Source: Liolophura sinensis
Taxonomy: Eukaryota > Mollusca > Polyplacophora > Chitonida > Chitonidae
Length of the DNA stretch: 64,000 nt
Direction: 5' to 3'
Assembly: GCF_032854445.1 (NCBI RefSeq)
Contig: NC_088299.1
Span: 2,643,001 to 2,707,000 of the forward strand
In this document: in pieces, positions 1-64,000 of the stretch
How the letters are laid out: every line of letters starts with the position of its first letter
Position numbering within the stretch: the stretch's first letter is position 1
The notes under the pieces: model-generated
Told to the model about the DNA's origin: nothing
The model's input: the letters and a program-made list of their open reading frames with translations, nothing else
The model's database searches: none
Translations under genes and position numbers: made by a program

Positions 1-343
1 AACTATGTGTTTCAAGAAAAGATATTAGCAAACATATATCATTAGCATCATGAGATTATGTGTTTTACAATAAATGTATATTCAAGTGAATTGCTTTGGA
101 ATTTAGACAAAAGCACTCCTGAGAAAGTTGGAGGTATAAAATATACAAGAGAACAATGATGTCCCTAATCAGAGTGTCAGTATAATGTGAGTGGACGGAG
201 AAGTCATGTCTGGATGATACTCCAGTGGCGGCAGCACTTTGATAGCATGGGGCCGCTATGATATGGCCACAGTATTGCTAATGTGCAGTAAGCCATAATT
301 GTGACATTATTTCATTCTTTTCTTTTAACGTCTTAATTACCAG

Positions 344-425
344 CCTGCGATCCAGAACTCATGCCATCTTTCCCACAACATCGTTTGAAGAGGAAAGCAG
401 CAGAGAACTCCAAAGAGGAGAGCAA
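344..425 (+). CDS. Internal exon of unrecognised plus-strand gene
   Basis: An open stretch lies between a good acceptor (pyrimidine-rich, then ATTACCAG) and a donor (AA|GTAAGC). Read with two leading bases it gives a short hydrophilic peptide containing PELMPSFPQHRLKRKAAENS and then KEES. It ends two bases into a Lys codon that the exon at 1965-2028 completes. The Lys/Arg/Glu-rich, low-hydrophobicity composition suggests a disordered segment of a nuclear or cytoplasmic protein, which is an inference. I do not recognise the family. Upstream exons would lie left of the window. Confidence 0.5.
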
Positions 426-629
426 GTAAGCCCATCTCTCAGCAGTAATGACAGTTAATTAATCTGTTAATGCTAGTGAACCGTTTCAAAACAGACATCA
501 CAGCACCAATGAATGACCTTAGAAGAGTTAGGTGAGACATTGTGATGCCATGTTTCATTGCTTTCACACGAGGATTACAATGTTTGTGACACAGGGGTAC
601 AGTGAGTTGCTTGAAGCCATTTCTACTTC

Positions 630-1000
630 TGAAATCAGTGGCCTAATGGTTATAGTATCCAGCTGAAAGTTAGGTAACCTAGGATCAAACCTTGGTTGGG
701 TCATACCAAAAACTTTGTTTCCGCCTCAGTTGGGGCTCAATACTCAGTGGTCAGAGCCAGGTAACAGGTCAGAGGTCAGAGCTGTTGTAGGTATAACATG
801 ATTGGGTAGGGTTTCTTGTCTGGTGTCTTTGGCATTGTACTTGTGTGGAGGATACACTTTGGCAGCTTGGACTTACCCTGCCAAAAGAAGACATGATGTA
901 TGTACCCACATCTAGTAATCTTTCGCCATCATATGATTGAAAAATTGTTAAGTATGACATAAAAACCCAAGCATACATACATACTTATAAGGGGCCCTCC
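630..1000 (+). mobile_element. SINE-C, tRNA-derived, sense copy
   Basis: A tRNA-like head (GTGGCCTAATGGTTATAG as A-box and GGATCAAACC as B-box region) is followed by a body of about 250 bp. The 3' tail has CATATGATTGAAAAATTG and ends in ACCCAAGCATACATAC. Related copies lie at 4885-5200, 16235-16495 and 25790-26095. It sits in the intron of the plus-strand gene. Confidence 0.65.
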
Positions 1001-1223
1001 ATTATAGCTTTGATAAATTAAAATAGATTTAGCTGTAAACTGTGGTGTGATAAAATATATGAATCTGACATTGACATTAATGATGAAACTTACCTTGTAA
1101 ATGCTTGAACAAAATGTGCTAAAAAATGTGATGCTTAAAATACATGTGCAGTATCCCATAACAAATGCCAAAATTTAATTCAGCTAGTTTAGGAAGCTGT
1201 GCCGAAGTGTTTATGTCTAAGTA

Positions 1224-1455
1224 GGGGCCTCCGTGGCTCAGTGTAATGACCCAGGAGCCTCCTACCAATGCGGTCAGTGTGAGTTCAATACCAGCTCATG
1301 CTGGCTTCCTCTCCGGCCGTACATTGTCTTCCAGCAACCTGCGGATGGTGGTGGGTTTCCCCCAGGCTCTGTCCGGTTTCCTACTACCATAATGCTGGCC
1401 GCTGTCGTATAAGTGAAATGTTCTTTAGTACAGCATAAAACACCAATGAAATAAA
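1224..1455 (+). mobile_element. SINE-A, sense copy with deleted tRNA centre
   Basis: It starts GGGGCCTCCGTGGCTCAG and ends ACACCAATGAAATAAA. Flanks TATGTCTAAGTA (1212-1223) and TATGTCGAAGTA (1456-1467) form an 11/12 target-site duplication. About 20 bases between the A box and GTAATGACCC, present in other copies, are missing. It lies in the intron between the two plus-strand exons. Confidence 0.8.
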
Positions 1456-1810
1456 TATGTCGAAGTACAGTTGGTTCAAGAAGCTGTGTGCAAGCTTGTT
1501 TTTATACAATAATTTTCTAGTTTATGAAACTTTGTCCAGCCATTACATTTCTAACGCTACAGTAACTTCAAGAATCTTTGTCAAAGCTTGTGTGTTTAAG
1601 GCAGTCAGTGACAATTTAGAAGAAATGTAGCGTGAATGAAAATATTGATGTATTGGTTTAGTCATGGGTTGTGGTACGTTGGCAGTTCTTTTTTCTGTCT
1701 GAGTCCTGGTGAAAAGACTTGAATTCCCAAAAGTAATCAGTTGGTTTCTTGTTTAGCTCCAAAACCTAACTGTTGTTTTGCAGTTGAGTCATTCTTGGTG
1801 AAACACCACT

Positions 1811-1834
1811 GATATATATATATATATATATATA
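1811..1834. repeat. (AT)n microsatellite
   Basis: Perfect AT dinucleotide run of about 12 units in an intron. Confidence 0.9.
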
Positions 1835-1964
1835 AAGGAAGTTAATCACTTTTTGACAAGGTAGCAAGCATTTCTACTCCATTAGTAAGATGGCGGTTAA
1901 ATAGTCTGCTTTACTTAGAACAAACGGTGTCATAGATACATGTGATATGTTGTTCCTATTGCAG

Positions 1965-2028
1965 ACCCAAATCATCAGGCAATCGCTCATTTCAGGATCT
2001 AAATTTGGACACAACATCAAGTTTTATG
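1965..2028 (+). CDS. Second exon of the unrecognised plus-strand gene
   Basis: The acceptor TTCCTATTGCAG and the donor ATG|GTAAGT frame 64 bases. The first base completes the Lys codon left open by the exon at 344-425. The remaining 21 codons read PKSSGNRSFQDLNLDTT then SSFM, again polar and Ser-rich. The phase match between two independently chosen splice pairs is the main support. A further acceptor (CTCACTGCAG) ends at about 2092, followed by an open His-rich stretch that soon runs into a tandem repeat, so the next exon is uncertain. Family not recognised. Confidence 0.5.
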
Positions 2029-2099
2029 GTAAGTTTTCTGCTATGATAAATGATGTGATGTTGGCATGACTTCCATGTTGTTCTCACTGCAGATTCATC

Positions 2100-2370
2100 A
2101 TCATTATGATGACAGGTTTTGTCAGGTTTGGCTGGTTTCCTCAACCAAAGACATCTCTCGCTTGTTTCCTCAGCTTATTACGGCTCAGGTTGATTTCTTC
2201 AACCAAACATAACTCTGAATGGTTTCCTCAGCCTAACACTGTTTTGACAGGTTTCCTTAACCAAACACAACTCTGACTGGTTTCCACACAAAGCACTGCT
2301 CTGCTTGGTTTCTTCAACCAAACTCAGGTGTGACTGGTTTCCCTCAGCCTAATACAGTTCTGACACATTG
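2100..2370. repeat. Degenerate minisatellite, units about 45 bp
   Basis: Diverged copies share GGTTTCCTCAACCAAACAC followed by a variable stretch with TCTGACTGG or TCAGCCTAATAC. About five or six units can be followed. It lies just after the last plausible plus-strand exon acceptor. Confidence 0.65.
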
Positions 2371-2379
2371 AAATCTCAA

Positions 2380-3635
2380 TGCAGACCTGGCGTAAATATG
2401 TGTTTTTCTGCTAATTGCTGTTTTCTTTACGTGTATGATGCCTGTCTTAGAGATTTTTATAAATGAACCTCATGTGATTGTGGACAAAAAAAGCATATAC
2501 AAAATAAACTTTCTCATATGAATTAATCATTGTAAAATTAGTCAAGGCTGTACATATAAATGTCATTATAATGTCATGCAAATGAAAGTTGAAACTGTCG
2601 TGTCTTGTTCATGGTTCAACTGTGGCTTTACATCTGGAGATATGTCAGGTACCAGGTGAAAGAAGGACAATGGTTTTCCACTGAGTTTTCTCCACACCCT
2701 AAACCTGATCATAATTAAACATCCTCTCATATGGCTTAAATTAAACCCATGCTTTTTCAGACAAAGAGGAAGAAGTGAGCCAGTGATGAAAGAAAATCTG
2801 CCAAGCGGGTTGTAAAAGATTGTGAATTGATAACCAACCCAAACAGCAACCAGTACACATTGCGATAAGGGTGCAGTGTTCAGATGGACAGGCTTGTGCA
2901 CAACTAAATCATGGATTGGTGTAAGGGGGAAACCCCTTTTTTGATGACATCACCAGACATGTGAGAGTAATGGATAGCTTCATGTCGGGAGGACGCTTTA
3001 GGCTGTTAAGGGTACCTAGTGTGGTATGGTCTATGACAGGTTGATGTGAACCGGTAGCATTTGGCAGTCGACTGGAGTGTTTTGGGATATCCTTGAAGAA
3101 GTTGGCTCGCAGCTCTTTTGCTGTCATTGACCTTTTGTTCACAACCTGTTTCGTCAAGGCGCCCTTGTTTGGCTTAACGCAGTAACAGTCTCTTCTGGGA
3201 CTATGTTATTGCCGCTTTCATGGAGACCCAGGTCTGATCATACCAAAGACTTAAAAATTGTACTTCCCAGTTGCTTCCCAGTTGGGTGCTTTGTGGCACG
3301 TGTTTCTTCATGACGTGTCCAGGTATCAACGGAAAAGTGGGGCCACCAGGACTGTTTCTGGTACCATGTTTCTTATTGGTAACTATCTTTCAAAATGGAC
3401 AATGCGTAACAAAGGGAAATTGTTTTGAACAGCACAGACATCGCAAACTACAGAGAAAGCCTGTGTCATGCTATGTATATTGATAAAATTCTTTTGTTCT
3501 GTTATATGATAGCATAGCTATCATGACATTTAATGGTTTGACATTCGTTTATTCAGTGACTAAATTCGTAGAAACAACTATGAAATCATGAGCCGTGGGT
3601 AATTTGCTGTCATTTGGAACTTTTTGTCATTTGGA
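2380..3635. other. Non-coding stretch, nothing recognised
   Basis: Several short open frames occur on both strands, but none has splice-site support or a recognisable domain. Composition is ordinary for the window. Confidence 0.4.
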
Positions 3636-3639
3636 TTTA

Positions 3640-3965
3640 CCCGCTTTGGGGGCGGTAGATCCAGTGTCAATCCTTGGTCGGGTCACACTTAAGACCTTAA
3701 AAGAGGAAACCACGCTTGGCGTTCAGCATGAAGGGGATCTTGCAACGACTGGTTGACCCGTATCAGTGTGATGGCTATGATGGTGCGGCTTACTTGCCTT
3801 CGGTAAGTCGTCTCAGTGAAGCAGCACTGGATGAAAGAGCAGTGGAAATCCGTCCTGCAACAAGGAGGCACATTACATAGACTTTGAGGACTCCTTTGTC
3901 GTCATATGACTGAAAAATTGTTAAGTACGACGCTAAACCCTAAACACTGACTCACTCGCACTCGT
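3640..3965 (+). mobile_element. SINE-B, sense copy, 5' part degraded
   Basis: It matches the SINE-B body seen at 34124-34467. The tRNA-like B-box region (GGTAGATCCAGTGTCAATCC) is followed by the body and a tail with GTCATATGACTGAAAAATTG, ending in a CACTGACTCACTC run. The A-box part of the head is poorly preserved. Confidence 0.65.
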
Positions 3966-4825
3966 TTGGACTTGTAGCTTCACGTTGGTAAATTTATTCC
4001 GTTCCTGACAATGTGCAGTGGTTTTTCAAGGTCAGATTTGCCCATAAATTTGAAAGCCAGTGTGGGACTAACAGATTCTTTACCGAATGGTGTGAAGAAA
4101 CAGCCAGATGTGGATGTAAAAGGTGGATGATATAAACAAATATATCAGTTTCCTGGAGTGTAATATTATGATACGTGGTACTTTGATGAGCAATGACTGG
4201 CTCATTCAAGTAAATAGTTCGTCACTCTGCAGCTTGCATTCTGCTCTTGCTGGAGTGGCTTTGGCGTAAGGTCGAGGTTTGTCGGGTACGTGGCAAAAGG
4301 CGGTGATTTGCGTATGTACTCCATGCACTTGAGTTTCATCTGTGCACGTCGATTCCATCTGTGCACTTTGGTTCCTCCGCTTACCTCTGCTGCATGTCGC
4401 ATAATATGGAGGAAAAACGTTCATTGTCAATCCTAACTGATTGGGAGGTTAAATGAACTTGGAACTGCGAAAGAGTTAGCTGATAATGACCATGGTCATT
4501 TTGGTCTAATTGTTTTTATTAACCCGCTAATAACCTGGTGTCATAAAAAAAGACTTGGGGATCACGACCGTAAGCATTTGTGAATTCGTGAAATTTGATT
4601 AACGAAATCTATCATAGGAAATTGTAGTTTAAAGCCATTTTGACTCACCAAGAAGAACGGTGAGAAACTTTTTTTTTCTACTTTTATATGTTGAGCCACA
4701 CGATAATATCTATATTTGACCTAAGAGATAAAAACCAATCGTTTCATGGATCCTTTAATTATGAATACTTTCTGTAGACACCATGCCTTATCCAGCCCTC
4801 TCTACCCGCGGCCTTACATGCACAG

Positions 4826-5400
4826 TGCACATAACGAGCCGGTAAGACTTTCACATCAGGAATGCACAGAGCACCAATAATGTATGTATGCATGTTTGTA
4901 TACTTGGGGTTTAACGTCGTACTTAATTTTTCAGTCATATGACGACGAGTCCTCAGGCGTGTGTACATATATTGTGTCTTCTTGTGGCAGGGCTAAAGTG
5001 TTGCCGCCACTGAAATATCATGCCGAAGTCATCAGACGGGACACCCCAAGAGTTACATGATACTGACACAGGGCCAACTGGTCATGTTTCCTAGCTCTAA
5101 CCTCTAAGTGCTGAGCGCCAAGCGAGGCAGCTGCAAATACCGTTTTTAAAGTATTTGGTACGACCCGACCCTGGTTTGATCGTGGTGTATCCCGACTTCG
5201 AGGCAGTACGTATAATAAGCCGGTAAGACTTTCACACCAGGAATGTATACAGTACATTTAAAAAAAACAAAACACGGTGAAACACTGACATCAGGAAAGC
5301 ACATTGTAAACATAATGAGCCGATAAGACTTTCACCTCATAAATGTACACAGTACACATAATGAGCGGGCAAGAGGATCACCTCTGGACATCCATGCTCG
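4826..5400. repeat. Interspersed 45-bp repeat reaching into the lectin-gene exon
   Basis: Copies of a unit containing ATAATGAGCCGGTAAGACTT and then TCACATCAGGAATG start near 4828, 5209 and 5311. A diverged copy near 5358 (ATAATGAGCGGGCAAGAGGA) overlaps the 3' end of the PAN-like exon. On the minus strand each unit carries a GTGAAAGT-type donor-like word, so the exon boundary sequence itself appears to be repeated downstream. Confidence 0.5.
4885..5200 (-). mobile_element. SINE-C, antisense copy
   Basis: On the plus strand the shared tail comes first (TTGGGGTTTAACGTCGTAC), then the body word TCTTCTTGTGGCAGGG, then a degraded tRNA-like head near 5160-5185 (GACCCTGGTTTGATCG). It lies downstream of the lectin-like gene. 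Confidence 0.6.
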
Positions 5401-5596
5401 CTGAGCCTACAGTTGCCTCCGTTGTCCTCCTGGATGGAGTAAGAGAACGTGACACACTTGTCGCTCTGTACACAGAGCTTAGAACACACTAGGAGACTAT
5501 CGACCGAGGTCCGGTACAGGACACTAGCAGGGCTGATGGCAGAGTTGACAGAGGCGCGTCTAAAGCCTACCTGCTGGGTGTCATTCTCGATACGAA
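5337..5596 (-). CDS. Exon 4: PAN/apple-like domain, possible end of gene
   Basis: The acceptor CATTGACAG completes the Leu codon opened by exon 3. The Cys pattern is C-x3-C-x5-C then C-x6-C, with VTFSYSIQEDNGGNCRLSEH. The reading frame stops at 5337. If the donor-like GTGATC after 5382 is used instead, the last 14 hydrophobic residues (VILLPAHYVYCVHL) are intronic. Confidence 0.65.
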
Positions 5597-8500
5597 CTGT
5601 CAATGAAAAAGGCAATGCAGAGTAACATGACCGTTTTGAATCAATGAATGAATAAACGATTTAAAGAATCAAAAAACGAATTAATCAACGAACCACCATG
5701 AAATCAGCGAAAGATTCAACCAAACCAACGAATCAACCAACATTTAACACCATACTCAGAAATGTATCACGTGTTCGGAGGACGGGTTCTCCGTGGTCGA
5801 GGTGGTTAGCATGTCAGCGTGGCGCAATGATCCACGAACCTCTGACTAATGTGGTCAGTGTGAGTTCAAGTCCAACTCATGCTGCTTTCCTCTCCGGCTG
5901 TACGTTTTTACGTTTACTTTTCTTTTAAGTACTTACGTATCGAACGAGTGTTAATTCGTGAGGCGGACGGGCACACACAGTTCGTAGAAGAGGGTAAGGT
6001 TTCTGAAGTCGACTGCGTTGCACTAGTTGGGGAAGATTCTAGCTCTTTGACGTCTGTTAAACCTTTAGGATGGACTGTAGTTACGGAGTCATAGTCTGTC
6101 GCCGTCCTGTTTGCTCTTGTATGACTTCCGTCAGTTTGTGTCGCAGCTGAACCGGACACAGCCATTGTCTCTGGAGTTCCCGCGGGCGTTGAAACTGTCG
6201 AAGTTATCTGGCTTCCAGGCAAATTGAGAAAACTCATAGTCTCACCTGTACAATGGAACTCGGAATGATCAGTACGGTAGGCCTACATTATTAATTTTAC
6301 TTTTATGGGTGTAGGATGCCCGGCCTAAACCACCGATCTTTGGCAATATACTAACTTTCCCACATGTGACGTAGCGATATGCACGCCATACCGGCAGAAG
6401 ACTGCAAACAGTGAGATCGGAGGGATCAGTGCACCAATAATGTTTGGTCATTTTTGTGCTGTACCGGTACTTTAATTTTATTTAATATACAGACATTGGC
6501 ATGTTGTGCTTAATACATACATATAAGTATAAGGTCATTATAATTCGCATTTATCTCCTGCAAATGAGACGTCCTTGATATATGTGTGTTTGATCAATTC
6601 ATACATTTGGCATAGAACAGAATCACTTATATGTTTTACATGTATTTCAGTTTTGTATGTGTATGCATGCAGACTTCCGCGCCTTGTGTGTGATACGGTC
6701 CTCATGTACACTTACGGTGAAATCTAACACAGCACCTTGTCTTGTTTTCATTCAGAATTGTGTTACCCTACACAGACATGTGTTAAATAAATGTGAAGTA
6801 ATTGTGTTTGTCTTACAAAAATGAACCAAAATGAGGTAATTAATGCAATACAACAAAAACTTGTATAGTTTGCAACGAGTGTGGTGTATAACCTCTTGTG
6901 TTCAATTCTGTCAACACAACATAGTTGTTCAAATATGACACATTTGTTGGAAAGAACACAAGTTTGTGTTCATATATCACAAGTGTTTTTTTTGTGTGTG
7001 TGTGTGTGTGTGTAATTCTCATTTATGTCTATTTAGGACATGTTATATAGGTATTTTTCCTTGCGCTATGGCCACCCGCGTGAATGCTGGATTCTTTTGC
7101 AAAGTGTGAGTACTGTGTTACCAGTATATCGATATTTCCTCATCACAAAGGCAGCAATGAACAAAATAATACACATTCTGGACCCGCAATACTTTAAACC
7201 CGAAAATACCCATTCAGTTTGACATGAAAGGTGAAAATATTCACACATCATGTAAGTACTTGTAATCTATGCGTCGAAATAGACATTTGTATACAAGCCC
7301 TCACGCAACAAGGACGTTTCGGATATAAGCGTCAAGTCCGACATTCATATAGGCCTACCATTCGTAGTCCGTAAAAGGCGTTCCAAGTCGATAATCGCAA
7401 GATCCATTTCCAAAACAACGTTTAACACTAGCTCCCAAAGATAAAGGTATGTAAGAAACTATACAAATAAGAAATAAAGCCGGTAAAACACAAGAGAGAA
7501 GCGGTCATCAGTTTTCAATGATGCCGGGCAGACAATGAATATTCCAGGCATGAATTCCATATCAAAGTTCAAATTCGTAGTCCGTGAGTGAGTTCCATGT
7601 CAAATAACAGCTAAACAAGTATCTCAGTCACGCTTTCATTGCAACTGTTCATAAAGGCATCATGCTGATGTAATTAGCATGGCTACCTTTACGGCCCCTA
7701 GCCCCAGGTTAAGCGGATAATTAGATATAGTTTGAAAATGACGAGCGTTACACACCCTAACCGATCAGATTATGATTCAATATTTGACGTTGTAGTGACC
7801 AACTTACCTAAGACAGCACTGGGGTCAAACCAAAGGTCCGGATTACAGTCATCTACACGAGCTTTAAATGCCCCTTTGAAGAGAGCAACATTGTAAAACA
7901 TAACGCACGATATGTGTCCGTCGAACCCTGAACTCTTTGCCTCGTTGAAAGAGGCTCCAATCCTAAGGTTGCCTCGTGTGTTCAAGGTTTCAGACTTTGT
8001 TTCGAAAACTTCAAAATTCTCGATTCTTTGCTTCGCGTTGTCATAATTCTCCAGTTTGACGGTTTCTAGCGCACCCCATTCTGTTGTGTATACCACACCC
8101 AAGAAAGTCCACTCGGAAGCTGTGAAGACCTCACTGTGTTCATGACTCCCTAGGAACTCTCCTGCAACATTATACACGTCAACAATCAAATCTTCTTCGT
8201 TCTGAATGAAGGTTAGTCCTTTGCCGGATGAATCTCCTTGGAATTCGAATATTACCCTGTCTTTGTTTTGCACGGAACGCGGGCGAACACTCAGTATCCA
8301 GGTGAAACTGTCACCTTCCTCCAATAGACCAGAGCTTCCACTGATTTCAACAAACGACGCGCCTCCGCCGTTGAAGTAAAGAGATCCGGTGCTGGGTATG
8401 GGACCCAAGGGGGTAAACTCTGCACCACTCACCGAAGCAGATCTGGTTTGGCTGCTATTAGAATGGTGTGGAAGATCCAGCGGCCAGTGGCGGACAGGCA

Positions 8501-10107
8501 AAGGCGTGTCCGTCTCCTTAGACACAGCGGATGGACACTTTGATCTCACACCACCACAAGGGGCTTGCACTGAAAAAGCACAAGAGTTTATAGTTTTCAA
8601 TGATGTTGGAGAGACGCAAAGAATGTTTTAGGCAAGTGTATGAAATCAGTATCCAAATCGTGTACCATACTAGTATATAAGTTGTCGATGTTAACATATG
8701 CGTCACAGTTGTGGTTTGAGTACAGTTGTTTATTTACTGGATTGATGATTTACCCCGTACTCAAGAATATTTCACTTATATGACGGCTGCCAGCATTATG
8801 GTGGTTGGATGGTTTGAGTAGAACCATGAACATATCCAATGTGCCAGTCTAATTCAACACGATGAATATACGGGCTCTAGCCCTGGGTTGAGCAAAATTA
8901 GGCACACTCGTGAAGCAGAGTGCAATAGATTCTAGATATTCAAGAGACTTGTGTCCATTGTAAAACTTATGAGTGAGGCCGTTTGGTGAGAAAACAACAA
9001 TTTTTGCACTAATATGAGCTGCCAAAAAAAGTTAAATTTTCAGCCAACCCAAAAGCATGCTGGCTCGACAACTCCACTCTCATTGATCGTAGGGACAGCT
9101 GATTGGTGCTTCATGCTAGCAACACTTGAAGGTATCCATTGTTGATCGCGCTATTTTCAGGTTAATACTTGTCGAAGGGAAGAGCCTAGTGGAGATCTAA
9201 CACGCCTTGGATTTTCAAATACAGATACCTTTTGAAGGAAAGCGGAAACATTAAATGACAAATCTTCCACATCTCAAGTTTATCAATACTAATCTAATGA
9301 GACCAGAAAGAGCCAAAGAGAAAATCCGCACCTCGGTTTTGCAAATACTGATCGAAGGACCGAAAATATAGGCAAAGGGGAGATCTTCGATGTACATCTC
9401 TGTTTTACAAATATTAATATAACGAAACCGGAAAGAGCCAAAGGGAAGATCTTCCACACTTCAGTTTTGCAAATACTGATCGAAGGACCGAAAATATAGC
9501 CAAAGGGGAGATCCGCGATGTACATTTCGGTTTTACAAATATTTATATAAGGAAACCGGAAAGAGCCACAGGGGAGATCGTCACACCTCGGTTTTACACA
9601 TATACTTATCTACTTATCTGGGGCAATAGTGTGTACTGATAATATTGCCTTAAGACCGTGAGCCAGCGTTTTCTCACCCTGAGGCGGGTTCCAAAGACAT
9701 TAAAATTTAGTCCTGACTTAATTGATGTTGGCGAAGTGGATATCCAGAGTGGATTTGTCCTCATGTCTCTACACTGTGTAAAATCTAGTATCAGTAAACT
9801 CCTGTATATATGGCGCACAAATGACTAATTCACCTGTTCATTACAAGCCGTGAGTTGAGCTCCGGTGGGTCTAATAAATTTCAAAAATGGTTACAGGGTA
9901 CATATATTAATGAATGATAGTAAAACTAATTGTATGCCGGATTACAGATCAATTAAATTTGTGGCTTAATGTCATAGTATTCATTCTTTAATAATTATAC
10001 AAAATGAAAATGTTTAAATCTATCGACAATAGGCCATCGAGCTTACCTGGTCGAAATTCCGTAATGACGGTGAGAAGGCCAAGCAGGTATGTCAGAAAGT
10101 GTACCAT
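5337..10107 (-). CDS. Predicted secreted LamG-like plus PAN/apple-like protein (four exons)
   Basis: Exons at 10107-10047, 8569-7808, 6245-5937 and 5596-5337 join in phase through GT-AG introns. They give about 463 residues if the last exon runs to its stop. Residues 1-20 form a signal peptide (MVHFLTYLLGLLTVITEF). Residues of about 50-270 look like a laminin-G/concanavalin-type jelly roll: HWPLDL, SLYFNGGGASFVEI, DSFTWILSVRP and the closing LRIGASF...FDGHISCVMFYN. Residues of about 276-378 are Ser/Thr-rich and probably O-glycosylated. The last about 70 residues are Cys-spaced like a PAN/apple module (CSKLCVQSDKCVTFSYS). Role inferred: extracellular carbohydrate or matrix recognition. No exact family assigned. 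The 3' end is uncertain, because a donor-like GAG|GTGATC at 5382 could lead to further exons. Confidence 0.7.
5786..5905 (+). mobile_element. SINE-A fragment (5' half), sense
   Basis: It matches the tRNA-derived head and start of the body (GTGGTTAGCATGTCAGCG, GTGTGAGTTCAAGTCC) and stops at TCTCCGGCTGTACG. It ends about 30 bases from the exon 3 boundary of the lectin-like gene. Confidence 0.7.
5937..6245 (-). CDS. Exon 3: Ser/Thr-rich linker of lectin-like gene
   Basis: The acceptor TTGTACAG and the donor ATAC|GTAAGT enclose 102 complete codons plus split codons at both ends. Both split codons match the neighbouring exons. The peptide is rich in Thr, Ser, Ala and Pro (TSTVSTPAGTPETMAVSGSA) with one CVC, typical of a mucin-like spacer. 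Confidence 0.65.
6988..7012. repeat. (GT)n microsatellite
   Basis: A GT run follows a T stretch, in the intron between exons 2 and 3 of the lectin-like gene (6246-7807). The rest of that intron shows no recognisable feature. Confidence 0.85.
7808..8569 (-). CDS. Exon 2: LamG/concanavalin-like jelly-roll domain
   Basis: This is the longest open exon in the window, 253 complete codons plus split codons. The acceptor is GCTTTTTCAG and the donor CTTAG|GTAAGT. It opens just after the signal peptide with VQAPCGGVRSKC. The domain carries the usual alternation of hydrophobic beta strands and a late Cys pair (HISCVMF, VDDCNPD) that could form the C-terminal disulfide seen in LamG-like folds. Confidence 0.75.
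8723..8809 (-). mobile_element. SINE-A, 5'-truncated, 11-bp TSD
   Basis: Only the 3' end of SINE-A is present (GTACTCAAGAATATTTCAC and the A/T tail). It is flanked by perfect repeats TGGTTTGAGTA at 8712-8722 and 8810-8820. It lies in intron 1 of the lectin-like gene. Confidence 0.8.
9190..9600. repeat. Tandem repeat, unit about 128 bp, about three copies
   Basis: GCAAATACTGATCGAAGGAC recurs at 9341 and 9469, an offset of 128. The unit also holds GAAACCGGAAAGAGCC and GGGGAGATC words. A third, partial copy is present. Located in intron 1 of the lectin-like gene. Confidence 0.85.
10047..10107 (-). CDS. Exon 1: start codon and signal peptide of lectin-like gene
   Basis: The ATG at 10107 opens 20 codons of hydrophobic signal peptide followed by a CCAG|GTAAGC donor. 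The phase-1 end joins exon 2 to give GVQAPCGG-like sequence. The start was chosen because the peptide is a textbook secretion signal and no upstream in-frame Met was found nearby. Confidence 0.7.
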
Positions 10108-10599
10108 CACGCTGTAGGATTAATTTATAGCTTCTCCGACGTGACAGCGATATGTTGAGAATGGAGAAACCTTACTGCTCGAGTTTAGCGTCCATTCACT
10201 GTGTCTGAATATATGGAAATGTTTTTGTGGCGGAGGCGTCGTTATAGCCCCGCATCCGTCACGACAATGATCACGTGATACATCCAGGAACTCTCTTTGG
10301 CAAAACAGAGGATCGATTGCTTGGATGAAAACAAACAGGGATAAGAGATCAACACGGGGCGAAAATTCAAACCAGATACGCAAGGATGTTTCTAGCAGCA
10401 TTTCTGTTTGTGTATTACTTGAAGAAAAATACAACCGAGCTCAAGTTAATTTGCACATACTCGGTACAGAACAACTTCTGCATCACGCGTGATAATCCTT
10501 GACACAAAGCGTGGGCTTGATAAACAGAATTGTGTAAGAAAATTTCATCACGATTGGTTAAATATCTTGGGGCATATCAAGTAATTAACATTTTGATTT

Positions 10600-10944
10600 G
10601 TTTATGTATTTATTTATTTATCTGATTGCCGTTTTACGCCCTACTCAAGAATACTTCACTTATACGACGACGGCCAGCATTATGGTGGAAGGAAACCGGG
10701 CAGAGCAAGGGGAGAAACCCAACGATCATCCACTGGGGCGCTGGAATCTATGCGATGAAGCAGACATTCGTATACCAGCCGTCAACCTGTAAGGGCGTTC
10801 CAGGTCAATAATCGCAGAAGGCCTTCCCACGTACGAGCAGCGAAACTAGCACCAGCTGGACTTAAAGTCACAACGTTCGCATTGGGGAGAGCCTCCATGG
10901 TCGTTGTGCTGCGCTAGCACGCTTACCACCAGGCCACGGAGGCT
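10600..10944 (-). mobile_element. SINE-A variant with a foreign central segment
   Basis: Both ends match SINE-A: a tail with TTTACGCCCTACTCAAGAAT and a head ending GGCCACGGAGGC. The usual CCGCAGGTTGCTGGCAGAC centre is replaced at about 10738-10825 by sequence with GGCGTTCCAGGTCAATAATC. A similar word (GGCGTTCCAAGTCGATAATC) occurs alone near 7377. Confidence 0.65.
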
Positions 10945-11229
10945 CTCTCCACATTTTGAGGGGGAACTTAGGTCTAATTCTATTGAGTTATCAGAGATGT
11001 ATAAGGCAAAAATGGTTAATAGGGCATGAATCTCTGATTTTGTTGAAAGAAAATGAACGTTGGAAATAGGTGGATTTTACATGCTGTTGATTATGTTATT
11101 ATCTAAGGAACTATGTAATTTATTTATTCATTTGATTGTTTTCTTGATTGAAAAAGGGATTAGTCTGCACGTACAACGGGACTTATAGAATGATGCCGCG
11201 TTTTACAAGAAAAGGCTACACTAAACCAA

Positions 11230-11235
<6 letters not shown>

Positions 11236-11293
<58 letters not shown>
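11236..11293. repeat. (TA)n microsatellite
   Basis: An uninterrupted TA run of nearly 60 bases. It produces Tyr-Ile repeat frames on both strands that are not genes. Confidence 0.95.
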
Positions 11294-11297
<4 letters not shown>

Positions 11298-11448
11298 GCC
11301 TGGGGTAAGAATGACGCGACATCGTGTTTCCGTTTTTTCTAACATGACACATCCCATTAAGACTCGTAAGAATTCCTCATTGGAAGTTGATTTACAGAGT
11401 TACCAAGTACGTCAGAAAATATTACCTGTGGTCGTTTAGGTCTGTTTT

Positions 11449-11725
11449 ATTTATTTATTTTTATTTATTTATTTGACTGGTATTTTACACCGTACTCCAG
11501 AATATTTCACTTATACGACGGCGGCCAGCATTATGGTGGGAGGAAACAGGGCAGAGCCCGGAGGAAACCCACGACCATCTGCAAGTTGCTGGAGACCTTC
11601 CCACGTACGGCCGGAGAGGAAGGCAGCGTGAGCTGGACTTGAACTCACAGCGACCGCATTGGTGAGAGGCTTCTGGGCCATTACGTTGCGCTAGCGCGCT
11701 AACCAACTGAGTCACGGAGACCCCC
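11449..11725 (-). mobile_element. SINE-A, near full length, 12-bp TSD
   Basis: Complete head-to-tail copy in antisense. Perfect flanking repeats TAGGTCTGTTTT lie at 11437-11448 and 11726-11737. It lies between the lectin-like gene and KDSR. Confidence 0.88.
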
Positions 11726-11739
11726 TAGGTCTGTTTTCA

Positions 11740-12600
11740 CTCCACTTCCTTAATAAATCATGCTAAATTATTTGTCTTTTCTTTTGAAGCATTTACTTAC
11801 AGTTAGGCAAATCGGCTTCAAGCCTACAGAGGAGAGTATGAGGGCATACTTTTTATCAGTCGCTGGTGATACTGCTACGTATCCGGCGTCAAACAACAAT
11901 CCATTTAAACCCGGGTTCGGACAATTCGTGTGCAAATACGAAAACAATTTGTTCCCATGTGTTGTGATGGACATCGATTCTCGGGGCTGTATTCATGTAT
12001 ATACATGCATGCCCTTGACAGGCTGGTGTAACACTCGGCTGGCATCACAGCTTCATGCAATAGCTAATAGAAATCGATGTTCTTGCATTTCATCATATGT
12101 ACGGTACCGTACTTTCCAATCTCGTCTCAGGCCTGTGGCTGATCGGATAAGTTCACACGTGAGCATGTCTTGGAAGGGCGTTAATATCAGAGTCATTTTC
12201 CTCTTCACGTAGCTTTCGACAACCCTTCATACATCCACGGATGTTCAATCCACGGCATCCAGCAGCATTATGTTGAAAGGAAAACAGGAACTTTTTGAAT
12301 AACTGTATATAGGCTAGACACACTTCAATTTTGCTTCCACAATAACCGTCCTTTTTCGAAACAATTGCCATCAACAGACAAAACACTTATCAGCACTTCT
12401 GTCTGTCACAGAAAAAAAAATCCTTTTACCATTTGTGTCCTGTATAATCATTTCTTTGCAGAAAATCTATTAACTGCTTACCAACTTGTTTGGAAGAATT
12501 GGTTTTCAATTGATCGTTTATCTTGTGATGTGTTACATATTTATATATCTAAGCTAACTTTTTCCGACTCAATGAAAAATACAGTAAAGATATTCCAAAG
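11740..12600. other. Intergenic stretch with an unsupported 150-codon frame
   Basis: A plus-strand open frame at 11760-12212 is longer than most in the window and contains 9 Cys. It has no recognisable domain, no repeat match and no clear promoter or splice context. It may be chance. Confidence 0.25.
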
Positions 12601-12608
12601 ATAATTTA

Positions 12609-12736
12609 TTTATTTATTTGATTATTATTTTACGTTGCACTCAAGAATATTTCACTTATACAATTGTGGCCAGCATAATGGTGTAAGGGAGGAAAACTTG
12701 CAAAGCCAGGGGAAACCCACTACCATCCGCAGGTTG
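12609..12736 (-). mobile_element. SINE-A, 5'-truncated, 14-bp TSD
   Basis: It ends inside the CCGCAGGTTGC region. Perfect flanking repeats CCAAAGATAATTTA lie at 12595-12608 and 12737-12750. Confidence 0.85.
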
Positions 12737-13057
12737 CCAAAGATAATTTACATTTGAAAGGAAAGGCCACATAAAAATGAAGTTAACATCCGGAGAACGA
12801 CAATTATCTGTCTCTAAAAATATGCATGGAGTTAAGTGCATTCAAATGTTTCAATAGCAAGGTTGACCTCACTGCCAGTAGCAGGGCAAAGCTACATTCA
12901 AACAAAATGTCAGTGATTTCTTACCTGGACCATTTAAAACATAACACCAGATTGTACAGCGCATGGCGTTAAACATCAATAAAATAGATAAACGAATAAA
13001 TATTGTAATAATGGATAACCACACTGCTTACATGAAACATTGGTTTAATGCGATAAT

Positions 13058-13326
13058 TTATTTATTTATTTCTTTGATTGGTGTTTTGCGCCATACTCAA
13101 GAATATTTCACTTATGCGACGGCGGCCAGCATTATGGTAGGTGGAAACCAGGTACAGCCCGGGGGAAACCCACGACAATCCGCAGGTTGATGGCAGACTT
13201 CCCCACGTACGGACAGAGAGGAAGCCAGCATGAGCTGGACTTGAACTCACAGCGACGGCATTGGTGAAAGGCTCTTGGGACATTACGCCGCGTTAGCGCG
13301 CTAACCAACTGAGCCATGGAGGACCC
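13058..13326 (-). mobile_element. SINE-A, near full length, 15-bp TSD
   Basis: Antisense copy from the TTATTTATTT tail to the GAGCCATGGAGGACC head. Perfect flanking repeats GTTTAATGCGATAAT lie at 13043-13057 and 13327-13341. Confidence 0.9.
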
Positions 13327-14394
13327 GTTTAATGCGATAATAAAGTTTGAACAAACCAACACGATATTTTAGGCTATTTGTCTTGCATAGGCTTGGTTTT
13401 ATTTCTCATGATAAAGACTTTACATACCAGTCAAGCAACTTAATGAAGGAAAGCATATAAACTGGCCCATCCTTTTATAAGGAAAGAAAAAAAAAAAAAA
13501 AGCCCACATGCAAACTGTGCCAACACTAGTATACCACCTAAAAATGACGGCTTTCAGACTGCGCTCTAACAAACTCACTGTTTCCGTATGATTTAGTGGC
13601 ACAGCTGGTAAGTTATTGGGGTTTTCGTGCGATTCAGTTTGTGAACTTCAGTCTCACTCAAGTTGGTGGTTTCACTGGCTGGGTGACAAAGTTTGCAGTA
13701 GCTTGTAAAACACTGCTTTGTCACACAAACGAATGGGCTTTGCACTACTTGAAAAAAGACGAAAATATGAAAATGATTCTAACTTCAGATAAAAGTGTGT
13801 TTCAAGCTTTTGGTATAAAACATCTTTGAATAATAATGTTCTAAATAAGAAAGTGAAGCATGTCCAACAAATATGGATGTAAATTTGTTGTTTATAACCA
13901 AACATACACCTTAAATCTGATTTACAAAAATATTTAAGAGGATATAAAAAAGTAAATATGGTAAAAAATCTGGTTTCACCTTTTTGTTAGGAGAAAAAAG
14001 CCAAATCTGAGCATCAACAAATTTGTTACACATGCATCACATCTTCAATTAGAGCATTATTACACATAAAGGATATATATCAAAAGGTGGCCCTGAATAC
14101 TCACCATACACAAATTATTTTCAAATATCTATTTCTCCTTTGAATAAAAATTGGAAAAACATGTGGAAAACTACATTTACAAATAACTTTTCATACAATT
14201 TTATGTAAAGTTTGTATCATTTTTTGTTTTCTCCATCTTCAAAATCATATGAGAGCTCTTCTCATATGACTGTGTACACAGATTTAGTTGGCACAGCAGA
14301 GGGGCTGTATGAACCTCACAGCACGAGGCAATGTCTCTCTCGATATAGAATGTTTATTGGGTGCAATCATGATTTGGTAATTTAATGACAATTT

Positions 14395-14530
14395 AGTACT
14401 CAAGAAATTTTCCTCTCCACGGTAGTGCTTACTCAACAATTTTTCCTTTCCACAGTGGTGCTTACTCAACAATTTTTCCTTTCCACGGTGGTGCTTACTC
14501 AACAATTTTTCCTTTCCACGGTGGTGCTTA
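14395..14530. repeat. 33-bp minisatellite, about four copies
   Basis: GTGCTTACTCAACAATTTTT recurs every 33 bases, each copy followed by CCTTTCCACG. The first copy is the most diverged. Located just downstream of KDSR. Confidence 0.9.
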
Positions 14531-15412
14531 GCACAGGGTAAAAACTACCAGCATTTGGCGAAGTACAGACAAACTTTCCCATGTGTGGAATATAGACATG
14601 CACGTCATATATCATATGCCATATATCTGTATTTGTGAAAGACAAGTGATTTTCACGGAGCTTTAGACAGTGCAAACACATCATTGATGCCCGAGGCTTC
14701 ACAAAACAGTAACAGCAGGAGAATGTACTACTTCCTTGTCAAAGACTAGAATTGAACCCAGACATCGTGTGTCAACTGAAAAGCAAGCCTATGAACTACT
14801 CGGCCAGAACTCATGACCTACTTTCTTCATTCGGGGAATAACAATATAGGAAATTACATATCAAATAAAATATTTTACTTTACTGGCAAGTTTTTATATT
14901 CTTGGGTGTAGACCTATGCACACACATGCAAGTAATTTTTTGAGCAAAGGAAGAGTAAGGAAATTATGTATGTGTATGAAAAAAATTAATGCTTTTTATC
15001 ATTATGGTACAGCTTGTTGGATGCGATTGTTCTTCGAGACTTCATGTGTTTGCATATTTTATCATGAGTTTTGGTCAAAGATTTTCATAAACAATGACAA
15101 AGAGCTCATGCACAATGCCAAGGGTGACATGCTATCATCCAAAAAATCTGCATATAAAAAACATCTTCAGTACCTGTAAACAGCAGCACAAGGGTCCACC
15201 TGATTTTCAAATGCTTAAATGCAGCACAACACTTTTTAAAACTCCTTTACTATATTCCAAATTCTACATCCATAAATTCCTGTCCCAGTACATATTTTTG
15301 AATTGTTTTCTCCAAAATTAAATAGTTCAAATACATGTGTACTTAAATTCTTAAGTTCTATTTTTTTCATTAACTTTTATGTCCTAAGATGTCTACATTA
15401 CATACAAAATGA

Positions 15413-15526
15413 TCAGGATGACTTTGACTTGTTCTGTTCTCGTTTTTCTTTGCACTTTCTCACGACTCTGTCAAAACTATCGAGGTAGAAAAGGGAGATA
15501 ATTCGAAAGAGACCCATAGTGACAAC
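15413..15526 (-). CDS. KDSR: KDSR exon 10, C-terminus and stop
   Basis: After the acceptor TTTACAG it reads [20 protein letters not shown] and ends QNKSKSS with TGA at 15415-15413. The hydrophobic stretch followed by a basic tail matches the family C-terminus. No clear AATAAA lies close downstream. Confidence 0.93.
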
Positions 15527-18500
15527 CTGTAAAGGTAAACAAAAAACAACTCATATTTCAGCACAGTTAGTAAGACCAAAAAAACACTGGAACCATTTGA
15601 CTGGTTGTAATTAAACATTAACATGACTGCTCTTTGGTGACGGAGAAAATCTAGTTAGAATTTAGCCGGGTGTTGACGTGCTCCGGAAATTTTCACTTTT
15701 CTGACAGCGCTGGAAATAGAGGAAAAACATCAAGAGCTGGATTTGAACATACAAGTTCACTGGTTAAAGGCCTGACGGTTGTTGTGAGCCAGTGGTTCAA
15801 GTTAGCGACACACACCTACACCAACTTTGGTAAAATCCTGCAAAATGCAGTTTCTTCACAAGAACCCTCATCACAGAATTTTGAAGATCTTCATCGTTCC
15901 TTCAGGATCAATACTGTAATGCTGTAAAGTATACTAAGTGCTCAGCAAACAGCGTTTGGTTTTACAAATCCTAAACGTTAATATATGTATACATGTACTT
16001 GTCTGATGTTTAACCAATATCTTCATAATAATTTTAGCTTTACTACAAACTCCTACCTGTTGAGTGGCTTCTGTTATAGAAATGACAGGTGACATTCCAC
16101 AAGTCAGGGATGTCAGCATGTATCCATCCACGCCGATATAACACAGGAAACGTCCTAGCTATAACAGTAAACAGAAACATACAGACCTTTCCTTAACACA
16201 GTCACTGATGACTTAAAACAGAATGAATGAATATATGCCAGTGTTTCACGGCGTACTTAACAATTTTTCAGTCACATGACGATGAGGAATCATTAGGTGT
16301 GGGCACATATATACTGTGTCTTCTTGTGGCAGGGAGAGTCCATACTGCCAAAGTGCTGCCACCTCTGAAGTATCATTGCGAAGACACCAGACATGAAACC
16401 CGAACCAGTCACATTATACTGACCCAGGGCCAGGGTCATTTTTCCATGCTCTAACCTCTCAGTGCTAAGCACCAAACGAGGCAGCAACAAGTAATATTTT
16501 CAAACTTCTCCACATCTCTAAATATTAAGCAACCGAAGCGGTCTGACTCAAGAAAAAGGGGTGAAGAACCAGAGAAAACTACCCAACTGCCGCATAATTT
16601 TGTTGTTTTTTGTACTTACTGCTAAATCCAGAACATTTTTCGGTAAACAACCAAAGAGGAAATCTCATGTCTGCTGAGTTGCCAGCATGCCTTTGTCAGG
16701 CCTTTGTAAAACATTGAGATGATGCCGTGAATAATCTCAATGCAAAAAAAAAAAAAACCAAAAAAAAAAAAAAAACCAAAGTCTTCATCAATGCTCCTCC
16801 AATTTACAATCTGTAAAAGCAAATGGCTGAAAAAAAAAACATTCTTCTCAGGTTAAAACAGATTGACTGATTGACTGGTCTTTAATAAGCATGGATCACT
16901 TATATGATGGCCATCAGGATTATGGTTGGAGGAAACTGAAGTGCACAGAATAAACCATCGCCTGATACCAGTACCTGACAGACCTTTGATTTAAAACCAC
17001 AACTAAAACACCAAGAGCTGGATCGAACACATGGGTTTAAAAACCTCAACAGGTGAATTGTCACTGATAGGCCTTGATAACTGTAACATTCAAAGTTAAG
17101 GAGCCATTGTATTTTGAAACAAAGTTGACCACTGACCAGAGCATCAGACAAGATGGACCTGGCAACAACATCAGGCTTAAATAGTCCAGCAGTCTCTGAG
17201 ATCAGCCTTGTCTCTTCTGGCTGAAAAACAGAACGATGACAAAACTGTATCAGTCAGTTTGACAAATGAATGAATGATTAATGCTTAAAGTCATATTGGC
17301 AATATTTCAGCTATATTGTGGCGAAGTTTGACAACTGAACATCATAGTGAGTTAGTCACCTGTGACTTGCTGTGCACACATGCCCCTAAGCATGAAACTT
17401 AGAACTGGTAGCAAGCTTACCAAAGAGCTTACCTGTATGAGACACATGGATGCAAAACTTCAGCTCAGTGCATAAAGAACGGAAATTGTGAATTTGGTAA
17501 TTTACAGCAATTAATATGCTCACAGAACTCACATGGAACATCTCCCATGAGCCATTGTGTTTTATATACACGTAAAACTTCAGGTCAATACATACAATAT
17601 AATAAGATACCAACACTAATATTTTGTTTAACAGTGATTCTAATACACAATACAGGAATTCAGTAATTTATGGCATTCACTATGAATGAACCCAATCAAC
17701 GATGGAATATTGTGCTATTCTGCTCTACGTGTGCGCAAATCCTGAGCTCAATACATGCAGTATTTTCTGAGCTAAAAGGTACACAGAGTAAATAACCCTC
17801 ACTGATCAAATCTGCTATGTTTGTATGCTTGGCCCCGCAGATCACGAAAGCGATCCCAGACTTCAGTCAAAATTTCAAACCACTTTTAAAATTGTTATTT
17901 CTCATGTCATCATATTGCTTGGCGATGTAAATGATGGGAAAGTTATGGTACAACACATTTCAGCTAAAATAACACAAAAAAACATGCCAAATTTGACAAT
18001 AAAAATTTTGACTATCACTGATTCATTACCCCGGGGCCAAGGGTTTATTGCATCCATAGTTCATTTATTTAATTACCAATTTAAACCTTAAATAACGCTA
18101 CTCAGGGACATATCATCCAAAACAAGGTGGCCAGGTTTGTGAGTGGAAAAAAACACTGGGCAGACAGCCAGAGATCTCACAGGGCATATGTGCGTAAAGA
18201 CAGCCCAAAAAGACAAAATACTGTGCTTCACCTTAATATATCTGGCTTGTAAAAATGCACATAAAGGCCTTAAAGTGATATTTTTGATGCCAGTGCTTAA
18301 GCTTTTCTGATAAGAAATTAATCAAACTTCACAAAAACCTTTAAATGGTCCAATAAGGTGGATGAATCAATCAGAACCAAGTAAAATGTGCCACTTGAAA
18401 CAAGCTAATCTTTAGGTGAAATACAACAATGAATGTTTAATCATGAAAACAATCATTAAGAGGTATTAATGATGAAATAACAAAGTATGGTATTAAGGCT

Positions 18501-21500
18501 AAGGCAAAACACATGTAACCACATGTTAATTACCACGTCAAACAAAAACAAAAAAAGACAACAGGAACAAAATCAAATCAGGGAAAAAGTTTTCAATTTT
18601 ACTTTTTAATACCTTAGAAATTTGTTCCTCGGCAAATCCTGGAGTGTCTGTATCAGGTGGAAATGCTAGGGACACATAAATATTGTGAGGTTTTAACTGA
18701 AACAAAAAGAAATAGAACACAGGTGTCTGAAAGATAACATGTTTTGAAAAGAGAATAAATATAGCATAATATGCGGGTATTGCCATGAAACTTGTCATTT
18801 TTCATTTTGTCATTTTTTATTTTTAATTCTTTTATTTTCTGTTGCTGGATGGATTGGGGTACAATCAATGAGTTCATTTTCCTGTATAGTGATTTTAATA
18901 TATTCCACTTATTAATAAACTCATGTCAGTAGTGGCACAAGTCATATGATACATTTAACTGACCTCTACACGAAAACAAGTAGAATGGTTGACACTGTCA
19001 TACACAGACATTATGCTCTAATTATATAGTGCTTCTTGCCATTAGATCAACAAGAAAAACTAAAATTGTTATACTGTCACAAATATCACTGTTTATCGTA
19101 TGCGTAAGGATTGCAGAGCAATGACTTTATGTGTTATAGAGTCGTAAATCATTGTGGAGGTAAAAAGACATTGTGGGCAGTTCGTGCACAACTTTACCAC
19201 AGAGGTCTTTGATATGCAAACTGCAAATTGCATTTGGCAATCCAAGTACTATGGGAGGCCACTGCAACCCTGTGTATAGCTTAGCAAAATGATGAGCTGT
19301 GTCACAGAGGTAAAAGACTTCCTTGGTCTGTCATATGCAAATCACTACCGATGATTGGCTATCTGTGTATGGGTGGCCACTGCAACCCTATGATTGGAAA
19401 ACTGGACACTACCACCTCTTTGATCTCTGATAGCAAAAATAGTCTGTAACATGAAGAGTAGTGTTAAGTTTATCACTTACATCCATGTTCATAAATTTTA
19501 TCACCAACAACAACAGATGATGCTGATGTTTTAGCACATGTATTATACACTGGACAAACTGCTCACAGCGTCTGCTCACCTCCATGTGTAAGGCCTCTGC
19601 CAAACCTCTGAGTGCAAATTTTGAGGCAGAGTATGCAGTGTAACCAAACAGACCCAGCTGCCCTGCTTGGGAGGACACAAACACAATCCTACCATGCTGC
19701 TGAGACTTCATACTGGGGACTACAGCTCGAGTGGCATGCACACTCCCCATGTAATTGATATCTAACATACGCTGAAAAAGAAAACAAAAAATACTGGACA
19801 TCCCCAATAAACGCAAAAAAAAAAAAAAATTCCATCATGGTTTCACTCAGCACAGAATGCTAAACAACACTGTCTTCAAAATGTAAATAAACCAGCCTTG
19901 TAAAATTTAGTGTCTGAAATATAAACGACAGCATCTGTCTTGAACTAATGTTCCCCAAATGAAAAACATGCAAACTAAATCTCTCTTAATTCTTGCAAAC
20001 TTAAATCTCTTAAAACTACTTTTCATAGTGGTGATACATGTACATGTACTCTGGTTTAAACGTTATATGATACAGATGAGTACAACTGGGTAAACACCAG
20101 AAACAAGTTGAGAGTGGGTGAATGTTATGAAAGAGAGACACATTCATGATAACCCAGCCTGTAAATCTACACACCCCCTGGAAAAACCCGAGCATTTCTT
20201 CGTGAGTTGTCACTTACATACACACATACATAATCAGATCCCCTCTTGACATATGTTCTCTCTTATATGGAAGTTTACTGTATCAGACCAAGAAAATTGT
20301 TCATTATTTCATTGTGTTCTAGAATTTTTTTTGATCTGAGATATCTGAAGACGTATTGTTGAAGAACACATGTATACTGCATATATGTGTATGTGCTTGT
20401 TAATGCTGGTATACATATATGCACTTGTTCCAATCTATAAAATCGGCTGGATGGCACATAAAAGAATTCTCATATATACCTGTTGGTAATATATATATAC
20501 AATTATAATTTAATTATTTATATTATTTATTTCATTTATTCAGTAGTGTAACATACTTGTATTTATGTATATTTTTTCTGTGTATTTTGTTGTTTAATCT
20601 GAATGTTTTTGTACTGCACTGTAAGCCTGCTAAATTTTGTTCAGACACTATCCTGGAGTGATGTTTATATAGGCATTGTACCTGTTCGCCAATCCACTTT
20701 CATTATTGCGAAATAAATGTTGCTTAAACCACGAAAGTGAACATGTATTTAACTGGTTTAACAAGAGATACAGTTTAGCAAGTCTCTGGCATATTTTTTA
20801 TATCACAGCATTCACCTTTTCATGTGTTAAAGCAGTTAAAGAGAGCTACAGTTTAGTATGTGATTGTCAAATTGTGTACAGGGCAACATTAACCCCCAAG
20901 ATCAAAAACTGACTGAGACTCTAGGAGCACAAAGTGATCTTAGACTTTAGTTAAAATTTCAATCATTAACCTTATTATGTTTCTTTCGGTTTTTTTAGCT
21001 GAAATTTTTCTTCCAAAATTTCTTACCCAGGATTTACGCTGTCAAGCAATATTTTGTCACTGTTACTTGAAAAATAACAATTTTAAAGTGATCTGAAATG
21101 TTGACTAAGTCTAAGATCGTTTCATGATCCTGGGGCCAGATCACTTTTCTAAACTACACGTAATCTGAAGACAGATATCTACATGTATAAGGAAATGAGA
21201 GAAAGTTTTCCTAATGATTTCAACCAGATTAAATTCCATAAAAGTCTTACCTTAAACTCTGTCAGTGGTATTTCCTCAAATACACCACTGATCGAGGTAC
21301 CGACACAGTTTATCAACATCTGAACAGGTCCCAGATTTTGTTCTGCCTACAGAAACACAACAAAGGACAACAGTGTTAACAGTGTGCCACTACCAGACAA
21401 GTCCACTAAACTATAGACCATTACATGTAGTATTTATTTATTTATTTAGTTGGTGTTTTACGTCCAGACTCAAGAATATTTCACTTCTATGGCTGCGGCC

Positions 21501-24500
21501 AGTATTATGGTGGGAGGAACCATGCTAAGCTCGGGAGAAACCCACGACCACTGCAGTTGGACTTTCCAACGTAGAGTCGGAGAGGAATCCAGCAAGAGCT
21601 GGACTTGAACTCACAGGAGCCGCATTGGTCAGAGGCTCCTGGGTTATTGCGCCGCGCTGGTGTGCTAGTCCCCTCGGCCACGGAGGCCCTCATGCAGTTT
21701 TAAGTTTAGTTACTAACATAGCTACAGAGTGGGCCAGCTAAAGTATATATATAATTATATCAATATCAATTCAGTTAGGGTGAACATACCAATGCACTAA
21801 AGTAAATGACCTGAAGTTTTGCCCCAAAAATTGCACTTTTATGGGCAAATAAATGTCATAAAATATTACTTTTTAGGCTGAAACCTACACTTTTTCAGCA
21901 GAATATAATCCTACGTATCTTACAACAGAACTCTCACATTCAGGTTATGGGCCAAATTTTAGGTCACTTACCAAAGCGATGATGGTTTGTTTTGTTTTTT
22001 TTTTGACTTGGTTAGACAGTAATTTCACTCACTTAACCCTATAACACTGATGTGTATATATTTATTCATTTGACCAGTGTTTTACGCAGTACTCAAGAAT
22101 ATTTCCCTTATACAACGGTGGCCAGCATTATGGGGCGAGGAAACCAGGCACAGCCCAGAGAAACTCACGAGAGACAAACCCAGCATGAGCTGGGTTTGAA
22201 CTCACAACAGCCACATTCAGTGGTTTGTAAGCAAGAAAGTACCAAACTTCACTTAACTTGGAAAAAATACCAGATCTCCCACTTTTATTGTCTTTTTTAA
22301 GATTTGTTTGTAAATCTGCATGTGTCTGTGAAATATGTAAGCAGTATCTACTCACCTCCTTGACAGTCCTCTCTACCTCTGAGAAGTCCCTGGAGAGATC
22401 CACAGAGATACACTGTACCTTCTGAAAACAACAAAACACACACCACACAACTAAAAATGAAAAAAAGATAAACCTTCTCAGAAAAGCAATAGTTCATGTT
22501 TTAATGTATGTTACTCCAGAGCAAGACAAGCTTCCATAAAACACAGAAAGAAAGGACTTTTTGGCCGTTTTTCTTTGGGTTGTATCACACCACACTTAAA
22601 CAAAATTTACCTAAAAATACAAGAGCGGTTGTAAAATGGAGCTGAATAAAAATGACTTCAAAATGAGCCCCAGTTATCACCAAGATGACTTCATTTCACG
22701 TAAATATTCATGACTTCAGACACATGTGTTTATTGTATTTTATCCACCTCTATGTTGTTTTATGATGATTTATTTATTTATTTATTTGATTGATGTTTTA
22801 CGCCGTGCTCAAGAATATTTCACTTATACAATAGTGGCCAGCATTATGGTGGATGGAGACCGGGCAGAGCCCGGGGGAAACCCATGACCATCCGCAGGTT
22901 GCTGGCAGACCTTCCCACATACGGCCGTAGAGGAAGCCGGCATGAACTGGACTTGAACTCACAGCGACCGCATTGGTGAGAGGCTCCTGGGTCATTACGC
23001 TGTGCTAGTGCGCTAACCAAATGAGCCAAGGAGGCCCAAAAATCAAAATCGAAATCAAAATACATTTCACCCCTTTATATCATACTGGATGACCTTAATT
23101 TTTATTGAGGTCATCGTTCTGAAGAGTGCATTATGTTATTTCCAGATGCAGCCGTTCCTGTGATTTTTACATGTATTGTCATTTTGAGTAGTCTTTCCCT
23201 TTAAAGATAGTACCTGAGTATCTTTATTTTTCACATATTTTTCCACATCAGCTTTAGCAGCTGTAAGCTTTGCCTGAAAAAAAAAACACAAATGTACCAG
23301 AATTAACAATTAAGCTGAAAGCCATGATGACAAGTCTCTGCAGCCTGAGGAAAAAATTTTGAACATAAAATCAACAACGAAAGATGTCCATAACCTATGG
23401 CCATAATTCTCTGAATTAATTTCTTCAAATGATGTTACAGAATGTTACAGAACAGATTTAAATCTGAGATTACACTATTCATGTATTTAGTCCGCAAAAC
23501 ACCTCTGGGATTAATTTTTAGGCATAAACAATGACAATAAATTTATTAACATTACTGAGGTATTTTGTAGGTTTATTTCCAAGCAGATGCTCATAAAATG
23601 GACCAAACTAGCTTAGCACTGGTGTAGAAGTAATAATAAAAAATACAAGAACAGTGTCTAGTCTTGTTAAAGGGGTCATTTATAGTTCTACTCAAAGGAT
23701 ATAATGATACCAGGCTACACTGTCCATCAACTGATGCTTTCAAACCAAATTAAATGCTTTTCAATTTTTCTAAACTCTAATGCCTATCTGAAATCAGTTT
23801 ATAGAACAAAGGCCCATATGTTTCAATTCCCTTCAAGTAGGTATCACTTTCATGATTTTACCTGATTTCTTGCCAACAGTGAAACATTAGCTCCTGCCTT
23901 GACTGCTTCCACGGCTATAGCCTGACCAATTCCACTTGATCCCCCGGTTACCTGTGAACAAGACAGAATACACATGCAAATATGCTTAGTCAAGTTACAT
24001 ATACATCAAGAACAATATGGTTTGGGCAATATCCTAGGCGCAGCCTGTTGTTGTGGAGAGGTAGGTATTTTCTGACCAGGAATGGCGATGGCGATATGTC
24101 TCTGTGTCAAGTCAGGACTACATGTACTGTGCATCCCAAACAACCCGATCATTGGGTCTCACAATGATGCATGGTAATGTAAAAATCTGTCACTCACAGT
24201 AAACCAGGGACATGTTATTTGGTTTGTCAGCTTTTGGGGAAACTAATGCAGTGGAGGCATGATTGGCGTAGGGTATTCGGCTGGAATGCGGCGGTACTGT
24301 ATTTACAGGTTTGGACTAATATAACAGACATCTGTCATATGAGTCTCAGACATAGGCCTACCTCCTTGATCTGATGTAATCAAAGTGTCCTTTCAATATT
24401 TTCTAACATTTATGTTGCCATTGCTGATTGCACGGGGCTTGCTTTTAAATTAGTTTTTCTGTTTTCCTGGGTCTTGTCAATTACAAAAAGTAGAAAACAA

Positions 24501-24729
24501 CAAAAATAAAATGTAAGAATGTCACTTTGATTTTGAGTCGTGTGCTGTCATTTGAAACTTCCTTATTTTTTTGTAAGCAGATGGATAAATGCATGCTGAC
24601 AAGTTTCGGAAGACATACCATGACATGAGACCCTTCAAGTTTAAATGGTTTTGGAGCTATCAAAGGAGAAAGTACATAAAGCACAATAATGAACAAGCCA
24701 AATAACGAGATAGCCACGATCAGAAACAT
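15413..24729 (-). CDS. KDSR: 3-ketodihydrosphingosine reductase, complete, ten exons
   Basis: Reduces 3-ketodihydrosphingosine to dihydrosphingosine with NADPH, the second step of de novo sphingolipid synthesis, at the cytosolic face of the ER (family knowledge). Ten exons, all in phase 0, join to 332 residues, the same length as human KDSR as I know it. Seen in the sequence: an N-terminal membrane segment (residues 2-24, then LSPLIAPKP); the Rossmann glycine motif TGGSSGIG (39-46); LINCVG at 120-125, where the family usually has NCAG; the Ser pair of [15 protein letters not shown] (174-175); the catalytic YSASK (Tyr188, Lys192); the signature [13 protein letters not shown]; and the C-terminal [14 protein letters not shown]. 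The start is the only Met preceding the membrane segment. Introns carry SINEs and small TIR elements. Confidence 0.97.
16057..16158 (-). CDS. KDSR: KDSR exon 9
   Basis: 34 codons between TTATAG and CAG|GTAGGA, containing [20 protein letters not shown], very close to the vertebrate sequence. Its first residues ([10 protein letters not shown]) differ from the vertebrate loop, so an acceptor a few codons away cannot be fully excluded. Confidence 0.9.
16235..16495 (-). mobile_element. SINE-C, antisense copy in KDSR intron 8
   Basis: The tail GGCGTACTTAACAATTTTTC comes first on the plus strand, then TCTTCTTGTGGCAGGG and a body matching 630-1000. The head is partly lost. Confidence 0.65.
17137..17220 (-). 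CDS. KDSR: KDSR exon 8
   Basis: 28 codons starting [20 protein letters not shown] after GTTTTTCAG. The donor is CTG|GTCAGT, weaker than the others but in phase. It corresponds to the ETRLISET block of the family. Confidence 0.9.
17830..18040. mobile_element. Palindromic TIR element (family P), copy 1
   Basis: It begins GGCCCCGCAGATCACGAAAG with GACTTCAGTCAAAATTTC. It ends with the inverted counterpart AAAATTTTGACTATCACTG and CCCCGGGGCC. About 210 bp with no coding capacity. It resembles the copies at 20924-21138 and 40413-40575. Confidence 0.7.
18255..18370. repeat. Dispersed repeat also present near 61530-61650
   Basis: GCTTTTCTGATAAGAAATTAATCAAACTT here corresponds to GTTTTTCTGATAAAAAG then TTAATCAAACTT at about 61570. 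Both are followed by a diverged AAAG-TGG-CAA-AAGG stretch. The class is unknown. Confidence 0.45.
18613..18696 (-). CDS. KDSR: KDSR exon 7
   Basis: 28 codons reading [20 protein letters not shown] then FAEEQISK. The PPDTDTPGF block is diagnostic for the KDSR family. Acceptor TTGTTTCAG, donor AAG|GTATTA. Confidence 0.95.
19580..19771 (-). CDS. KDSR: KDSR exon 6, catalytic core
   Basis: 64 codons holding [33 protein letters not shown] and [20 protein letters not shown]. It supplies the SDR active-site Ser and the YxxxK pair. Acceptor CTTTTTCAG, donor GAG|GTGAGC. Confidence 0.97.
20924..21138. mobile_element. Palindromic TIR element (family P), copy 2
   Basis: The left arm GTGATCTTAGACTTTAGT is mirrored by the right arm GACTAAGTCTAAGATCGTTT. 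It ends CATGATCCTGGGGCC. Internal sequence is AT-rich and non-coding. In KDSR intron 5. Confidence 0.75.
21251..21346 (-). CDS. KDSR: KDSR exon 5
   Basis: 32 codons, [20 protein letters not shown] then [12 protein letters not shown]. The SDR Asn region reads NCVG rather than the usual NCAG or NNAG. Acceptor TTCTGTAG, donor AAG|GTAAGA. Confidence 0.95.
21432..21690 (-). mobile_element. SINE-A, near full length, in KDSR intron 4
   Basis: Tail TTTATTTATTTAGTTGG, body with CAGTATTATGGTGGGAGGA, head ending GGCCACGGAGGCCC. I found no clear target-site duplication. Confidence 0.85.
21806..21990. mobile_element. Small TIR element (family T), copy 1
   Basis: The left end AAATGACCTGAAGTTTTG is inverted at the right end as AAATTTTAGGTCACTT. 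The inside has AAATAAATGTCATAAAATA. Related copies lie at 37957-38165, 47515-47681, 48727-48900 and 51343-51429. Confidence 0.7.
22059..22217 (-). mobile_element. SINE-A, partial
   Basis: Tail and body are recognisable (GTACTCAAGAATATTTCCC, GCCAGCATTATGGGG), but there is an internal gap and the head stops at CAACAGCCACATT. In KDSR intron 4, close to exon 4. Confidence 0.75.
22356..22421 (-). CDS. KDSR: KDSR exon 4
   Basis: 22 codons, [20 protein letters not shown] then KE. It contains the conserved ISVDLS strand that follows the cofactor-binding half. Acceptor TGTTTTCAG, donor GAG|GTGAGT. Confidence 0.95.
22769..23037 (-). mobile_element. SINE-A, full length, in KDSR intron 3
   Basis: Tail (TTTA)n, then GATTGATGTTTTACGCC, and a head ending GAGCCAAGGAGGCCC. 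It is one of the closest copies to the consensus in the window. Confidence 0.9.
23214..23273 (-). CDS. KDSR: KDSR exon 3
   Basis: 20 codons, [20 protein letters not shown], matching the Lys-rich helix after the first beta-alpha-beta unit. Acceptor T-run CAG, donor CAG|GTACTA. Confidence 0.93.
23862..23951 (-). CDS. KDSR: KDSR exon 2, cofactor-binding motif
   Basis: 30 codons starting [20 protein letters not shown] and ending SLLARNQ. The TGGSSGIG motif binds the NADPH pyrophosphate in this family. Acceptor TGTTCACAG, donor CAG|GTAAAA. Confidence 0.97.
24619..24729 (-). CDS. KDSR: KDSR exon 1, start and membrane anchor
   Basis: 37 codons from the ATG at 24729 to ATG|GTATGT. They encode one hydrophobic anchor and [18 protein letters not shown], the same architecture as the vertebrate N-terminus. 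Confidence 0.95.
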
Positions 24730-27700
24730 TTTGTTCGTGTTGTCGTTGTGGCTGTTTATCTACGCCATAAACCGGAGAGCTATAAAAGGGGGGATAACTA
24801 TTAGGAACCTTTTTCTTCGTGACACCATTAATCAGGGAAGCCTTCTTGTTGGACTTACAAGCAGCATTATAACCTTTGTTTCTGTTTCCAGTATGGTTTG
24901 GTTGCAATATCAGGTGTACTACACACAATTTTTAACCCTTTTTAACGATATATGGGATCCAGGCCAATGTAAAGTGTTTTAATCATAGCAGAACTTTCAT
25001 AAACAATCAGTTATATTCCAGTTAGTAACGTCTCGCTTCCTAACAATGTTAAGGGATCATAGATATAAAAAGCATGGCAACACAGGTAAAAGAAATATAT
25101 AGAGCAGCTTCATAGTTTCCCAAATTCCTGACAAGGAGCAGGAGTTGACAAATAACATGGAGCTAAACGGGTGAAATGCCGGTTTGCCGATTCCTAAAGT
25201 GATACATGTCCTCCTAGATCATGCTGAAACTATCATATTTGAAGGTAGACCCATTGTGATTACATTTCCAGAAATAATTTCCTACCTAAAAGCAATAGTT
25301 TTCATTCTCTGTGCTAAAATCTTTTTCAGTGCCTATCTCACCTAGGTTAAATTCACTTTGTTTTCACTTCCAGTGCTTTAGTCACGTGACCAAAGAGTGT
25401 GCTTATGATTGGTTCAGAGCATTTATGACATCACTCCAAAACTATGAATTCGTAAACCAGAAAGCTTCATTATTCTGTTGTCTGTCATCCTGTACTGTAA
25501 TTTTCCATTATTATCAGATGTATCTCTCTGAGTATCGTCCAGTGTTGCTGATTTCCCTATGCATGTACCTTCCCACGTTATCTTTCACCTTGTACGAGTG
25601 TCTGCAGTCTTGAATAACGTGGTGTAACGTGAGTTTGGTGCCAATGCTGGATAAGAGGTAAAAAACCTTTGCAGTTCACCTTCAACCTGAGGGCTAGGGC
25701 TTTATATGCATTGTGCTGAAGATTTACCTCCCTTCAGTTAGGGCAACAATCTTATAGTGTAAGTGAAATATTTTTGCGTACACAGTGCTTCAGTGTTCAG
25801 ATGGACAAAGCATCCAACTTAAGTTGAGAGACCTGGATCAAACCTGGCTCGTGTCATACCAAAGACTTTAAAAAATGGTACTTGTTGCTACCTCACTTGG
25901 CGCTCAGCACTGAGAGGTTTGAGCAAGGAAGCAGGACTGGTTGTCCCAGTGTTATAATAATGTGACTGGGTGGGGTGTCTTGTCCGCAGTACTTTCAAAG
26001 CACGGGACTTGCCCTGCCACAAGAAGGCACAATATATGTACACACACGTCATCGTCATGACTGAAAAATTGTAAAACCCCAAGCAACCATACATGTACAT
26101 AGCCTACATACAAATTCTGATTTTTGACAATCTATACACCCAGGTTGAGGAGTTTCTTGAAGCTCAACGACCATGAAGATATAGAAAACATGTGTAGCAT
26201 TCAGACTGCCCAAATAATTTTAAATCTTTAATTTTATGCGGAAAAACTGAAAGTACATTTCTTTATTTGTACCAGGGTTTTAAGATTGCGCCGCCATAAT
26301 CCATCTCCATGTGACTATGGCAAGATATAATACTAATAGTTACTGACACCATATATTTCCGTAATGAATTTAGCCTGCAAAAGCCCCATCAAATTCAGCG
26401 TAGAAGGCTGATGTATCAGTAAATTGCTCCAGTCACCTGTTGTCACACCAAAAGCAAGGGAGATAACCTAGTCAAAACAAAACACATACAGCATTGGCTG
26501 CAGAATATGAGAACATACACTATGCCCACCTCACTGTTGCTGTCCAATGAAAATAACTGTAGTTTGTCTAATGTGGGATAACTGTGTTTACAGTGCTCCC
26601 AAATTAAGTGCCATGCCAGACACCTGACAGGACACCTTGCCCGCTCATAATATAAACCAGGTCAAAAGATCTGTTTCTATGCTCGGAGCTCCATTAAGTG
26701 ATCTTGATGTGAGACATTATCAGGCTTAGTATGCTCAACATAGCCGCGAAATGCACATCGAATAGGAGAAAGAACACAGCTGACAAACTGGTATACATAC
26801 GAAAAAGTTTTCACTTTATTGTGTCGATATAAAATAAGCCATTGTTTACTAATAAACCGACACTGCCTTGGTTCTAGCTAGCGACTACAGATTTACCCGT
26901 GCATAATGGTGCAGGGAGAAGAAACACAGGTGAGCTTTGAGCAGTGACAAGCTTTATACGCAGTTTGGAAGTTCTCTGGCGTAGATAAGTTGATGTGCAA
27001 TAACTTAAGACGTTGATGATAGATACAATGTACATGCAACTTTTAGTTAGATAAGTTGTAGCATGGCAGACATGTTTGTTGGAAAACATACACAGGTACC
27101 AATACACTGATTCTGCATGAAATACAGTAATTATTCTTAATAGCAACCAGACGCAAATTTCCGTCTCTGTTATGACAAAACGGTAACCGTTTGAACATAC
27201 AGCACAAATATGATTGTTCTGTCAGCATTAATTTTAACATTACCGGTACTGAATTCTTGCTCACAGCTAAAGCTATTATTGCACGTTCATCTTATTTACA
27301 GGGCTTACTTTCAAGTGTAGACCAGTTAAAACCAACAACAACAAAAAGTTTTGCCAAGTAACCATGTTGACTTAAATGTTTAAATGCCGAGATAATTTCT
27401 GGACAACGCAACAAAAAGACCAAAATTCTTTGTTTTGTACAGTGAAACCAAAGCAAAAATGAAATAAGTAAGTACCTTGGGCTGTTGGGCAGCTGTAACC
27501 TGTTACGTAAAACACTCATGAAGTTATGGCATGTGTTTAATACAGGTTACTAGATGCATGTAACAGGTAGGGTCTGCCACAGTGGACATCTGACATCTAC
27601 ATTTATCACTGGCTTCACGTCAACATAGCTCTCACAACGAACTTGCGATTCCAAAACAGACACCAGGAAAATAAAAACTGGTACTTCAAATGTAAAGCTT

Positions 27701-30700
27701 TGCACTGTACAGAAGTCATCATCCTATTTGATCTGGACAGGTGCAGTATCAGTGCAGTAGAAATACCACACCTTTACATCGTCAAATTCTGAAAAGTTTA
27801 CTTTCAGTAGTAAGGCAACACCAATATTATTTTGTGTTATACAAGCAGACACCAACAAACCCAAGAATAAAAATAATTCAAAATCCACCCTTTCATTTTA
27901 TCTCATCTTAATGTTTTAGGTGATTTTCCTATTTTCAAGGCTTTCAATTGCACAAATATGTCTTTAATGGGAAAAATTGCTGGGACAGTCCACATTTCCC
28001 CTGAACAGTAGATGATTTTTCAGTTTTATTTTTCAACCCTCCTCTAATATTGAGAAAAACCTTCATTCTGCCAATAAAACAAAAATTAAAATGGGCGTCG
28101 CCTAAACTCTGTAAGGCCCTGGGAAATCGTGTCTGATTTTTCTAGGAAATTCATAAATTACCACTTTATGGTATTCATTATTTTCTACATGGGAACATCA
28201 GTGAGACTTTAAAGTATCAGTACTGCTATCTCATGACACTGCAGAGTATTTCAGCATACAACATATCAATAAAAAAATGTAATAACAAAGACACTAACAA
28301 TGTAAAGGTAAAAATTACAAGTTGAAAAACAATAATAAAAGCATGAGGACAGAGATATAACTCATTAGTTGACAATTTTCTCACCTTTGTGATTTTAAGC
28401 GAGCATATCCCCTAGTTTCAGTTACCTGTATTTTCCTCACTGACGATAACTCAACATCCAATGCTGAGCGCTTATCACTATCTACGCAGACAAATGTACA
28501 TCACAATTAGACAAAGGGCCATGAATAAATTAACGTTATCTATTAAACAGATCATCAGTGAAGATGATGACCTGGCTACACTACCACAACAGCTACAATA
28601 TTACAATCAGCAGCCATCTGGGAAATGAGGGCTGAATGTGAGCGTAAATAGCACGGGTATAGGCCAGTACACATAGTACATATCTGGGCCTGTTTTCATT
28701 AAACTTCCAAACTTCTATTAACTGCTGATAAAAGCTGGTAGTTTTTTTGGCTCTCGACATCCAAGAATTCCTCGAAAATAAAACTTCGAACACTACATAG
28801 AACTCGAATAGCTTAGCTATTAAAGCAAAACACTTCTGCTTAAACTTTCTACACTAGAGATTCTTGGGAAAAAATCAATATTTGTTAATCAAATTAAATT
28901 TTCAGTATTTACTTACAATAGCCCGCAAATATCACATTCGTGTCTGTACTATTTATAGTGTTATAAAGTTTGAAAAACTTATGTGAGCCAGCTTTTAAAA
29001 TTAAGGAACTTTATTTTTTTTAACAATAATACACTGTATGTGCACAGACGAGCTCATATTTGTGAAAGGTAGTTATTTGGGCTTTTCTAAAATAATGGCA
29101 TTAACTGTAATGAATTTGTGCTGATTCATTTCTTTTGACAAAATTCTAGGGCATAGACTTTTTAAGCAAAAAAATTTACGAAGTTTCGAGAAACCAGGCC
29201 CAGCCGAGTGACGTATTCATCCACATAATTGAGTTCTGTAGAGTTGGTTAGAAATCAGGCGTGTCATCGGCGAGTCAACGCCTTTTCAAATACATTGTAC
29301 AGGCAGCACCAGCTCAATCCGTGTCACAGCAGTTCATAGTTGCACAAAAAACAATCAATTAACAACAATCACTGAACAGCAATCATTTATGTTGTAGCTC
29401 AAAGTTCACAACAGTTGAAGACCTGAACAGCAAACAGTTCACAAACTGATATTTTCTCTAAGTCCTCTATAACATGCTGATTAGCTTGCCAGTTCTTTTA
29501 GGGATCATGAAGGCCATCTGTTAGAAGTGACAGGCAAACCATTAACATGAGAGTTGGCCCAACCTTTTTCACGACTTGATAGCAGTAATATTTAGAACGG
29601 ACAGAAAAATATTGATTGTTTAGCTAAGTGTATTTACATGCATTAAAGTGATACATTCATGACATGACATGCTGTTTTCAAGCACAGAAGATAGCTAAGT
29701 AAGCTATGAGCAGCAAGCCACATAGAGAAGAACATCGGGTTCACCTCACTACATAATGTATGAAATAATGACAAAAAAGACGAGATTAGAAAACTTCTCA
29801 ACGTAAATCAATGGAAGTCGAAATGAACCATTTTTAAGTGGTATAAAATGATACAATGACAATGTGAAACTCCTTTGTTTGTGATCTGATCAACAGCCTG
29901 TCTGAACACCGACTGATCAGAAATTGCACTTCTTTGTTCTTCTCATTCTCAAATATGATCTAGCGATTAGGAGTTCAAACCCAACATTTGGCAGTGATAG
30001 CCCCACCAGGACAAAACTGCGGGAGTCGGCCGTTGGTGGATCAGACAGACTGGAAGAGCCACAACCAAAAAATTGTAATGGAAATCCAGAAGTTATGGTG
30101 GGGGTCACAGAACTCTGCAGTAGCTTCCTCTCACTCAGCACCATGTCATTTAAAGTCACAAGTTACACATTGGTCCTTCAGTAGTAAAATTCTGACAATT
30201 ATCTCCACTTTTGAATGGGAGCGCACTTTCTCCTTGCGTACTGTTGTCCTACGTCTTTGTTCTTCAGGGTGATGCAGTTAAAATATTGATTTCTTTTTGT
30301 TCTTCTTGTCACTGAAATGTAAGAAGTTTTTCATTAATATTTATCTGCAAGAAATTTATTCCCACTATGTATTTTGCTTGTATATCAAAACTTTTTGAAT
30401 CCTCACGAGACATAAATGAGAAAAACAACACAGTACCTGTTCACTAAATTCGCACAATTACATAAAAACTCCAACAACATACAAAGCCCACAAAAGTTTT
30501 CACAGTTAAATGTAAATGAATTACAAAAATGTCACTAGCTATGGCGTTAACACCACTAATGGAGCACAGAGCCATAGGTGGGAAATGGTCTGTAAATGCT
30601 AGAGAGAAAACAGTTTTATTTCATAAACAGCTGATAGTCTTACTGTGTGTGAGCAGACAGCTCGATTATTTTTGCACTGAACAGTTTGTTTTACCTGGGT

Positions 30701-30715
30701 ATATTTGTACTACAT
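24730..30715. other. Intergenic region between KDSR and the septin 3' end
   Basis: About 6 kb with no exon I can support. Only a SINE-C copy (25790-26095) is recognisable. It should hold the KDSR promoter (just above 24729); I see no clear TATA box or other core element. Confidence 0.4.
25790..26095 (+). mobile_element. SINE-C, sense copy
   Basis: The head word ACCTGGATCAAACCTGG, the body with CCCTGCCACAAGAAGGCAC and the tail CATGACTGAAAAATTG all match 630-1000. Confidence 0.7.
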
Positions 30716-30719
30716 GAGT

Positions 30720-31700
30720 AGTGGATAGTTGTATTGTGTGAACAGCATTCATATGTATTGTGTGAGCAGTGGACAGCTGTATTGTGAACCGCAGATGGCT
30801 GTATTGTGTAAGCAGTGGAACAGCAGAGTTGTGCTGTGCGAGCAGCGGACAGCTGTATTGTGAACAGCAGAGTTGTGCTGTGCGAGCAGCAGATAGCTGT
30901 ATTGTGTGAGCAGCAGATAGCTGTATTGTGTGAGCAGCAGACAGCTGTATTGTGAACAGCAGAGTTGTGCTCTGCGAGCATCAGATAGCTGTATTGTGTG
31001 AGCAGTGGACAGCTGTATTGCGAGCATCAGATAGTTGTATTGTGTGAGCAGCAGATAGCTATATTGTGTGAGCAGCAGACAGCTGTATTGTGAACAGCAG
31101 AGTTGTGCTCTGCGAGCAGCATACAGCTGTATTGCGTACAGCAAAGTTGTGCTGTGCAAGCAGCAGATAGCTGCTTTGTGAACAGTGAAGTTGTGCTGTG
31201 TGAGCAGTGGACAGTAGTATTGTGAACAGCAGATAGCTGTATTGTGTGAGCAGTGGACAGCTGTATTGTGAACCGCAGATAGTTGTATTGTGTGAGCAGC
31301 AGACAGCTGTATTGTGAACAGCAGAGTTGTGCTCTGCGAGCAGCAGATAGCTGTATTGTGTGAGCAGCAGACAGCTGTATTGTGAACAGCAGATAGTTGT
31401 ATTGTGTGAGCAGCAGATAGCTGTATTGTGCAAGCAGCAGACAGCTGTATTGTGAACAGCAGAGTTGTGCTGTGCGAGCAGCAGATAGCTGTATTGTGCG
31501 AGCAGCAGACAGCTGTATTGTGAACAGCAGAGTTGTGCTCTGCGAGCAGCATACAGCTGTATTGTGTACAGCAAAGTTGTGCTGCGCAAGCAGCAGATAG
31601 CTGTTTCGTGAACAGTGAAGTTGTGCTGTGTGAGCAGTGGACAGTAGTATTGTGAACAGCAGACAGCTGTATTGCAAACACTCCAGCTGTATTGTATGAG
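30720..31700. repeat. 22-24-bp minisatellite with 430-bp higher-order period
   Basis: Units such as GTATTGTGTGAGCAGCAGAT repeat for about 1 kb. A segment of at least 140 bases starting AGCAGCAGACAGCTG at 31071 recurs at 31501 with only a few changes, giving a 430-bp higher-order repeat. Three minus-strand frames stay open here because of the repeat. The array resumes after a SINE-B insertion, at 32046-32220. Confidence 0.93.
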
Positions 31701-31717
31701 CAGCAGATAGTTGTACT

Positions 31718-32045
31718 GAGTGAGTGAGTGAGCGAATGCCTGGGATTTAACATAGTATTTAACAATTTTTCAGTCATATGATGATGACGGAGTCCTTAGA
31801 GTACATGTATGTGTAATGTGCCTCTTTTTTTTCCACTGCTCTTTTATCTAGTGCTGCTTCGCTTAGACAACTTACCGAAGGCTAGTAAGCGGCCTTGCCC
31901 AAGCCATTATACTGTTATAGGTCAACCAATTGTTGCACCTTAATCTCCTTAATGGTAAATGCCAAGTGAGGAAGTCACAACTTCCTCTTTTTAAGTCTTA
32001 AGTGTGACCCGACCCAGGATTGACCCTGGATCTACTGCTCTTGAA
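31718..32045 (-). mobile_element. SINE-B inserted inside the minisatellite
   Basis: GAGTGAGTGAG then TTTAACAATTTTTCAGTC, followed by the SINE-B body down to GACCCTGGATCTACTGCTC. The minisatellite unit GTGAGCAGCATACATCTG continues right after it, so the array was split by the insertion. Confidence 0.75.
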
Positions 32046-32220
32046 GTGTGAGCAGCATACATCTGTGTTGTGTGAACAGCAGGTAGTTGTATTGTGTGAG
32101 CAGCATACATCTGTATTGTGTGAACAGCAAAGTTGTATTGTGCACACAGCTGACTTGTATTGTTTTATCACTGGAGAATTCCGCTGTATGGGCAGTTGAC
32201 AGCTGTAATGTGTGGGCATA
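32046..32220. repeat. Remainder of the split 24-bp minisatellite
   Basis: GTGTGAGCAGCATACATCTG, GTGTGAACAGCA and GTATTGTG units continue and decay rightward. Confidence 0.8.
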
Positions 32221-32754
32221 AATGTGTATTTTAATATCTGTTGCTTTTTCCCAATATTAATATACTAGCTTTCAAAATGTACAACGATCTTGATAAGGTT
32301 CCACAATCAACAAAAACAAAAACAGAAGACAGTGAGCAGCCAAAGCACATTCAACCATGCATTAAAAGTATGGTGGGGATAAGTGGGTTGGAAAGATGTG
32401 TGTCAAAAATATCAAATGACAAGACCACCGTTTACAGCCCCAAAATTTTGTCCATGACTAAATTTTGCCAGATTCCAAAACTTCAGTTCAGGTTAAGGAG
32501 CCGATAGTTCAAAAGTGTATTATAAGTTAAGCCAGGTTTAAACCTTAACTCCAGTTTTGTTCTAATGCAAAATGCATGACTATATAGTTTATACCGGGAG
32601 TTTTAGCGGTTAATGCACTTTTGAACAACTGCCCTCAGCTGAACACGTGTTAGGTTTGTTAAGAAGGTGGGTAATACACTCCTACCAGAACAGATTTGGT
32701 AGCGCGACCTCTACGAGACACATGAATGTAAACCTTCAGCTCAATATAAGAGGT

Positions 32755-32815
32755 ATTTATTTATTTGACTGGTGTTTTACACCGTACTCAAGTATATTTG
32801 ATTTATATGATAAGT
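32755..32815 (-). mobile_element. SINE-A tail fragment
   Basis: TATTTATTTATTTGACTGGT and CACCGTACTCAAGTATATTT only. Confidence 0.65.
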
Positions 32816-33180
32816 ACACAAAACTCATACACAAATAAGACTGTCTTGTTTTTTGGTGTTTTTGTGGTTTGAATCTATGATGGAATATTCCTCTTTTGTA
32901 ACTGTCCTTCATATGTAATAAAACCTGAGCACCATGCACATGCAAGGGAGATAAGTGGCTAAGTGTTTTCATTCATGCATACATATAGCAAAGGATACAT
33001 GTGAAATACTGTCCACTTGAATACTTGCTTTTTTTTTTCTCTCTAGTTTGTGTTACACCAAATTTGGCTAACAGTATATGTTTGGGTCAGCATTTGCTCT
33101 TGTTAGATTTCCAACAAAAACCTAACTATGGTCAAATAAATTCCTGAGTGTAGTATTAACCACAAAACATCATAAAAAAA

Positions 33181-33186
33181 TTTATT
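33181..33186 (-). terminator. AATAAA poly(A) signal close to a septin stop
   Basis: On the minus strand AATAAA follows the TAG at 33198-33196 by about nine bases. It fits exon 11 being terminal in at least one transcript. Proximity alone does not prove use. Confidence 0.35.
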
Positions 33187-33195
33187 TTGTGGCTG

Positions 33196-33453
33196 CTAGC
33201 AACCCTGCATGTACTTTGGAAAAATGCTAGTCTGATGAAAAAAACAGGTGATTGTTAGCTGTGTAAGGGGAGGTAAGTGATGCCAGACACAAAAGCCACA
33301 CTGGGACAACACTGACTCTAAGGACCTCTGTTTCTCTGTCTCCTGTGTGTCCTCCCACGTATGTTTCTCCTTCTCGAATGCCTTCCACTTCTCGTCCAGC
33401 TCTTTCTTCTGCTGTTCAAGACTCTTCTTCATTTGCTCAGCTCGTCTCTGCAA
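33196..33453 (-). CDS. SEPTIN7: Septin exon 11, end of coiled coil
   Basis: [20 protein letters not shown] continues the coiled coil after the acceptor GTTGTAG. After about residue 47 of the exon the sequence becomes unlike septins ([16 protein letters not shown]) up to TAG. Either this is a lineage-specific tail or an unrecognised donor lies near 33310 and a further exon completes the protein. Confidence 0.8.
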   Translation of the reverse strand: MQRRAEQMKKSLEQQKKELDEKWKAFEKEKHTWEDTQETEKQRSLESVLSQCGFCVWHHLPPLTQLTITCFFHQTSIFPKYMQGC

Positions 33454-34766
33454 CTACAACAAGCAAGCGGAAGACTACTTTACCTCGTCTCCTATAACTG
33501 CTGGCACAGATTCATACTGAAATAAAACAGTTTGGGAAAAAGAACAGACACTGCCATGAGACACTGTTTAGCAGCCTCTAAAATGAAAAATATATGCAAA
33601 TGCAGTGTGGGGTATTTTAAACCAAAGTTATTTATTCGATTCATGTTTTATGCCATGCTCGCTTACATTTCATTTATACTAGGGCGGCAAATATTCTGGT
33701 GGAAGAAAACCGGGCAGAGCCTGCAAGAAACCATGTGCAGGTTGTTGGCAAACCTTTCCATGTAGGACAAGAAGAAAAAATCCCATGTTTTACCAGCACA
33801 AAATTAAGTTAACGGGTTGGGACTCAGATCCTGACAAAATTACTAACAACATGAATGATATTCAGGTATCTCAGACAGAATCATCATTTAAATTAGATAA
33901 TAATTAATTATTTACTTGAATGGTGTGTTACTTCACTTATACAACAGTGGCCAGCATGATGGTGGGAGAAAGGCAAAGCCCAGGGGATACCCACTTCTAT
34001 TAGCAGACCTTCCCACATACGACTGGAATGGAAGCCAGCACGAGTGAACTTGAACTCACAGCGACCCCATTGGTGAGGGCCTTTAATTGTGCTTTGCTAA
34101 GGCGTTAATCACTTGGTCATGGAGTGAGTGAGTGAGTGCTTGGGGTTTAACGTCGTACTCAACAATTTTTCAGTCATATGACGACAAAGGAATCCTTAGG
34201 GTGCATGTACGCGTCATGTGCCTCCTTGTTGCAGGACGGATTTCCACCGCTCTCTTATTTAGTGCTGCTTCACTGAGACGACTTACCAAGTAAGCCGCCC
34301 CGCCCTAGCCATTACACTGATACGGGTCAACCAGTCTTTGCACTATCCCCTTCATGCTGAAGTTACAACTTCCTCTTTTAAAGTCTTAGGTGTGACTTGA
34401 TCAAGGATTGATCCTGGATCTACCGGTCCCGAAGCCGACGCTCTACCAACTATGCTATCCGGGCCGGTCACTTGGTCATGGAGGCCCCTTGAATTATATA
34501 ATGATCTCAAATGTATACATGAGACACATATGTTGTATTTTTTCACAGGAAATCTTACATCTATCTCGGAATCCTTCAGCTTCTGTTTCTTCTCTTTCAC
34601 TTTCATTTCAAACACTTGTTCCATTTCAGCTTCCATCTTCTTCATTTTAGCCTCGTGTTCTTTCTTCTCTTCTTGCATCTGTGTTAGAGGATCTCTGCAG
34701 ATTGTCAGAAAAATTGATCAGTAATTGACATTTCATTAATACCATTCCATTTTAAAGAAAGCTTTT

Positions 34767-34801
<35 letters not shown>

Positions 34802-37800
34802 ACACCGCTAGACCAAATGTATACATGCATCAATACAGTATGCAATGAAGTTAAAAAAGAGCATACCTTCTCATTTTTGTCACGTGGCATAACCAACATA
34901 CCACAGTTTAAAGTAAGAATAAATTGAGAAAAATACAAAGCACTGTCATGTTATCAATTTTAACCAATCAGACATGAGTTATTTCTATGACCCAAGCAAG
35001 CAGCTGTTTTGGCTGAATAGTTCTGCCTTTAAGTGATGTGAAAGTGGGGCATGGGTGATGCTATATTGTGGGTTTGGCAAGGTCTATGGATACAGGCATT
35101 CGTCTGCTCTGCACGAAACAAAAGTTTTCTCGAACACCAGTTGTAATGTGTTAATGTAAACAACAGGTCGAATAAATCACAGCATGATCATGTGATCATT
35201 ACAGATGTCACCTTTCTATTGTGTATTGTGATCGTGCACTTACTTGGAGAGGGAGCCAGCCTTGACTTTGCCTTCCACATTGACAGGTGCCAGTTTACTG
35301 TAGCGGTAATTCTCGTAATGAACATTGTTTGTCACATCTTTCAAATCCTGCATGTGGGTTCTGCCAACAAAAATATATTTATTTATTTTAATTGAACATG
35401 CTTTTCCAGGAGTATATCTTTCTATTTATTTATTTTTATTTGATTGGTATTTTACGCCGTACCCAAGAGTATTTCACTTATACGCCGGTGGCCAGCATTA
35501 TGGTGGAAGGAAACCAGGCAGAGCCCGGGGGAAACCCACCACCATCCGCAGGTTGCTGGCAGACCTTCCCACGTACGGCCGGAGAGGAAGCCAGCATGAG
35601 CTAGGTTTGAACTCACAGCGACCGCATTGGTGAGAGACTCCTGGGTCATTACGCCGCGCTAGGGCGCTAACCAACTGAGAACAAAAATATAAACCGAGAC
35701 CTCTTATTATCTGCATTAACACACCAGATGACCAAACATATAAAAGATATATTCAAAAGGTCCAAAAAGGCTTCCAAACTTTTGGGTGGACAATCTGATC
35801 AAGCTGTATTAAAACAATTAAACTTGTAGATAGATGGTTTACCAACAAAAAGTTTTTATAAAAATTTCTTTCATTAACAGGCTTGAAAGCTCTTAGACAG
35901 CTTCATTTTGATTTGCGTTTTATAAAATTTCTTTATGCATTATCAAAATGTCATCTATGTGGTTTGGGATCAGAGCCTTCCAATTTTCTCTCTACTCGTT
36001 GCCCCGCTTGTCGAGATTATCAGAAGAGGAAACGACATGTACATGTAATTAAAGCTTGGAAAAAGCCTTTTCAGTGTGAGGATCCCTTGTTACATGAAGG
36101 TTTTGTCAGCTATCTGACAAAGGTCATTCACCTGTGAGCAGGTCTCTTCACTCACCTTATTAACATGTTCCTCAAAGCTATGAAGTCATTATGTTCCAAA
36201 TTTTCCACTGAAAGACAGATAGAGGGATGCGTAATTATATGATATCTCGTGTGACATAAGCAAAGGTAAATATAACTTATAAAGCACAGTTGCAAAGTGT
36301 ACTAAATTTGAAACTTGTACTTTCAATAAATGTTTTCAAAAAGAAATTAATCCACGCAGAGGCTGAAAATCCAGCTCATCAACACTGATGTCACATATTC
36401 TTGCTTGCTTTAATGTCCAAGGTTGTTAATTTACTTGTAAACTAAAGAAAAAAAAAATCTTAGCTGTCATTGTTTAGAACCAGTTGTTTCCAGTGTGGAC
36501 CATGGAGAAAAGTAAAACTTTCTGATCACTGACAAAATAAAATGAAAAACAATGATCTTTTATGTAAAGGCACTTTGGGGAAAAGGGTGATGATATACTG
36601 ATTTAACACAATATTGCAGAATTGTGCTTCAGCTGTCAATCTGATTGCAGCTCACCTTCCACTACCCCCCAGGGGTATTGTCTACCTCGCACCCGCTTGC
36701 CACCACTGTCTACAATTGTATTGCTGCCCACCACTGCAAATGGTACTCTATCCTGTAACATAGAAATAATGTCAAATAAACTTATCATGCACTTGGTTTC
36801 ATACTTGTATGTTTGACTCAGTTACTCACTTTCATGTTCACAAAATACGCCAATTTTAAAATGTCAACTGTCTGTGAATTGAAGTACGAATCCCCAGCAC
36901 ATAAACATGGAAAGCAACTGAATGTTGTATGATATATCATGTTAGGCTTACTGCAGTCTATATCAGCCAATATGTAACCAAAAAGTCTTGTCATGTTGTT
37001 GAAAATCATAGCTCGCAGGATTTCAAAATTTTGACTTAAGTCTCCAAATTGCGTTTTGAATCACCTCAAGAACCAAGCCAGGGTGATTTCTAACTCCTAG
37101 TTTTGAAGATCCTTAGGCATGTAACACATCATTATGTTGATAACAGAAGTCAGCTGATGATGACAGAAGAAATGTTCACAACCAGATATAAACTTTGTAC
37201 CACTGAATTAGAATCTTCAACAATAAATCAATACTTAAAGGATTCATTTATTCTATTGGATTGGTGTTTTATGATGTACTCAAGAATACTTCACTTATAC
37301 GACGGTGGTCAGCATTATGGTGGGAGGAAAATGAGCAGAGTCCAGGGGAAACCCACAAGAGATGACCCAATACTGCGCAATGCAGTGAAGTAACAACAGA
37401 TCCAGGAATGTCAAAAAAAAAAAAAACCCAAAACATGCATGTCACAAACCTTAAGTTTCTTCTGATGTTTGTTTTCATCTTCATCATCACAATCTGGGAA
37501 TTCATAAATTTTAATTTTGTGCTGCGCAATCTCATTTAATATCTGGGGAAAAAAAAAAGAAGAAAAAAAAAAATTCACATCAATAGATAGATTAAGGCCA
37601 GGACTGTGCGTTTGTTTCAGATAATGAACTAATGGGTTCTATTCTACTTTCGCACTGTTTAAATAAAATCGTCTTACTGAAAAGCACAGGTGGATGACAC
37701 ACTCTACCACTCCCCAACCCCAATAAGATTTCACCCTTTAAGAAGAGGTTGGCTTATACTCAGTAACAGAATGGTGGGGGATAGAACTAAAGATAATCTG

Positions 37801-40800
37801 TCAATGGATAGTTCTGATTTTACCCACACACCAGATAAACAAGCACACGGTGAGAGGATCAAGTAAAAACAAAGAAAGCTCTCACTGATGAATAAAAAGT
37901 CTTTGTTTCGTTGCTGTTTAACATCTTAATAATAAATAAATAAGCAAATATGACAAATGACCTGAAATTTTTTTTCGAGGCAAATAATACCAGAAAATAA
38001 TACTTTTGGTGCTGAAACTTTAGATTTTTCCAGCTGGATATCACCCTACTTTCCAAACAAAACTTGAACGACCTTTCTATGATCAACAGAACTCCCAGAA
38101 TCAGGCAAAATGGGCTTAGTCAAGGTCACCGTAGTCAAGGTGAAAGTTCAGGTCATTTACCACAGGTCAAGGACGCATGATCTTATCAGTGAGATGCTGG
38201 GTCAGCCAGTAAAGAGAGAACTTTCTTTCCTGATAGCAGGTATGAATAAATAATGGGCTGGAAGAAGGAAGCTTACAGTTTTCTTGAATTCTCTACATTC
38301 GTCTGGTGTCATGGTGTCGGATTTAGCGATGAGCGGGATAATGTTGACCTTGTCATGTAAGCGCTTCATGAACTCCACGTCCAGGGGTTTTAACCTGAAG
38401 CAACACACAGCATACACAATTATCATATGGAATACAGATTTATCATGTAGAATATACAATTATCATGTCAAATATACCATAATTATGTGGGATATACTAT
38501 TACCATGTGAAAACCAGAATTACCATGTGAAAGACAGAATTACCATGTGAAATATACAATTGTCATGACAAATTTACCATTAATATGTGGGATATACTAT
38601 TATCACATGGCATATAGTATTATCATGTGGCCTATAGAAAGTCAATTTTTCGTGGCAATGTACATTCAGGGGGCATAACTATGCATTACATGTAGAAGCT
38701 TAGGCACCATCAGGGTAATTCCCCTTGCATAAGGATAACCTATCTGTGTGACCCAGAACAGTGCTTCTTTGTGTATGAAGTGAGCTGTTGACAGATAGGA
38801 TCAGAATGTGAGCATCAGCTTACAGCTGTTCAGATTAGCCTCTCCACAAACAGCTGATTGTCTGACTGGTCATAGACGAGTCTCCCACAGCTAGATAGGT
38901 TGTTTGATGGGACAGCCTGGAATGTTTCTCAGGCAAATAAACAGTCACATTTTGCATGGCTAGAGCAGAATATAGTATATCCTCAAATATGCAATGAAAC
39001 ACACCACATTGGGTCTCTGTGTTAACGTGTATAAACCAAGACAGTACAGCCATTTAAAATGCCTCTGTGCTGTGTATCTCAGATCACTAATAACATAACA
39101 ATGACATGATGTGTTTCTTTAGGACGTCACTAATGTTTAAATCATGATGGAATGTAACACAAGGCCTAAAGGCCGCTGTAACATAAACAGGCTGTCCTAC
39201 AGATAGCACGCAACCCAACAACTTTCAACAAAAATTACTATAGGTGCAACTTACTGAGTCAAAGGTTATCAAGTATCAACATGAATGACCCCTTGATATC
39301 ATTTCGACCTTCATATAAACAAAAATAATTAAAAAATAGAAAACTGAAAAATTCTGAAGAGATTATTTTTATATTTAAAGTGATATAGCTTCTTTAACCA
39401 GTTCATTCCTCAGCATTACCATAAGAATAAAATTTCAAATGTATTAGTAACTTGGAAAAAATTCTTAATCCTTTATTTTCCTCTCCCATAAATGAAACAG
39501 TTACAACTTTGCTTGTTTTCCATAAGCTACAAGCAAATGCTATATCTGAATTTGTACATGCATAGCTGTTAATTCATCATTTCAATCTTTTAATTTAAGG
39601 TACAAACATAAAGTGAATGTCAGATGACCATCAAACACTGTATAAAAAAAAAACAAAAAAAAAACAACAATCTGATTTGTGTTTTTTAAAAACTTTTTGG
39701 GTGATGTCAAATGCATTTTGAGCCCTGGAATCTAGAATGGCCTATTCTGATGATACTGTGCCAAACATAGTTTATCTACTGAATACACATAACCTGCGGG
39801 AGGTCTGCATTCTACACTCTCCAAATTGATCCTGAAACAAACTAATCCACGCAAAAAGTATGGAAGTGACATTCCTGATACCCACAGAGTAGACCACTGC
39901 TGTATCATTAATTTTAGCATCATTTTACTCGGTTGGAAAAATTAAAAAAAAAATATTATCATGGGGTTCAAAAAGATCATTCATAAATCATTAATATTAA
40001 AGCATTTTAATCGCCTTGAAAAATCCCCCCCCCAAAAAAAAAGAGCATTAACATGGTGTTTTACATTAGAGTGCAATTCTCGCCATACTGAGGTCAGGTC
40101 TAACCGATACTCATGTAACAGGAAGAAACTAGGTCTTTGTTGACAAATAATTAACTAACTGCACTTCCCAGTATAAAATAACTGTTTTCTATCAGGATTG
40201 TCTGAACTCCTGTCAGACAACGTCAGCATTACAAGCTCTGATCAGTTAACTGCCCGGGAGAGTTCAGCTCATTTGTATATTAGTCACCAAATCTTATCAC
40301 CAATCAGTAATTGTCAATATAAATGTACAATGCGTGAGTAAGGCATACAGGGAGACGGCAGTTTGACACATGTACATCAGATGTTCCTTCTAGTGTAAGC
40401 TTAATATCAGGTGCCAGGATCATCAAAGCGATCTTAGATGCAAGACAAAACTTTAATCATTAAACCTTTCCATTATTTTAGTTGAAATTTGTTTTACAAC
40501 TTACCTAGAAACAACAATTTTAAAGTGATTTCAAATTTTGACTTAGGTCTAAGATTGCTTTGAGATCCCGAGCCTTAGGTCACCTAGGGAAATGTGGGGC
40601 AAAATTTCGTTGAAGCGACAATGGTTAAAATGAAGTGACCGAGTCATTTTTAGCTTCCACAGCAGTTCTGTACATTAATTTGCATATGTCAGTCAAATTG
40701 TTGACACCCTATCTTTTAACATGGGTCGGTTAATCAAATTGTTTACACCTTACACTATCTTTTAACATGGGTCTCTTAGTCAAATTGTTGATATCCTATC

Positions 40801-43800
40801 TCTTAAAATGGATTGTTCTTTCAAACTGTTGACATCCCATCTTTTAACATGGATTGGTCTGTCAAATGGTTGAATCCAATTTATTTACTGTCCATGGGTC
40901 ATTCTCTCAGCAAAGGGACCAGATTGCAAGATCACACCGACTTTTAGCAGTATGTCCCTCTTATCGCAAAATGTATGTTATATTTGTACACTAAAAACAA
41001 CCTCAAAAAAACAGATTTTTCATGACCATGTGTGAAGGGTTAATCACCAGAAACCTGTCCGCCAACCAATTACTGAAAGCACACTACATTAAATGACAGT
41101 ATCCTAAACGATGCTGTTGGATTCGTTATGATATGAAGCCCGGGAGCAGACCTGTGTTGTATGTTATCAATCTTCAGATTACATGTATAGTACACAATAC
41201 AAACAAATATAGGAAGAAACAAATAGAGGACAGGCCACCGCTGAAGTCTGACTTACTTAAAGTAAATAGCTTCACTGACTATGCTGGAGAAAAATACCAG
41301 CAAAGTGATTAACAGTAAATCTCCTACAACTTCACAAGTTTATTCACCAACTAATCAACCTTCTGGCCTACAGTTCACATAGCAGGGTGATAAGTTCACG
41401 AAAAATTCCATTAAGTCATAGGTGATTTACTGTAGACTTCATATCGCTAGGTGATTTACTGTAGACTTCATATTGCTAGGTGATCTACTGTAGACTTCGT
41501 ATCGCTAGATGATTTACTGTAGACTTCGTATCGCTAGGTAATTTACTGTAGACTTCATATCGCTAGAGGATTTACTGCAGGCTGCATATTTCTAGGTGGT
41601 TTACTGTAGACTTCATATCGCTAGGTGATTTACTGTAGACTTCATATCGGCAGATACTTTACTGTAGACTTTGTATCGCTAAATGATTTACCGTAGACTT
41701 CATATCGCTTGATGATTTACTGTAGACTTTGTATTGCCGGATGATTTACTTCAGACTTCATATCGCTAGGTGATTTACTGTAGACTTTGTATTGCCGGAT
41801 GATTTACTTCAGACTTCATATCGCTAGGTGATTTACTGTAGACTTCATATCGCTAAATGATTTACTGTAGACTTCATATCGCTTGATGATTCACTGTAGA
41901 CTTCATATCGCCAGATGATTTACTGTAGACTTCATATCACTAGATTATTTACTGTAGACTTCATATTGCTAGATGATTCACTGTAGACTTCGTATCGCCA
42001 GATGATTCACTGTAGACTTCGTATCGCCAGATGATTTACTGTAGACTTCATATCGCTAGATTATTTACTGTAGACTTCATACTGCTAGATGATTCACTGT
42101 AGACTTCGTATCGCCAGATGATTTACTGTAGACTTCATATCGCTAGATTATTTACTGTAGACTTCGTATAGCCAGATGATTTACTGTAGATTTCATATGG
42201 CTAGGTGATTTACTGTAAACTTCATATTGCTAGGTGATTTACTGTAGACTTCATATTGCTAGATGATTTACTGTAGACTTCATATCGCTAGATTATTTAC
42301 TGTAGACTTCATACTGCTAGATGATTCACTGTAGTCTTCGTATAGCCAGATGATTTACTGTAGATTTCATATGGCTAGGTGATTTACTGTAAACTTCATA
42401 TTGCTAGGTGATTTACTGTAGACTTCATATTGCTAGATGATTTACTGTAGACTTCATATCGCTAGATTATTTACTGTAGACTTCATACTGCTAGATGATT
42501 CACTGTAGTCTTTGTATCGCCAGATGATTTACTGTAGACTTCATATGGCTAGATGCATGGATATCATCAGTACAACGCAGAAGATTTGTTACTTACCCAT
42601 GGCCTGTGGGGGCAATAAAATACAGACAGGTGTGAACTCGGCTATCCACGATTGTAACACGATTCACACGAGATTCAGCTGTCAAATACTCTTCATATTT
42701 GCTGTCAATAAAGTCTGTAATAGGCTGCCAGCTGAAAAATGTAATATTTACCTCATGAAAATTTCAAACCAACATGTATTACAAAAATTTTGTCATTCAA
42801 GAAAAAAATTTATTGTCACTCTCCAAATGACAACTTGTATGCTTGTCAAATCAAGAGAGACGGTCTTTATAGCATCCAAACACAGACAAATGCAGTGGTG
42901 CCTCAATGTAATACCACATCAAAGACACAAAGCATGGTACTCTTAGTCACATTAAACATCAATGAACATTGTCCAATTAGTTCAAGGCCCATACCTTTAT
43001 TCTGAGCCAAGTTAAACAGTACTGTACCAAGATTTTCGTATTTCACGCCTTATGCCTGATTTAATTGGGATTAAGCCCCTTTTACCTGTGAGCTCCATTC
43101 ATACCAACTTAACCACCATATTCAACTTATTTCTCACTGAATGAATTCCTTAGGGTAACAAGAAAGAGCACCCACCAATTACTGTTGTCCACAGCGTCCC
43201 CAAAACCAGGCGTGTCCACTATAGTCAGCTTCAGATGTACACCATTCTCCTTCAACGAAACTTGTGTTGTGTCCACCTGTCACAAACACAACATTACATA
43301 CGTGTATACCATCATACATCATCATTCCGGCTCTCAGTTCTTAGCCTTCACTTAATGTACTTCAGAATAGAATTAGAAAGTGTGGGTGGGTCAGATTTTT
43401 CCCCTCAATCTGATTAAAAATTGCACCACATTTACCATCATTATCTGAAGATCATATTGTCAAAGGGAGCCAAATGTTAAAGAAGCAGCAAAGTTTGTCA
43501 TCCATTCATTAAAATTCTCTGTGTTCCAATGCTTGAAGCCAAGAAGAACATACAACTGTTAAATGTTACATCCTTCTTCAAATCCTTAACATCTGAATTT
43601 TCAAAAAATTCAAATTCAAAAAATTAACGACAATCTGAAATTCCTGATTTATTCGTATGACTTGAGCTTTACTATATTTGCTGATTATCTCAAAGCGAGA
43701 AGAATGTGTACTTTGAGTCAATACTAATTGTCAATTTTGCAAACTTTCCACAAAGTCATAGGTGATGAATCCAGCAGCCATGTGTTAACATAGAGGTTTT

Positions 43801-46800
43801 GATTTATTTATTTATTTCATTGGTGTTTTACGACGTACTCAAGAACATTTCACTTATACGATGGCGGCCAGCATTATGGTGGGTGGAAACCGGGCAGAGC
43901 CCAGGGGAAACCCACGACTATCCGCAGGTTGCTGGCAGACCATAGAGGTTTTGAACTATCAACCTAAGAAAGCTAAAGTGCAATGAATACTGAGAGAGAA
44001 GAGAGACTTTTTCTATGAAAATAAGCTTAAATTTCTTCTACTAGTTGACTCCTATTAGAAAAAGTTTTAGTTTCAGCGATTCTGGCCAAATAGTATATTC
44101 TATGAAACTCCAGAATTCCCTTAAAATCAGCTAATCAGTTGAAAATTCTCATCCGTGTGTATTGGTGATGATACCTTGACAGTTTTCTGTATCCTATGTG
44201 AAGGGCCGGGATATTCAGCACTGTACAGATCTGTGAGGAACAAAGAGTTGATCAGCGTAGATTTCCCTAAACCAGATTCACCTGAAACACAGAAAGATGA
44301 AGACCATTATTTATTTATTTGATTGTTGTTTTACGTCGTATATGGCCAGAATCAAACCCACAACCGTCCGCAGGTTGCTGACAGATCTTCCCATGTCAGC
44401 GGGTAAGGTGCTTTCAGTGAGTTAGTGGTAAGTGGAGAAACATGACATATTAATTTGAACAGAATTTAAACTTTCACTAGTCAACAACTTCCCATGAACT
44501 GGTCATCACTGACATTCACTCGTGTCAGTGGTTATATTATTTCACCCTGTGGACAAAACCATTTTATCAGACGGGAATGGTGAGGGCACCACAAGCCAGT
44601 CGGATTTTACACGTACTACAAGCAGCTACTTATAAAAGTAAACACTGTAAACATTAATCATCAAAAGAGAAAAAAGGTCTGGCCTTGAAAGCCATGTGAT
44701 GCTCAGTGTGTATGACATATATGTTTTATTGTAGCTTTCTGATCCACCCCGATCTATTTTCATCACCGTTCATGCTGTGGGCCGCCATGTACATGTAGCC
44801 TTTGTGCGATGCGAGGATTCTGCTGGACATGTATGATGGTGGACTATACTGCAATACAACCAACTTCATGTGTAAATTAATAAGCTTTGCCAAAGTTACA
44901 GCAAATAAAAAATCTGCTGTAGATGGCGTTACCAGCCACATGTTCACATAACCAAATTGCTAGAGCGCTTGTGTCTCTTTTCGCATTGTAGCGAAACCGA
45001 ACAATTGGTTATTCAAGGCTTAAAACCTGTAACCGATTTTTTAGTTATGTCAACTACCCAAATCTCATGGCCTGGTGCCCTTATATAAAACACAGTGATG
45101 CCCTCAAACCAGACAGCGGTGCCCTCAATTGGGACAGAAATGCCCTCAACCAAGGAAGAACAGGTTCCTTTCAATGAGCTTACAGTACCAATATGTAGGC
45201 ACACTAAAACATAAAAGATAATACATGTGACGAACACTGTCAAGTCTACAGAAAAACTAGGCGAGATGAAGGTTTCAATACAGACTGAAACACTAGAGAA
45301 AATTAGAGTATCAATGAAGCTGTATACTGTAAAGCATATGGGCGGATTATTTAGTGTGTTTATCAAGTCTTGCCAGCTTCTCCCCCAGGTGGAAACTCTG
45401 GCTTGTCTCTACACATTAATACTGGCCTAGTCCTGTTAACTCTGACCTCACTCACTATACTACACTACTCACAGTTGGCTTTAATCAAAAAAACGCGATA
45501 ATTTATCCGCCTGTAATTCTATAAACAGTCTCTCTGGCTGTGGCAGCTGGGACAGGAATTCTCCCATGTATACAGCTCTGACAGATATTGATATAAACTT
45601 AGTTCCCACTATCAAAGAATGTACATGTACGCCCCTCAAAGCATGCCTGAACAGTGGCGGACAAAACTTGCACTGTTAAACAGCCAGCCAGTGCATAGTA
45701 AAATACATGCATTCCAGACACATTCTTCCAAGGAATAGAAATTATCCGATACTGTGTAATTTTAAACCCCATCAAATCAAAAGTCTAATGGATCTATGAC
45801 TTATGTTCTTAAAATAAAAACCCAACTTACAAGCACTGAATTTCAAACCAGACAAAAAATATTTCTTTTGGAAGAAGAACTCATAGATGTACATGTATAC
45901 ATGTACATAGATATTATACAAATGCTTGCCTGGCATCCAAATGCTTGCCTGGCATCCAAATGCCTACCTAACATCCAAATGCCTGCCTGGCATAAAAATG
46001 CCTGCCTAACATCCTAATGCTTGCCTGGCATCTAAATGTCTAACTAACGCATAAAAATGCCTGTCTCACATCCAAATGCCTGCCTGGCATCCAAATGCCT
46101 GCCTAACATCCTAATGCTTGCCTGGCATGCAAATGCTTGCCTGGCATCCAAATGCTTGCCTGGCATCCAAATGCTTGCCCGGCATACAAATGCTTGCCCG
46201 GCATACAAATACCTGCCCGGCATACAAATGCTTCCTAGCATACAAATGCCTGCCCGGCATACAAATGCTTCCTAGCATACAAATGCCTGCCTGGCATACA
46301 AATGCTTCCTAGCATACAAATACTTGCCTGGCAAACAAATGCTTGCCTGGCATCCAAATGCTTGCCCGGCATCCAAATGCTTCCTAGCATACAAATACCT
46401 GCCCGGCATACAAATACTTGCCTGGCAAACAAATGCCTGCCCGGCATACAAATGCTTCCTAGCATACAAATGCTTCCTAGCATACAAATACCTGATCATA
46501 ATAGATCATAATTTTCTTAGCATCAATACATGCTGTGGGAAATACTCATATACAAGTAAATCATTACTTAGCTCTGGGTTATAATATGAACATTTCTCAA
46601 CATGAACGAAATAAATACAGGTGTCTAATTTTTATTGCCACAGGGTGCCACTATATCTCCCATTTTGTTTGTTTGGTCTAGCTCTGTACACTTTTAGGTC
46701 CCTCATTTCCTGTTATCAGAATGAGTTTGATATTTTTATAGCATGTGAAAAGCTGGTCCTGTGGATGGTACCACACAGCTCATTTCAGCTGTCCATTTGG

Positions 46801-48677
46801 CCCAGGATGCCCTTCACACAAACTGTTACTGACAGAATAGATTTTGCCTGCTTTCCCATTAATTTAGGCAGGATGGGGAACTCATTAGGCCACAGGCATG
46901 AGTGAGGAGAGCCCCCTGGACTAGTGGACATCTTATCTTGGTGGACATGTATACCATAACAGAATTTATACACAGCAGAATCCAGGAACTAACTTCCCAG
47001 ACCTCTGCCACAGATTACAGTAAATAACTGTATATTCACATAGTCCAGAGCACATAATCCTTGAGCTTGTACAGTGTATTTATCTCCCCTAATGTTGAGT
47101 AATGCCCAGTCATAAAACTTAAACACACAGAGGTAGAGTCTGCAATACATGTACATCAAGTCTGCAGCATATTCCTAGCCCTGCACCCCGCCTGACTAAT
47201 GTTTAGGCCAACATTAGAAAAACTTTTGTTGGGGGGTAGCCTGACCAACCCACTTAAAAAGGGCCGCACTTTTTAATTTTAGTTTTTATTGGGCTTTGAT
47301 AATTTTTTTTTTTTTTTTTAGAAATGCCTATCCCTATTTTGCCTACTGACAGACCCTAATATTTCTGATAAGCCAGTGCTATCCAGGATAAAGAATTATT
47401 TAACAATGCCCTTATCTACTTCCCCCATCCTCCAGATGTTCTGGCTGTAGCCAGTCTAATTCTGCTCACACACACACAACATCGTTATCTGCTAAACTGA
47501 TGTACATGCCCAAAATGATCTAAAATTTCAACCCAAAACGTGTATTTTTGGAGACATACAAATGTCATAAAACACTATTCTTGGTGCTGAAAATTACATT
47601 TTCCCAGTCTGGCACTTTTCTAACATCAACAGAACTCTCACTTGCTTGGATTAAATTTGAGGTTATTTACAGTATATATGACTAAGCTAAAAATAAACTT
47701 TGGCCCAAATGTCACTATATACATTGCATTTATTTGTGTATTTTAGTTTTAAAACATGCATGTAAAACAGTCATTTGTCACACACCTTTCCTAAAAATAC
47801 ATAGATTATGAATGTGGTTAATATGGTTGTGTTTTAATCGAACAAGGCATTAAATCTTCGCACCATGATTACTGTGCCTAGAGATATTTATTTATTACAT
47901 TTAAAACGTTCCTAAAAGATAGAACCAATTTTGACTAAAACACACAAAGAGCATAGACTACTTTTTATAAATAAATATGTACAATAAACTATTTATTTGA
48001 TTGTTGTTTAACGCCATATTTAAGTATATTTTTCACTTTCATGTATACATGAGCTGGTGGTCAGTTTAAACTAGGAAATTTGCTCTACATTTATCCATGA
48101 TATAAAGATGAAAAATCTGGACTCTAGGAAACCATCAAGCTCAACACTTATCTAAGATATAAGGATGAGAGTACAGCGTAAAACACCAATCAAATAAATA
48201 TAAGGATGAAAAATCTAGACTGCAGGAAACCAGCAAACTCTACAGTCACTGTATGTAGATAAGATGCAGATGACTGAATCTAACCATACAAATGTAGCAT
48301 AGGCAAAAATATTTAAGAATACAAGGTGTGGAATAGAACAGTCAAGTTTTTTACTTCGAGAATTAAAAACAGAACAAAAAAAAAGGTGGCATTAGATGTA
48401 ATTACAGACACAAAGGCTGGATCTTCAGGTTTTTGGGGACAGGTGATGAACTGACAAAAGTTACAAATTAGAGGGTAGCTCTGTGTGAGGCCTCTACACT
48501 GTATATCATGTAAATCTACACATTTATGTACATGTAGGTAACATCTGCACCCTGAGTATTAACCTTAAAACATACATGTATCTTCAAAAATGACATGCTT
48601 GTTTGACGTTGAGGAACATAACATGGGAGATAATCAATAACATTTTCGCAGCAGCATCTGATCCAAATGAAAAACTC

Positions 48678-48719
<42 letters not shown>

Positions 48720-51700
48720 TTGAATTACGGTAAATAACCTAAAAATTTGGTTCATAAAAGTACATTTTAGAGACAAATAAATGTCATAAAATACTACTTT
48801 TCCTGCTAAAGTTTATATTTTTTCCTAAGGTATCACCTTACCTTTGAAACAAACAAACCTGTACTAAGATCAACAGACATCTCAGAATTAACCGAAGTTT
48901 GCAACTTTGTCGTGGCTACCACTTTGTCATTTACAACATAAATATGATTTATCAATGGGGTAGAAGTAATCTGAAATCTAGATATTATTTTTTAACATTA
49001 TGTAATATACCCTGTACCTGTGAAGATTTTTTTTTTTTTTTTTTTTTTTTGATTGGTGTTTTACGCCGTACTCAAGAATATTTCACTTATACGACGGCGG
49101 CCAGCATTATGGTGGGTGGAAACCGGGCAGAGCCCGGAGGAAACCCACGACCATCCGCAGGTTGCTGGCAGACCTTCTCACGTACGGCCGGAGAGGAAGC
49201 CAGCATGAGCTGGACTTGAACTCACAGCGACCGCATTGGTGAGAGACTCCTGGGTCATTACGCTGCGCTAGTGCTTTAACCGACTGAGCCACGGAGGCCC
49301 CTACCTGTGAAGAAAAACATAAACTGTGAATGTGTAGCCTGATGAAAGGGCTAGTGTACTTTATCTTCCTTGCATACAGTTTGCATTACCCGATTAATTT
49401 TCATTGGATGTGGAGATAAAATCATAAATCTTTAAATGATGTTATCTTTGAAATAGATATACACATAAAATATAGTGTCTGGATTGCCTTGTCCCTGACA
49501 ATCTTGTTTTCTTCTTTCCCTCTTTCTTCCTTTCAGCGCTTTTATTTATTGTTCATCATACATGTACATGCAAAGTAACACAAGCCAGATACTTGTAGAA
49601 TCTACACTGTATACTACACACTGTTGTGACAATGCCAGCATACTGCTTCCTGGGTTCAATAGTATGCTTTAAACCCACCAGACTCTCGTTATGCACTCCC
49701 ATTGTGGGATGTGACCAGGTGAAAAGAGGTCGACACTTGTCAGGTGTGGCCAGGTACTCAAAGCTTACCTGTCCTTAATCCACAGAGTTAGGATCACAGC
49801 AGCTACCTGGAGAGGAATGCCCTGAGTAAACCATGGTCAGTCACGCCTGGTACACACCAATGTGTCTCTATTGCTTAAACTTCAAACAGCCTGGGCCTTT
49901 ACAAACCCCATACACCTGATTCCTACATGTACATTTATGAACTACTGTTGTACTGTATACTTAGCCTGCTTTTCTTGGACAGTTTAATTTTTGTATGTGA
50001 CAACCAGTGCTGGACCTTAATGTTAAGAGGCCCTAGTAACATCAGATTTGGTCCACCCCTCAAACATAGAATTTAAAATAAAAGACATATTACCCACTGT
50101 ACACATAGACTTCAGTTTTCTGCATATACAAATTTTACACGAAAAGTAAATAGATAGCAAAATTGAGTAAGTTTTCTATCTGGAGTACACATACTTTAGA
50201 ACTGAGAGCATAAATTATCTTAAATTTTAAAGCTATCATGGTTTTAAAAAATGGAAAAATCACTGTAATTTTGTATAGTCATAGAGGAGGGAGGGAGCCT
50301 TTTGCCACTTTTATCCGGTTGTGGGGACAAGTGATTGAAAGAAGAAGCTTTTCTACATGTAACACAACTCTAAAGCGTACATAATATGACAGGTAATCAG
50401 ACATGTGAATGTACAGGTGTATTTATTTATCTCACCATTATGGTTATAAGAGATTCCTGCTGAGTATAGTGAAACATGTTATTAATTATTGCTCATACAC
50501 AGCTTGCCAAAGAGTGATTTTTTTATTGACAATTACCAAATGGTCATTTTTTTTTTATACTAACAAAAGGTCATGAGTGAATTTCTTGAGTAACATTATC
50601 TGTGAAATACAATGAGGCTCAGTAAAAAAACAAGACAAACAAAAATGTGCTCCATATATCATCTCACTGAGGAAAAGAAAGGGGTTCAGACTGAGTCGCT
50701 AGTGTAGACACCTTGACCACAAAAAATCATCCAGACCAGAGATTTTTCAGTTAAAAGACACATTCTGTTATCTCAGGTCCACCTCACTGCCTTACTTCAA
50801 ACTGAATGGTATAATGTAGGCAATGCAAAAGCTGATATCTTCATGGATGTTTAGTAAACAAGACATCATACATCACAGAGGCAGATAGACAAATACCAGG
50901 TCAGGTAGAGAAAAACATCTGTCATACATGAGGCCGCCTGGTGTAGTGCCCCATTGTTATTGTATACCTATTTAAACCTCAGCTCTCTAACTCAGCTGGC
51001 TACATTCACTCACAGTGTCAAGATCAACTTGAGCTTAGGCACAGGGTAGCGTGGTTGGATTTGTCAGTCAATATGCGCTCACGTGCTCCTTATCTACACC
51101 TACATAATGCAAAACCATATACACTTATATTATACATGACAACTGTTCTCCTATACCATGAATGCGAACTAGTTGTGAAACACAGTGTTTATGTTCTAGT
51201 TTGTTGTCATAGGGAACCATGAAGTGTAACACTCCCGATGAAATTTGATATAGTGTTTAACACAGGCAATGTGACATGTACAGGCCTCCTATAACAGGAT
51301 GAGTAATTCATGAGGAAGCTGATACACAGCAGGGGAAAGAGTTAGATGACCTAAAAAGTGCATTTTTAGAGGAAATGTCATGACATTATCTTTGGTGCTG
51401 AAACATGCTTTTCCAGGAGTATATCTTTCTATTTATTTATTTATTTGATTGCTGTTCTATGCCATACTCAAGAATATTTCACTTATACGAGGGCAGCCAA
51501 CATTATGGTGGGAGGAAACCGGACAGAGCCCAGGGGAAACCCGCCACCATGTGCAGGCTGCTGGCAGACCTTCCCACGTAAGGCTGGAGAGGTAGCCAGC
51601 ATGAGCTGGACTTGAACTCACAGCGAATGCATTGGTGAGAGGCTTCTGGGTCATTACCCTGTGGCAGCACGCTAATCAACTAAGCCACGGAGGCCCCTGA

Positions 51701-54700
51701 TACGTTTCTACCTTCCAGATAAACCTTCAGACACATGAAGTTCTAAGACTAATTACACTCTCATAGGCAGATAAAACGTGCAAACAGGCACAGGTGAAAT
51801 GTTAGCATTGTTAACCGCATCTCCAGAAACTGATAACTGTTTTGTCTCTGGAAATACTAGAGTAGCTCGCAAGTATTGTGATCAGCAGGTGTGTTAACAA
51901 GTATATATCCAGCCCACCTTAGGACTATAACACTTGTGGTCTATGGTACACCTGATGAGCTAAAGGTTACAGCTGACACACTCTCACCTCTATCATAATC
52001 CAGGCGGGATCTTACACTTGACTTCTCAGCATTAACAACATTCCTATCCACAAGATCAATGTGCACCTAAGTGTCATGTAATGAATGTGTAAATAAATTT
52101 TTTAGAGCACTCGGTATCTGTCCTACTTTCACCAGAAGAGACAGCTACAAGAATAATTGTTGTTATATGAAAGTTGTAAACAAGATGAAAATCTATTAAT
52201 AAAGCATCTTACATCAATCAACCAGAGAGGCAATTATGTATACCTGTATTCTTGATTTCTTCTTTGCTTATTTAATGGTGTTTTATGTTCTCAAAAATAT
52301 TTCACTTCTATGACGGCAGCCAGCATTACTGTGGGAGAAACTGGGCAGGTTCTGTGGGATCTTGATTTCTGATTTCACAAAGCCAACAGATGTCAATATG
52401 TCGGCTGTATGAAAATGAATACCTATCAGACCAAACTTTTCTTTCTGATTTTATGTATCATTTTTGTAAGTCCTTGATGAAATTGATTTTAAACATGAAA
52501 TGTACAGGTCTCCACAGATTATTGCCCAAAAAGACAGATTTTTTTCATTTTTCTTTATTTGACTGGTGTTTTATGCTCAAGAATATTTCACTTATACAAC
52601 CGCAGCCAACACTATGGTGGGAAAAAAACGGGCAGAACCTGTGGTAATCCCCAACCATCCGCAAATTCCTGGCAGACCTTCCCATGTACAGTCAGAGAGG
52701 AAGCCAGCATGAGCTGGGCTTGAACTCAAAGCAACCACATTGGCGAGAGGCTCCTGTGTCACAGAGCTGAGCCATCATGCTCACCACCTTGTCCATGGAA
52801 GCCCCTGGCTGGTATTAGAAGTGTGGCACATAACTGTGTGGTGCCGAACTGCTTGTTCATAACTGATACACAGCTCTTCAGAATTTCCTTGCAAATAAAG
52901 GTACCTGTAGAATCAATCACACAGCCTGCCTCCTCAACCACAGGCTGGTTTGCCTGTAGCAGAGGATCCATTAAGCGCTCTCAGCAAGGGACAGAAAAAG
53001 TATTGTAACAATTCAGAAATGCACATCCTGTGTGTATGTTTGGAACATCTCTCTTAAGGCTGAAGCCCTATAGGAAGTGGACGCTTAGTGCTGACAGGGT
53101 ATGCTAGAGAGTAGAGTATGTGTATTAGAGATTGAGACGCCAATTCCTTAGTACCAGATGTGACCCACATACATGTTCAAATGTACAGCACTGTCAGGCC
53201 AGACTGCCATTCAGTATACTGTATATCTAACCTTAACAGCACATATCCCATGAATCACATTCCGTTACTGGGCTTCATACAGCTTACAGAATCCAGAATG
53301 GTTAACGATTCTTTCCCTCAAATATGTAGACATCTGGAGTCACTTTTGGAAAACTTTCAAAAGTCTCAAGTTAGATTTCTCAGTCAGCCTAATGGTTGTT
53401 TTGCCGATGTACAGCTAGTTGTTAAGCCAGAGGAAAGGGAATATTCATAAATATGTGTATGAATGTAAGCTAGAGTATTGCATGATAGTTTAATTAATGC
53501 AGTATTTATAATATCTACATTACCTAGATGTAAGCAACTTCCCTATAGTCTCTACAGCACATTACACTTTTCTCCTATCTAATACACATTAACTAACACA
53601 TTATGTGACATATCTGCACTGCCATGTATTTTCACCTCTCTGTTGCGTAGCTAACGTTTGAGAAACGGCTGATGCATGAAGAGATCCACATGCGGTTGTG
53701 TTGAAACAGGCTTTAAATAATTATTTAATAATTTAAATAATTACGACAAAAGGAGAGTTTTGTAAAAGAATAACAGTGTCTTGGATAGTAACTGTTTTAG
53801 AGACGCTTGGAAAAATAAAAATAGTCAATGGGTTTATAACTGCATACCAATGACGATTATTTAAATCGTAGTTTTTAAATACGCAGTGGCCAGTTCTCGT
53901 AGCAGCTGTTTACAATTAGATTTCCCATGATTTAGTTCACAACTTCCACCTAAGAGGTTGACATATTTCTCCATCAGGTGGCCTAACCTTCCACAGATGA
54001 CGTAACAGGTGTACTGTGCCATGGAGGCAAGCTATAGGGAAGTTACATACTTCTAGGGACTGGACTTCTGACATATATATATGGGTACTGAATGTTTATA
54101 ACCATATTCACTACATGCAAGCCTGTGACCGAATGTATACAAGACAGGGGGTTCAGCAGAAGGCAGTTACAAAGGCTGAAGAAAAATTGCACGTAGACAC
54201 CAACATTTCATTTAATTCTTTGTCCGATAACTTTCTACTTTTTCGGGGTAGCCATCTGTTCAAAGAGATAATGCAAGCCCTGCAATGTGTGTGCAGGATA
54301 CAAACACTTCCGGAAAACAGCTCATGTGCTAACAAATCCAGCTTATCAACATGAGTTTGCTTCTAAATGACAGCTAGGACTGGCTGGTGGACACATGTAA
54401 AATAATGAAAACTATTTCATGAAAACAGCACTCATAATCTCATACACGAAAGCAATATATTGTTTGACAATCTCTTCCAATTGGTTTCGTAATCAAAAGC
54501 AGATGAACCATTTTAACTGACTTTATGAACGGTACAAAACCAGTCTCAACATTATTCATCCATGTGCATGACAACATTCCCACTGAATCAAAATTGGCTA
54601 AGGACTGATAACGCGATACATGAACGGATGTAACTTCACAGAGGCAAGTATATTTTACCTAATTCCTTAACTATATCACCTTAACTATATTTTACTATCA

Positions 54701-55062
54701 TTAAAATGTGCCTAAACAACGAATCCGATGAGAAAGTAAAATAATTATGCGTCAACAACACAAAGTCATACATAATGCATTAAGTTTAAAAATTCACATT
54801 CAGTAACCAATTTTAACAACTCACCTACAACCATCAGAGTAAACTCAAAGCCTCGCTTCACGCTCTTGCGGTAAACTTGGTTAGGTAAATTCGCAAAGCC
54901 GACGTATCCCTCCAGTTCCTTATGGTTGTCACGGTGATTCTTCTCCATGTAACGATCATGGTCGATGGGTTCCCGCTCGCGAATGTGAGGCCGTTCACGC
55001 TCCCTGTCTGAGGTCAGTCCTGACCGGGCGCTTGGGTCAAACTTTGGCGCCGGAGGTTCCAT
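33196..55062 (-). CDS. SEPTIN7: Septin, SEPT7 group, eleven coding exons
   Basis: Septins are GTP-binding proteins that assemble into filaments at the cell cortex and division site; SEPT7-group members end human-type hexamers and octamers internally (family knowledge). Eleven exons join with matching phases to about 483 residues, or about 445 if the odd tail after residue 445 is excluded. Seen: a charged N-terminus (1-50); the alpha-0/polybasic segment [17 protein letters not shown] (59-75); P-loop GESGLGKS (80-87); switch DTPGFGD (136-142); AKSD (217-220); septin unique element with [14 protein letters not shown] (about 286-299); and a coiled coil (about 354-445, [20 protein letters not shown]). 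Group assignment rests on the near identity of [28 protein letters not shown] and the coiled coil to SEPT7. The C-terminal end is uncertain. 5' untranslated exons probably lie above 55.1 kb. Confidence 0.95.
33627..33790 (-). mobile_element. SINE-A, degraded partial copy
   Basis: TTATTTATTCGATTCATGTT, then GCCATGCTCG, GGAAGAAAACCGGGCAGAGC and ATGTGCAGGTTGTTGGCA. Septin intron 10. Confidence 0.65.
33909..34490 (-). mobile_element. SINE-A host copy split by SINE-B
   Basis: SINE-A runs 33909-34123 and resumes at 34468-34490 (CATGGAGGCCCCTT, its tRNA-like head). The interruption is exactly the SINE-B at 34124-34467. Septin intron 10. Confidence 0.85.
34124..34467 (-). mobile_element. SINE-B, full length, 15-bp TSD
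   Basis: In sense (minus) it begins CCGGCCCGGATAGCATAGTT, a tRNA-like A box, then GGTAGATCCAGGATCAATCC as B box. The shared tail ends in CACTCACTCACTCAC. Perfect repeats TCACTTGGTCATGGA lie at 34109-34123 and 34468-34482. Confidence 0.93.
34559..34694 (-). CDS. SEPTIN7: Septin exon 10, coiled coil
   Basis: One base plus 45 codons: [20 protein letters not shown] then [20 protein letters not shown]. Acceptor CTGCAG, donor GAT|GTAAGA. The heptad-like hydrophobic spacing supports a coiled coil. Confidence 0.95.
34773..34798. repeat. Poly(A) run
   Basis: About 26 A residues just upstream (minus sense) of septin exon 10. On the coding strand it is a poly(T) run 75 bases before the acceptor. Confidence 0.9.
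35244..35360 (-). CDS. SEPTIN7: Septin exon 9
   Basis: [20 protein letters not shown] then [18 protein letters not shown], with split codons at both ends that match. Acceptor TTGTTGGCAG, whose pyrimidine tract is a SINE target-site duplication; donor AA|GTAAGT. Confidence 0.95.
35378..35679 (-). mobile_element. SINE-A with a 28-nt foreign 3' flank, 12-bp TSD, at a splice acceptor
   Basis: SINE-A (35423-35679) is followed, in sense, by 28 nt (35395-35422) identical to the flank of the SINE-A copy at 51430. Then comes a second A-rich tail (35394-35378). Perfect repeats AACAAAAATATA lie at 35366-35377 and 35680-35691 and enclose the whole unit. The head is truncated by about 14 bases. Confidence 0.88.
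35883..36139 (+). pseudogene. Orphan open stretch with two CxxC pairs inside septin intron 8
   Basis: After an acceptor-like TTTCATTAACAG a plus-strand frame of about 84 codons begins at a TTG and has no ATG at its start. It contains [14 protein letters not shown] and [14 protein letters not shown], a C-x2-C-x13-C-x2-C pattern like a small zinc site, and is Lys/Arg-rich. I do not recognise it. It may be a remnant of a mobile-element protein or chance. The upstream sequence has frame stops. Confidence 0.3.
36156..36207 (-). CDS. SEPTIN7: Septin exon 8 (52 bp)
   Basis: Sixteen whole codons plus split ones give [18 protein letters not shown]. The family usually has HCDF where this has HNDF. Acceptor CTTTCAG, donor AG|GTGAGT. 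Confidence 0.95.
36656..36752 (-). CDS. SEPTIN7: Septin exon 7, septin unique element
   Basis: [20 protein letters not shown] then [18 protein letters not shown] and the RGRQYPWG core are septin hallmarks. Acceptor TGTTACAG, donor G|GTGAGC. Confidence 0.97.
37238..37370 (-). mobile_element. SINE-A, 5'-truncated
   Basis: GTACTCAAGAATACTTCAC and CAGCATTATGGTGGGAGGA are recognisable. It stops after GGGGAAACCCACAAG. It lies 80 bases downstream of septin exon 6 in coding sense. Confidence 0.75.
37450..37542 (-). CDS. SEPTIN7: Septin exon 6
   Basis: 31 codons: [20 protein letters not shown] then [11 protein letters not shown]. The acidic cluster after YEFP is typical of the SEPT7 group. Acceptor TTTTCCCCAG, donor AAG|GTTTGT. 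Confidence 0.95.
37957..38165. mobile_element. Small TIR element (family T), copy 2
   Basis: The left end AAATGACCTGAAATTTTT is inverted at the right end as AAAGTTCAGGTCATTTAC. The internal GGTGCTGAAACTTTAG is shared with other copies. Septin intron 5. Confidence 0.75.
38277..38394 (-). CDS. SEPTIN7: Septin exon 5, G4 motif
   Basis: One base plus 39 codons: [20 protein letters not shown] then [23 protein letters not shown] is the G4 nucleotide-specificity motif (AKAD in many septins). Acceptor TTGCTTCAG, donor ACT|GTAAGC. Confidence 0.97.
38415..38636. repeat. About 21-bp minisatellite next to septin exon 5
   Basis: Repeated ATTATCATGTGGAATATAC-like units, about ten copies with substitutions. 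They start some 20 bases upstream (coding sense) of the exon 5 acceptor. Confidence 0.85.
40413..40575. mobile_element. Palindromic TIR element (family P), copy 3
   Basis: The left arm CAGGATCATCAAAGCGATCT and the right arm GGTCTAAGATTGCTTTGAGA are mirror related. AACAATTTTAAAGTGATTTC is shared with copy 2. Septin intron 4. Confidence 0.75.
40690..40875. repeat. About 45-bp minisatellite, four copies
   Basis: TCAAATTGTTGACACCCTAT followed by CTTTTAACATGGGT recurs four times with drift. Septin intron 4. Confidence 0.85.
41415..42552. repeat. 29-bp minisatellite, about 39 copies, with 174-bp higher order
   Basis: The core TGTAGACTTCATATCGCTAG repeats with period 29 (41431, 41460 and onward). 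A block starting GCCAGATGAT at 42171 recurs at 42345, an offset of 174, that is six units. It ends about 45 bases from the exon 4 donor. Confidence 0.95.
42597..42731 (-). CDS. SEPTIN7: Septin exon 4
   Basis: [21 protein letters not shown] then [25 protein letters not shown] with split codons. Acceptor ATTTTTCAG, donor GG|GTAAGT. The septin block AESRVNR and [11 protein letters not shown] are unmistakable. Confidence 0.97.
43176..43276 (-). CDS. SEPTIN7: Septin exon 3, G3 switch
   Basis: 33 codons plus two bases: [20 protein letters not shown] then [24 protein letters not shown] is the septin switch II. Acceptor TGTGACAG, donor TG|GTGGGT. Confidence 0.97.
43803..43940 (-). mobile_element. 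SINE-A, 5'-truncated, 14-bp TSD
   Basis: It stops at GCTGGCAGAC. Perfect repeats CATAGAGGTTTTGA lie at 43789-43802 and 43941-43954. Septin intron 2. Confidence 0.92.
44175..44281 (-). CDS. SEPTIN7: Septin exon 2, P-loop
   Basis: Two bases plus 35 codons: [20 protein letters not shown] then [16 protein letters not shown]. It holds the GTP-binding P-loop. Acceptor TGTTTCAG, donor AAG|GTATCA. Confidence 0.98.
44310..44402 (-). mobile_element. SINE-A, internally deleted fragment
   Basis: TTTATTTATTTGATTGTTG joined to CCGCAGGTTGCTGACAGATC, with most of the body missing. It is 30 bases upstream (coding sense) of septin exon 2. Confidence 0.7.
45922..46495. repeat. 19-bp minisatellite, about 30 copies
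   Basis: ATGCTTGCCTGGCATCCAA repeats at a period of 19, with 18-base variants (ATGCTTCCTAGCATACAA) in the right half. Septin intron 1. Confidence 0.95.
47515..47681. mobile_element. Small TIR element (family T), copy 3
   Basis: AAATGATCTAAAATTTC is matched by the inverted right end AAATTTGAGGTTATTTAC. Internal TCATAAAACACTATTC and GGTGCTGAAAATTAC. Septin intron 1. Confidence 0.7.
47988..48202. mobile_element. Two facing SINE-A end fragments
   Basis: An antisense tail fragment lies at 47988-48040 (TTTATTTGATTGTTGTTTAA). A sense 3'-end fragment lies at 48172-48202 (TACAGCGTAAAACACCAATC). They face each other across about 130 bases of unrelated sequence. Confidence 0.55.
48680..48718. repeat. 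(GT)n microsatellite
   Basis: About 19 GT units in septin intron 1. Confidence 0.95.
48727..48900. mobile_element. Small TIR element (family T), copy 4
   Basis: The left end GTAAATAACCTAAAAATTTG and internal AAATAAATGTCATAAAATAC match. The right end is degraded (AATTAACCGAAGTTTG). Confidence 0.6.
49027..49301 (-). mobile_element. SINE-A, full length, near consensus, 12-bp TSD
   Basis: A 24-base poly(T) tail (poly(A) in sense) replaces the usual TTTA repeats. The body is the closest to the consensus in the window. Perfect repeats TACCTGTGAAGA lie at 49015-49026 and 49302-49313. It is probably the youngest insertion here. Septin intron 1. Confidence 0.95.
49320..51340. other. Septin intron 1, no recognisable feature
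   Basis: About 2 kb of AT-rich sequence without repeats or exon-like stretches that I can support. Confidence 0.4.
51343..51429. mobile_element. Small TIR element (family T), left half, interrupted by SINE-A
   Basis: GATGACCTAAAAAGTGCATT and GGTGCTGAAACATGCTTTTC match the left half of family T. The right part probably resumes after the SINE as TTCTACCTTCCAGATAAACC. Confidence 0.6.
51430..51698 (-). mobile_element. SINE-A, full length, candidate source locus
   Basis: Tail (TATT)n, body diverged from consensus, head ending GCCACGGAGGCCCC. It sits inside a family T element. Its 3' flank (51402-51429) is identical to the segment carried by the SINE at 35378-35679. The target-site duplication is degraded (GTATATCTTTCT against GATACGTTTCT). 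Confidence 0.85.
52261..52359 (-). mobile_element. SINE-A, 5'-truncated, 11-bp TSD
   Basis: Short 3' piece with AAAATATTTCACTTCTATGA. Perfect repeats TCTTGATTTCT lie at 52250-52260 and 52360-52370. Confidence 0.8.
52545..52806 (-). mobile_element. SINE-A, near full length, diverged
   Basis: The ACGCCGTAC stretch is deleted (GTTTTATGCTCAAGAAT). The head is recognisable down to CCATGGAAGCCCC. Septin intron 1. Confidence 0.8.
54825..55062 (-). CDS. SEPTIN7: Septin exon 1, start codon
   Basis: The ATG at 55062 begins [20 protein letters not shown] and a very charged stretch ([20 protein letters not shown]). The conserved [20 protein letters not shown] then GFEFTLMVV follow, ending GTAG|GTGAGT in phase 1. 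The N-terminal region before EGYVGF is about 25 residues longer than in human SEPT7 as I recall it. Confidence 0.93.
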
Positions 55063-55143
55063 TTTGAAAAACGCTTCTCTCTTAGCACTGAGCTGTAGAA
55101 GAACAAGAGAATGGTAAAATAAACAACAAGCAAAGTTGAAAAT

Positions 55144-55323
55144 TTATTTATTTCACTTGTGCAACAGTGATCAGCATTATGGTGGGAGGAAACTGGGTAG
55201 AACCCTGGGAAAACTGATGACCATCTGCGGGTTGCTGAGAGACCTTTCCATGTACCAATGGAGAGGAAGCCAGCGTGAGCTCGACATACAGCAGTCACAT
55301 TGGTAAGAGGTTCCTTGATCCCA
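55144..55323 (-). mobile_element. SINE-A, truncated and internally deleted, 13-bp TSD
   Basis: CAGCATTATGGTGGGAGGAA and GAGAGGAAGCCAGCGTGAGC are recognisable. Perfect repeats CAAAGTTGAAAAT lie at 55131-55143 and 55324-55336. It inserted within 85 bases upstream of the septin start codon, in the 5' untranslated region or promoter. Confidence 0.85.
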
Positions 55324-56801
55324 CAAAGTTGAAAATGCCTACACATGCATACAACCGAGTGAACAATACCCAACATTATTTCAGCTGAAAAAGAGGTACT
55401 TGAACAAATGTATTTAAAACAACTAAAGGCTAGTATTTATCAGAACAACATGTAAGTTTACACATGATATCACAGACCTTCTGGTTCAACATGCATATAT
55501 TATATAATTGCACTCCGTTAACTTCACATATGCATGTACGGTACATGTAGTTCCTGATATGAAATCATTTCCTGAAAATCGCACCAACACCAACAGAATG
55601 AATCATACATGTATAAATTTTAATTCTACAAGTGTACACAACGTTTTAGTATACACCTTACTTACAATTCAGAAACGCTGCATGTTCTCCTGTAAACTTA
55701 TCACAGTATTAAACTGATGATCCGGTGAAATTAACACTCGTTTAGTACTCTAGATCATGCAAGGGATGATCTGAGGCCTGATACGTACATTTACACAACA
55801 TGGGCATGGTCGATGTGCTGGTACATATGTACCTAACATGAGAAGTACTGTGTATGACACAGAGAGACCACAGACAATTTGTCAGCAGGACACTCCCCCC
55901 CTCCACCACCACCACACTTCTGAAGTTACCTTGATTCCTCAACATTTTCGCATACGAATAAGCTACATGTACGTGTTGCTTCCAATGCAATTTACACACA
56001 TTTTGAAGTTTATTTTGGAGACAAAATTACTGTACCTTGGTTGAATGGGCCAGTTTCAGGGCTTCACAAAAAGTGTAATTTCGTCAGTCTACATAGAATG
56101 ATGCCTTCACAATGTGCTTGAAACACCTTACAATCATGCCAAATGGTTGAGGAATTTTAATTATAGTATTAGAAAAGGAAACTGATCTACCCAGAGTATA
56201 CCAATGCCATTTGCCCAGTACTGTTGATAACCTTACTGACTTAAAAATACCCAACCAAACCACTGAGGGCTGGATTTGAACCTGCAACCTTAATGGTCAG
56301 AGGGTAACTGACTGTGGTGAGAACTGCGTGTACACAACTTCAGCTACAGGTACATAATAGCTGCGTGAACTAACTAGGGCTCTTGCTGGAGGGCATATGG
56401 GGAGGATTTGTTATGTATATGTAAAAGTGTAGCTTTTACACAAGTAGGATTGTCTGTTTCCAGTGAGGGGTGGGGGTTGGGGGGTGGTAGGAGGGGCTGC
56501 ACACACAGCTTTGTCAGGAATGCATTGATTGGACAGAAAAATATGATGAACAGTTCATGCTCCGTTAATACCCCTAGAGCGTGTATACAGGTACAGTAAG
56601 CTGGACAGGTCAGGCAGCTAACATTAAAATATAGTGATAAAATCAAGTGTTATCATCCGTGAATCCAGACGTGCTTTCTGCGCACACAAAAGTCGTGGAA
56701 TTGAATTGTAATGAGTTCCTGCCTGTATGCGAATGAAATACATGTGGCTTGTAAACCATGAGCATAGTTCAGCAGGTATATTATCACTCCCCTCATCCCC
56801 C

Positions 56802-56820
56802 CTCCCCCCCCCCCCCCCCT
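56802..56820. repeat. Poly(C) run
   Basis: A C homopolymer of about 18 bases beside a CA-rich stretch. Confidence 0.85.
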
Positions 56821-57354
56821 CAACACACACACTTTCACATACATACATATACATGCAGGTATTTTGTACATGCGTGACCTAGATATCCCCATGTACATGT
56901 ATGAAGTCACGTTACCCCATTCCAAAACCTGGACATGACAATGAAAACAGAGCTGGTCCACAACACAAGCCTAGAAGTTCTCTCCACTGTTAGCACACCT
57001 CAAACCCATCTCCATACATGCAGTCACTTTAAAAATAAACAGGTGAAAATATTTAGGTCATAACAAAAAAAAAAAAAAAAAGAAAAACACAACAAATTGG
57101 CACAGTCTGTTTACGAAATGCCTGAGGGCTGCAAAATACCGTCTTCATATGCAGGGGTAGTGTAAAGAAAAGGTAATTTAAACCAAGAAGCTCATACAGG
57201 ACGAATGCAGCAGAACCTGCGCCAAGCACTGTCAGATGAGGGCTAAACCTGCACCTGTAGTTTACAGTAAAGTCGGCTAATCCGATGTAAGGAGGCAATT
57301 CATACCCTGCAGATGGTGTAATAGCCTGACGTGTACTAATAGATATATACCCTG

Positions 57355-58500
57355 TCTGCTGAAGGCCCAGGCATCCAGACCTAACCAATCAGCACGGGCC
57401 TCCAGACCTAACCAATCAGCACGGGCCTCCAGGCCTAACCAATCAGCACGGGCCTCCAGACCTAACCAATCAGTATGGGCCTCCAGACCTAACCAATCAG
57501 CATGGTCCTCCACACCTAACCAATCGGCACGGGTCTCCAGACCTAGCCAATCAGCCCGGGCCTCCAGACCTAACCTGTCAGCCTAGGCCTCCTGACCTAA
57601 CCAGTCAGCCTAGGCCTCCTGACCTAACCAGTCAGCCCAGGCATCCAGACCTAACCAGTCAGTCTAGGCCTCCTGACCTAGCCAGTTAGCCCAGGTATCC
57701 AGGCCTACATGTACCTACATGTAGTCAGCCCAGGCATCCAGATCTAACCAGTCAATCCTAGCCTCCAGACCCAGTCAGCCCGGGCCTCTAGACCTAACCA
57801 GCTTCCAGACCTAAACAGTTAGCCTAGGCTTCCAGACCTAACCACTCAGCCCGCGCCTCCAGGCCTCCAGACCTAAGCACTCAATCCTCTTCTCTAGACC
57901 TACATGTAACCAGTCATTCCTCTCCTCCAGACCTAACTAGTGAGGCCAGGCTTCCAGATCTAACCAGTAAATCCAGGTTCCCAGGCCTAACCAGTGAGTC
58001 CTAGCCACCAGACCTAACCAGTGAGCCCTAGCCTCCATACCAGGCATCCAGCCTTAACTAGTGAGCCCTTGCCTCCAGACATAATCAGTGAGCCCTTGCC
58101 TCAAGTCCTAACCAGTAAGCCCTAGCCTCCAAACCTAAAGTGAGCCCTGGCCAAATACATAACCACTGAGCTCCGGCCTCCAGATCAAACCAGTGATCTC
58201 TGGCCTCCAGATTCAACCAGTGATCTCTGGTCTCTCCTAACCAGTCAGCCTGGCTTCAAAACATAACCTAAACTAATCAGCCCTAGCTTTCAGACCAAAC
58301 CAGTCCATCATAGCCTTCAAAGCTAACTAGTCAGACCAGGCCTCAATTCCTAGTCTTCGAACCAAACCAGTCAGAAAAGGCATCCAGACCTACCCAGTCA
58401 GACCTACATTTTAGACCAAACCAGTCAACCCTGGCCTCCACTCCTAACAAGTCAGTCCTAGCCTTCAGGCCAAACCAGTCAGAAAAGGCCTTCAGACCAA
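57355..58500. repeat. 27-bp minisatellite, about 40 copies, graded decay
   Basis: CCTAACCAATCAGCACGGGC then CTCCAGA, with a period of 27 (57380, 57407 and onward). Units at 57380-57560 are nearly identical; those beyond 58000 are strongly diverged. A minus-strand Ala-Asp-Trp-Leu repeat frame here is a by-product of the period being a multiple of three. Confidence 0.95.
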
Positions 58501-58509
58501 TGAAGGGTA

Positions 58510-61500
58510 ACAAATAATTAACAGCTCACACACCTCCACTGTCTGCTTTCCCAATGTTTGTAATTAACCCATCACAACCCAATTTGACCTCATCAATCTT
58601 CTCTTAGCCGCGTGTCTCACATGAAATCAAGTCATTAACTTCATGTATCACCTTCCGAAAAAATTAAGTGACATCTATTCTTTATCATACTTGTATATCA
58701 CATCTATTACAACCCCATACAAATAATTTACATGCAGAAAACAGGAATAATGCAAAACACAAAGATATAAACTATATGTTGTTATTTTAATACATGCTTA
58801 CATATAGCTCAAGGTACTTTACACGATTAGGTTCAATGTGTCTGCATACCCGGTAAGTTAGGAGGAACTGGCCCAGATTGTTTATGATCAAACAAAGATG
58901 AATGTACACATGTGCTAAGAAAAGGTGCTAAGAATACATGCATATTCATTGTACCTGTGTGTACCCAAATGAAAATGTCTGCTGATAAGGCTGGCAATAT
59001 ACAAGTACATGTGTATTATGAATCGATTTTACAGTGTATTTAAACAAAGATGTGAAAGTAACAAGGCCTTTTGTGGAAGATTTATTTATCTGCTGTGTGT
59101 CTTACGCCACACTCAAGAATATTTCACTAAAAAGACTGTCATGGTGGAAGGAAACCGGTCAGAGACCAGGGGTAAACCATTCTCCGACTCCTTTCATGGA
59201 GGAGGTAGATGTGCAATTCTACATGCTATATTATGCAGATGGACACACAACAATAATGTGATGACAGATCACAATCACTGATACATCCAGGTCTAGCTGT
59301 ACAGAAGCCTTGTTCAGAAGCACACCCAGGATTGAACAGCAGCATGCAACAAGCTAGCTACACTACATGGAGGCATTCCCTAGAGCTCACAGTTTACAAT
59401 GACATGCCAGTAACAGGGGCTTGAGACTGTGTTACAACTGTGACACCCTAGCCCCTCTGTCTCCTCCTCCCCCACCCCCTATCCCCTCCCCTGTCAGGCA
59501 GACAGCCTCAGAAGCTGGCTGTACCCAGCAGGTCAGCATTAACCTGCCCCAGAGCTGGGTGACTCATACAGAATGATGCAGTGCTATGATCAGCCTCCTT
59601 CAGATTCCTCTGTTACAGAATGAGCTGGCGGATGGGCTGACTGGCTGCTAGCTTTGTGCTACACACCTCTGCCAGGCCAAGCAGGATGGCCAGTGACTGC
59701 TGGCATGTAATTTCATACCTCCAGACTGTGTGCATGTATGTATGTGTACAAGCAGCAATTAAACTGCCACACAAGAGCTCATCTGGTCTCTGAATTCCAC
59801 AATTAGGGCTATTTTTATAGGGAGAAACACCAAATAAATACACACCAATCACTCAGCTTTTGTACCCACTGTATGTAATTAGATGTGTGGCCAGGGAGTC
59901 GCTGTTGTAAAGGGCTTCTGTATGTTCACTTTGGTTACATTACCAAAGAGTAAAAAATTATCAGGGAACCGTTTCTTACTGTACTTCTATCAGCCTTTGG
60001 TAGTGTTTGGACAAACTTGGTGATTTATAAAAAAAAAATGTTTTCAGAATGTTTCACTATAACATTAAGAAGGGAAAGCTACACGTTCCACAGATACACG
60101 TGCATATATCTGGTAGAGGTCATAATGTCTAAATTATCAATGCAGGGCAGAGAGCAGATGTATATGTATACAGCTTCTTCACCAAAGATCAAAACCTTCA
60201 TCATTACATGTATATCAATGGTTTTGAGAAACCCCAGCATCAAACTTTTTTATAAATGTTCATTAAGCCTCAGGTGTACAAGGTGACAACGGCAAGGCTC
60301 CATAAAATGTTATTCTGGGACTAAATGCATAGAAATTGGCACAACTTGATAATTTGGAGAAAAAAAACGAAACTCAATGGAAAACCCTCAAAATTAAGTC
60401 TTCTTAAAAGTAAGTCAAAAACCTGGTAATTAAAAACAAACGAACCTATATCATCACAGAATAAAGAGGTCTACATCTTCAAATCATGATCAATTCATAA
60501 TGCACGAAAATGCTGGGAAATTCCACATGATTCTGATTCGCAGACACGGTCTGGGACAACAGGTACTTGACCTTAGTACTAATAAAATATGCATTACCTG
60601 GTAAGAATCTCAATGTCTAAGCAAAGGTGTACCGTTTATTACATGTAATTCTGTCTTAGAGAGGTTAGTGTCATAGCATGGACACCACATGGTACAGTAC
60701 ATCAGCTCAAAAGTTGATTTTAGTCAATTTCTGTGGACCGACAACTGCTGACTCAGCAGACGTACTTTTCTACAACTCAAGCATCCAATTGTATCCAGTT
60801 GTCAAAACCAGAGTTTTGTACACCTTTTTTGACTGTTACATAACATAACTGTTACATGTAAGTTGACTTTGTTGAGTCGGAACCAGTTGCTTACCATTGA
60901 AAGATGACATACATGTATGCTTGGCTTTGGGTGCTCTATACACAGATACCAGACACTTGACCAATGAGGATGAGGTTTAGTCCTCAGCCCCTTTGTAGCC
61001 ATATGTTGGATGGTTTGTCACATGCTTGGTGATAGGTGGTGTTCGAATGAGAATTATAGAGGGATGAGATTCCACTCTGAATGCCTCATATCTGTGCCCC
61101 ATCCGCATGTCTTCTGGAACAACCTACTACCTACAAACCTTGATTCCTCTGTGTCCACAAAGCCGACCCAAATCGCCCAAGAGAAAAATATTCCTTTGTA
61201 CTACAATGTTAAACAGGAATTAACAAAATAATACATGTGACAAGGGCACACATGTACATGTGTTTATGCAGCCAACCATCAATGCTTGAGCCAGTAACGC
61301 ATGTAACAGAGAGTAAAGGTATTACTGTATAAAATGAATGTATAAAAACATGCATGAGAATCCATCTCATTGTGCCAATAAAATATAGTGACAAATCTGA
61401 CCAGGCAAAGGACATTGGACAAAATTAAAACCTACATGTAATTATATACAACACTAGTGAAATAATTTTAGCCACTGTATTTCACCTAAAGGTTGGAATG

Positions 61501-63000
61501 TAAAAATGAAATGAAATGAAATTTCAGTACTTTAAGGTCTTAAAAAGATACTTTGATTCTAGCATTTGAGTTTTTCTGATAAAAAGTTAATCAAACTTTA
61601 AAGTGGCCATGTAAGGCAAATTTATTTTAAAATAAGCCACCTGAATAACGCTTAAACTTCCAGTGAACATACACAGGTATGTTTTTATCAACCACTACAT
61701 ACATAGATCTCCTTATAACCATAACGAATTAACAACAATTATGAAGGCTCCTCACTAGTAGGAGTTCCAATTCTTGAATCTCCAGCCTGCTTTTAGCTCA
61801 GGACGATCCAATATTAATTTAGTTGTTACAGGTCAGAAAAGTAAATTACTTTATCAGCTTCACTGACTTATTACACATGCTGTACAAACAAATTAGTTAA
61901 CTACACGCTGTCTGCTCCTGACCTTGAATCTATCATTACAAGGGCTTCACAAGCTTAATTACATGCACTATTTATAATTATTTATATAGGCTTGAAGTAT
62001 TTTGCATTATGTGAATTCTGGTGATGAAATGATGTTTTCCACTTGTCTGAGTTTCGCTTGATGTATCCCTGCAACTTGTTACATCAAACAGAAAGGGCAG
62101 AAACTGGCAACAGAGATAAACAAATGCTCAGAATTTATCTGCTTCTTTGCCTCAAATAGATATTGACAGTTTTAAACAATTTCCTAATCTATAGATAATG
62201 TACATAGGTATTTATGTACCCCCACCCCAACCCCACTTCACACACACCCTTCATCAGCATATGTTTATTGTTAGCTCACAGCATGTCATTAGACCATCAC
62301 AGCTGTTACTTGTCTCTATCTTATCATACATATATCTGACATAAAGTGTTCAATGTCTAGAACTTCTATGTGTGCAGGCCTCATAAAGTAATTGAAATGT
62401 TAATCACCGTCTGTCTCATCTGTCCACCACGCGCCATCCCAGCCCAATCTGTCCACCTGATAATTTTTATACACATACTGACATATGGCCTTACAAGTAG
62501 ACTAACTTATATGCATCCAAGAGGCATTAACTGAAAATTCTTTTTGTATGCAGCAGACATGGGTTCAATTCCATGTCCAGTCAAACATAAAACTTCCCGA
62601 TTTGGCATATCTTGTTTTTTTTTGTGTGTGTTGTGTGGTGGAAAGAGAGGTGGTGAAGGGGAAAGGGGGATGTCTTTTTCCAGAAGGCAGATATTGGGGG
62701 AGGGGGGGGGGGCACAGAGCAGGCGTTCAAAGCAAAATCTCAGAACTATAGTTTTTGTTTCACAGAACACAGATACAAGAGACTCACTAATGAGGAGGCA
62801 GGCAAACACTGTACATCAGCTACATTTTCCATATGTGTCAGAACTGAGAGTATGGGATACAAAGACAGTGTACCACATCCCACTTCAACAACATACCAAC
62901 ATTAACTATAGCTTGTGCATGCAGTATTAGTGCTGAAGTCAGACTACACAATACTGGTGGACTAACAATAACCCTTCATCTCAGCCAGGTATTAATTCCA
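58510..63000. other. Intergenic region upstream of the septin gene
   Basis: I find a SINE-A fragment (59078-59180), a dispersed repeat near 61530-61650 and G/C homopolymer patches near 62690-62710. I find no supported exon. Confidence 0.4.
59078..59180 (-). mobile_element. SINE-A, degraded fragment
   Basis: GATTTATTTATCTGCTG, CACACTCAAGAATATTTCAC and GTGGAAGGAAACCGGTCAGA. Confidence 0.65.
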
Positions 63001-63182
63001 AGAAAGACAAGCTATGGATCGGGGAGCAGCACCACAGGGCTACAGAAAAAACAACTGAATTTGCCACATGAGCTCCTTGTTTCTGCGAAGATTTCGGGAC
63101 GAACAGACATGACGAAGAGGCAGGCTTGAAGTGAAATGAAAATATGGAGTTTCCTGGGTGACCTGAAATGAACAAGACTTAC

Positions 63183-63339
63183 CCTTGACCATCAATGTGC
63201 TTCCTGGTCTGACAGCTGCTTGGGGCCTGATTGCACCTACCAGAGAACCATCTGGGGCTAGTACTATCTCCCTGGTATGTGGAATGTATCTGCTGGCAGC
63301 CAGCACAGCATAAAGACTGTGCCTTACACACATTCCCAT
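63183..63339 (-). other. Exon-like open stretch with strong donor
   Basis: An ATG at 63339 opens 52 codons (IVLAPDGSLVGAIRPQAAVR, then PGSTLMVKG) ending at CAAGG|GTAAGT in phase 1. The phase would allow joining to septin exon 2, but the conserved alpha-0 segment is missing. It could be a first exon of another minus-strand transcript or chance. No acceptor upstream is evident and the family is not recognised. Confidence 0.2.
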
Positions 63340-64000
63340 CTACATGCTCTCACAGACAGTACCATCAGATGACAGCACCCTGCATGATGAGAGAACACAG
63401 CAGAGGGATGCAGGAACCAGGCACCTCCTACACTGACTAGCCTACAGCCAGCAGGCAGCAGGCCCTCTGATCCTCAGTCAGACGGAGCCCATGATCAATG
63501 CTTACACATAGGACTTCTCCAGCCAGCCAATACAGACATGAATGACCGACAGTGCTTCCCTCATTCACAGCGCTTCTGCATTTGATACAATGCAGCGCTT
63601 GCCGCCACGTGGGTCGGGCTTCCCCATCCCAATACAGATCACCCAACACTCACTCACCCACCCACCCACTGCTCATATAAGAATCAAAGAAAGCCTACGG
63701 GTGAGGCTCTCAATTGATGACTCAATGGTAGCATTGCCCTGCCTCTAACTCCACAAGAACTACATGAAGAAACACTGTGCACCCAGAACTACCATGAAGG
63801 CATACAATGTATCCTTTGCTATTGGTGACAAAGAGGATTGTGTAGCATTTTGTCATGTCTAGGTTGACATGTAGATGAACATATGACTGCGAGTGCAGCC
63901 AAATATTACCTGCAGTTTTGACTGGGATGGTCAATGGTTGAATTGTACAGATCTGTTGGTGTATTATAACAACAGAAACACTCCATGAAATGTGATCCAG

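Follow-up and report, generated by a model that had tools for sequence, protein, structure and literature searches.

Beyond its own tail, a SINE-A inserted near 35 kb of the analysed stretch of Liolophura sinensis DNA carries 28 nt copied from the flank of another SINE-A located 16 kb away, followed by a second tail, and we consider it about an even chance (a probability of roughly 0.5) that the 28 nt represent a templated repair patch, for which synthesis would have run from the homologous 51-kb tail into the flank of that SINE. The stretch analysed, hereafter the window, comprises the 64,000 nt of C5:2643001-2707000 in the 609-Mb assembly, and the features of both loci are collected in Table 1. 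Read in sense, the 35-kb insert consists of the truncated SINE, an inner tail CCAATCAAATAAAAATAAATAAATA, the 28 nt GAAAGATATACTCCTGGAAAAGCATGTT, the outer tail CAATTAAAATAAATAAATA and the target site duplication, the perfect 12-bp repeats of which bracket the entire insert. Together with adjoining tail letters the 28 nt make up an exact repeat of 41 nt (35395-35435, equal to 51402-51442). A sequence-only reading of the window had reported the identity of the 28 nt to the 3′ flank of the 51-kb SINE, the new A-rich tail beyond them and the perfect 12-bp duplication around the whole, and all of these observations were confirmed in the sequence. Features by which a 3′ transduction is recognized are present at both loci: at 35 kb the element, unique sequence and a new tail all lie within one target duplication, while at 51 kb the unique 28 nt abut the tail of a SINE of the same family.

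Table 1. Features of the 35-kb and 51-kb SINE-A loci and of the adjoining septin gene (positions within the window).
Feature	Position	Strand	Basis or remark
Septin exon stretch next to the 35-kb insertion	35279..35362	-	Pfam PF00735 match
Target site duplication, left copy, 12 bp (AACAAAAATATA)	35366..35377	.	sequence; just upstream of the splice acceptor of the septin exon
Outer (second) tail, sense CAATTAAAATAAATAAATA	35378..35394	-	last two letters common with the duplication; resembles SINE 3′ end
28-nt captured segment	35395..35422	-	identical to 51402-51429
SINE-A body and inner tail, 5′-truncated by ~14 nt	35423..35679	-	tRNA-like head with B box GTTCAAACC
Target site duplication, right copy, 12 bp	35680..35691	.	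sequence comparison; perfect match to left copy
Stretch of another exon of the septin gene	38262..38444	-	Pfam PF00735 match
Left part of family T TIR element, source context of the 28 nt	51348..51429	+	genome matches and fetched copies
Donor of the 28 nt	51402..51429	-	sense end falls within TGTTT (+25 to +29), the first Pol III-type terminator beyond the tail
Target site duplication of 51-kb SINE, tail side (ATATCTTTCTA)	51421..51431	.	by eye; script saw 6 letters
SINE-A at 51 kb, apparently an old copy, 5/19 consensus CpGs left	51430..51699	-	SINE match and CpG count
Target site duplication of 51-kb SINE, head side (ATACGTTTCTA)	51700..51710	.	by eye, 9/11
Probable right-hand part of this family T element (diverged)	51713..51783	+	45/71 identical; 32/2000 shuffles as good

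SINE-A displays the features of a tRNA-derived SINE, namely Pol III boxes, a tail and short target duplications. A B box is found in both the 35-kb and the 51-kb SINEs, and the A-box-like motif of the 51-kb copy is gone at 35 kb by truncation. The outer tail at 35 kb is of the AAAT type and similar to the SINE's own 3′ end CAATCAAATAAATAAATA, and its string CCAATTAAAATAAATAAATA recurs without mismatch at 8 other genomic places as compared to 2 for the control. SINE-A copies end either in pure A runs or in AAAT repeats; judged by eye, tails of the former kind are commoner in copies L081-L120 than in copies L021-L060, the later sample having been obtained with other queries and at lower ranks. 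A young SINE nested in an older fragment was rejected as an explanation of the 35-kb insert, as no duplication flanks the SINE alone.

Two stretches of the window match the septin domain, one of them adjacent to the 35-kb insertion, and no septin match was obtained in four other pieces tested against Pfam. The insertion is located just upstream of a splice acceptor (GGCAG/AACC on the minus strand, read by eye), the duplication restores that stretch, and the branch point may now be situated in or near the insert. Introns of a single septin gene on the minus strand seem to contain both the 35-kb and the 51-kb locus, both SINEs having the orientation of the gene; an exon near 54.9 kb, an open-frame reading with no Pfam match, would make the 51-kb SINE intronic. 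Long tandem repeats at 30749-31795, 45950-46500 and 57280-57690 give repetitive open frames in several phases.

A search of the whole assembly, in which stretches reading N could hide further copies, placed a 27-mer of the 28 nt (up to 3 mismatches) at two positions, the 51-kb and 35-kb loci of the window, with no other copy of the flank in the assembly, and its reversed control at none. The objection that many SINE-A copies might carry the same 28 nt, which would make them a subfamily tail, is excluded by this count. Within the window, a scan for exact repeats of 20 nt or more, separated by a minimum of 1.5 kb and with simple sequence and SINE-internal pairs excluded, listed 13 pairs, comprising the 35/51-kb pair, one SINE end and 11 others that seem to belong to one other dispersed family. 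The latter family, seemingly represented at approximately 3676-4990, 16252-16335, 31759-32014 and 34139-34336, shares exact stretches of 20-32 nt in both orientations. An assembly error or a chance identity is extremely improbable as an explanation of the 35/51-kb pair: the structure is known from a single assembly, but an exact repeat of 41 nt with tail and flank in register is very unlikely to arise by chance, and the structure at 35 kb is complete and its duplication perfect.

The assignment of a 51-to-35-kb direction of copying is sound. Thirty-nine other scored places in the genome match the left flank of the 51-kb SINE (51348-51430) at 76-82% (40 of 110 candidates were scored, all 40 matched family T, and one was the window itself), and 20 fetched copies of family T have a common body of approximately 215 bp with inverted ends TACCCTAAATGACC...GGTCATTTAGGGTA; these 39 other matches rule out a coincidental resemblance to family T on the left side. 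To the right of the SINE the resemblance to T is colinear, with identity at 45 of 71 aligned letters, a score equalled or exceeded in 32 of 2000 shuffles and for 8 of 400 window pieces, and a genome search with this right flank returned a match to itself only; the presence of T on this side is moderately supported by the alignment. The earlier claim that the SINE interrupted an element of family T is thus well founded on the left and less so on the right. The 28 nt represent T sequence with the 51-kb copy's own changes, including the tail-side copy of the (now decayed) duplication of the 51-kb SINE, and therefore the 51-kb locus was assigned as the donor and the 35-kb insert as the acceptor, which bears out the direction that the sequence-only reading had deduced from the family T context.

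The relationship between the two SINE bodies was assessed against 44 other copies, 40 of which were fetched as best matches to the 35-kb or the 51-kb SINE, hence not a random sample, and 4 of which were taken out of more than 20 SINE-like matches in the window; a larger set of 84 other copies was formed by adding 20 of 40 other best matches to the SINE-A copy at 11 kb and 20 further matches. In the first set, 39 of 245 body columns differ between the two SINEs, the differences extending to the letter that immediately precedes CAATC, as compared to 0 differences in the 28 nt (Fisher p 0.019, or p 0.052 without CpG columns, for which the body count is 25/209). None of 23 rare states of the 51-kb SINE recurs in the 35-kb copy when the larger set is used, and 54 of the 85 copies compared likewise share none; at the cut-off of the first set the count is 1 of 18, which is ordinary. 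Once four subfamily sites and one shared state are removed, the 51-kb copy has 25 private changes and the 35-kb copy 12 (p 0.047), or 14 and 9 without CpG columns (p 0.40). Moreover, the 35-kb copy keeps 14 of 19 consensus CpGs as compared to 5 of 19 in the 51-kb copy (p 0.0086), while the 84 other copies keep 10 to 19 of 19, being good matches and so biased to well-kept copies. The 35-kb SINE looks younger because of this difference in CpG retention, and the decay of CpGs suggests that the 51-kb copy is much older. At the diagnostic pair of positions 39/42 the 35-kb copy reads G,T and the 51-kb copy A,C, and among the 84 other copies A,C was found in 34, G,T in 30, G,C in 15 and other combinations in five. 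The AU test gave p 0.337 for a clade of the 35-kb and 51-kb SINEs with 46 copies, the constrained tree being 6.35 log units worse, and p 0.508 with 86 copies (82 of them different), the constrained tree being 0.51 log units better; the tree was poorly resolved.

These results bear directly on plain 3′ transduction, according to which a read-through transcript of the 51-kb SINE (or of a paralogous locus since lost) was retrotransposed shortly after that SINE had inserted, with the bodies diverging later by mutation or with the 51-kb body being overwritten by gene conversion. This explanation with the 51-kb SINE as parent is disfavoured by the sequence comparison, and we regard it as quite improbable. 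The AU tests, which do not reject the clade, and the end of the copied piece at a Pol III-type terminator are both consistent with it. However, it demands equal ages of two copies that differ in CpGs kept and in private changes, as well as 28 unchanged nt next to a body with 39 changes in 245 columns; the assembly search with the 27-mer, allowing up to 3 mismatches, supplied no second copy of the flank, and the distance of 16 kb would have to be luck, a coincidence for an RNA that acts in trans in a genome of 609 Mb. Of the transduction proposed by the sequence-only reading, the origin of the 28 nt at the 51-kb locus was upheld, whereas the view of the 35-kb body as a retrotransposed copy of the 51-kb SINE was not, given the 39 differing columns, the absence of shared rare states (0/23) and the unequal CpG retention.

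The structure at 35 kb is rare. In a survey of 86 SINE-A copies (80 fetched and 6 in the window, the 35-kb copy included) a duplication was found directly after the tail in 68 and no duplication in 10, among them the 51-kb copy with its decayed repeats; the other 8 were labelled otherwise by the script, and by eye a filler and second tail were present only in the 35-kb copy of those 8. None of the 85 other copies surveyed exhibits a filler and second tail; for 40 of the 86 the survey reached approximately 50 nt past the match, so that a longer patch could be missed there or in the 10 copies without duplication. Genome-wide, a strict double-tail pattern gave 2 matches (control 0), representing the 35-kb insert and a truncated tandem, a looser pattern gave 195 matches as compared to 21 for the controls, and 3 matches were obtained with a pattern requiring TT before the tail, all of which are SINE 3′ ends or plain tail. 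Among approximately 100 looser-pattern matches listed, many look like minisatellites or tandem SINE 3′ ends.

Twenty loci were fetched, consisting of 19 of the looser-pattern matches listed and the second strict-pattern match, and these include tandem SINE ends, minisatellites, local tandem duplications of a SINE end with flank, nested insertions and one dimer. At least 4 of the 20 are local tandem duplications, a SINE 3′ end with some flank being duplicated at L064, L065 and L070 and a motif without a SINE hit being repeated at L069, while L071 and L076 are longer arrays. Four loci (L062, L063, L066 and L067) resemble the 35-kb insert in having a tail, an unlike filler and the 3′ end of a SINE, and the fillers of L066 and L067 have one genomic occurrence each; no convincing enclosing duplication was seen at these four loci (16 of the 20 loci tested, read by eye). 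L077, and probably L078, is explained by a young SINE that inserted into an older fragment. At L074 (G000:C3:5391858-5392703) a whole SINE-A and a second tail with a short SINE 3′ fragment are surrounded by one 11-bp duplication, and this locus likely represents a template-jump dimer. Arrays resembling minisatellites with the SINE 3′ end motif were also observed at G000:C6:12163213-12163690 and C2:27300483-27301032.

The dimer at L074 with its enclosing 11-bp duplication, and the single 12-bp duplication that encloses all parts of the 35-kb insert, favour the main rival explanation, namely template switching in reverse transcription, onto a Pol III read-through RNA of the 51-kb SINE and then back to SINE-A RNA, although we consider this doubtful. 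Target-primed synthesis at 35 kb would start on a SINE-A RNA, which would provide the outer tail, would jump to the 3′ end of a 51-kb read-through RNA stopped at TGTTT, where the 28 nt and the tail would be copied, and would then switch via tail homology to another SINE-A RNA for the body, this second switch being needed in an RNA route because the SINE bodies differ. The strong point of the RNA route is where the copied piece stops: at +28, within TGTTT (+25 to +29), the first terminator, and one T short of its end. Neither SINE body contains a Pol III-type terminator, and with shuffled flanks an end within the final 3 nt of a terminator arose in 0.022 of 20,000 trials, an agreement noticed after the fact. 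The terminator rule was taken from PMC8466645, which reports that TGTTT stopped transcription in 20% of cases for B2-type SINEs and that the last nucleotide of a Pol III terminator is often not transcribed. Double template switches by the LINE machinery have likewise been published (PMC2104539). Nevertheless, this explanation must invoke three templates with two switches between them, a single clean dimer was present among the 16 loci (of 20 fetched) tested for duplication, and the gene of the acceptor RNA is 16 kb from the target, for which the usual model gives no cause unless a nearby nascent RNA was captured. It is unlikely, in our estimation, that a complex carrying out reverse transcription within the transcribed septin gene picked up the 3′ end of a nearby nascent SINE transcript, made by Pol III 16 kb away and ending at a weak terminator, before going back to its own SINE RNA; if true, this would constitute a local, RNA-level capture of the flank of a neighbouring SINE, that is, a terminator-defined SINE 3′ transduction by double template switch. 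Should an RNA route be correct, read-through to the first Pol III terminator would be a simple rule for SINE transductions and would offer a way to find active source copies.

By the preferred reading, a templated repair patch, the 35-kb insert would first have been an ordinary 5′-truncated SINE-A and would have been patched later. A break or stalled fork would have arisen in the tail of the 35-kb SINE, the broken tail would have paired with the homologous tail of the 51-kb SINE, synthesis would have left that SINE and entered 28 nt of its flank before being released, and the new end would have been joined to the remaining 35-kb tail, a process that would belong to synthesis-dependent strand annealing (SDSA) or to microhomology-type repair with templated insertion. 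Repair would account for a tail and flank that are 51-kb-like beside a body that is not, and for a donor and an acceptor that are 16 kb apart, on the same chromosome, in the same orientation and apparently in one septin gene. The single other genomic copy of the 28 nt is 16 kb away on the same chromosome, and an interval of ±16 kb amounts by plain arithmetic to 5e-5 of 609 Mb, roughly the chance for an RNA landing at random; this figure overstates the case, as one window can show nearby pairs only. The absence of special kinship between the bodies, the unequal CpG retention and the rarity of the structure also speak for repair. In addition, the stretch of identity starts at the homologous SINE tails, such that the entry junction is within the tail homology of the two SINEs, and stops abruptly, the repair route consists of one event, and the small tandem duplications of a SINE 3′ end with flank at L064, L065 and L070 are also found in this genome.

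Repair captures of this type have been surveyed by Pace et al. 2009 (PMC2671141), who described 1,136 human transposable elements interrupted by sequence with one other genomic copy, 824 of them with a donor at 5 kb or less, captures beyond 5 kb being set aside. All 39 captures from within 5 kb with inspected breakpoints looked like imperfect break repair, and 17 of 29 inspected captures from other chromosomes had marks of retrotransposition. The distance at hand counts against repair because captures beyond 5 kb were set aside by these authors: 16 kb exceeds the 5 kb that they trusted, and 28 nt is below their floor of 50 bp. Also against repair are the far junction GTT/CAATT, which has no clear microhomology (CA is common with the donor only if one T was lost), and the duplication around the whole structure, an enclosure that retrotransposition gives at once and that repair does not need. 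The end of the copied piece one T short of the terminator TGTTT, the AU tests, which do not reject a clade of the two SINEs, and the difference in private changes without CpG columns, which is not significant (14 versus 9, p 0.40), tell against it as well.

Templated repair and template switching both have published precedent, and a repair patch would be a known kind of event. A flank and a second tail within a target duplication are readily taken for a 3′ transduction, and the different ages of the bodies suggest that a patch or a chimera can give the same picture, so the ancestry of the body should be checked before a source element is named. In 3′ transduction by LINE-1 and SVA, an element and its tail are followed by the unique flank of another copy, a second tail and the duplication. 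The 35-kb insert has the same order of parts; unlike such a transduction, its body does not resemble a copy of the element beside the source of the flank, and its new tail is AAAT-type and resembles a SINE 3′ end. The openly accessible part of the literature on SINE transduction was found to centre on LINE-1, SVA or retrotransposons generally (in a dog preprint, PMC12458276, the transduction search is for LINE-1), and absence of SINE cases from print is not claimed. The chimeric retroelements of Gogvadze et al. 2007 (PMC2104539), which arise from LINE template switching, are comparable in that pieces of different origin, tripartite combinations included, are joined in one target duplication; here, however, the pieces are two SINE copies and 28 nt of flank as opposed to independent abundant RNAs, and the source of the flank is 16 kb away. 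The captures of Pace et al. 2009 (PMC2671141) are similar in that the short piece interrupting a transposable element has exactly one other genomic copy, which is located close by on that chromosome. That survey concerned vertebrates and pieces of at least 50 bp from less than 5 kb, in contrast to the 28 nt from 16 kb in the present case, in which the donor and the acceptor are copies of one SINE, so that pairing by homology is likely.
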